Virus record (IMG/VR): IMGVR_UViG_3300025128_000261
Coordinates: 1-26,945 of that record
Direction: 5' to 3' (one strand)
From: a virus
Length of the DNA: 26,945 nucleotides
The notes under the pieces are model-generated. The model made no database searches, was not told where the DNA came from, and saw nothing but the letters and a program-made list of their open reading frames with translations. The translations under genes and the position numbers were made by a program. How positions within the stretch are numbered: position 1 is the stretch's first letter; every line of letters starts with the position of its first letter. Below are positions 1 to 26,945 of this stretch, piece by piece.

Positions 1-20
1 TTGAAAGTCGTATTAGCCAT
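1..20 (-). CDS. 5' end of a further structural-cluster gene (partial)
   Basis: Reading leftward, an ATG at 20-18 opens MANTTF and runs off the window edge. A strong Shine-Dalgarno (AAGGAG on the minus strand, 28-33) sits seven bases upstream, so this is a real gene start. It follows the major capsid gene in the same direction, beyond a terminator-like hairpin. Small phage structural proteins often start MANTTF, so a head decoration or structural protein is plausible. Six codons cannot establish that. Confidence 0.6.
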
Positions 21-89
21 TTCAAATCTCCTTGTCTAGGCTACTGTCAGCCACACCATGCGACTGTCAAGGTATTTGTAGTATAGAGT

Positions 90-119
90 AAAAAGGGGCA
101 GCCCGCAAGCCACCCCTTT
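90..119 (-). terminator. Rho-independent terminator after the major capsid gene
   Basis: On the minus strand an 11-bp stem (plus-strand arms 92-102 and 109-119, loop 103-108) is followed by a short U run. Two of its pairs are G-U wobbles in the leftward transcript but A-C mismatches in a rightward transcript, so the hairpin is stable only for leftward RNA. It starts eight bases past the capsid stop codon. It may be leaky, since another leftward gene with a good ribosome binding site follows at 20. Confidence 0.75.
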
Positions 120-126
120 AAGTTTT

Positions 127-1035
127 TTAAGCCCCTGGGGAACCAAAGATTCCTAACGGATCGGATACACCGAAAGAGTATCTTTCTCTCGCCTTATAAC
201 GGCTGTTGCCTGTATCGAAATCAGCGTCCATAGACGTTGCCATTGGGCTACGTGTAAAGTGCTTCAGACCGTTAGGTACATCCGTCATTAAGAACCAAGC
301 ATCAGTATCGGTTAGGTAATGGTTAATTGAATAACCTTCTGGGACAGCGCCATTGCTTTTAATAGCATTGAGGTCGTTGTCTGCAGTACCTGTTCGTCCT
401 TCAGTTTGAAGCAATCGAGTTGCAACAAATTGTAAATCTGAAGGAATGATTAACTTCCGAGCGCGAGATGCAATAAGCAGCCCTCTCTCATCAGTCCATC
501 CCGCGATCTGAATAATAGCCGCTTCTAAAGAAGTTTCATTAAGATCAGCTCCAGTTGCAGGTTCGTTGGAGTTAGTTCCACCACTTACGAGAGGGTGTGC
601 AGTAGAACAAAGCTCTACTCCGTCTCCGTAGGTAGTGCCTGAGTCAAAGGCATTATTTAAGATAGAAGCTGCCTTGACCTGTTTTGTATACGCCATCGCC
701 CTAGCCAGTGCTTTTGTATAACGAGCCGATAGAGAATCGTACAAGTTATCCTCAATAGCCTCTTCAGTAATTGAAAAGCCCATTGCCACTGTTTCATGGT
801 TATAGCGAGCAGTAAAAGCTTCTTGAGCGTTATCATATTCGATGGCAGAGCCTTCGTCTTTGACTGGTGCTGCGGAGAAGCCCGATAGTTTAGTTTCTTC
901 TTCAAAAGAACGATCAGAAGTTTCTGCTTCAAAAATTTCTGCATGTTCCTCGCTGTACTTAGCATACTCTAAACCGAAAAGTGCGTTAAGCCCAGGAAGT
1001 AGTTCTTTAAGAAGTTGTGCGCGTGATATTGCCAT
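127..1035 (-). CDS. Major capsid protein (HK97-like fold expected)
   Basis: This 302-aa protein is the likely building block of the head shell. The acidic stretch at about 28-60 fits an E-loop region, the predicted helix at about 90-130 fits the spine helix, and the remainder (with the AHPLVSGGTN segment near 146-155) fits the A and P domains. The size and the position at the end of a terminase, portal, scaffold series support the call, and the sequence style matches major capsid proteins of uncultured marine phages. The start is set by ATG at 1035 with a purine-rich AGGGGG about nine bases upstream. The gene is 13 bases downstream of its neighbour and followed by a terminator. The assignment rests on family resemblance and synteny; no catalytic motif is expected. 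Confidence 0.85.
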   Translation of the reverse strand: MAISRAQLLKELLPGLNALFGLEYAKYSEEHAEIFEAETSDRSFEEETKLSGFSAAPVKDEGSAIEYDNAQEAFTARYNHETVAMGFSITEEAIEDNLYDSLSARYTKALARAMAYTKQVKAASILNNAFDSGTTYGDGVELCSTAHPLVSGGTNSNEPATGADLNETSLEAAIIQIAGWTDERGLLIASRARKLIIPSDLQFVATRLLQTEGRTGTADNDLNAIKSNGAVPEGYSINHYLTDTDAWFLMTDVPNGLKHFTRSPMATSMDADFDTGNSRYKARERYSFGVSDPLGIFGSPGA

Positions 1036-1048
1036 TTTACATTACCCC

Positions 1049-1684
1049 CTAAATGCCAACTGGGTTACGATAGGCATGTCCACCGATGAACACGTTACTA
1101 CCATTATCAGTATGTGTGCTAAATATAACTAATAGTTCCTGAAAAGTATCACTTCCAGTCGCTGTGCTATCAACTACATCAATAATGTGAAGCGGTAGTG
1201 TTGAAGTTGTAGCCACACTATTATTAGCGGCTAACTTCGACGAACCATTAGTAGTATTGAGTGTATTACTAATGACAGCCGTTTTATTACCAATCACAGT
1301 TCTTCCCAATGTTGCCATTGTTGTACCTGAAGAGCATATAGCTACCTTCATTATTAAGTCAGGATCATCAGCAACAAACGCATGAATATCACTAGCAACG
1401 ATACTACCAGGATATTGATTGTTAAATGTTAACTGATTAGTGTTAGGGTCAGTATACTGACATCCCATAAAGACACCTAGTGTGCCAGTAGCGGGTAAAG
1501 CAGATGTGCTTCCGTCACGGTCAATAGTCCCGTCATTTACACGTTTTACTAAATCGCCTTTTCCAATAGCTGTACCATAGTTACTAGCTATTTTCATTTG
1601 TCGAGTAGCACCTGTGTAAGGACGACCACCAATTAAGCCAACGGGAACAAGCCCATAAGGGGCATCTATAGTAGGATAAGCCAT
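1049..1684 (-). CDS. Putative head decoration or stabilisation protein
   Basis: This 211-aa protein is rich in Gly, Thr, Asn and Ser and has the beta-rich look of a virion surface protein, including the segment PYGLVPVGLIGGRPYTGATR near the N terminus. No signal peptide or membrane segment is visible. It lies directly before the major capsid gene, where decoration proteins are often encoded. Two in-frame ATGs are possible, 1690 and 1684. The AGGAG at 1694-1698 is only three bases from the first and nine from the second, so I prefer 1684 (MAYP). The structural role is inference from position and composition. Confidence 0.65.
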   Translation of the reverse strand: MAYPTIDAPYGLVPVGLIGGRPYTGATRQMKIASNYGTAIGKGDLVKRVNDGTIDRDGSTSALPATGTLGVFMGCQYTDPNTNQLTFNNQYPGSIVASDIHAFVADDPDLIMKVAICSSGTTMATLGRTVIGNKTAVISNTLNTTNGSSKLAANNSVATTSTLPLHIIDVVDSTATGSDTFQELLVIFSTHTDNGSNVFIGGHAYRNPVGI

Positions 1685-1703
1685 ATCCATTGTCTCCTAT
1701 TAA

Positions 1704-2153
1704 TTAATTGCCTTTTCCAAATGTAACCTTAGACTTCCGATCATTAAATAACGGCATTCTAGGGTCGTTCTCGCGCATGAGGTTGTTGTCAACAGAATGT
1801 ATTTGATTGTCCGCCTGTTGTTTATAATAAGTCGAACGTTCTTCTACTAATTCTTCAGGAGCCTTACAAAGCATTAACCCACCAATAATAACGTTATCTT
1901 TAAAGCGTTCATTCTCTATAGTAACTATTGTTATCTCTGGATGGTCGCTTGCCTTTACAGGTTCCCAACCTTCACGTAATTTTGAAGAAACATTAGTGGG
2001 ATCAATAGTTCCTTGATTGCTTGTTCGTATCCAACGAAATGTATATCCTGGCTCTGGATTTGGAGAAGGTAAAACTTCTGGTCGTGTCCAAGCAGATTTT
2101 CGTTTCGTCTTTTCACGAGTTTCAAGATCTCGGTTAATTCTATTTTCAGCCAT
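1704..2153 (-). CDS. Unknown protein of the capsid cluster
   Basis: I do not recognise a family for this 149-aa hydrophilic protein. The N-terminal 25 residues are strongly basic, and the middle (about 37-95) looks like a small folded domain beginning GYTFRWIRTS. The C-terminal third is polar with several Asn and Asp. Its ATG overlaps the stop of the upstream scaffold gene by eight bases, and its AGGAAAG ribosome binding site lies inside that gene, so translation is probably coupled. Sitting between scaffold and decoration protein, it is probably a head or assembly component. Confidence 0.7.
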   Translation of the reverse strand: MAENRINRDLETREKTKRKSAWTRPEVLPSPNPEPGYTFRWIRTSNQGTIDPTNVSSKLREGWEPVKASDHPEITIVTIENERFKDNVIIGGLMLCKAPEELVEERSTYYKQQADNQIHSVDNNLMRENDPRMPLFNDRKSKVTFGKGN

Positions 2154-3213
2154 TTTCTTTCCTCATGTCTATTGCAACCTGTTTGGCGTATTGTTCGGGT
2201 GTTAACCCTAATCGTTTCGCGAGAGCTATTTGTGTTTGCGAGAGTTTCACCTTTTTAGGTGCTGTGCTTCTCGTAGCAGGTGCTACCACATTAGCCTGTC
2301 TTTTTGGCTTTTCAGCCTCTTGTTCTGCAGTTCCCTCAAAATTATCTGGGAAGACCTGCCGCATACGAGTATCTATTGCCTCGTAGTATTCATCACTTTG
2401 CAAATCAATACCTTGCTTTGCTAGTTTATTATGTAGACCCAGTGCCAGACTTGTCATTTCATCATCTGAACCGAACCAAGTATTCTTTTTAGCCCACTCT
2501 ACTGCCCGCGCGTCGGCAACGGGTTCTGACGTAGGTTGACTAGCTACTGTTGGTTGTACAGGGGTTTCTGTTTCCTGTAAAGGAGGAATTTTAAAATTAT
2601 TTAACTTATCGGTTTTTATGTTAACATTTGTTAAGTTTTCTTGCGCAACAAGAAGTTTTTCTGCGTCCCCTGCTTCATACGCCTCTTTATATGCTTTTTT
2701 AGCCTGTGCAAGCTCTGCTGTTGCAGTTTTCTTAGCTTGCTCAAGTAACGCTGTTTGATTCTTATTAACGTTACCTTTTAGCTTTTTGTTTTCTTCGACG
2801 AGGTTTTTCGTGAGGGCTTCAAGTTCTTGCCTTTCCCTGAACGCGGCTTCTTTTGCACGTCTTTCGTCGTGGTAGCCTTTGCTGAAGTGTTGGATACGCT
2901 TACGGACTTTTTCGGAGTAGTCTTCAAGTTCTTCTTCCGTAACATCTTCAGGGGGTTGAGAAGGTTTGCGATCGCGATCAGCTTTCGGAGTATCATCATA
3001 TACCTCAATTTCAATGTTGTCTTTATCAGGAGCATTCTTCCTTGCAGAATCACTATTTGCGTCTGCGTTAGATTTTTCCTTATTATCTTTGTAATCATCT
3101 GCTACTTTCTTTCCTGATATGTCAATTTCCACTGCATTAGAATTTTCGATCTCAATGTTAGTGTCTTTAACTTTTTCGTCAGGAAAAGTGTACTCTACTT
3201 TTTGAAATGCCAT
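2146..3213 (-). CDS. Capsid scaffolding protein
   Basis: This 355-aa, highly charged protein is the likely internal scaffold for capsid assembly. Residues 1-95 are acidic and low in complexity, about 95-205 form a long predicted coiled coil, 246-292 hold a compact conserved-looking block starting with WFGSDDE, and 322-352 form a Lys-rich helical end (LGLTPEQYAKQ) typical of the capsid-binding tail of scaffolds. The start is taken at ATG 3213 (MAFQ) because an AAGGA lies seven bases upstream; an in-frame codon at 3246 lies inside the preceding gene. I see no protease motif. It is encoded just before the capsid proteins, as expected. Confidence 0.75.
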   Translation of the reverse strand: MAFQKVEYTFPDEKVKDTNIEIENSNAVEIDISGKKVADDYKDNKEKSNADANSDSARKNAPDKDNIEIEVYDDTPKADRDRKPSQPPEDVTEEELEDYSEKVRKRIQHFSKGYHDERRAKEAAFRERQELEALTKNLVEENKKLKGNVNKNQTALLEQAKKTATAELAQAKKAYKEAYEAGDAEKLLVAQENLTNVNIKTDKLNNFKIPPLQETETPVQPTVASQPTSEPVADARAVEWAKKNTWFGSDDEMTSLALGLHNKLAKQGIDLQSDEYYEAIDTRMRQVFPDNFEGTAEQEAEKPKRQANVVAPATRSTAPKKVKLSQTQIALAKRLGLTPEQYAKQVAIDMRKENG

Positions 3214-3223
3214 ATTAATTTCC

Positions 3224-3598
3224 TTAAATTGCTCTCGTGACACCACGAGGATCAGCTACAACGGCTTCTATAGAGTCATCGTTCATTAAACGATACTCCT
3301 TGCCATCTATATTAAATCGCGTACCAGTATTGGCACGAAACATCACAAAGTCACCTATCTTACACCAAGGATTATCACCAAACCGTTCTTTATCTTTATA
3401 AGCTTGACCGCCCATATCAATGACAAGTCCCAAAATAGACATAATGTGTTCATTACGCATTTCAGTATTTGTCTTTAATACTTTAGTGTTTTCATAAGTT
3501 TCTTCTATTTCGGGTAACGCTACAAGCACTCTATATCCAACAGGGGTGGGTAGTTGTACTTCTAGTTCTTCATCTGTTATTTTTACTGCTTCAATCAT
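3224..3598 (-). CDS. Phage GroES-type co-chaperonin (Cpn10)
   Basis: About 124 aa, slightly longer than bacterial GroES (97 aa). The order of elements matches Cpn10: an opening beta strand PVGYRVLVALPE, a polar mobile-loop region (about residues 28-50), the ILGLVIDMG strand, CKIGDFVMF, then EYRLMNDDSIEAVV near the end. Cpn10 caps the GroEL folding chamber; in phage T4, gp31 replaces host GroES so that the capsid protein folds. Its position between portal and capsid genes fits that role. Three consecutive ATGs occur (3604, 3601, 3598); GGAAG ends six bases before the third, so I place the start at 3598. The gene overlaps the end of the preceding one. Confidence 0.85.
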   Translation of the reverse strand: MIEAVKITDEELEVQLPTPVGYRVLVALPEIEETYENTKVLKTNTEMRNEHIMSILGLVIDMGGQAYKDKERFGDNPWCKIGDFVMFRANTGTRFNIDGKEYRLMNDDSIEAVVADPRGVTRAI

Positions 3599-3788
3599 CA
3601 TCATCTTCCATGTAGTTGCGCGAGAGGTCGGTTATATACGATAGACTAGCATCTAGACCTCGGATCAAGCCAGTCACTTCCTTGTATTGGGCAAAGTCTT
3701 TTGCTCCACCTCCACCAAGAAACTCTTGTGCAGAAACTTTATCAGCTTCGATTTTTTCTTTCAGCACGTCAAAGACGGTTTTAGCCAT
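3591..3788 (-). CDS. Small 65-aa protein of the head cluster
   Basis: This short protein has an N-terminal helix (MAKTVFDVLKEKIEADK), a Gly4 turn near 26-29, a second helix and an acidic end of four aspartates. The start ATG shares one base with the portal stop codon (TAATG), so it is translationally coupled to portal. Its own stop lies within the triplet ATGs of the co-chaperonin gene. I recognise no domain. Small helical proteins at this position can be head-completion or assembly factors, but that is only positional inference. Confidence 0.7.
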   Translation of the reverse strand: MAKTVFDVLKEKIEADKVSAQEFLGGGGAKDFAQYKEVTGLIRGLDASLSYITDLSRNYMEDDDD

Positions 3789-6229
3789 TAATTATTCTTT
3801 AGCTCCTTAAATATATCCATATTCATTTTATTATCTACGTTGCGTTTATCTGATTGTAACTTCACATCTTTATTTCGTGCATCTATTTGTATTTCTGCGG
3901 CTTCAAGTTGAAGTTTTTTTGCATCAGTTGCGGCATCAGTCATATCTTTTTTATTCTTACGCTGTTGTTCTGCTTGTCTTAACTGCATGTCCATAGCATC
4001 TTTTTGTGCTTTTCTTTGAACTTCAGACTGTTTAACTTGTAGCTCGGCTTGTTTAATTTGTATCGTTGGATCTTGTGTTTTCTTCTGCGCTTCCGCTTGA
4101 GCTGCTTTCTGCATATTAGACTGAGCAAGCTGTTTACCTGCTGCAGACACAAGCCTTGACAAATTAAGTTCTACCTCTTCGGGCAACTCTGCGTCTGGTG
4201 GAGGTAACTCGGCTCCAACTCGTTCTTCTATATCTTTACGATATTTAAACCCAAGATGTTCAGCTATATGTGCTTGCAGTGAAGCCATGATTTGTTTTGC
4301 CTGTGGGTTTTGTCCTATCATCTGCATTATCATGGGGTCTTGCATAAAAGACATATGTGTTGCGATATGTGCCTCGTGATCTTGATATATAAAAGCTTTC
4401 ATTGGTTTGTTTCTCAATGCTGCCATATTTTCGCTTATAGGATCAAGCGGCTTCAGATCGTCTTTTGTAGGAACAAGTTTATCTGCATTCTTTACACCAA
4501 GAACTTCTATCATCTGCCTATGCAGTTGAGGCAAGTCATATATTTGTGGTGCAGACTGAGACATCTGGAGAACTGCTTGGTACTGCACCACTCTCTGTGC
4601 CATAGTGGAGCTGTTTGGGTCTGACACAGGAATAACGTCTATCATCATATAATCGGCTTGTCGTGCGCCAACCTCTCCCCGTAGTGGTTGATACGCATAT
4701 TCTGTAGGTGCATATTCAGCCATGATGGTTTTTAGAAGTTTAAACTCCTGCTTCATAGCATAGTGGACACGAGCCTGCACCGCTGCCATTGGCTTAAGAG
4801 TTCGTTCTAGCAGAGCTAGAGTTGTTCCCACAGGAGCATTAGCCGACATATCAGATATGTTCATATCACTAATAGCGCCAAGTCTACGACCTTCTTGAGT
4901 GATTTGGTTTAGTAACGCCAATAGAGTTTGACTAGGTTCTTTGTAAGGAAGAGGCATGATATTGTCTCGAATACTACCAGACGGGACATCTACATCTCTA
5001 AATGATCCAGGCTCTATCGGGGTGTCGTCTCCCTTTATGCGTAACCCCCGTGATTTTAGCCCTCCAGGGAGGTTTGCAAGTGTTCCTGCATCTACAAGCT
5101 GCCGTATAAGCGAGGTTCCTGCTTTAGCGTACCCCCCTATTATATGTATAAGACCTAGCCCGTAGAACCCAAATCCTGGAACGTATACATAGTGTACGAA
5201 ATGTTGGCGTTTTAACATCAACATATCATCTTGGTTCCAGTTTCTACGGATAGAGAGTATCTCGTTAGACCCACGCTCTATTGTTACAACGTAAGGTTTA
5301 GCGATCTCGTCTTCAGAATTATCTATACCATCTATTAACAAGTCAGCGTGAACTTCATAGACACTATACCTATAATCATCTGTTAAAGAATACCCACCCT
5401 CTTCGGCTTTTCTCTTCTCAATGTCACTGTGGTATGGCTGCGGGTCTCCAAGTTCTATATCACGATAAAACCCGTTAGCCTGTAGTTTCTTTAACTCGTT
5501 CTTTGTTCTTCGCATAACATGCGTTACACGCTCTGCAGTTTCTACGTGCGATGCTCCATAAGGCACGATGACATCTTCTGCAGGGATATACACTGCCATC
5601 TGTCGTCCCATGTTAGGATCGTAATACACCTTCTTAAACGCCGATCCTGCTAACCCAAGACTATAGAGCAATCTCTCATGCTCTGGTCTGTACTCAACCA
5701 TATTCTCGGTAAGTTCGTAATTCATGTCGGCTTTAACACGAGCTGAAGCTTCTTCTTTTTCTTTTGTCTCTTCTCCAAGTATTTTTGTCTTAACAGGACC
5801 TGTGGACGGAAATGTCTCACTCATAGTCTCTGCTTGGAATCGTATGGCAGCTTCGGCTAATACTGTAGAATACACCCCACAAGCTCCGTCCCACGGTTCA
5901 GTACGCTCTTCATACTTAAACCCTAACACGTCAAGACCCTTTACAAATGTATCTGCCCAATCCTTACGACTATCTACATCAGAATCAACTGCGCCAATAA
6001 TATCATTAGCAAGAGTATTAAGTTCACCGTCATCTAATATCTCTGCAATATTGCCGTCGAATGGTATGGTGTCGCCTGTATCCGTGTCAGGGACTATCGT
6101 TATCTCCATACTGCCATCGTCTAGAGTCACGCTTTCAGGATTTACAATCTCTATCTCTAGCTCAGAAGTATTCATCTCTGCTTCTTCTAAACCTACAGGT
6201 GCTTGGTATAGTCCTTTTTCAACTGCCAT
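3788..6229 (-). CDS. Portal protein
   Basis: This 813-aa protein would form the dodecameric ring through which DNA enters the head and to which the tail attaches. The order and size fit (directly after the large terminase). The N-terminal ~80 residues are acidic. The central 90-640 contain the conserved-looking core, including EPWDGACGVYSTVLAEAA and a glycine-rich YVPGFGFYGLGLIHI stretch. The last ~130 residues are a long Gln/Lys/Ala-rich coiled coil with heptad-like KQAELQVKQSEVQRK repeats. Such a helical C-terminal barrel is known from P22-type portals. The ATG overlaps the terminase stop as TAATG. At over 800 aa it is longer than most portals. Confidence 0.9.
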   Translation of the reverse strand: MAVEKGLYQAPVGLEEAEMNTSELEIEIVNPESVTLDDGSMEITIVPDTDTGDTIPFDGNIAEILDDGELNTLANDIIGAVDSDVDSRKDWADTFVKGLDVLGFKYEERTEPWDGACGVYSTVLAEAAIRFQAETMSETFPSTGPVKTKILGEETKEKEEASARVKADMNYELTENMVEYRPEHERLLYSLGLAGSAFKKVYYDPNMGRQMAVYIPAEDVIVPYGASHVETAERVTHVMRRTKNELKKLQANGFYRDIELGDPQPYHSDIEKRKAEEGGYSLTDDYRYSVYEVHADLLIDGIDNSEDEIAKPYVVTIERGSNEILSIRRNWNQDDMLMLKRQHFVHYVYVPGFGFYGLGLIHIIGGYAKAGTSLIRQLVDAGTLANLPGGLKSRGLRIKGDDTPIEPGSFRDVDVPSGSIRDNIMPLPYKEPSQTLLALLNQITQEGRRLGAISDMNISDMSANAPVGTTLALLERTLKPMAAVQARVHYAMKQEFKLLKTIMAEYAPTEYAYQPLRGEVGARQADYMMIDVIPVSDPNSSTMAQRVVQYQAVLQMSQSAPQIYDLPQLHRQMIEVLGVKNADKLVPTKDDLKPLDPISENMAALRNKPMKAFIYQDHEAHIATHMSFMQDPMIMQMIGQNPQAKQIMASLQAHIAEHLGFKYRKDIEERVGAELPPPDAELPEEVELNLSRLVSAAGKQLAQSNMQKAAQAEAQKKTQDPTIQIKQAELQVKQSEVQRKAQKDAMDMQLRQAEQQRKNKKDMTDAATDAKKLQLEAAEIQIDARNKDVKLQSDKRNVDNKMNMDIFKELKNN

Positions 6230-7782
6230 TAGTAAAATCCACTTCCTCTACGTTTAAAATATCGAGTCTCTTCAGGCTCGTCGCTTGGTAGTCTTATAAA
6301 CCCGCCCTGTCTAAATCTCATCAATGCCATCACGGTTGCATCTACGAGGTCATCATGACTCATAAATGGAAATCCTGCAATCTCTTCTATTACTTCTTCT
6401 GCCCATCTCGTCTCTGGAACCCATACAAGACCTGACGCTACAATATCGGTTACGGAATTTAACCGTGCCATCTTATCGCCTGACCCTCTGTGCGGAGTAA
6501 ACTCCGATACAGGTATACCCATTCTCCTCATCTCTTGATAGAGCGCCGTACCCGCACTCTTCTTCTCCACAATAAACGAATCAGGTTCCCATTCGCTATA
6601 TTCGTCCATAGCTAACTGTTTCAGTTCTGGGAACTCCATACGCTTCTTTATACTGTTTAACAGAATAATGTTGTAGTTGTCCACCTCTTCATTCAAAAAC
6701 ACACCCCAAGTTGTCAAAGCTGTATAATCAGCACGGTTGTGTGTCTCTGCTGCCGCATCAAGGGACATGATAATATACTCGCATTGTGGAGGGTCGTCTT
6801 GTTTCCACATCTGCCACCACTCTCTTTTAACCACAGCGGCTTCTTCAGCTGTCGGTTCTTGTTGATACTGAGCGTTCCACTGAAACACAGGCATAGAAGC
6901 TTTTGTACGTAGTAACGCATCAAGGTCAAAGAACTCAGGCCAAAGCGGTTTTTGCATAGACTCTTTTGTTTTCTTGTCGATTGTATCTAAGATAGCAGGG
7001 AACTCAACAACCTCATACTGATCGGATCTCTCATTCTGCGCCATGTCTCTTGTAACACGTCCTGTCAGATCATCCATGTGCCAACGTGTCTGTATTATGG
7101 CAACTCGACCTCCAGGCATAAGACGGGTACGCGCACCGAAGGTGAACCACTCGTAAGCTTTTTCGAACACTTCAAAGTTTCCATTAATAACGTCTTGTTC
7201 AGAGTGGGGGTCATCGACGAGCAAGAGGTCAGCACCACGACCTGCAATAGAAGAACCAATACCACACGCATAATATTCACCTCCTGAATTTGTGTTCCAA
7301 CGCCCTGCAGATTTAGAGTCGATGGCTAACTTCACAGTAGGAAATATAGCTGTGTAAGCGTCTGTGGCAATCATGTTACGTACTTTTCTACCAAAATCAA
7401 CCGCCAGATCAGTCGTATGAGACACCATCATAACCTTTTTATTAGGATTACGCCCTAAAAACCACGCAGGAAACATAATAGACACAAGCTGCGACTTGCC
7501 ATGTCGAGGGGGTATATTTACACAAATACGATCTTTATCACCCTGTTCGATACCCATTAACATGTCTGCAAGTAATCTGTGGTGCTTTCCAACAATATAA
7601 TCAGGCTGCATAGCCTTACAAAACTCTATAAGATCGTCGTAAGATGCCTGATTTACCTTACGTGTACTTAACTCATCGACCATACGATCAATCTCAGCGA
7701 TCTCATCGGTACTGTATTGGTCCAGATTATCCAACATAACTTGAATTTCGTCTTCTGTGAAATCTAATGCGTGTTTATTCAC
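6229..7782 (-). CDS. terL: Terminase large subunit (packaging ATPase and nuclease)
   Basis: This 517-aa motor protein pumps DNA into the prohead and cuts concatemers. The ATPase domain shows Walker A PPRHGKS (91-97), Walker B LLLVDDPH (186-193) and a coupling motif IQTRWH (230-235). The RNase H-like nuclease domain has Asp342 in IIMSLDAA, Glu406 in DSFIVEKK and the HDDLVDA cluster with Asp477, Asp478 and Asp481. The length is normal for the family. The start codon is GTG at 7782, with GGGGA a few bases upstream, and overlaps the previous gene by eight bases. An annotation seeking ATG would miss this start. Confidence 0.95.
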   Translation of the reverse strand: MNKHALDFTEDEIQVMLDNLDQYSTDEIAEIDRMVDELSTRKVNQASYDDLIEFCKAMQPDYIVGKHHRLLADMLMGIEQGDKDRICVNIPPRHGKSQLVSIMFPAWFLGRNPNKKVMMVSHTTDLAVDFGRKVRNMIATDAYTAIFPTVKLAIDSKSAGRWNTNSGGEYYACGIGSSIAGRGADLLLVDDPHSEQDVINGNFEVFEKAYEWFTFGARTRLMPGGRVAIIQTRWHMDDLTGRVTRDMAQNERSDQYEVVEFPAILDTIDKKTKESMQKPLWPEFFDLDALLRTKASMPVFQWNAQYQQEPTAEEAAVVKREWWQMWKQDDPPQCEYIIMSLDAAAETHNRADYTALTTWGVFLNEEVDNYNIILLNSIKKRMEFPELKQLAMDEYSEWEPDSFIVEKKSAGTALYQEMRRMGIPVSEFTPHRGSGDKMARLNSVTDIVASGLVWVPETRWAEEVIEEIAGFPFMSHDDLVDATVMALMRFRQGGFIRLPSDEPEETRYFKRRGSGFY

Positions 7783-8377
7783 CGTTTTCCCCGTTCAAAC
7801 CTAGCTCCTCGTCCACATTTAACGGTTCTCCATCTATCACAACGGCATTTTCTACTTCTTCTGTAGGATTTACGAGTTTTGCAAGTTTAGAACGCAGTTT
7901 TTCACGTAGATCATCCGTAGACTGATGTGTTATGGTGACTTCTGACTTCTCTGCAAACAATCCTACGTCAGAAATCTTACCTAGAAGCTCCAAAGCACGT
8001 ATTCTAACCCGTGGATCAGGGTTATCTGTCTCTAATAGTAACTTATTTGTCACTAAGTGACGTATTTGCACCGAACTTTCTACAACAGAACGTCCAAACT
8101 CTTGTAAAATACTGTTTGTAAGAAGCAATGAGGCGGGGGTAAGGGTTGCAAGTTTCTTTTCAGAAGCTTTCTTAGAGGTTTTTTCAGGATTATCAGCATA
8201 AGCCGTAACAAGTTTAGCTGCTACATCCTTATCTTCCTTCGTTGGCTCCAAGTCCAACCCATGTTCCCCAAGTTCTTTAGCTGTATTAGCTGCTGACTCC
8301 ACACGATCCTTTAAATCAATGGGAGGAGGGTTCTTTTCTAAGGGTACACCCATTTCGGGTTCTACTATTATAGTCAT
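7775..8377 (-). CDS. Putative terminase small subunit
   Basis: This 200-aa, mainly helical and charged protein is first in the packaging operon and overlaps terL by eight bases, the usual place for the DNA-recognising small terminase. The middle (about 82-150) carries helices such as SLLLTNSILQEFG and DPRVRIRALELLGKISDVG, and the C terminus is acidic. I see no clear helix-turn-helix motif, so the role rests on synteny. The ORF is open up to 8407, but the promoter -10 box occupies 8406-8411 and transcription should start near 8399, so the usable ATG is 8377 (MTIIVEP). The ribosome binding site there is weak (GCGAG). Confidence 0.65.
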   Translation of the reverse strand: MTIIVEPEMGVPLEKNPPPIDLKDRVESAANTAKELGEHGLDLEPTKEDKDVAAKLVTAYADNPEKTSKKASEKKLATLTPASLLLTNSILQEFGRSVVESSVQIRHLVTNKLLLETDNPDPRVRIRALELLGKISDVGLFAEKSEVTITHQSTDDLREKLRSKLAKLVNPTEEVENAVVIDGEPLNVDEELGLNGENGE

Positions 8378-8405
8378 ATTTGCTCGCAGGTTGTCACCGT
8401 AACGC

Positions 8406-8435
8406 ATTATATAGTGAAAAAAATTTTTTTGTAAA
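8406..8435 (-). promoter_or_regulatory. Sigma70-type promoter for the head and packaging operon
   Basis: Reading leftward: -35 TTTACA (8435-8430, five of six consensus bases), an 18-base spacer, then a perfect TATAAT (8411-8406). The spacer contains seven A followed by seven T, a tract expected to bend DNA. Transcription would begin near 8399, about 22 bases before the ATG at 8377. This is the only convincing promoter I see for the leftward genes, so the whole 1-8377 cluster may depend on it. Confidence 0.7.
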
Positions 8436-8605
8436 GTAGTTTGGGACTCCTATAGGGGGGTGTTCCTATATAGAAGAGGGTGGGGGGTCCAATCTCAAAA
8501 ATTGCGGATTTATTTGAGTAAATTAATAATACATACGCGAGCATGTAACTAAAACTATATAGCGGTGGGTACGGGTAGGGTATGAGTTGTTATATTGCGT
8601 TTTTG

Positions 8606-8624
8606 GATTAGTCAATGACTAATC
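8606..8624. repeat. Palindromic element copy 1 (loop AAT), divergent control region
   Basis: This is GATTAGTCA-A-TGACTAATC, a perfect 9-bp inverted repeat with a one-base centre. It is the variant copy of the GTTAGTC-NNN-GACTAAC family: the outer G:C pair of the 17-base core is changed to A:T on both sides, so symmetry is kept. It lies just upstream of the -35 box of the rightward promoter (8635-8664), the position of an operator or activator site. Confidence 0.8.
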
Positions 8625-8634
8625 GTATCTATAC

Positions 8635-8664
8635 CTTACAGACTGTAACAAGTTATGCTATAAG
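8635..8664 (+). promoter_or_regulatory. Putative extended -10 promoter for the first rightward gene
   Basis: The -10 box TATAAG (8659-8664) is preceded by TGC (8656-8658), an extended -10 signature. A weak -35 CTTACA (8635-8640) lies 18 bases upstream. Transcription would start near 8671, giving a leader of about 50 bases to the ATG at 8720. The TTATGCTATA core is shared with the strong promoter at 10002-10030. Apart from this promoter, the leftward one and the palindrome, I see only G-rich and AT-rich stretches without a clear feature in 8436-8605. Confidence 0.5.
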
Positions 8665-8719
8665 GTACTTATCGGCAAGGCAATAATGCTACGGCGATAG
8701 TCATAAGAAAGGAAATACT

Positions 8720-9409
8720 ATGACAGAACAAAATAATACTAATTACCATTTTACTCTAGATGAAAACATTGATGCGATAGAAGACGCAATTAAATCAGTG
8801 GGAGTAGATGTAAAAACTCTATCTGCTAATGAAGAAAGTAATAGAATTGCTAATACTAGAATTGACAAGACTATTACTGATCACGTCAAAGGCAAGCTAA
8901 AAGCTAGTGATTTTAACGCTCCTGATTTTAAAGATGAGAATGGTAAGCGAGTGGAATTGGTACATACTTTGAGTGACGAGGCAATAGCTAAAATAACTAT
9001 TGGTTCTGATAAGTGTACTGCGGACGTGGGAACGGCTTTATGGATAAATGATTTATATATGCAATCCTGTGGGAGTGATGTATATACTTTATGGCTTCAC
9101 AATTTTGAAGAACGAAAGATGCACACAGAATGGGAGAAGTTCCAATTAAATCAAGCGAAAAAGAATGAGAATAACTTTCGTAAAAAGTTTATAACTGCGC
9201 TTTCGCCTACTAAGCCTAGAATGACTAAAACTGATACTGAAAAAGTTATCGCACCATTTGAAACCTTACTTGGCAATGGTACGAAAGACAAGCGAGGTTT
9301 ACTTGCCACAGTTACAGATTTAGATATTCAAAACGGTCATACTGTGGATGATCTAGCAAACGAATTGACCGCTCTAGTTACTAAGTATTTTATTAAAGCT
9401 AAAAAGTAA
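8720..9409 (+). CDS. Unknown 229-aa protein in its own transcription unit
   Basis: I do not recognise this protein. It is hydrophilic and mixed-charge with no membrane segment or signal peptide. Residues ~15-110 carry alternating acidic and basic stretches, a central part contains Trp-rich ALWINDLYMQSC and YTLWLHNFEERK, and the C-terminal third looks helical and ends in KKYFIKAKK-like basic residues. AAAGGA (8708-8713) six bases before the ATG sets the start. It is flanked by its own promoter and a strong terminator, unlike every other rightward gene here. It lies next to the candidate origin, so an early regulator, an origin-binding protein or a host-takeover factor are all possible; nothing in the sequence decides this. 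Confidence 0.85.
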   Translation: MTEQNNTNYHFTLDENIDAIEDAIKSVGVDVKTLSANEESNRIANTRIDKTITDHVKGKLKASDFNAPDFKDENGKRVELVHTLSDEAIAKITIGSDKCTADVGTALWINDLYMQSCGSDVYTLWLHNFEERKMHTEWEKFQLNQAKKNENNFRKKFITALSPTKPRMTKTDTEKVIAPFETLLGNGTKDKRGLLATVTDLDIQNGHTVDDLANELTALVTKYFIKAKK

Positions 9410-9422
9410 CACGTTACCACCT

Positions 9423-9452
9423 GGGGACACTTTCGAGTGTCCCCTTTTTTTT
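9423..9452 (+). terminator. Strong rho-independent terminator with UUCG tetraloop
   Basis: A perfect 9-bp stem (GGGGACACT at 9423-9431 with AGTGTCCCC at 9436-9444) closes an extra-stable TTCG loop and is followed by eight T (9445-9452). It lies 13 bases after the stop of the 229-aa gene and isolates that gene from the repeat region downstream. Confidence 0.95.
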
Positions 9453-9467
9453 CGATTTTTTTTCGAT

Positions 9468-9504
9468 ACCAGTTATACACATAGCGTCGAGCGTAACACG
9501 TTAG
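9468..9504 (+). repeat. 37-base direct repeat, copy 1 (contains TTATACACA)
   Basis: The unit begins ACCAGTTATACACATAGCG and ends GTAACACGTTAG. It differs from copy 2 at a single base. TTATACACA, a DnaA-box-like nonamer, is at 9473-9481. Confidence 0.85.
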
Positions 9505-9512
9505 CCCAGGAA

Positions 9513-9549
9513 ACCAGTTATACACATAGCGTCGAGCATAACACGTTAG
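9513..9549 (+). repeat. 37-base direct repeat, copy 2 (contains TTATACACA)
   Basis: 36 of 37 bases match copy 1, and it starts 45 bases after it. The DnaA-box-like nonamer is at 9518-9526. Its final GTTAG doubles as the first bases of a palindromic element (9545-9561), so two repeat families are interleaved here. Confidence 0.85.
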
Positions 9550-9561
9550 TCGGTGACTAAC
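9545..9561. repeat. Palindromic element copy 2 (loop GGT), in the repeat region
   Basis: GTTAGTC-GGT-GACTAAC, with 7-bp perfect arms. It overlaps the end of the second 37-base repeat and forms the spacer before the degenerate third one. The corresponding spacer after copy 1 has only the left half (GTTAG followed by CCCAGG). Confidence 0.8.
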
Positions 9562-9565
9562 CGAA

Positions 9566-9598
9566 ACCAGTTGTTAATGTAGCGTCGAGTGTAATGTT
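9566..9598 (+). repeat. Degenerate third copy of the 37-base repeat
   Basis: It keeps ACCAGTT at the start and TAGCGTCGAG in the middle, but the nonamer is changed (TTGTTAATG) and the 3' end runs into the first AATGTTTC motif. Confidence 0.65.
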
Positions 9599-9809
9599 TC
9601 AAATGTTTCAAAATACCCCCCTAATGTTTCACAATGTTTCATTTTTTTTGATACAAATGTAACATTATATTTTCGTGGTATCTGGTGGTATCTAATAGCA
9701 AGTAGTAATAAGTAATATAGTAAAAATAGCTATATATATATATATATCTTATAATGTTTCATTTTAAAAAATTATGCGGTGACATTTTGCTTACCCCCCT
9801 AATGTTTCA
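9593..9809 (+). repeat. AATGTTTCA iteron-like repeats
   Basis: AATGTTTCA occurs at 9593-9601, 9602-9610, 9623-9631, 9633-9641, 9753-9761 and 9801-9809, all in the same orientation; the first four are nearly in tandem. Two copies belong to an exact 18-base repeat TACCCCCCTAATGTTTCA at 9614-9631 and 9792-9809. Related ACATT/AATGT motifs continue to 9945. Confidence 0.8.
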
Positions 9810-9950
9810 TTTTCCCACGCTCTCTTCCCCCCCACATTTTGCCACCTTCATAATTCCTGTAAAAATGCAACATTGTAACATTCCAACCTTTTCAAATACT
9901 TGCAAGTCCTACTAACGTAACATTATGCAACATTGCGTTACATTACACTA

Positions 9951-9970
9951 ATCACCACCAATCACCACCA
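9951..9970 (+). repeat. Tandem 10-base repeat ATCACCACCA x2
   Basis: Two exact, adjacent copies (9951-9960 and 9961-9970), 31 bases upstream of the -35 box of the promoter at 10002. They could be a binding site for a dimeric regulator. Confidence 0.75.
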
Positions 9971-10001
9971 CAAACCATAAAACACCTCAATCCTTAATTA
10001 C

Positions 10002-10030
10002 TTGACATTACGTGATAGTTATGCTATACT
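10002..10030 (+). promoter_or_regulatory. Near-consensus sigma70 promoter of the rightward operon
   Basis: A perfect -35 TTGACA (10002-10007), a 17-base spacer and -10 TATACT (10025-10030, five of six) preceded by TGC, an extended -10. Transcription would start near 10037, giving a 50-base leader to the ATG at 10088. This is the best rightward promoter in the window and probably drives the gene chain from 10088 onward. Confidence 0.85.
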
Positions 10031-10087
10031 GTAAGTATGCTTAAAAGATTATCTAAATTCATATCAACAAATACAGGAGAACACGTT

Positions 10088-10321
10088 ATGTCACAACAAA
10101 CAAACAGTTACTCGGTTAGTCAGCGACTAACCCCTGAGTGTCAAGACTGTGGAGCAGAATATAGCTATGGGCGTTACAAGCTAGGATACAACACTTGTCT
10201 TGAATGTGGTGAGGCACAGGCACGACAGGTCATTCATTGCACCGTACCCATGCACAAGTCGAGTTACGTTGTGATTACAAACAAAGCAGACTTACACCAC
10301 CTAAACCAGAAACCACGTTAG
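10088..10321 (+). CDS. Small zinc-ribbon protein
   Basis: A 77-aa protein with a four-cysteine zinc ribbon: Cys18/Cys21 in CQDCG and Cys37/Cys40 in CLECG, followed by a conserved-looking CTVPMHKSSYV segment. Such ribbons bind nucleic acid or protein, and the target is unknown. The ORF is open from an ATG at 10037, but that is the predicted transcription start. AGGAG (10075-10079) is eight bases before ATG 10088, so I take 10088. Residues 10-15 (VSQRLT) are encoded by one copy of the 17-base palindromic element. The stop codon TAG is itself part of the next copy at 10317. Confidence 0.8.
   Translation: MSQQTNSYSVSQRLTPECQDCGAEYSYGRYKLGYNTCLECGEAQARQVIHCTVPMHKSSYVVITNKADLHHLNQKPR
10115..10131. 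repeat. Palindromic element copy 3 (loop AGC), inside a gene
   Basis: GTTAGTC-AGC-GACTAAC lies in frame in the zinc-ribbon gene and encodes V-S-Q-R-L-(T). The intergenic form would put TGA in this frame; here it is CGA, so the gene reads through. Confidence 0.85.
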
Positions 10322-10356
10322 TCAGTGACTAACCAAACCAAGGAGAAAGACTATGA
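10314..10356 (+). repeat. 43-base direct repeat, copy A (palindrome plus ribosome binding site)
   Basis: Identical over 43 bases to 10661-10703. It contains the 17-base palindrome (10317-10333, loop AGT), then ACCAAACC, the ribosome binding site AAGGAG and the start codon of the next gene. The duplication covers exactly the translation-initiation region of two consecutive unrelated genes. Confidence 0.9.
10317..10333. repeat. Palindromic element copy 4 (loop AGT), intergenic
   Basis: GTTAGTC-AGT-GACTAAC, a full palindrome with one central base. Its TAG is the stop codon of the zinc-ribbon gene and its end lies 19 bases before the next ATG. Confidence 0.9.
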
Positions 10357-10652
10357 CAATTAAATTAAACAAAGAGTTTGAATACGCAACGCCTGATGCA
10401 ATAGCAGAGTGTACCATGAATTGTCCCGAAGATTTATATGCTATGCTTTGGAACAAGGGTGTTCGATTAATGTCTGAATACGAACAGAAGTACGCCGAAG
10501 ATTGTGGGTATCGTAATATGGGTGAATGGAAAGAAGCAGGTAATACCCCAACAGATTACATGTGTGAAATTAACATCTCTGTAATCTGGGAACATTTCAC
10601 CGATGAAGAAAAAACAATGATTAATGACTTTGCAGAAATCGTACAGTGGTAA
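10353..10652 (+). CDS. Unknown 99-aa acidic protein
   Basis: No family recognised. The protein is acidic and mostly helical, with the aromatic stretch LYAMLWNKGVRLMSEYEQKY in the middle and a Trp-ended C terminus. There is no membrane segment. AAGGAG in the 43-base repeat precedes the ATG. It sits in the early operon between two palindromic elements and is probably an accessory early protein. Confidence 0.75.
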   Translation: MTIKLNKEFEYATPDAIAECTMNCPEDLYAMLWNKGVRLMSEYEQKYAEDCGYRNMGEWKEAGNTPTDYMCEINISVIWEHFTDEEKTMINDFAEIVQW

Positions 10653-10660
10653 CACATCAA

Positions 10661-10703
10661 CACGTTAGTCAGTGACTAACCAAACCAAGGAGAAAGACTA
10701 TGA
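10661..10703 (+). repeat. 43-base direct repeat, copy B (palindrome plus ribosome binding site)
   Basis: Exact copy of 10314-10356, including the palindrome (10664-10680), AAGGAG and the start codon of the next gene. Confidence 0.9.
10664..10680. repeat. Palindromic element copy 5 (loop AGT), intergenic
   Basis: GTTAGTC-AGT-GACTAAC begins 11 bases after the previous stop and ends 19 bases before the next ATG. Confidence 0.9.
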
Positions 10704-10870
10704 TACAAGCAGTTTACAAATCACAAACCAGATCAGGTACTAAGGGATATTTTTCTATGGGTATGTTGGTCATAGAACTAACCACCGACCAGTACAACAT
10801 GTCAGAGGAAGGACATATCAAATACTGTGAGCAATTAAGATTTGAATATAAGGGAGAAACCAATGAGTGA
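10700..10870 (+). CDS. Unknown 56-aa protein
   Basis: A short ORF beginning MIQAVYKSQTRSGTKGYFSM and ending KGETNE. It has AAGGAG nine bases before the ATG, and its stop overlaps the start of the next gene (ATG 10863), so it fits the operon's coupling pattern. Its ribosome binding site comes from the duplicated 43-base segment. No domain is recognised. It is too small for default ORF calling. Confidence 0.7.
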   Translation: MIQAVYKSQTRSGTKGYFSMGMLVIELTTDQYNMSEEGHIKYCEQLRFEYKGETNE

Positions 10871-11216
10871 AGCAAAATTACTATGGAGCGTCCACGAAGA
10901 TAGAAAAGAAGTTCACCTACTTCAAGCTATAGACCTATACGGCTACGAAAAGGGTTTTACTTTATATTCAAACGACGACAGTTGGGGTGGGCAATCAGTA
11001 GAGATGCCCATGAGTATCGAAGACATCAAGAGTTTACATAAAGTTCTTGGTGACACGTTAACACAAATCAAGAAGGGAGAAACTATGAGTAAACAAGCAG
11101 AAGAATTATGGGCAAGTGATTTTCATGGTAAAGAATATATTAAATCAATGAAAGCAAGTGACCGTGCAGAATTATTAGAACTAATGGTAACACGCAAATG
11201 GGGAGAAACCAAATGA
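10863..11216 (+). CDS. Unknown 117-aa protein, possibly two fused small proteins
   Basis: The start is ATG 10863 (MSEAKLLWSVHEDR), after GGGAG at the end of the upstream gene; an in-frame start further upstream lies inside that gene. The first 73 residues look like a small alpha-beta domain. The last 43 begin with an in-frame ATG at 11085 that has its own AAGGGAG, just like the real gene starts in this operon. The ORF may therefore be two former genes joined in frame, or may make an extra short product by internal initiation. No family is recognised. The TGA overlaps the next gene (ATGA). Confidence 0.7.
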   Translation: MSEAKLLWSVHEDRKEVHLLQAIDLYGYEKGFTLYSNDDSWGGQSVEMPMSIEDIKSLHKVLGDTLTQIKKGETMSKQAEELWASDFHGKEYIKSMKASDRAELLELMVTRKWGETK

Positions 11217-12067
11217 ACCAACCAAAGACAACAGCACCAAACCTTGCGTCAAGCTGTATACAGATTGACTTCTCAGCAGGTACTTGGACAGGACGCAAGC
11301 TTGACCGTAAGGCAAGTGATGAAGTCGAGATACAAAACAGGGCGCACCCACGCATGGCAAATGTCCACAAGAAACTATTGGGCGACTGCCAAGAACTTAT
11401 CGCAATCAGAAAGTTTGTTGGTAATGTTCGCAACTCACACTATCGTATGACCCTGCCTTGGAGTGACATGGGTTTACGTATTATTCCCACAACTAAATAC
11501 TTTGACTACCATAAACAGATGACCGAATACCAAAACGAGTTTTACAAGATGCTCGACAAGTTTCTCGGTGTCTACGATTGGGCAGTCATACAAGCAGAGA
11601 CAACACTCGGTGATATGTTCAACAAGAATGACTATCCATCTGTTGACACGTTACGAGCTAAGTTTAATTGGCGACTGTCTTATATACCCATGCCCGACGC
11701 AGGTGACTTTCGTGTCGATATTGGTAACGAGCAAGCAGACGCAATAAGGGAGCAATGTGCAGAATACTACAGCACCATGTTCCACCAAGCAATCCAAGAG
11801 ATAGCCGAACCGCTTAAGAATATGTCGGAACGGTTAGACTACAGTAATGGCGAGGACAAGAAAGTATTTCGTGATACACTTGTGTCCAACGTCGTTACTG
11901 CTATTGACCTTCTCGGTGTAACAACTGATCCTAAGTTTGTTAAGATCAAGCAAGAGTTAGACCATGCGTTCACAGGTATTACACCCGACGCATTACGAGA
12001 AGACCCATACCTACGGAGAACCACGAAGCAAGCCGTAGACAATGCAATCGCTTCACTAGACTTCTAA
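11213..12067 (+). CDS. DUF3150-like protein of the MoxR/VWA module
   Basis: A 284-aa, mainly helical soluble protein starting MNQPKTTAPN; ATG 11213 overlaps the previous stop (ATGA) and has GGGGAG upstream. The middle has blocks such as NEFYKMLDKFLGVYDWAV, YPSVDTLRAKFNWRL and a FRVDIGN segment. This arrangement resembles DUF3150 proteins, which in phages and integrative elements sit beside a MoxR-like ATPase and a VWA protein. Both partners follow here. The family assignment is from memory of layout and sequence style, so it is moderate only. A substrate adaptor or third partner of the ATPase is a reasonable guess. Confidence 0.6.
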   Translation: MNQPKTTAPNLASSCIQIDFSAGTWTGRKLDRKASDEVEIQNRAHPRMANVHKKLLGDCQELIAIRKFVGNVRNSHYRMTLPWSDMGLRIIPTTKYFDYHKQMTEYQNEFYKMLDKFLGVYDWAVIQAETTLGDMFNKNDYPSVDTLRAKFNWRLSYIPMPDAGDFRVDIGNEQADAIREQCAEYYSTMFHQAIQEIAEPLKNMSERLDYSNGEDKKVFRDTLVSNVVTAIDLLGVTTDPKFVKIKQELDHAFTGITPDALREDPYLRRTTKQAVDNAIASLDF

Positions 12068-12074
12068 TGAAACC

Positions 12075-12091
12075 GTTAGTCAGTGACTAAC
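12075..12091. repeat. Palindromic element copy 6 (loop AGT), intergenic
   Basis: GTTAGTC-AGT-GACTAAC lies between the DUF3150-like gene and the MoxR gene, seven bases after the stop and 22 before the next ATG. Confidence 0.9.
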
Positions 12092-12113
12092 TCAAACCAA
12101 AGGAAAAACTAAA

Positions 12114-13208
12114 ATGTCAAATTCAGCAATACAAATGTACGCACTATCACTTGACCAAGTGACCAACGGAATTAAGCAAGGTGGTAACAAGCGAACCGTC
12201 CTTGTACAAGGTGACATGGGCAACGCCAAAACATCAATCCTTAACGTGTTAGCGAAGGAACTACCCACACACAAAGCGTCTTACTTTGACGCTACCACGA
12301 AAGATACAGGTGACGTGATGTTACCGAAGATAGATATAAATGGTGATAAAAACTTTGTTACTTTCGCAACCAACGAAGAACTTGGAGCGCATCTTAGTGG
12401 ACCGATTATACTGATGCTCGACGAGTTTGGTAAAGCTAACCCTGCCGTTAAGAACGCACTACTGCGTGTCATACTAGAACGTAAGATCGGTAGCTACGAA
12501 CTGCACCCTGACAGTATTGTGTTTGCCACAACGAACAAGGGAAGCGAAGGTGTCGGTGACTTGTTACCACCACATGCACGTAACCGTATGACTGTGATAC
12601 AGATGAGAAAAATTAATCAAGAGGAGTGGATAGATTGGGGTATCAACAACGGTGTCGATGCTACGATACTTGGTTGGGCGAAGGACAACCCACAGATATT
12701 TCATTCCTTTGAAGATGTGAAGAACCCTGACGACAACCCATACATCTTTCACCCGAACCAACAGAGACCGTCCTTTGTGACCCCACGATCATTGGAAGCC
12801 GCAAGCGACTGGGTGAAGCTACGGGATACGATGGACGACACTACCTTAACAGGTTTTCTCATGGGTACTATCGGTGAACGTGGAGCGATGGACTTGATGG
12901 CATTTGTGAAACTTGCAGACCAGATGCCCAAGCGTGACGATATTATCAATGACCCGAAGAACGCCAAGATACCGACAAGTGCAAGTGCCGTTGTCATGGT
13001 TGTGTTCCGATCCCTCGCATCTATGAGCAAAGACTACATCAATCCGTTCATGGAATACTTGGTGCGACTAGACCAAGAAGCACAGGGTATGTTTGCCAAT
13101 GGCGTTCGCAACCCGAAGTATCATGCACAACAACTTGTTATGACAAACAAGAAGTTCACCGATTGGGCTATGAAGAACAACTACATGTTCTCAGCAGATA
13201 AGAAGTGA
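12114..13208 (+). CDS. MoxR-family AAA+ ATPase
   Basis: A 364-aa ATPase with Walker A GDMGNAKTS (33-41), Walker B IILMLDEFGKA (98-108, Asp103 and Glu104), sensor-1 Asn141 in FATTN and an arginine-finger candidate in HARNRM (154-159). The short, compact AAA+ core and the VWA protein two genes downstream are typical of MoxR-type systems, which work as chaperones that remodel or load metal cofactors into a partner. Known viral examples are few. AAAGGA precedes the ATG. The C-terminal half (about 200-364) is helical, as expected for the lid and an effector region. The ATPase call is firm; the substrate is unknown. Confidence 0.9.
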   Translation: MSNSAIQMYALSLDQVTNGIKQGGNKRTVLVQGDMGNAKTSILNVLAKELPTHKASYFDATTKDTGDVMLPKIDINGDKNFVTFATNEELGAHLSGPIILMLDEFGKANPAVKNALLRVILERKIGSYELHPDSIVFATTNKGSEGVGDLLPPHARNRMTVIQMRKINQEEWIDWGINNGVDATILGWAKDNPQIFHSFEDVKNPDDNPYIFHPNQQRPSFVTPRSLEAASDWVKLRDTMDDTTLTGFLMGTIGERGAMDLMAFVKLADQMPKRDDIINDPKNAKIPTSASAVVMVVFRSLASMSKDYINPFMEYLVRLDQEAQGMFANGVRNPKYHAQQLVMTNKKFTDWAMKNNYMFSADKK

Positions 13209-13216
13209 GGTGAGTG

Positions 13217-13306
13217 ATGGATTGGGTACACACTATTGTGACAGGGGTACTCACCCTTGTCATTGTAATCGCAATATTATTTTTAGATACACCGATAGGA
13301 GGGTGA
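13217..13306 (+). CDS. 29-aa single-pass membrane peptide
   Basis: A tiny ORF with GAGG six bases upstream of its ATG. After MDWVHTIVTG it is almost wholly hydrophobic (VLTLVIVIAILFL) and ends DTPIGG, so one membrane helix is expected. It fits neatly between the MoxR gene and the next one, whose AGGAGG lies in its last codons. The function is unknown. Small inner-membrane peptides in phages include holin-like and host-modifying proteins, but it is short for a holin. Confidence 0.55.
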   Translation: MDWVHTIVTGVLTLVIVIAILFLDTPIGG

Positions 13307-13307
13307 C

Positions 13308-13577
13308 ATGGGATACCATAACAGAGGACTAGCATACAGACGAACTATGGCACATAGAGCCAGAGTGAAAGCGAGAAAGTCAAGGACGGTAAAATCAATA
13401 AGTAATTACTTATCAAAATCAGATAGGGAAATGATGGTTAATAAACTAGCTGACAACTTATCTCAATGTTCTTGTTTTTTATGCAAGAGCGAGAAAAAGT
13501 TAAACATACCGACCAAGCAAGAACTTATCGCACTAGACATAACTAAATTTAATAGAGGAGAACTACATAATGCTTAG
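13308..13577 (+). CDS. Small basic protein with a Cys-rich motif
   Basis: An 89-aa protein. The first 30 residues are strongly Arg/Lys-rich, which suggests nucleic acid binding. A CSCFLCKSEKK motif (Cys54, Cys56, Cys59) may hold a metal, although four ligands are not obvious. AGGAGG lies six bases upstream of the ATG. The 3' end overlaps the next gene by eight bases. I recognise the general pattern (basic N terminus, then a CxxC followed by Lys) from small phage and bacterial proteins of unknown role. Confidence 0.75.
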   Translation: MGYHNRGLAYRRTMAHRARVKARKSRTVKSISNYLSKSDREMMVNKLADNLSQCSCFLCKSEKKLNIPTKQELIALDITKFNRGELHNA

Positions 13578-14820
13578 TATAGGTAAACAACTTACAGCAG
13601 AACAACGGTTGAACAAAGCAACCGTAGATATCATGGCGAACCCGAAGTATGTGGCGTTGGCAGGTATCTTAATGATTGGTGACAGGGGTATCAAAGAAGA
13701 TATCCCGACTGCTTGCACGAATGGTCGAGACGAGTGGTATGGTCGAGAGTTTGTCGATAAACTCAATGACGCAGAGTTACGGTTTCTTGTATTGCACGAA
13801 AGCTACCACAAGTTATACCGACATCTTATCACATGGAAGCATCTACATGACGACGATGCAAAACTCGCAAACATATCGTGTGACCACGTTATCAACATCA
13901 AACTTGTGGACGACAACAAAGATGGTTTCGCTACCATGACAGGCGAACTATCTAAGGGTTGCTTTGACGAAACGTATCGTAATTGGGATAGTGCGCAAGT
14001 ATTCCATGACCTCAAGAAGAAAGGTCGAAGTGGTGGACAAGGCAACCCTGACAACCCCAACGGTCCTAATGACGGCAGAGGTAATGGCACAAGTGGTGAC
14101 GTGTCAGGTGGTGTTCCCTTTGACGAGCATGACTGGGACGGGGCAAAGGAAATGACCCCCGAAGAAAAGCGTGAACTTGCCAAAGAGATTGACGAGAACA
14201 TACGTCAAGGTGCTACTATGGCAGGTAAGATTGGTAGTGGTGGGGATCGTGACCTTGCCGAACTGCTTGAACCTCAAGTGAATTGGCGAGAGGTATTGCG
14301 TGACTTCATCACCGAAACATGTGCAGGTAAAGACTACTCAACATGGAACAGACCCAACCGAAGATATATTGGTATGGACATCTATATGCCAAGCGGTGTG
14401 TCAGAGAAGGTCGAGGAACTGGTATTGGCTATCGACACGTCTGGTTCTATTGGACAGCAAGAACTCTCAGTGTTCCTCAGCGAAGTCGGTTCGATATGTG
14501 ACACAGTAACACCTTCATGTGTAAGGATACTATACTGGGATACCCAGGTGTGTCGTGAAGAAAAGTACGAGATGCACGAACTCGACAACATCACCAAGTC
14601 AACCAAGCCAAGTGGTGGTGGGGGTACTATGATCGAGTGTGTTCCAGAGTACATGGCAACGCATGGCATCAAGCCACAAGCCACTATCGTATTGACCGAT
14701 GGTTACTTGGGTGGATCATGGGGTTCTTGGGTATGCCCTACACTATGGTGCATCTTGGACAACAAGAGTGCCAAACCAAATGTCGGCAAGACGGTACACG
14801 TCAAGTCGAGAGATATGTAA
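13570..14820 (+). CDS. VWA-domain protein with N-terminal HExxH metallopeptidase-like domain
   Basis: A 416-aa protein that looks like a DUF2201-type metallopeptidase/VWA fusion. Residues 76-80 are HESYH, an HExxH zinc motif, in the context FLVLHESYHKLYRH; Asp105-His106 downstream could supply the third ligand. A Gly/Asn/Asp-rich linker spans ~153-182. The C-terminal VWA domain has a full metal-ion-dependent adhesion site: DTSGS (289-293), Thr353 in GGGGT and Asp377 in LTDG. VWA proteins are the usual partners of MoxR ATPases, here two genes upstream. Whether the peptidase domain is active is unknown. AGGAG nine bases before ATG 13570 sets the start, inside the end of the previous gene. Confidence 0.88.
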   Translation: MLSIGKQLTAEQRLNKATVDIMANPKYVALAGILMIGDRGIKEDIPTACTNGRDEWYGREFVDKLNDAELRFLVLHESYHKLYRHLITWKHLHDDDAKLANISCDHVINIKLVDDNKDGFATMTGELSKGCFDETYRNWDSAQVFHDLKKKGRSGGQGNPDNPNGPNDGRGNGTSGDVSGGVPFDEHDWDGAKEMTPEEKRELAKEIDENIRQGATMAGKIGSGGDRDLAELLEPQVNWREVLRDFITETCAGKDYSTWNRPNRRYIGMDIYMPSGVSEKVEELVLAIDTSGSIGQQELSVFLSEVGSICDTVTPSCVRILYWDTQVCREEKYEMHELDNITKSTKPSGGGGTMIECVPEYMATHGIKPQATIVLTDGYLGGSWGSWVCPTLWCILDNKSAKPNVGKTVHVKSRDM

Positions 14821-14824
14821 ACAG

Positions 14825-14841
14825 GTTAGTCAGTGACTAAC
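14825..14841. repeat. Palindromic element copy 7 (loop AGT), intergenic
   Basis: GTTAGTC-AGT-GACTAAC follows the VWA gene stop by four bases and ends 20 bases before the next ATG. Confidence 0.9.
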
Positions 14842-14861
14842 CACAATCAAGGAGAAACAGA

Positions 14862-15941
14862 ATGAACTATAGAAATGGCAATGATGCAATAGAAGACTTT
14901 GCAGAAATGACAACACGATACAACACAACCAAACCTGTTGTCAGCAAGAACCACACAAGGGAAGATAACATCAGACCTGTGGGTAATCGGTCACGCAAGC
15001 ATGAACATATGATAAAGGTATCAGCGTACAAGTACATGATCTATGACGGTTACTGTGCAGGAGACCCGAAGTTCAGTGATTGGGGTAACAGAGTGCCACC
15101 GACAGAGAAAGAAACTCTAGCCCTTGCACCGATTGTGTGGACGCTATCACCGAAGGGTGACATTGAGACTATACGAATACGCAATGGATCAGGTAACTAC
15201 GCACATTGCTCTCGGTATAGTTTACTTGAGAACACGTTACCACATGGGTTAAGGTTTATTGTCTACAATGGTAAGCAGTATATAGAAACGAGTAAAAACA
15301 AACAAGAATATCTATTACCCAAGAGCCGATACAATCCGTTCTGTAGCCCCGATGCTTATAATGCAGAATGGTTTTCTGACAAAGACGACAAGAAGTATCT
15401 AACCTTTGCTCGCAAAGTTGGTGGTGACAGATACAGTTGGGAGATCATTGGTGATACGTGGGATGTACGTGGATCACGTAAACAAGTTAACAAGAAAGCC
15501 AAGGCAGAGATCAAGCCCTACGCAGATGCGTTCTATAAGTGGATCACCACTATGTATAGGCTCATACCATTTACGGATTACGACTATGCAAGCAATCATA
15601 GAGTAGAGTTAGGTGAGTGGGCAGTCGAGCAAGGTTTGATAAGGAACAAATGGGAACTTAATTCGGTAAGTAATAGTGAAAATTCAAAAAGTGCTATGTC
15701 TATTATTGCCGACGGAGTATTTCGTGACGATCAACACCCTATGAGGTTACATCTTGCCATTGACTTCTTAGCACAGAGTAATCTTAACGTTAATCGCTAT
15801 TACCGTGACAGTGAAATCAAAGAGCCAGAGACTAAGGAAGATGTAAGTAGACTACGTGCGCAGTGGAACAGATACGTCAACAGTAAACTTAATCTTGTCA
15901 AAGAACTTGAAGCAGAGAAAATCGTGAAGGGAGGAAAGTAA
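14862..15941 (+). CDS. Unknown 359-aa protein
   Basis: I recognise no domain. The first ~50 residues are polar and probably disordered. A central part (about 50-215) mixes Tyr- and Trp-rich strands (VWTLSPKGDIETIRIRNG, YSWEIIGDTWDVRG). The C-terminal ~100 residues are helical and charged and end EAEKIVKGGK. It has no membrane segment and no obvious catalytic motif. AAGGAG seven bases before the ATG sets the start. It is the first gene after the MoxR/VWA module and is separated from it by a palindromic element, so a link to that module is possible but unproven. Confidence 0.8.
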   Translation: MNYRNGNDAIEDFAEMTTRYNTTKPVVSKNHTREDNIRPVGNRSRKHEHMIKVSAYKYMIYDGYCAGDPKFSDWGNRVPPTEKETLALAPIVWTLSPKGDIETIRIRNGSGNYAHCSRYSLLENTLPHGLRFIVYNGKQYIETSKNKQEYLLPKSRYNPFCSPDAYNAEWFSDKDDKKYLTFARKVGGDRYSWEIIGDTWDVRGSRKQVNKKAKAEIKPYADAFYKWITTMYRLIPFTDYDYASNHRVELGEWAVEQGLIRNKWELNSVSNSENSKSAMSIIADGVFRDDQHPMRLHLAIDFLAQSNLNVNRYYRDSEIKEPETKEDVSRLRAQWNRYVNSKLNLVKELEAEKIVKGGK

Positions 15942-16102
15942 TGTTTGATACAGAAAGAAAAGCACTGACCAACGTGCTAAACCATTTGGTCGATGAGATA
16001 TGCTTGAACACAAAAGAAACCCAGGCGCAATATTTACGACACGACATAACGTGTTTACAGGAGTACCTTGAAACAACCACGAGAGAAGGAGAGAAGACAT
16101 GA
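15941..16102 (+). CDS. Unknown 53-aa protein
   Basis: A short helical, charged ORF starting MFDTERKALTNVLNHLVDE. Its ATG shares one base with the preceding stop (TAATG), GGGAGG is seven bases upstream, and its TGA overlaps the next ATG (ATGA). These couplings on both sides make it a convincing gene despite its size. No family is recognised. Confidence 0.75.
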   Translation: MFDTERKALTNVLNHLVDEICLNTKETQAQYLRHDITCLQEYLETTTREGEKT

Positions 16103-16935
16103 GTATATTTAAAAGGGTCAGTCAGTTAGAACCTTACGAGTTCAGTGGTGCAACTGCACCGCTTGATTACTTTGCTGATGCAATATCAAAAGCCATACGT
16201 GGTATTAAGTTTGGTAAGATTGATGGTAAGAAAGAAGTACACGTTTACACCGAAGGGCAACCGTTCACTATGGGGTACATTGGCTACGGTGATTGGCGAG
16301 ACAGTGGGGTTGAGAATATAGATTATTTCAATGTGGTCAGCCCGAACATAACCAACGAGAAGTATTCTTACGGTGATGCACGTCACAGGAAAATGTCCAC
16401 CAAACTCGACGTTGCACTCAAGACTGCCAAGCGTTACTTCCGTAATCTCACACCTGAACAGATGGCGCAGAATGAAGCCACAGGTATACGAGATAATTAC
16501 AACAGTGTCAGATACAGGTTGAGAGAGGATAAGGAAAACAAGCACAGTAAACTGTTACGAGGTGATGCAGTAATCTCGGAGTTCCGTCACATGCTACAGC
16601 AAGGCTACGAGTTTGTTGACAAGAATTTTGGTGCAGAGGTGCAAGCATACATAACGTCAATAGACGAACATGCCGAAGCCAAAGCGAAAGGACTGAACGT
16701 TGCTTTCGTGCGTGTGTTTGAGAAGTTTGGTGAGCAGACATTTCAAGTTGTTAAGATGCACGGACTTCACAAAATGAGTAGACCTCCAATAGATGATGCC
16801 GTTGAGTATACAGACAAGACGCTACCTGAAGAGCTAATGGGTAAGATATCAACCCTTAACATGTTACAGAAAGATGGGTATGTCGAAGATGTTGGCTTCA
16901 ATTCTGGAGACGGACTATTCTATGTCACTCTATGA
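16099..16935 (+). CDS. Unknown 278-aa protein
   Basis: A soluble protein without a recognised family. About 1-130 contain aromatic strands (YIGYGDWRDSGVENIDYF), the middle (140-200) is helical and charged, and the last ~75 residues form a small alpha-beta domain ending YVEDVGFNSGDGLFYVTL. That last domain resembles the whole of the next gene's product (see findings). GAAGGAGAG precedes the ATG. It is translationally coupled to the 53-aa gene. Confidence 0.8.
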   Translation: MSIFKRVSQLEPYEFSGATAPLDYFADAISKAIRGIKFGKIDGKKEVHVYTEGQPFTMGYIGYGDWRDSGVENIDYFNVVSPNITNEKYSYGDARHRKMSTKLDVALKTAKRYFRNLTPEQMAQNEATGIRDNYNSVRYRLREDKENKHSKLLRGDAVISEFRHMLQQGYEFVDKNFGAEVQAYITSIDEHAEAKAKGLNVAFVRVFEKFGEQTFQVVKMHGLHKMSRPPIDDAVEYTDKTLPEELMGKISTLNMLQKDGYVEDVGFNSGDGLFYVTL

Positions 16936-17152
16936 CACGTTATACAGCGTTACGATATCAAAACATACAAAAAAGGTTTATGTGTCATGTATTGGTATTA
17001 ATTGTGTTGACAACGAATTAGAAGACGTGTATACCTCTACAGATAAGCTACCAACATGGGTAAAAGACAAGATAGCGATACTCATGTTGGTGGATAAAGT
17101 AGAAGGTATAGGGTACAGAATTGAAGACGAAAAGTTTTACATCTATAAATAA
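16922..17152 (+). CDS. Unknown 76-aa protein, paralogue of the preceding C-terminal domain
   Basis: The ATG at 16922 (MSLYDTLYS) lies inside the end of the previous gene, with a GGAG somewhat far upstream (12 bases). Its second half aligns with the end of the 278-aa protein: VYTSTDKLP with EYTDKTLP, KIAILML with KISTLNML, and VEGIGYRIEDEKFYI with VEDVGFNSGDGLFYV. A recent tandem duplication of one domain is the simplest explanation. Function is unknown for both. Confidence 0.75.
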   Translation: MSLYDTLYSVTISKHTKKVYVSCIGINCVDNELEDVYTSTDKLPTWVKDKIAILMLVDKVEGIGYRIEDEKFYIYK

Positions 17153-17165
17153 ATACTTATCAAAA

Positions 17166-17399
17166 ATGGTGGGGGGTCTACGGACTCCCCTAAATGATGC
17201 CAGTTTTTTGAATGTTGTAGACTTGGAAGTGAAGATTACGGTTAGTCACCGACTAACCCATAAAACAAAAGAGGTCATGTTTGACGGTGTATTGTCAGAC
17301 GAGACACTACTTATGGTATATAAAGATGTAGAGAGGGAGTTAAAGAATGGTGATAACACCAGAAGCAAAAGTAAAAAAGGTAGTGATAAGACATCTTAA
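17166..17399 (+). CDS. Unknown 77-aa protein, uncertain start
   Basis: The reading frame is open from before 17121. The only ATG, at 17166, has no clear ribosome binding site and is followed at once by a strong hairpin (17171-17190), so the true start is in doubt. The segment KTKEVMFDGVLSDETLLMVYKDVERELKN looks like genuine protein. The C terminus is very basic where it overlaps the next gene. One copy of the palindromic element (17241-17257) is read in frame as V-S-H-R-L-(T). It could be a real small gene or a decayed one. Confidence 0.45.
   Translation: MVGGLRTPLNDASFLNVVDLEVKITVSHRLTHKTKEVMFDGVLSDETLLMVYKDVERELKNGDNTRSKSKKGSDKTS
17171..17190 (+). terminator. Stable hairpin with UACG tetraloop, possible partial terminator
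   Basis: An 8-bp stem (GGGGGGTC at 17171-17178 with GACTCCCC at 17183-17190, one G-U pair) closes a TACG loop in the C(UNCG)G class. The only T run (17204-17209) comes 13 bases later, so classical termination is uncertain. It may instead stabilise the 3' end of upstream mRNA. Confidence 0.5.
17241..17257. repeat. Palindromic element copy 8 (loop ACC), inside a gene
   Basis: GTTAGTC-ACC-GACTAAC is in frame in the 77-aa ORF, encoding V-S-H-R-L-(T). As in copy 3, the base change removes the TGA of the intergenic form. Confidence 0.85.
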
Positions 17400-17667
17400 G
17401 CTGTTAGGAGCATATTACTTCTACCCAGTTACAGGTGGCTACGGTATGTCAGGTGTTCCCGATATTGTCGGGTGCTACAATGGTAAGTTTTTTGGCATTG
17501 AGTGCAAAGCAGGTAGCAACAAGCCTACGCCACTACAGCGTAAGAACTTAACAGATATTGAATTAGCAGGGGGTATAGCCGTCGTTGTTAATGAGAAGAA
17601 TATGAATGAGATAGAGGAGATACTAAACAGGAACTGGAAATATAAATTTAATTATGAGTTTAACTAG
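17347..17667 (+). CDS. VRR-NUC family nuclease
   Basis: A 106-aa stand-alone nuclease of the VRR-NUC branch of the PD-(D/E)XK fold, similar in size to other phage members. The core is GVPDIVG (Asp39), then FFGIECKAG (Glu52, Lys54) and TPLQ (Gln64). Family members cut branched or structured DNA, such as Holliday junctions, and a role in resolving replication intermediates before packaging is likely. GGGAG upstream supports ATG 17347, which overlaps the previous ORF. The stop codon TAG is the first part of an inverted repeat. Confidence 0.9.
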   Translation: MVITPEAKVKKVVIRHLKLLGAYYFYPVTGGYGMSGVPDIVGCYNGKFFGIECKAGSNKPTPLQRKNLTDIELAGGIAVVVNEKNMNEIEEILNRNWKYKFNYEFN

Positions 17668-17860
17668 TGGGGGTTTGTTGTAGTCTGTTGACCCACTAGG
17701 GCGTAAGCAGTGAGAGCGTCGGTTTTGATTGTGGACTGTTATCCACTGCAACAAGGGCAAGTCACTCCTTTCTATATGATTATCGACTTGTGACCTTGTG
17801 ATGGTAGGACATCTAAAAATCTAGTCCCTGTTAACATGACAACAGGGGCGACTATAAAAA
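17664..17860 (+). other. Gene-free stretch with several inverted repeats, possible structured RNA
   Basis: There is no gene between 17668 and 17874. Inverted repeats: CTAGTGGG (17664-17671) with CCCACTAG (17692-17699); GCAGTG (17707-17712) with CACTGC (17744-17749), enclosing GTGGA/TCCAC; GTCAC (17761-17765) with GTGAC (17790-17794); and CCCTGTT with AACAGGG between about 17825 and 17846. A chain of four hairpins with no coding content may be an RNA element, a processing site or a small RNA. I see no tRNA and no good terminator U run. Confidence 0.4.
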
Positions 17861-17874
17861 TAAAAGGAGAGAGA

Positions 17875-18099
17875 ATGAAAGAAGTTGTTACATATATTGC
17901 ATTGATTGCTATGGAGTTTAGTGATGAAGCAACGTGCAATGCGTTTTATAAAAATTACAATTCAACAGAGGGACACACGCCAACATGTACTACTGTAATG
18001 AGATATGAAGATGACCGTGATCTAACTTACGGCACTCTTGACCATATAACCCCACCCCCATTACCAAGACCAGAGGTTATCGGAAAGATAGTGCAGTGA
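17875..18099 (+). CDS. Unknown 74-aa protein
   Basis: The start is ATG 17875 with AAGGAGAG directly upstream; an in-frame ATG at 17836 lies in the hairpin region and lacks a site. The protein MKEVVTYIALIAMEF begins with a hydrophobic strand or short helix, has a central Cys-containing polar part and ends in a Pro-rich PPPLPRPE segment. No family is recognised. Its stop overlaps the next start (GTGA). Confidence 0.7.
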   Translation: MKEVVTYIALIAMEFSDEATCNAFYKNYNSTEGHTPTCTTVMRYEDDRDLTYGTLDHITPPPLPRPEVIGKIVQ

Positions 18100-18290
18100 A
18101 AACAAATATTTACCAGACCTTACATTTAAGAAAAGGTAATGTTTACAAACATCTTTCTGATGAGGAAGCACAATGGTTAATCGATGAAGCCGTAAGATTA
18201 GATCGTTGCGACATAGGGTTAATTATAGCATCTATAATTAGTGATGCGTACCACGAAGAAAAGGGAGAAGAGAATGAAGAAAGCAGATAA
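18096..18290 (+). CDS. Unknown 64-aa acidic protein (GTG start)
   Basis: It begins with GTG at 18096, overlapping the previous stop, with GGAAAG eight bases upstream. A helical, acidic protein (HLSDEEAQWLIDEAVRLDRC) with a Glu-rich end that overlaps the next gene. No domain is recognised. Confidence 0.65.
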   Translation: MKTNIYQTLHLRKGNVYKHLSDEEAQWLIDEAVRLDRCDIGLIIASIISDAYHEEKGEENEESR

Positions 18291-18702
18291 GGTATGGCAA
18301 TACCTGTTAAAAAATAGATTAGCTACAGCATCAGAAGTAGCAAAATCCTGTAAGGTATCTTATGGGTATGCTCATAAGTTGATGAGTAAAGTGTCCACAC
18401 CAAGAGAGGTGTTTGAGAAGGAAGCCAACAAGCTAGACCGTTGTGATCTATTGCGAGAAGCAGTGAGCCTCACAGGCGGTGCTAGATTAAAAGACTATGG
18501 TAGCCCTGTTGACAACCACCAACACATTGCCCGCATCTTTACAGCTATCACAGGTAAACACGTTACAGGTAGAGATATAGCCATAATGCACCAAGCAACC
18601 AAGTTGGCACGTAGGCAAACAACCCCTTTAGAAAAAGATCATTACATAGACAACATGGCATATGTCGGGATTGAGTATGAGTGTGCAGTGGAGGAAGAGT
18701 AA
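18274..18702 (+). CDS. DUF6378-like protein with N-terminal HTH
   Basis: A 142-aa protein. Residues 5-40 look like a winged or plain helix-turn-helix (ATASEVAKSCKVSYGYAHKL). Residues ~58-138 match the pattern of phage DUF6378 domains: LTGGARLKDYGSP (66-78), Asn81, a buried DIAIMHQATKLAR helix and KDHYIDNMAYVGIE. DUF6378 is an all-helical domain that I believe is related to MazG-like nucleotide pyrophosphohydrolases; the biochemical role is unproven. GGGAGAAGAG sets ATG 18274, within the preceding gene. The stop couples to the polymerase start (TAATG), suggesting a role in nucleotide supply or polymerase regulation. Confidence 0.7.
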   Translation: MKKADKVWQYLLKNRLATASEVAKSCKVSYGYAHKLMSKVSTPREVFEKEANKLDRCDLLREAVSLTGGARLKDYGSPVDNHQHIARIFTAITGKHVTGRDIAIMHQATKLARRQTTPLEKDHYIDNMAYVGIEYECAVEEE

Positions 18703-20507
18703 TGGATCTAATTACTCTAGACTTTGAAACATACTACGATAAGGACATATCCTTGCGTAAGATGACAACAGAAGAATACATACGTGACCCATTGTTTGAG
18801 GTTATAGGCGTATGTGTTAAGGTAAACAACGGAGCAACGGAGTGGGCGAGTGGTACGCACGAACAGATCAAAGAGTATTTACACACTTTTAAATGGTCGG
18901 AAGCTATGGTTCTTGCTCACAACACGATGTTTGACGGTGCTATACTTAATTGGCATTTTGGTATTAGTCCTCGTGTATATACCGATACTCTTTGTATTGG
19001 TCGTGCTGTTCATGGAGTTGAACATAGTGTAAGTCTCAAGGCGTTGGCTGAACGGTATGATCTTGGAGTTAAGGGAGATGAAGTCCTTAACACACTAGGC
19101 AAGAGGCGTGAACAGTTTACAGACGAAGAATTAGAACGGTTTGGCGACTACTGCGTCAACGATGTGGAGTTGACATACAAGCTATTTATGAAGATGGCTA
19201 AAGGATTTCCCAAGAAAGAACTTAAACTTATTGATACGACATTGCGTATGTTTGTAGAGCCTGTATTACGTCTGGATCTACAGCTGTTGGAAGAACATCT
19301 TACAGTAACACGTCAACGTAAAGAGGACTTACTCTCCCAGGCGTCCGTGGAGCGTGATGACTTGATGAGCAACCCCAAGTTCGCAGAGTTACTAAAAGGT
19401 CTTGGTGTTGAACCCCCCACAAAGATAAGTCCTACAACAGGAAAAGAAACTCTTGCTTTGGCAAAGTCAGATGAAGGTTTCAAAGCACTTGAGAGTCACC
19501 CAGATGAGAGGGTGCAACAGCTTGTAGCGGCGAGGCTCGGCAACAAAAGCACATTAGAAGAGACACGAACTCAAAGGTTTATAGACATATACAATCGTGG
19601 GCTGTTGCCTGTACCTGTTCGATATTACGCGGCGCACACAGGACGTTGGGGTGGTGATGATAAGATTAATCTACAAAACTTACCTAGCCGTGGGGTTAAT
19701 GGTAAGAAGTTAAAGCAGAGCATACTTGCGCCAGAGGGATGCACGTTGATAGACGCTGACTCAGCTCAGATTGAAGCGAGAGTATTGGCGTGGCTTGCAG
19801 GGCAAGATGATTTGACTCAAGCGTTCAGAGATGGCGAAGATGTATATAAGAAGATGGCATCGCGCATCTATGGGGTCAAAGAAGAAGATGTTACCAAGGA
19901 TCAACGGTTCGTTGGCAAGACAACTATTTTGGGTGCAGGGTATGGTATGGGAGCGCAGAAGTTTCAGAACCAACTGCAAACATTTGGATTTGATATGGAA
20001 TTAAAAGAAGCAAGGCGTGTTATAAAGATATACCGTGAAACTAACGATAAGATTAGCGAGTTATGGCATAGCGCACAACGTTACCTAGAACATAAATATG
20101 CGTTTGGTTTGAAAGATGTGTTGAAGATAGTAGACGGTACGATAATACTACCGTCTGGTTTAAAGCTACGATACGAAGACCTACAGTTCGATCAGACTGA
20201 CAAGGGTGTAGAGTTTCACTATAAAATTAGACGTGGGCGTAACAGGATATACGGCGGTAAGGTTATAGAGAACGTATGCCAAGCTATAGCACGTTGCATT
20301 ATTGGCGAACAGATGTTGGAGATAGCTAAGAAACACAGGGTTGTTTTGACAGTTCACGATTCTGTGGTATGCTGCGTAAAAGATGAGGACGTAGTAGAAG
20401 CGCAAGAGTACATCGAAGAATGTATGCGTTGGACACCCGATTGGGCAAAAGGTTTACCGATTAATTGTGAGTCGGGAACAGGCAAATCATATGGAGATTG
20501 CGAATGA
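18702..20507 (+). CDS. polA: DNA polymerase, family A, with 3'-5' exonuclease
   Basis: The 601-aa phage replicative polymerase. The proofreading domain has DFE (Asp7, Glu9), AHNTMFDG (Asn74, Asp78) and YCVND (Tyr150, Asp154). The polymerase domain has motif A DADSAQIEAR (catalytic Asp353), motif B RFVGKTTILGAGYG (Arg402, Lys406, Leu410, Tyr414) and motif C VHDS (His552, Asp553). The residue equivalent to E. coli Phe762 is leucine (410), a variant common in virioplankton. The glutamate of the usual HDE is serine here. There is no 5'-3' exonuclease domain, as in other phage enzymes. GGAGG upstream and the TAATG overlap support ATG 18702 over an earlier in-frame codon. Confidence 0.97.
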   Translation: MDLITLDFETYYDKDISLRKMTTEEYIRDPLFEVIGVCVKVNNGATEWASGTHEQIKEYLHTFKWSEAMVLAHNTMFDGAILNWHFGISPRVYTDTLCIGRAVHGVEHSVSLKALAERYDLGVKGDEVLNTLGKRREQFTDEELERFGDYCVNDVELTYKLFMKMAKGFPKKELKLIDTTLRMFVEPVLRLDLQLLEEHLTVTRQRKEDLLSQASVERDDLMSNPKFAELLKGLGVEPPTKISPTTGKETLALAKSDEGFKALESHPDERVQQLVAARLGNKSTLEETRTQRFIDIYNRGLLPVPVRYYAAHTGRWGGDDKINLQNLPSRGVNGKKLKQSILAPEGCTLIDADSAQIEARVLAWLAGQDDLTQAFRDGEDVYKKMASRIYGVKEEDVTKDQRFVGKTTILGAGYGMGAQKFQNQLQTFGFDMELKEARRVIKIYRETNDKISELWHSAQRYLEHKYAFGLKDVLKIVDGTIILPSGLKLRYEDLQFDQTDKGVEFHYKIRRGRNRIYGGKVIENVCQAIARCIIGEQMLEIAKKHRVVLTVHDSVVCCVKDEDVVEAQEYIEECMRWTPDWAKGLPINCESGTGKSYGDCE

Positions 20508-20980
20508 CACGAAGGCTTGAAGAAGATGGATACGAGACGGTTGTAGGTTGGGGTAAACAGTTAGTAGAAGTTGAAGATGATTTTACATGTTGTCCCGAAT
20601 GTAAGTCAAAACAACTTTACATGGGTACAACACCAGAGGTAGTAAAAAATACACATAGTGTTGTTATTAAACTTACTTGTAATGAGTGTTCAACGGAATC
20701 AAAACTTGCTTTATTTAATGACCACGTTGGACTTGATAAACTTGTTACACGTATAAATTGGGTAGAAAAAGTAGTTTCGTATGTAGAGGATGCTGTTGAC
20801 GAATTAAAATCTTTTTCCTTAACAGGGAAAAGTAAAAAAATTAAAAGGCACGTAGAGAAGTTTGATCTAGGGCATTTAAAGTTGGACGAGGAGTTACCTA
20901 AAGGTGTTTCATCATACAGAAGCAAAGATTATGATGAGGATAAAAACGATAACGTAATAAGCATAAGAGAAAAAGAGTGA
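20504..20980 (+). CDS. Zinc-ribbon protein downstream of PolA
   Basis: A 158-aa protein with a four-Cys ribbon, CPEC (Cys30, Cys33) and CNEC (Cys59, Cys62), in the N-terminal half. A helical, Lys-rich middle follows, then a charged tail. ATG 20504 overlaps the polymerase stop (ATGA) with GGAG seven bases upstream. Zinc ribbons of this kind bind nucleic acids or transcription and replication proteins. Coupling to polA suggests a replication or transcription accessory role, but no specific family is recognised. Confidence 0.75.
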   Translation: MTRRLEEDGYETVVGWGKQLVEVEDDFTCCPECKSKQLYMGTTPEVVKNTHSVVIKLTCNECSTESKLALFNDHVGLDKLVTRINWVEKVVSYVEDAVDELKSFSLTGKSKKIKRHVEKFDLGHLKLDEELPKGVSSYRSKDYDEDKNDNVISIREKE

Positions 20981-21207
20981 TGACAGATGAAGAAGAAAAA
21001 GAAGAAGCTAAAAAACTTTTTAAGAGAAGAAAATGGGCTGACTTACAACATGCAATTCACGATCCTAATTATGTTGATAATTCTATTTTAGATAAAGATG
21101 CAGACGAATGGTTGATTCGTTTAAGTACTATGGATTATAAATTAGAAAGAAGCCCTCAAGAAATGGAACGAAGATATGTTGCAAATAAAAAAAGAGAGGG
21201 AAAGTGA
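20980..21207 (+). CDS. Unknown 75-aa charged protein
   Basis: A very hydrophilic, helical protein (MTDEEEKEEAKKLFKRRKW at the start). ATG 20980 shares a base with the previous stop; GTG 20977 is an alternative. The ribosome binding site is weak, so coupling probably supplies the ribosomes. No family is recognised. Confidence 0.65.
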   Translation: MTDEEEKEEAKKLFKRRKWADLQHAIHDPNYVDNSILDKDADEWLIRLSTMDYKLERSPQEMERRYVANKKREGK

Positions 21208-21869
21208 GCATAGCACCGTGGTCATTTAGTAGAATTAAATCCTTTGAGCAATGCCCGAAGCAATTCTATCACATGAAAATAGCCAAAGATTACCATGAGA
21301 GTGAGACCGAAGCCATGCGCTACGGAACGGAAGCCCACCTTGTTGCCGAAGAGTTTATTCGTGATGGGAAACCAGTGCCTAGTAAGTTTGCTTACATGAA
21401 GGACCCGCTCACCTCACTAAGTAATAGACGTGGTAATAAGTTAACAGAAATACGTATGGGTCTGACATCAGACCTAGAGCCTTGTGAGTTTATGGCTAAG
21501 AATGTGTGGTGGCGTGGTATTGCTGATCTTGTTATCATGGACGGAGCAAAGGCATGGGTGGTAGACTATAAGACAAGTAAGTCTGCTAAGTATGCAGATA
21601 AAGGTCAACTTGAGTTGATGGCTATGGCAACCTTCAAACACTTTCCCGAAGTAACACAAGTAAACGCAGGGTTGATGTTTGTGTTAGCTAAAAAGTTTGT
21701 CAAAGAGAAATATACAGATGACATGTTACCTGCTTTGTGGGATAAATGGTTAGCGAGTTACAAGCGTATGGAGATTGCATACGAGGAAGATGTTTGGAAC
21801 GCACGACCGAGTGGACTTTGCAAGAAGCACTGCGCCGTAATTGAATGTGTATATAATGGGAGTAATTGA
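21204..21869 (+). CDS. PD-(D/E)XK exonuclease, Cas4/RecB-like with probable Fe-S cluster
   Basis: A 221-aa nuclease. It opens with the RecB/Cas4 signature SFSRIKSFEQCPKQFYH, followed by His45 (GTEAHLVAEE), Asp108 (RGIADLVI), VDYKT (Asp121, Lys123) and Gln135, the standard catalytic order. Cys17 near the N terminus and Cys206, Cys210, Cys215 at the C terminus are placed like the four ligands of the iron-sulphur cluster in Cas4 and AddB. The likely role is DNA end processing or recombination during replication. It starts with GTG at 21204, overlapping the previous stop. No CRISPR genes are nearby, so a Cas4 role in adaptation is not implied. Confidence 0.88.
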   Translation: MSIAPWSFSRIKSFEQCPKQFYHMKIAKDYHESETEAMRYGTEAHLVAEEFIRDGKPVPSKFAYMKDPLTSLSNRRGNKLTEIRMGLTSDLEPCEFMAKNVWWRGIADLVIMDGAKAWVVDYKTSKSAKYADKGQLELMAMATFKHFPEVTQVNAGLMFVLAKKFVKEKYTDDMLPALWDKWLASYKRMEIAYEEDVWNARPSGLCKKHCAVIECVYNGSN

Positions 21870-22129
21870 TGCCATATACAAAATCACCTAGACCCTACAA
21901 GAAAGAATATAAGAAACAGAAAGAACGTGGGGAACACCCCGATAGAATGGAACGACAACGTGCCAGACGTGCCTACGATAAAAAAGGCATTAACCGCAGA
22001 GGTAAAGATGTTTCACACAACAAAGCCCTAGCCAAGGGTGGGTCAAACAAAGATGGTACAAAATTAGAAAGCCCTTCAAAGAACCGCGCAAGAAATGGAC
22101 AGAAGGATAAGAAGAAGGTTAAAAAATGA
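21869..22129 (+). CDS. Small basic HNH-like protein
   Basis: An 86-aa protein, extremely basic. Its C-terminal half (GKDVSHNKALAKGGSNKDG, then SPSKNRARNG) follows the spacing of minimal phage HNH nucleases (D-x-x-H, an Asn-rich middle, then an Asn-Arg end), though the first motif reads DVSH rather than the usual VDH. It could be an active nicking enzyme or a degenerate DNA-binding relative. ATG 21869 overlaps the nuclease stop (TGATG). Confidence 0.55.
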   Translation: MPYTKSPRPYKKEYKKQKERGEHPDRMERQRARRAYDKKGINRRGKDVSHNKALAKGGSNKDGTKLESPSKNRARNGQKDKKKVKK

Positions 22130-22416
22130 AAAAGAAAGATCCGCTCAAAGGCACAGGTAAAAAACCAAAAGGATCAGGGCGTAGGTTGTATACGGACGAG
22201 AACCCAAAAGATACCGTTCCTATTAAATTTGCTACTGTGGCAGATGCTAGGGCTACTGCTAATAAAGTTAAAAAAATTAATAAACCTTTTGCTAGAAAGA
22301 TACAGATACTCACTGTAGTAGAACAAAGAGCTAAAGTGGCAGGTAAAACAGAACAAGCCGCGATAGCTAGAAAAGCAAAAGAACAAATAAGAGCGAAACA
22401 CAAAAAGAAAAAATAA
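22126..22416 (+). CDS. Small basic protein of unknown function
   Basis: A 96-aa, Lys/Ala-rich protein. It opens KKKDPLKGTGKKPKGSGRRL, then a more structured VPIKFATVADARATANKVKK, and closes with helical Lys-rich sequence. I have the impression this block recurs in many phages, but I know no function. The high charge suggests DNA or RNA binding. ATG 22126 overlaps the preceding stop. Confidence 0.7.
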   Translation: MKKKDPLKGTGKKPKGSGRRLYTDENPKDTVPIKFATVADARATANKVKKINKPFARKIQILTVVEQRAKVAGKTEQAAIARKAKEQIRAKHKKKK

Positions 22417-22434
22417 ATAACTTGGGAGAGTTAA

Positions 22435-23970
22435 ATGGAAATTGTAAACGATAAGGCGTTGTTGCTACGTCTACGTGACCCTAGTAAAGTAACGAGTGTC
22501 ATACCTAAAAGCAAAGATGTTGGAGACAATAAGGTTGTTGTACATTGGGGATTGCAAGAAGCAGTGAGCCTCAATGCTTTGGATATAAAAGCACCATCAC
22601 CTATAGAGAAACTGTATCAGTGGACAGGCAAACACAAACCGTTTAAGCATCAGATAACAACAGCGTCTTTCTTTACGTTAAACAAGAAGGCGTTTTGTTT
22701 TAACGAGCAAGGCACAGGCAAGACAGCGAGTGCTATATGGGCATCAGATTATTTACTTAAACAAGGTATTATTAAAAGGGTGTTAGTTATATGTCCTCTC
22801 TCGATCATGGATAGTGCATGGCGTGATGACTTGTTTACCTTTGCTACACACAGAACGGTATCTGTAGCGCACGGTGCATCGCAGAAACGCAAGAAGATAA
22901 TCAACGAAGGTTCTGAATACGTTGTTATAAACTACGATGGGGTTGCCATAGTTTTAGACGAACTACGGAGAGGTGGGTTTGACCTTATTATTGTGGACGA
23001 AGCAACACATTATAAGAACGCACGGACAACACGGTGGAAGACACTTAAGCAACTAGTAAGCGAAGATACGTGGTTATGGATGATGACAGGGACTCCTGCC
23101 GCGCAAAATCCTACAGATGCTTACGGGCTTGCAAAGCTTGTAAACCCTAACGGAGTGCCGAGGTTCTTTGGGTCTTTCAAAGATCAGCTTATGATTAAGG
23201 TTTCACAGTTTACTTGGAAAGTAAGAGAGAGTGCTACAGATACAGTGTTTAGAGCATTGCAACCTGCGATACGGTTTACAAAAGAAGAGTGTCTTGATCT
23301 ACCCGAAATGATATTTACCAAACGTGCTGTAGAACTGACAGCACAACAAAAGAAATACTACAAACAACTCAAAGACAAGATGGTTATGGATATAACAGGC
23401 GAGCAAGTTACCGCCATGAATGCAGCTGTAAGCCTTAACAAGTTACTACAAATATCCGCAGGAGCTGTATATACAGACGATGGTGAAGTATTAGAGTTTG
23501 ACATTAGACACCGATACAAAGTTTTGCGAGAGGTCATTGATGAGTCAAGCCAGAAGGTGTTAATATTTGTACCCTTCAAACATGTAATTGACATATTAAC
23601 AGATAAATTAAGGAGTGAGGGTATAACAACTGAGGTTATACGTGGAGATGTACCTGCCCACAGAAGGACAGATATATTTAAAGCTTTTCAAGAATCCGTA
23701 GACCCGAAAATCCTAGTGATACAACCACAAGCCGCAGCGCACGGTGTCACGTTAACAGCCGCTAACACAGTGGTGTGGTGGGGGCCTACGAGTTCACTAG
23801 AAACTTACGACCAAGCAAATGCCAGAGTACATAGATCAGGACAGAAGCACAAATCTACTGTAGTGCAACTACAAGGGTCTGCTGCAGAAAAGCACGTTTA
23901 TACCTTATTAGACAAAAGAATAAACGTTCACACAAAACTTACAGATTTATACAAAGAAATACTTGACTAA
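22435..23970 (+). CDS. SNF2-family DNA helicase/translocase
   Basis: A 511-aa superfamily 2 ATPase. FKHQ (70-73) forms a Q-like motif; motif I is NEQGTGKT (90-97), motif II DEAT (188-191) and motif III TGTPAAQNP (218-226). The C-terminal RecA-like domain ends with motif VI in NARVHRSGQ, the SNF2 hallmark with arginine fingers. Such phage enzymes are thought to act in replication initiation or fork remodelling. GGGAGAG upstream fixes ATG 22435. Its stop codon TAA lies just after the -35 box of the next promoter. Confidence 0.93.
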   Translation: MEIVNDKALLLRLRDPSKVTSVIPKSKDVGDNKVVVHWGLQEAVSLNALDIKAPSPIEKLYQWTGKHKPFKHQITTASFFTLNKKAFCFNEQGTGKTASAIWASDYLLKQGIIKRVLVICPLSIMDSAWRDDLFTFATHRTVSVAHGASQKRKKIINEGSEYVVINYDGVAIVLDELRRGGFDLIIVDEATHYKNARTTRWKTLKQLVSEDTWLWMMTGTPAAQNPTDAYGLAKLVNPNGVPRFFGSFKDQLMIKVSQFTWKVRESATDTVFRALQPAIRFTKEECLDLPEMIFTKRAVELTAQQKKYYKQLKDKMVMDITGEQVTAMNAAVSLNKLLQISAGAVYTDDGEVLEFDIRHRYKVLREVIDESSQKVLIFVPFKHVIDILTDKLRSEGITTEVIRGDVPAHRRTDIFKAFQESVDPKILVIQPQAAAHGVTLTAANTVVWWGPTSSLETYDQANARVHRSGQKHKSTVVQLQGSAAEKHVYTLLDKRINVHTKLTDLYKEILD

Positions 23971-23998
23971 CGTATCATTAGTAACTATATGTTATATT
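23963..23998 (+). promoter_or_regulatory. Possible internal promoter before the SSB gene group
   Basis: TTGACT (23963-23968) is a good -35 box and overlaps the end of the SNF2 gene. At 17 bases the -10 would be the weak TATATG (23986-23991); alternatively TGT-TATATT (23990-23998) is an extended -10 that needs little -35. The gap of 50 bases and a fresh ribosome binding site (AGAGGAG) support a new transcription unit here. Confidence 0.45.
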
Positions 23999-24020
23999 CT
24001 GATAGTTAGAGGAGAGAGTT

Positions 24021-24413
24021 ATGGAAGATATAACGCCAGATAAGCTAGCAAAAGCTTACATTAAAATAAGAGCAGAACGATCTGCGTTATCAGCGCAGTT
24101 TAAAGAAACAGACGGGGAGCTTTCAAGGAAGCTTGATCGTTTGAAACAGGCAATGCTTGAACATTGTGAAAGACACAAAGTTGAAAGCGTAAGAACTTCT
24201 GAGGGACTATTCTTTCGGTCTAAAAGAACAAAGTATTGGACAGGCGATTGGGATGCTATGCACAACTTTATTAAAGAGCATAACGTACCAGAGCTTCTTG
24301 ATAAACGTCTTAACCAAACCAACATAAGAGAGTTCCTAGAAGAAAACCCAACTTTAGTTCCTGATGCTTTGAATACTGAAACGGAACTAGTAATTTCTGT
24401 GAGGAAAAAATGA
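24021..24413 (+). CDS. Gp157-like phage protein (tentative)
   Basis: A 130-aa protein with an N-terminal charged coiled-coil helix (~7-50, DKLAKAYIKIRAERSALS) and a C-terminal alpha-beta part (SVRTSEGLFFRSKRTKYW, then IKEHNVPELLDKRLNQ and a final ELVISVRKK strand). That two-part layout resembles siphovirus Gp157 proteins, but I cannot confirm membership. It is coupled to the HTH gene (ATGA) and lies just upstream of ssb, where such proteins often occur. Confidence 0.55.
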   Translation: MEDITPDKLAKAYIKIRAERSALSAQFKETDGELSRKLDRLKQAMLEHCERHKVESVRTSEGLFFRSKRTKYWTGDWDAMHNFIKEHNVPELLDKRLNQTNIREFLEENPTLVPDALNTETELVISVRKK

Positions 24414-24655
24414 ACGAACCTTTTGTACCTATAGAAGATGTGGCTAAACACTTTAGTGTGTCCATATCAACTGTACGCGCTTGGGTGCGTCAAGAGCATA
24501 TTCCTAAAGATACCTACGTTAAAATAGGTAATACTTATAGGTTTCGTGTTGGAGATGTAGCCGACGCACTAACCACTGCCGAAAAAAATAATGGCAACAG
24601 TGGTGTAAAAACTAACGACGATCTAGACTTTGTTGATCTAGACGAAGATATATAA
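24410..24655 (+). CDS. Helix-turn-helix DNA-binding protein with acidic tail
   Basis: An 81-aa protein. Residues ~4-55 follow the MerR/excisionase-type HTH pattern: VPIEDVAKHFSVSISTVRAW, a short wing VKIGNTYRF, then VGDVADAL. The last ~14 residues are strongly acidic. It could be an excisionase-like architectural protein or a regulator. As the only clear short DNA-binding regulator here, it is one candidate for recognising the palindromic elements, which is pure speculation. Confidence 0.75.
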   Translation: MNEPFVPIEDVAKHFSVSISTVRAWVRQEHIPKDTYVKIGNTYRFRVGDVADALTTAEKNNGNSGVKTNDDLDFVDLDEDI

Positions 24656-24676
24656 ATAGGAAGTGGAGAAGCGAAT

Positions 24677-25351
24677 ATGGAAACATATATAATAAAAAAT
24701 GTAGAGGCTCTTTGGCCTAAAATTAATACTACCTATCACTTTGATAGTAAGGCAAACAAGTCTATGCCCTGCGGTGCATTGGACGATGGTGCAGAATATT
24801 CTATACAATTTCGTATGGATGACGCTACTGCAAAGGCTTTATACATAGAAATGTCTAAGTCTTACCAAGCAAACAAAAAAGATAAGTGGGCAAACAAATT
24901 AGAGCGTCCATTTGTTAAAGACGACGAAGGTATGTTTACCCACAAGGCTAACTTGAAGGGTGCATATAGCAACAACAAAACAACCAAGCCTTTACAGGTT
25001 GATGCACAGGGTACGAAGTTACCAGATGACTTTTTACTTACGACAGGTAGTACTGTGAATGTTGCTGTTACATTTAATCCTTATGACTTTGGTGGTAAGC
25101 AGAACGTAAACTTACGTCTGAAAGCCGTGCAGGTTGTTAAGTACGTACCTATGGAAGACAGAAATCCTTTTGAGGTGGTTGATGGTTTTACCATAGAAGA
25201 TGACCCAAACCCTTTTAAACAAGAAGCAACTCCTGCTCCTGTAGAAGAGGAGGAAGTTGTCGAAGAACCTAAGAAAGTTGTTAAGAAGTCAGCCCCACCC
25301 GCTACTTCTAATGATGATGACTTGAGTGCAATAATTGATGATTGGGACTAA
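24677..25351 (+). CDS. ssb: Single-stranded DNA-binding protein (T7 gp2.5/Enc34-like)
   Basis: A 224-aa protein. Residues ~1-165 match the single OB-fold arrangement of phage single-strand binding proteins (VEALWPKINTTYHFDSK, later VNVAVTFNPYDFGGKQNVNL). A flexible Glu/Pro/Lys-rich linker follows to ~205, and the protein ends in an acidic DDDLSAIIDDWD tail, the usual docking site for polymerase and helicase. It coats unwound DNA at the fork. GGAG eight bases upstream supports ATG 24677. The stop lies in a short palindrome, CTAATCATTAG (25348-25358), immediately before the predicted RNA element. Confidence 0.85.
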   Translation: METYIIKNVEALWPKINTTYHFDSKANKSMPCGALDDGAEYSIQFRMDDATAKALYIEMSKSYQANKKDKWANKLERPFVKDDEGMFTHKANLKGAYSNNKTTKPLQVDAQGTKLPDDFLLTTGSTVNVAVTFNPYDFGGKQNVNLRLKAVQVVKYVPMEDRNPFEVVDGFTIEDDPNPFKQEATPAPVEEEEVVEEPKKVVKKSAPPATSNDDDLSAIIDDWD

Positions 25352-25358
25352 TCATTAG

Positions 25359-25444
25359 CACTCCGCCACGACTAGGTATTTACCGAAAGAATAATGTGTC
25401 GTATTCTGTCGTGGCGTCTTCGGCACTCATGATGGGTGGAGATT
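25359..25444 (+). ncRNA. Predicted cis-regulatory RNA (three-way junction) upstream of the primase gene
   Basis: In the 93-base gap a 9-bp perfect helix P1 (CGCCACGAC 25364-25372 with GTCGTGGCG 25408-25416) encloses two hairpins: GGTA/TACC (25375-25384) and AGAATA/TATTCT (25388-25393 with 25402-25407, 8-base loop), the second stacked directly on P1. CTCCGCC (25361-25367), which includes the start of P1, can instead pair over seven bases with GGTGGAG (25435-25441), the primase ribosome binding site. The two folds exclude each other, as in translation-controlling riboswitches. I do not recognise a known class; the folding is by eye. Confidence 0.5.
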
Positions 25445-26945
25445 ATGGAAACAAAAACATTTTTAGAAAATGTACTAGGGAGTGACGGATACTACAGCGT
25501 TCTAGCTTTTAATAATGAACGAAGAATACAAAAATTTTATGACTCTATTGATGCAGTTATACACGCCGCAAACAACCTAGATACACAAAAACTTAATACC
25601 TTTTACGGACTAGCCACGTTTAAAGATGGTAACAGTCGTAAAAGTGAAAACGTACAACATCTTAAGTCATTCTTTTTGGACTTAGATTGTGGAGAGGGCA
25701 AGGACTACCCAAACCAAACAGAAGCTATTAACGCTCTGCGCGGATTCGTTAAGACGTTATCCTTACCTAAACCTGTTATGGTGAGTTCTGGGTATGGGGT
25801 ACACGTCTATTGGATATTAGAGGATACCGTACATCCTGACGAGTGGACTCCTGTAGCACTGCAACTAAAGAAGATGTGTGTAGAACATGGGTTGAAGGCT
25901 GATCCTGCGGTTACGGCTGATACAGCTAGAGTATTACGTGTGCCAGGGACCCACAATCATAAGGGTGACACACCTAAACAAGTTAAGGTACTAGGCGTTG
26001 AAGAACCCAGGCTTGTAAACTTGGAAAGTTTTACAACGTTATTAGGTGGGGGTGTCATGCCTGTGCCTGTAAAGGTTGACTCTGCTGAGAGCGCATTGAG
26101 AGAAGCACTGAGAGAGAACTCGGACTTTTCATTTAAGAACATACTTAAGAAGTCTATCAAGGGTACAGGATGCGCTCAGATAAAAAACATGATACAGAAC
26201 AAAGAAAACATTAGCGAACCTCTATGGAGAGCAGGGCTATCTATAGCAAAATTTTGTTCAGACAAAGACAAAGCTGTGGACCTCATATCGGTAGGACATG
26301 AAGGATACAGTAAGGAGTTAACACAAGAGAAGGTAGACTTAATAAAAGGACCCTATCTTTGCTCTAGTTTTTATGAGCATAACCCCGATCTTTGCGCAGA
26401 CTGCCCTAACTTTGGTAACATAAAATCACCGATAACATTGGGCAGAGAAGTAAAGAAAGCTCCTACTGATCCAGAAAGACCACAGTACCCAGAACCATAT
26501 TTTAGAGGTGCAAACGGTGGGGTGTATGTAAGATTTACTAACGCAGATGGTGATCCAGAGGACAAACTTATATATCATAACGACTTATATGTTGTTAAAC
26601 GTATACATGATGTAGAACTTGGTGAAGCTATTGTGATGCGTTTGCACCTGCCAAAAGATGGGGTGAGAGAGTTTACAATACCGTTAACTTCTGTAACATC
26701 GAAAGAAGAATTAAGAAAACAACTATCTATGCAAGGTATAGCAGTAACAAGGATGGACGAGCTAATGCAATACACAACAACGTGGGTAAACCAACTACAA
26801 CTAACAGACAAAGCAGATGAAGCACGAAGGCAGTTTGGTTGGACAGATGATAACCTTGAAGGATTTATTCTTGGTAACGAAGAAATACGCAAAGATAGCA
26901 TAGAGTTTAACCCACCATCTACACCAACGGCAGGGTTGTTTCCCA
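25445..26945 (+). CDS. Archaeo-eukaryotic-type primase, probably primase-helicase (3' end beyond window)
   Basis: An open frame of 500 codons with no stop before the window end. The N-terminal domain has the prim-pol motifs: FFLDLD (Asp79, Asp81), SSGYGVHVYW (114-123, His120) and a third region with Asp159 and RVLRVPGTHNHKG (162-174), as in phage D5-like and RepB-type primases. Next comes a Cys-rich block (Cys243, Cys306, Cys317, Cys320 in CADCP) likely to bind zinc, then an uncharacterised domain. Such proteins usually continue into a helicase, here beyond the edge. It would prime synthesis for the PolA encoded upstream. GGTGGAG just before ATG 25445 is the ribosome binding site. Confidence 0.88.
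   Translation, partial: METKTFLENVLGSDGYYSVLAFNNERRIQKFYDSIDAVIHAANNLDTQKLNTFYGLATFKDGNSRKSENVQHLKSFFLDLDCGEGKDYPNQTEAINALRGFVKTLSLPKPVMVSSGYGVHVYWILEDTVHPDEWTPVALQLKKMCVEHGLKADPAVTADTARVLRVPGTHNHKGDTPKQVKVLGVEEPRLVNLESFTTLLGGGVMPVPVKVDSAESALREALRENSDFSFKNILKKSIKGTGCAQIKNMIQNKENISEPLWRAGLSIAKFCSDKDKAVDLISVGHEGYSKELTQEKVDLIKGPYLCSSFYEHNPDLCADCPNFGNIKSPITLGREVKKAPTDPERPQYPEPYFRGANGGVYVRFTNADGDPEDKLIYHNDLYVVKRIHDVELGEAIVMRLHLPKDGVREFTIPLTSVTSKEELRKQLSMQGIAVTRMDELMQYTTTWVNQLQLTDKADEARRQFGWTDDNLEGFILGNEEIRKDSIEFNPPSTPTAGLFP

Follow-up and report, generated by a model that had tools for sequence, protein, structure and literature searches.

What does a folded RNA do between the gene for a single-stranded DNA-binding protein and the primase gene of a marine phage? 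The question is raised by a viral DNA of 26,945 nucleotides (the window), which had no match among phage records. On its plus strand, the upstream ssb gene (24677..25351) encodes a T7 gp2.5-like single-stranded DNA-binding protein of 224 aa, which matched phrog_112 in PHROG (E 3.1e-18) and Enc34_ssDNA-bd and SBB_T7 in Pfam, each below cut-off. After a gap of 93 nt it is followed in the same sense orientation by the primase gene, which begins at ATG 25445, the point from which the relatives align, and is cut off by the window end at 26945; its product was matched to primase families of PHROG and, at a score below cut-off, to LigD_Prim-Pol. Judging from the sequence, the G-rich GGGTGGAG (25434..25441, +) is probably the primase ribosome-binding site, and a GGGTGG-like motif is found in most relatives, not all. 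Just 5' of ssb in the window lies a small HTH_17/MerR-like (AlpA/excisionase-like) gene (24410-24655).

The earlier note had placed a 9-bp helix P1 around two hairpins in this gap, giving a three-way junction, and its coordinates proved right. All elements lie on the plus strand. The P1 5' strand CGCCACGAC (25364..25372) forms 9 perfect pairs with the 3' strand GTCGTGGCG (25408..25416; also GUCGUGGCG). P1 encloses the P2 hairpin GGU-AUUU-ACC (25375..25384, with strands GGU 25375-25377 and ACC 25382-25384) and the P3 hairpin with an 8-nt loop (25389..25406, with strands GAAUA 25389-25393 and UAUUC 25402-25406). The helices are joined by J12, UA (25373..25374), J23, GAAA (25385..25388), and a single U, where many relatives have UA, GAAAA and CU. 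We additionally found a pseudoknot absent from the note, in which GUGUCG of the P3 loop (L3, 25396..25401) pairs with CGGCAC (25421..25426), immediately ahead of the ribosome-binding-site region. Folded alone, the window element gave an MFE of -27.9 with a z of -2.4, and 3/200 shuffles were equally good. Single-sequence folding is thus only moderately better than chance, and the analysis was therefore rested on relatives.

Relatives were collected in IMG/VR by searches with the SSB and the primase, with two divergent primases and with an RNA-only pattern. The protein searches yielded 111 distinct ssb-primase gaps, nearly all of which contain a strong helix. A model-guided alignment (A3) was made of 37 three-way-junction elements, 36 of them distinct, and was fitted to P1-P3 with the pseudoknot left out of the fitting. 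Among the 36 distinct relatives, P1 is paired in 324/324 cells, P2 in 100% and P3 in 89%. The earlier note had made its proposal hinge on compensatory changes among homologues, and these are abundant: two-sided changes occur at 6/9 pairs of P1, 2/3 of P2 and 5/5 of P3, and cells with such changes number 126 in this subset versus 41 in shuffles. The covariation score of the whole structure is 0.481, as against 0.242 when shuffled and 0.085-0.160 when slid. Independently of the alignment, the P1 strands of dissimilar relatives pair with their own partners at -16.4 kcal/mol and with permuted ones at -8.5 kcal/mol, and 0/2000 permutations were as good. The pseudoknot is paired in 90.7% of the A3 cells that hold letters, and in the same kind of alignment-independent comparison 38/5000 permutations matched its own strands. 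The helices vary; the junctions scarcely do, with UA identical in all 37 aligned relatives and GAAA(A) nearly so. The comparative evidence for a conserved folded RNA is decisive, which bears out the claim of a structured RNA conserved just before the primase ribosome-binding site.

P1 contains 17 G.U and 0 A.C among its 324 fixed cells. The tolerance of G.U together with the absence of A.C points to an RNA of the sense strand. A hairpin acting at the DNA level, as a replication origin or primase loading site, would suit the adjoining replication genes, but this asymmetry, the invariably sense orientation and the occurrence of a related fold beside integrase genes make its probability close to negligible; we rejected it on the G.U/A.C asymmetry. 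Three relatives (L019, L125 and L132) have the three-way junction without the 3' pseudoknot, which counts against our preferred reading; their P2 and P3 loops are complementary, and a kissing interaction between them is possible. As a separate observation, an additional outer helix, CACCAAAA/TTTTGGTG, surrounds the element in the gaps of L111 and L112 and extends into the ribosome-binding-site region.

A more specific proposal of the earlier note was that CTCCGCC (25361-25367), overlapping the P1 5' strand, alternatively pairs with GGTGGAG (25435-25441) and so switches primase translation. The complementarity is real, but the conserved switch is not supported, as the alternative pairing shows no covariation. 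In 38 diverse relatives, the P1 strand pairs with its own ribosome-binding site at -7.44 kcal/mol and with permuted ones at -7.55 kcal/mol, and 1303/2000 permutations were as good. Since pairing with the own site is no better than with others' across these 38 dissimilar gaps, the switch is not a conserved feature. Likewise, CACTC (25424-25428) and GGGTG (25434-25438), suggested as a second small hairpin reaching the site, are complementary, but this pairing, which competes with the pseudoknot, lacks conservation. In the window the P1 state is predicted to be favoured over the anti-RBS fold by about 2 kcal/mol, before any contribution of the pseudoknot. A near-twin of the window (L001:1478-1562) has U instead of C within P1 and G instead of A next to the ribosome-binding site, and for this reason its predicted MFE structure is the anti-RBS fold. 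By these folding models the window clade appears close to a two-state balance, and the switch may matter in this clade.

An improbable alternative is that the element senses a ligand, a protein or temperature as a riboswitch-like switch, possibly under autogenous control by SSB or primase. The conservation of junction nucleotides amid variable helices would suit such a sensor, as would the complementarity of the P1 5' strand to the ribosome-binding site in the window clade. A precedent exists in T4, where gp32 acts with a leader pseudoknot (PMC535899). Like our element, the T4 operator has a pseudoknot ahead of a ribosome-binding site within a replication operon of a phage, but it precedes the gene for the single-stranded DNA-binding protein itself and is bound by gp32 (PMC535899), whereas the window element is a three-way junction located 3' of ssb and 5' of primase, not in an ssb leader. 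Further points against sensing are that the putative expression platform, the alternative pairing, lacks covariation and that the putative aptamer core is missing again and again among orthologues. The analysis turned up no sign of a metabolite or temperature signal, and no Rfam riboswitch family matched the window.

The closest known RNA is int-alpA (Rfam RF02996, curated cut-off 35.8 bits). The int-alpA model scored orthologous elements in L125, L101 and L132 at 41.8, 39.6 and 36.2 bits, above the cut-off, and the L072 record at 31.3 bits, below it. The window itself gave no match to this model up to E 10, which counts against our preferred reading; its only matches in Rfam were sub-threshold (sR20, L2 leader, drum) and were taken as chance. 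Separately, L101:7032-7102 gave a suhB/mmgR-like match of 27.2 bits (cut-off 41), a hairpin with a U run that is probably a terminator. The reverse search was made with R2, a model built from phage elements only, against 41 bacterial int-alpA loci chosen by a pattern from the int-alpA consensus, independently of the phage model. R2 detected 21/41 of these loci at E < 0.01, the best at 1.8e-7. A pseudoknot at the same place covaries in the 41 bacterial loci (pairs CCUUCA/UGAAGG, CCCUG/CAGGG, CCCUA/UAGGG and UCCUGA/UCAGGG), and its own pairing was equalled in 0/1000 permutations.

On the strength of the ortholog matches in Rfam, the detection of bacterial loci by R2 and the common pseudoknot, we assign the window element to the int-alpA type, in all likelihood as a divergent variant rather than a scoring member. 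Both have the junction P1-UA-P2-GAAAA-P3-CU-P1' at a similar size, a pseudoknot from the P3 loop to the 3' tail, and an intercistronic position about 30 nt ahead of a start codon. The window element differs in its shorter P2, in the sequence of P3 and in its tail UCUUCGGCAC, which has no U-rich stretch, a feature that is not general in the bacterial loci either. Its neighbours are different too: ssb and primase, where int-alpA has an integrase and an adjacent gene. The bacterial loci lie just 3' of an ORF, which is a tyrosine integrase in many typed cases and in others, for example, an Ogr/Delta-like protein, and their setting of integrase and assorted ORFs stands against the ssb-primase gap found in all phage loci, where no integrase adjoins the element. 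A downstream ORF of at least 100 codons begins 15-45 nt past P1 in 33/40 bacterial loci (28% at random), mostly at 29-37 nt. The copy in E. coli has a tyrosine recombinase gene on one side and a DUF6387 gene on the other.

The earlier note had also suggested autogenous control by the upstream SSB. This is unlikely, as in the loci examined this RNA class also separates an integrase gene from unrelated genes, and no SSB gene adjoins it there; its presence beside unrelated genes argues against SSB or primase as a common ligand. The int-alpA class was already known, and no functional study of it was found in the literature searched. Nor did searches of that literature, to which the original int-alpA description did not belong, find the setting between ssb and primase, the covariation of the pseudoknot or the spacing rule.

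The RNA-only pattern fetched 71 new loci, every one of which comes straight after ssb; where the contig also holds a primase (68 loci), the element comes straight before that gene. Records of about 60 kb with a clear three-way-junction match have it in one place only, the ssb-primase gap. The end of P1 is 20-33 nt from the primase ATG in 40/41 three-way-junction sequences; over all parsed gaps the spacing to the primase start is 22.8 +/- 4.8, and the 5' side varies more. It is by comparison among these relatives that the fold, the pseudoknot, the sense-strand RNA nature, the single copy at the gap and the narrow primase spacing can be taken as established. Phage and bacterial settings are thus alike in having the fold about 20-37 nt ahead of the next start codon, with different flanking genes.

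These positions also bear on the idea that the helix is mRNA punctuation, that is, a processing or 3'-end protection signal (an RNase III/E site or an exonuclease barrier) that would divide the transcript into an ssb message that is stable and abundant and a primase message that is scarce, with the primase spacing a side effect. A stable helix after ssb in nearly all of the 111 distinct gaps, even in those lacking the three-way junction, is what this idea predicts, and hairpins also follow the pre-primase gene in Rhizobium phage RHph_TM27A, Pseudomonas phage Rollin and Roseobacter phages CRP-823/CRP-406. We nevertheless consider it possible but unlikely: the element keeps a more constant distance from the start codon that follows it than from the stop codon that precedes it, and conserved junction nucleotides and a pseudoknot exceed the needs of a plain barrier. 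An intrinsic terminator or attenuator after ssb is very unlikely. Its GC-rich helix is often followed by UCUU(U), and the Rfam int-alpA consensus ends U-rich, but in nearly all gaps the first 8 nt lack a U run and hold 2-5 T, the bacterial int-alpA loci have 0-6 T, and the spacer holds the pseudoknot strand instead. An intrinsic terminator was rejected for want of a U run directly after the GC-rich hairpin.

The core itself has been exchanged repeatedly. On the primase tree, junction and plain hairpin replaced each other about 9 times with the helix kept in the gap, and at least 6 of these exchanges rest on well-supported branches. Such exchanges count against our preferred reading; in evolution the junction core has proved dispensable. 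They also bear on the idea that the polycistronic phage RNA is cut by a self-cleaving ribozyme belonging to a class not described before, since plain-hairpin orthologues would be dead. Near-invariant junctions, the pseudoknot between the loop of the second hairpin and the 3' tail, and the phage/prophage and integrase context do recall type II hammerheads (PMC3088659), but known ribozyme families had no match in Rfam, and we give such a ribozyme very little credence. Kinship with the hammerhead was rejected, as the window element lacks the catalytic core CUGANGA and its J12 is UA only.

We consider it most likely that the element sets the expression of the next gene rather than senses a metabolite. 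At roughly 60%, we favour an RNA of the int-alpA type that acts in cis between the two genes and prepares the start region of the second, as a matter of translation or of an mRNA boundary. A cis structural role fits the constant downstream spacing, the differing flanking genes and the exchange of hairpins with the helix kept; a dedicated sensor of SSB, primase or a metabolite fits less well. The architecture P1 - UA - P2 - GAAA(A) - P3 - (C)U - P1', held in place by the pairing between the P3 loop and the strand immediately 3' of P1, would fold in the polycistronic phage mRNA at once behind ribosomes finishing ssb. Its 3' edge, about 20-33 nt ahead of the primase AUG, would form a stable boundary at the upstream edge of the 30S footprint. 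This boundary would fix the state of the downstream start region by keeping upstream sequence off the G-rich ribosome-binding site, or would be a nuclease-resistant edge of the primase message, or both, and primase expression would then differ from SSB expression. An effect on translation, stability or processing is suggested by position alone, and the step concerned might be 30S loading, coupling to ssb translation or a nuclease boundary.

A bolder view, which we hold only tentatively and think unlikely, is that int-alpA and the ssb-primase element are two branches of a widespread phage/prophage RNA device whose intrinsic activity decides expression about 30 nt downstream. That activity could be the sensing of a general host signal, self-cleavage or the stalling of host nucleases by the pseudoknotted three-way junction. 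Flaviviral xrRNA (Xrn1-resistant RNA) has a like topology, its three-way junction carrying a pseudoknot from L3 to a strand further downstream (PMC5760640); its junction nucleotides are different and there is no sequence kinship, so that the two are comparable by topology alone. Under the favoured reading of a cis-acting RNA at the start region, int-alpA, the conserved ssb-primase gap, the covarying pseudoknot and the common spacing in two unrelated gene settings come together as a testable expression element, for which the natural exchange of junction and plain hairpin provides ready-made controls.

The R2 model had no match in eight isolates (HTVC027P, HTVC023P, DSL-LC04, MinM2, CRP-823, CRP-406, Rollin and RHph_TM27A), and a cultured phage carrying the junction was therefore not found. 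Other arrangements of the gap were also seen. In L354 and L356 it spans about 230 nt and apparently holds a small helix-turn-helix ORF between the two genes. In the Roseobacter phages CRP-823 and CRP-406 (L358:3604-3645 and L359:3637-3675), a GC hairpin lies in the ssb-primase gap directly after ssb, with a run of about six A ahead of it that makes it terminator-like for the opposite strand.
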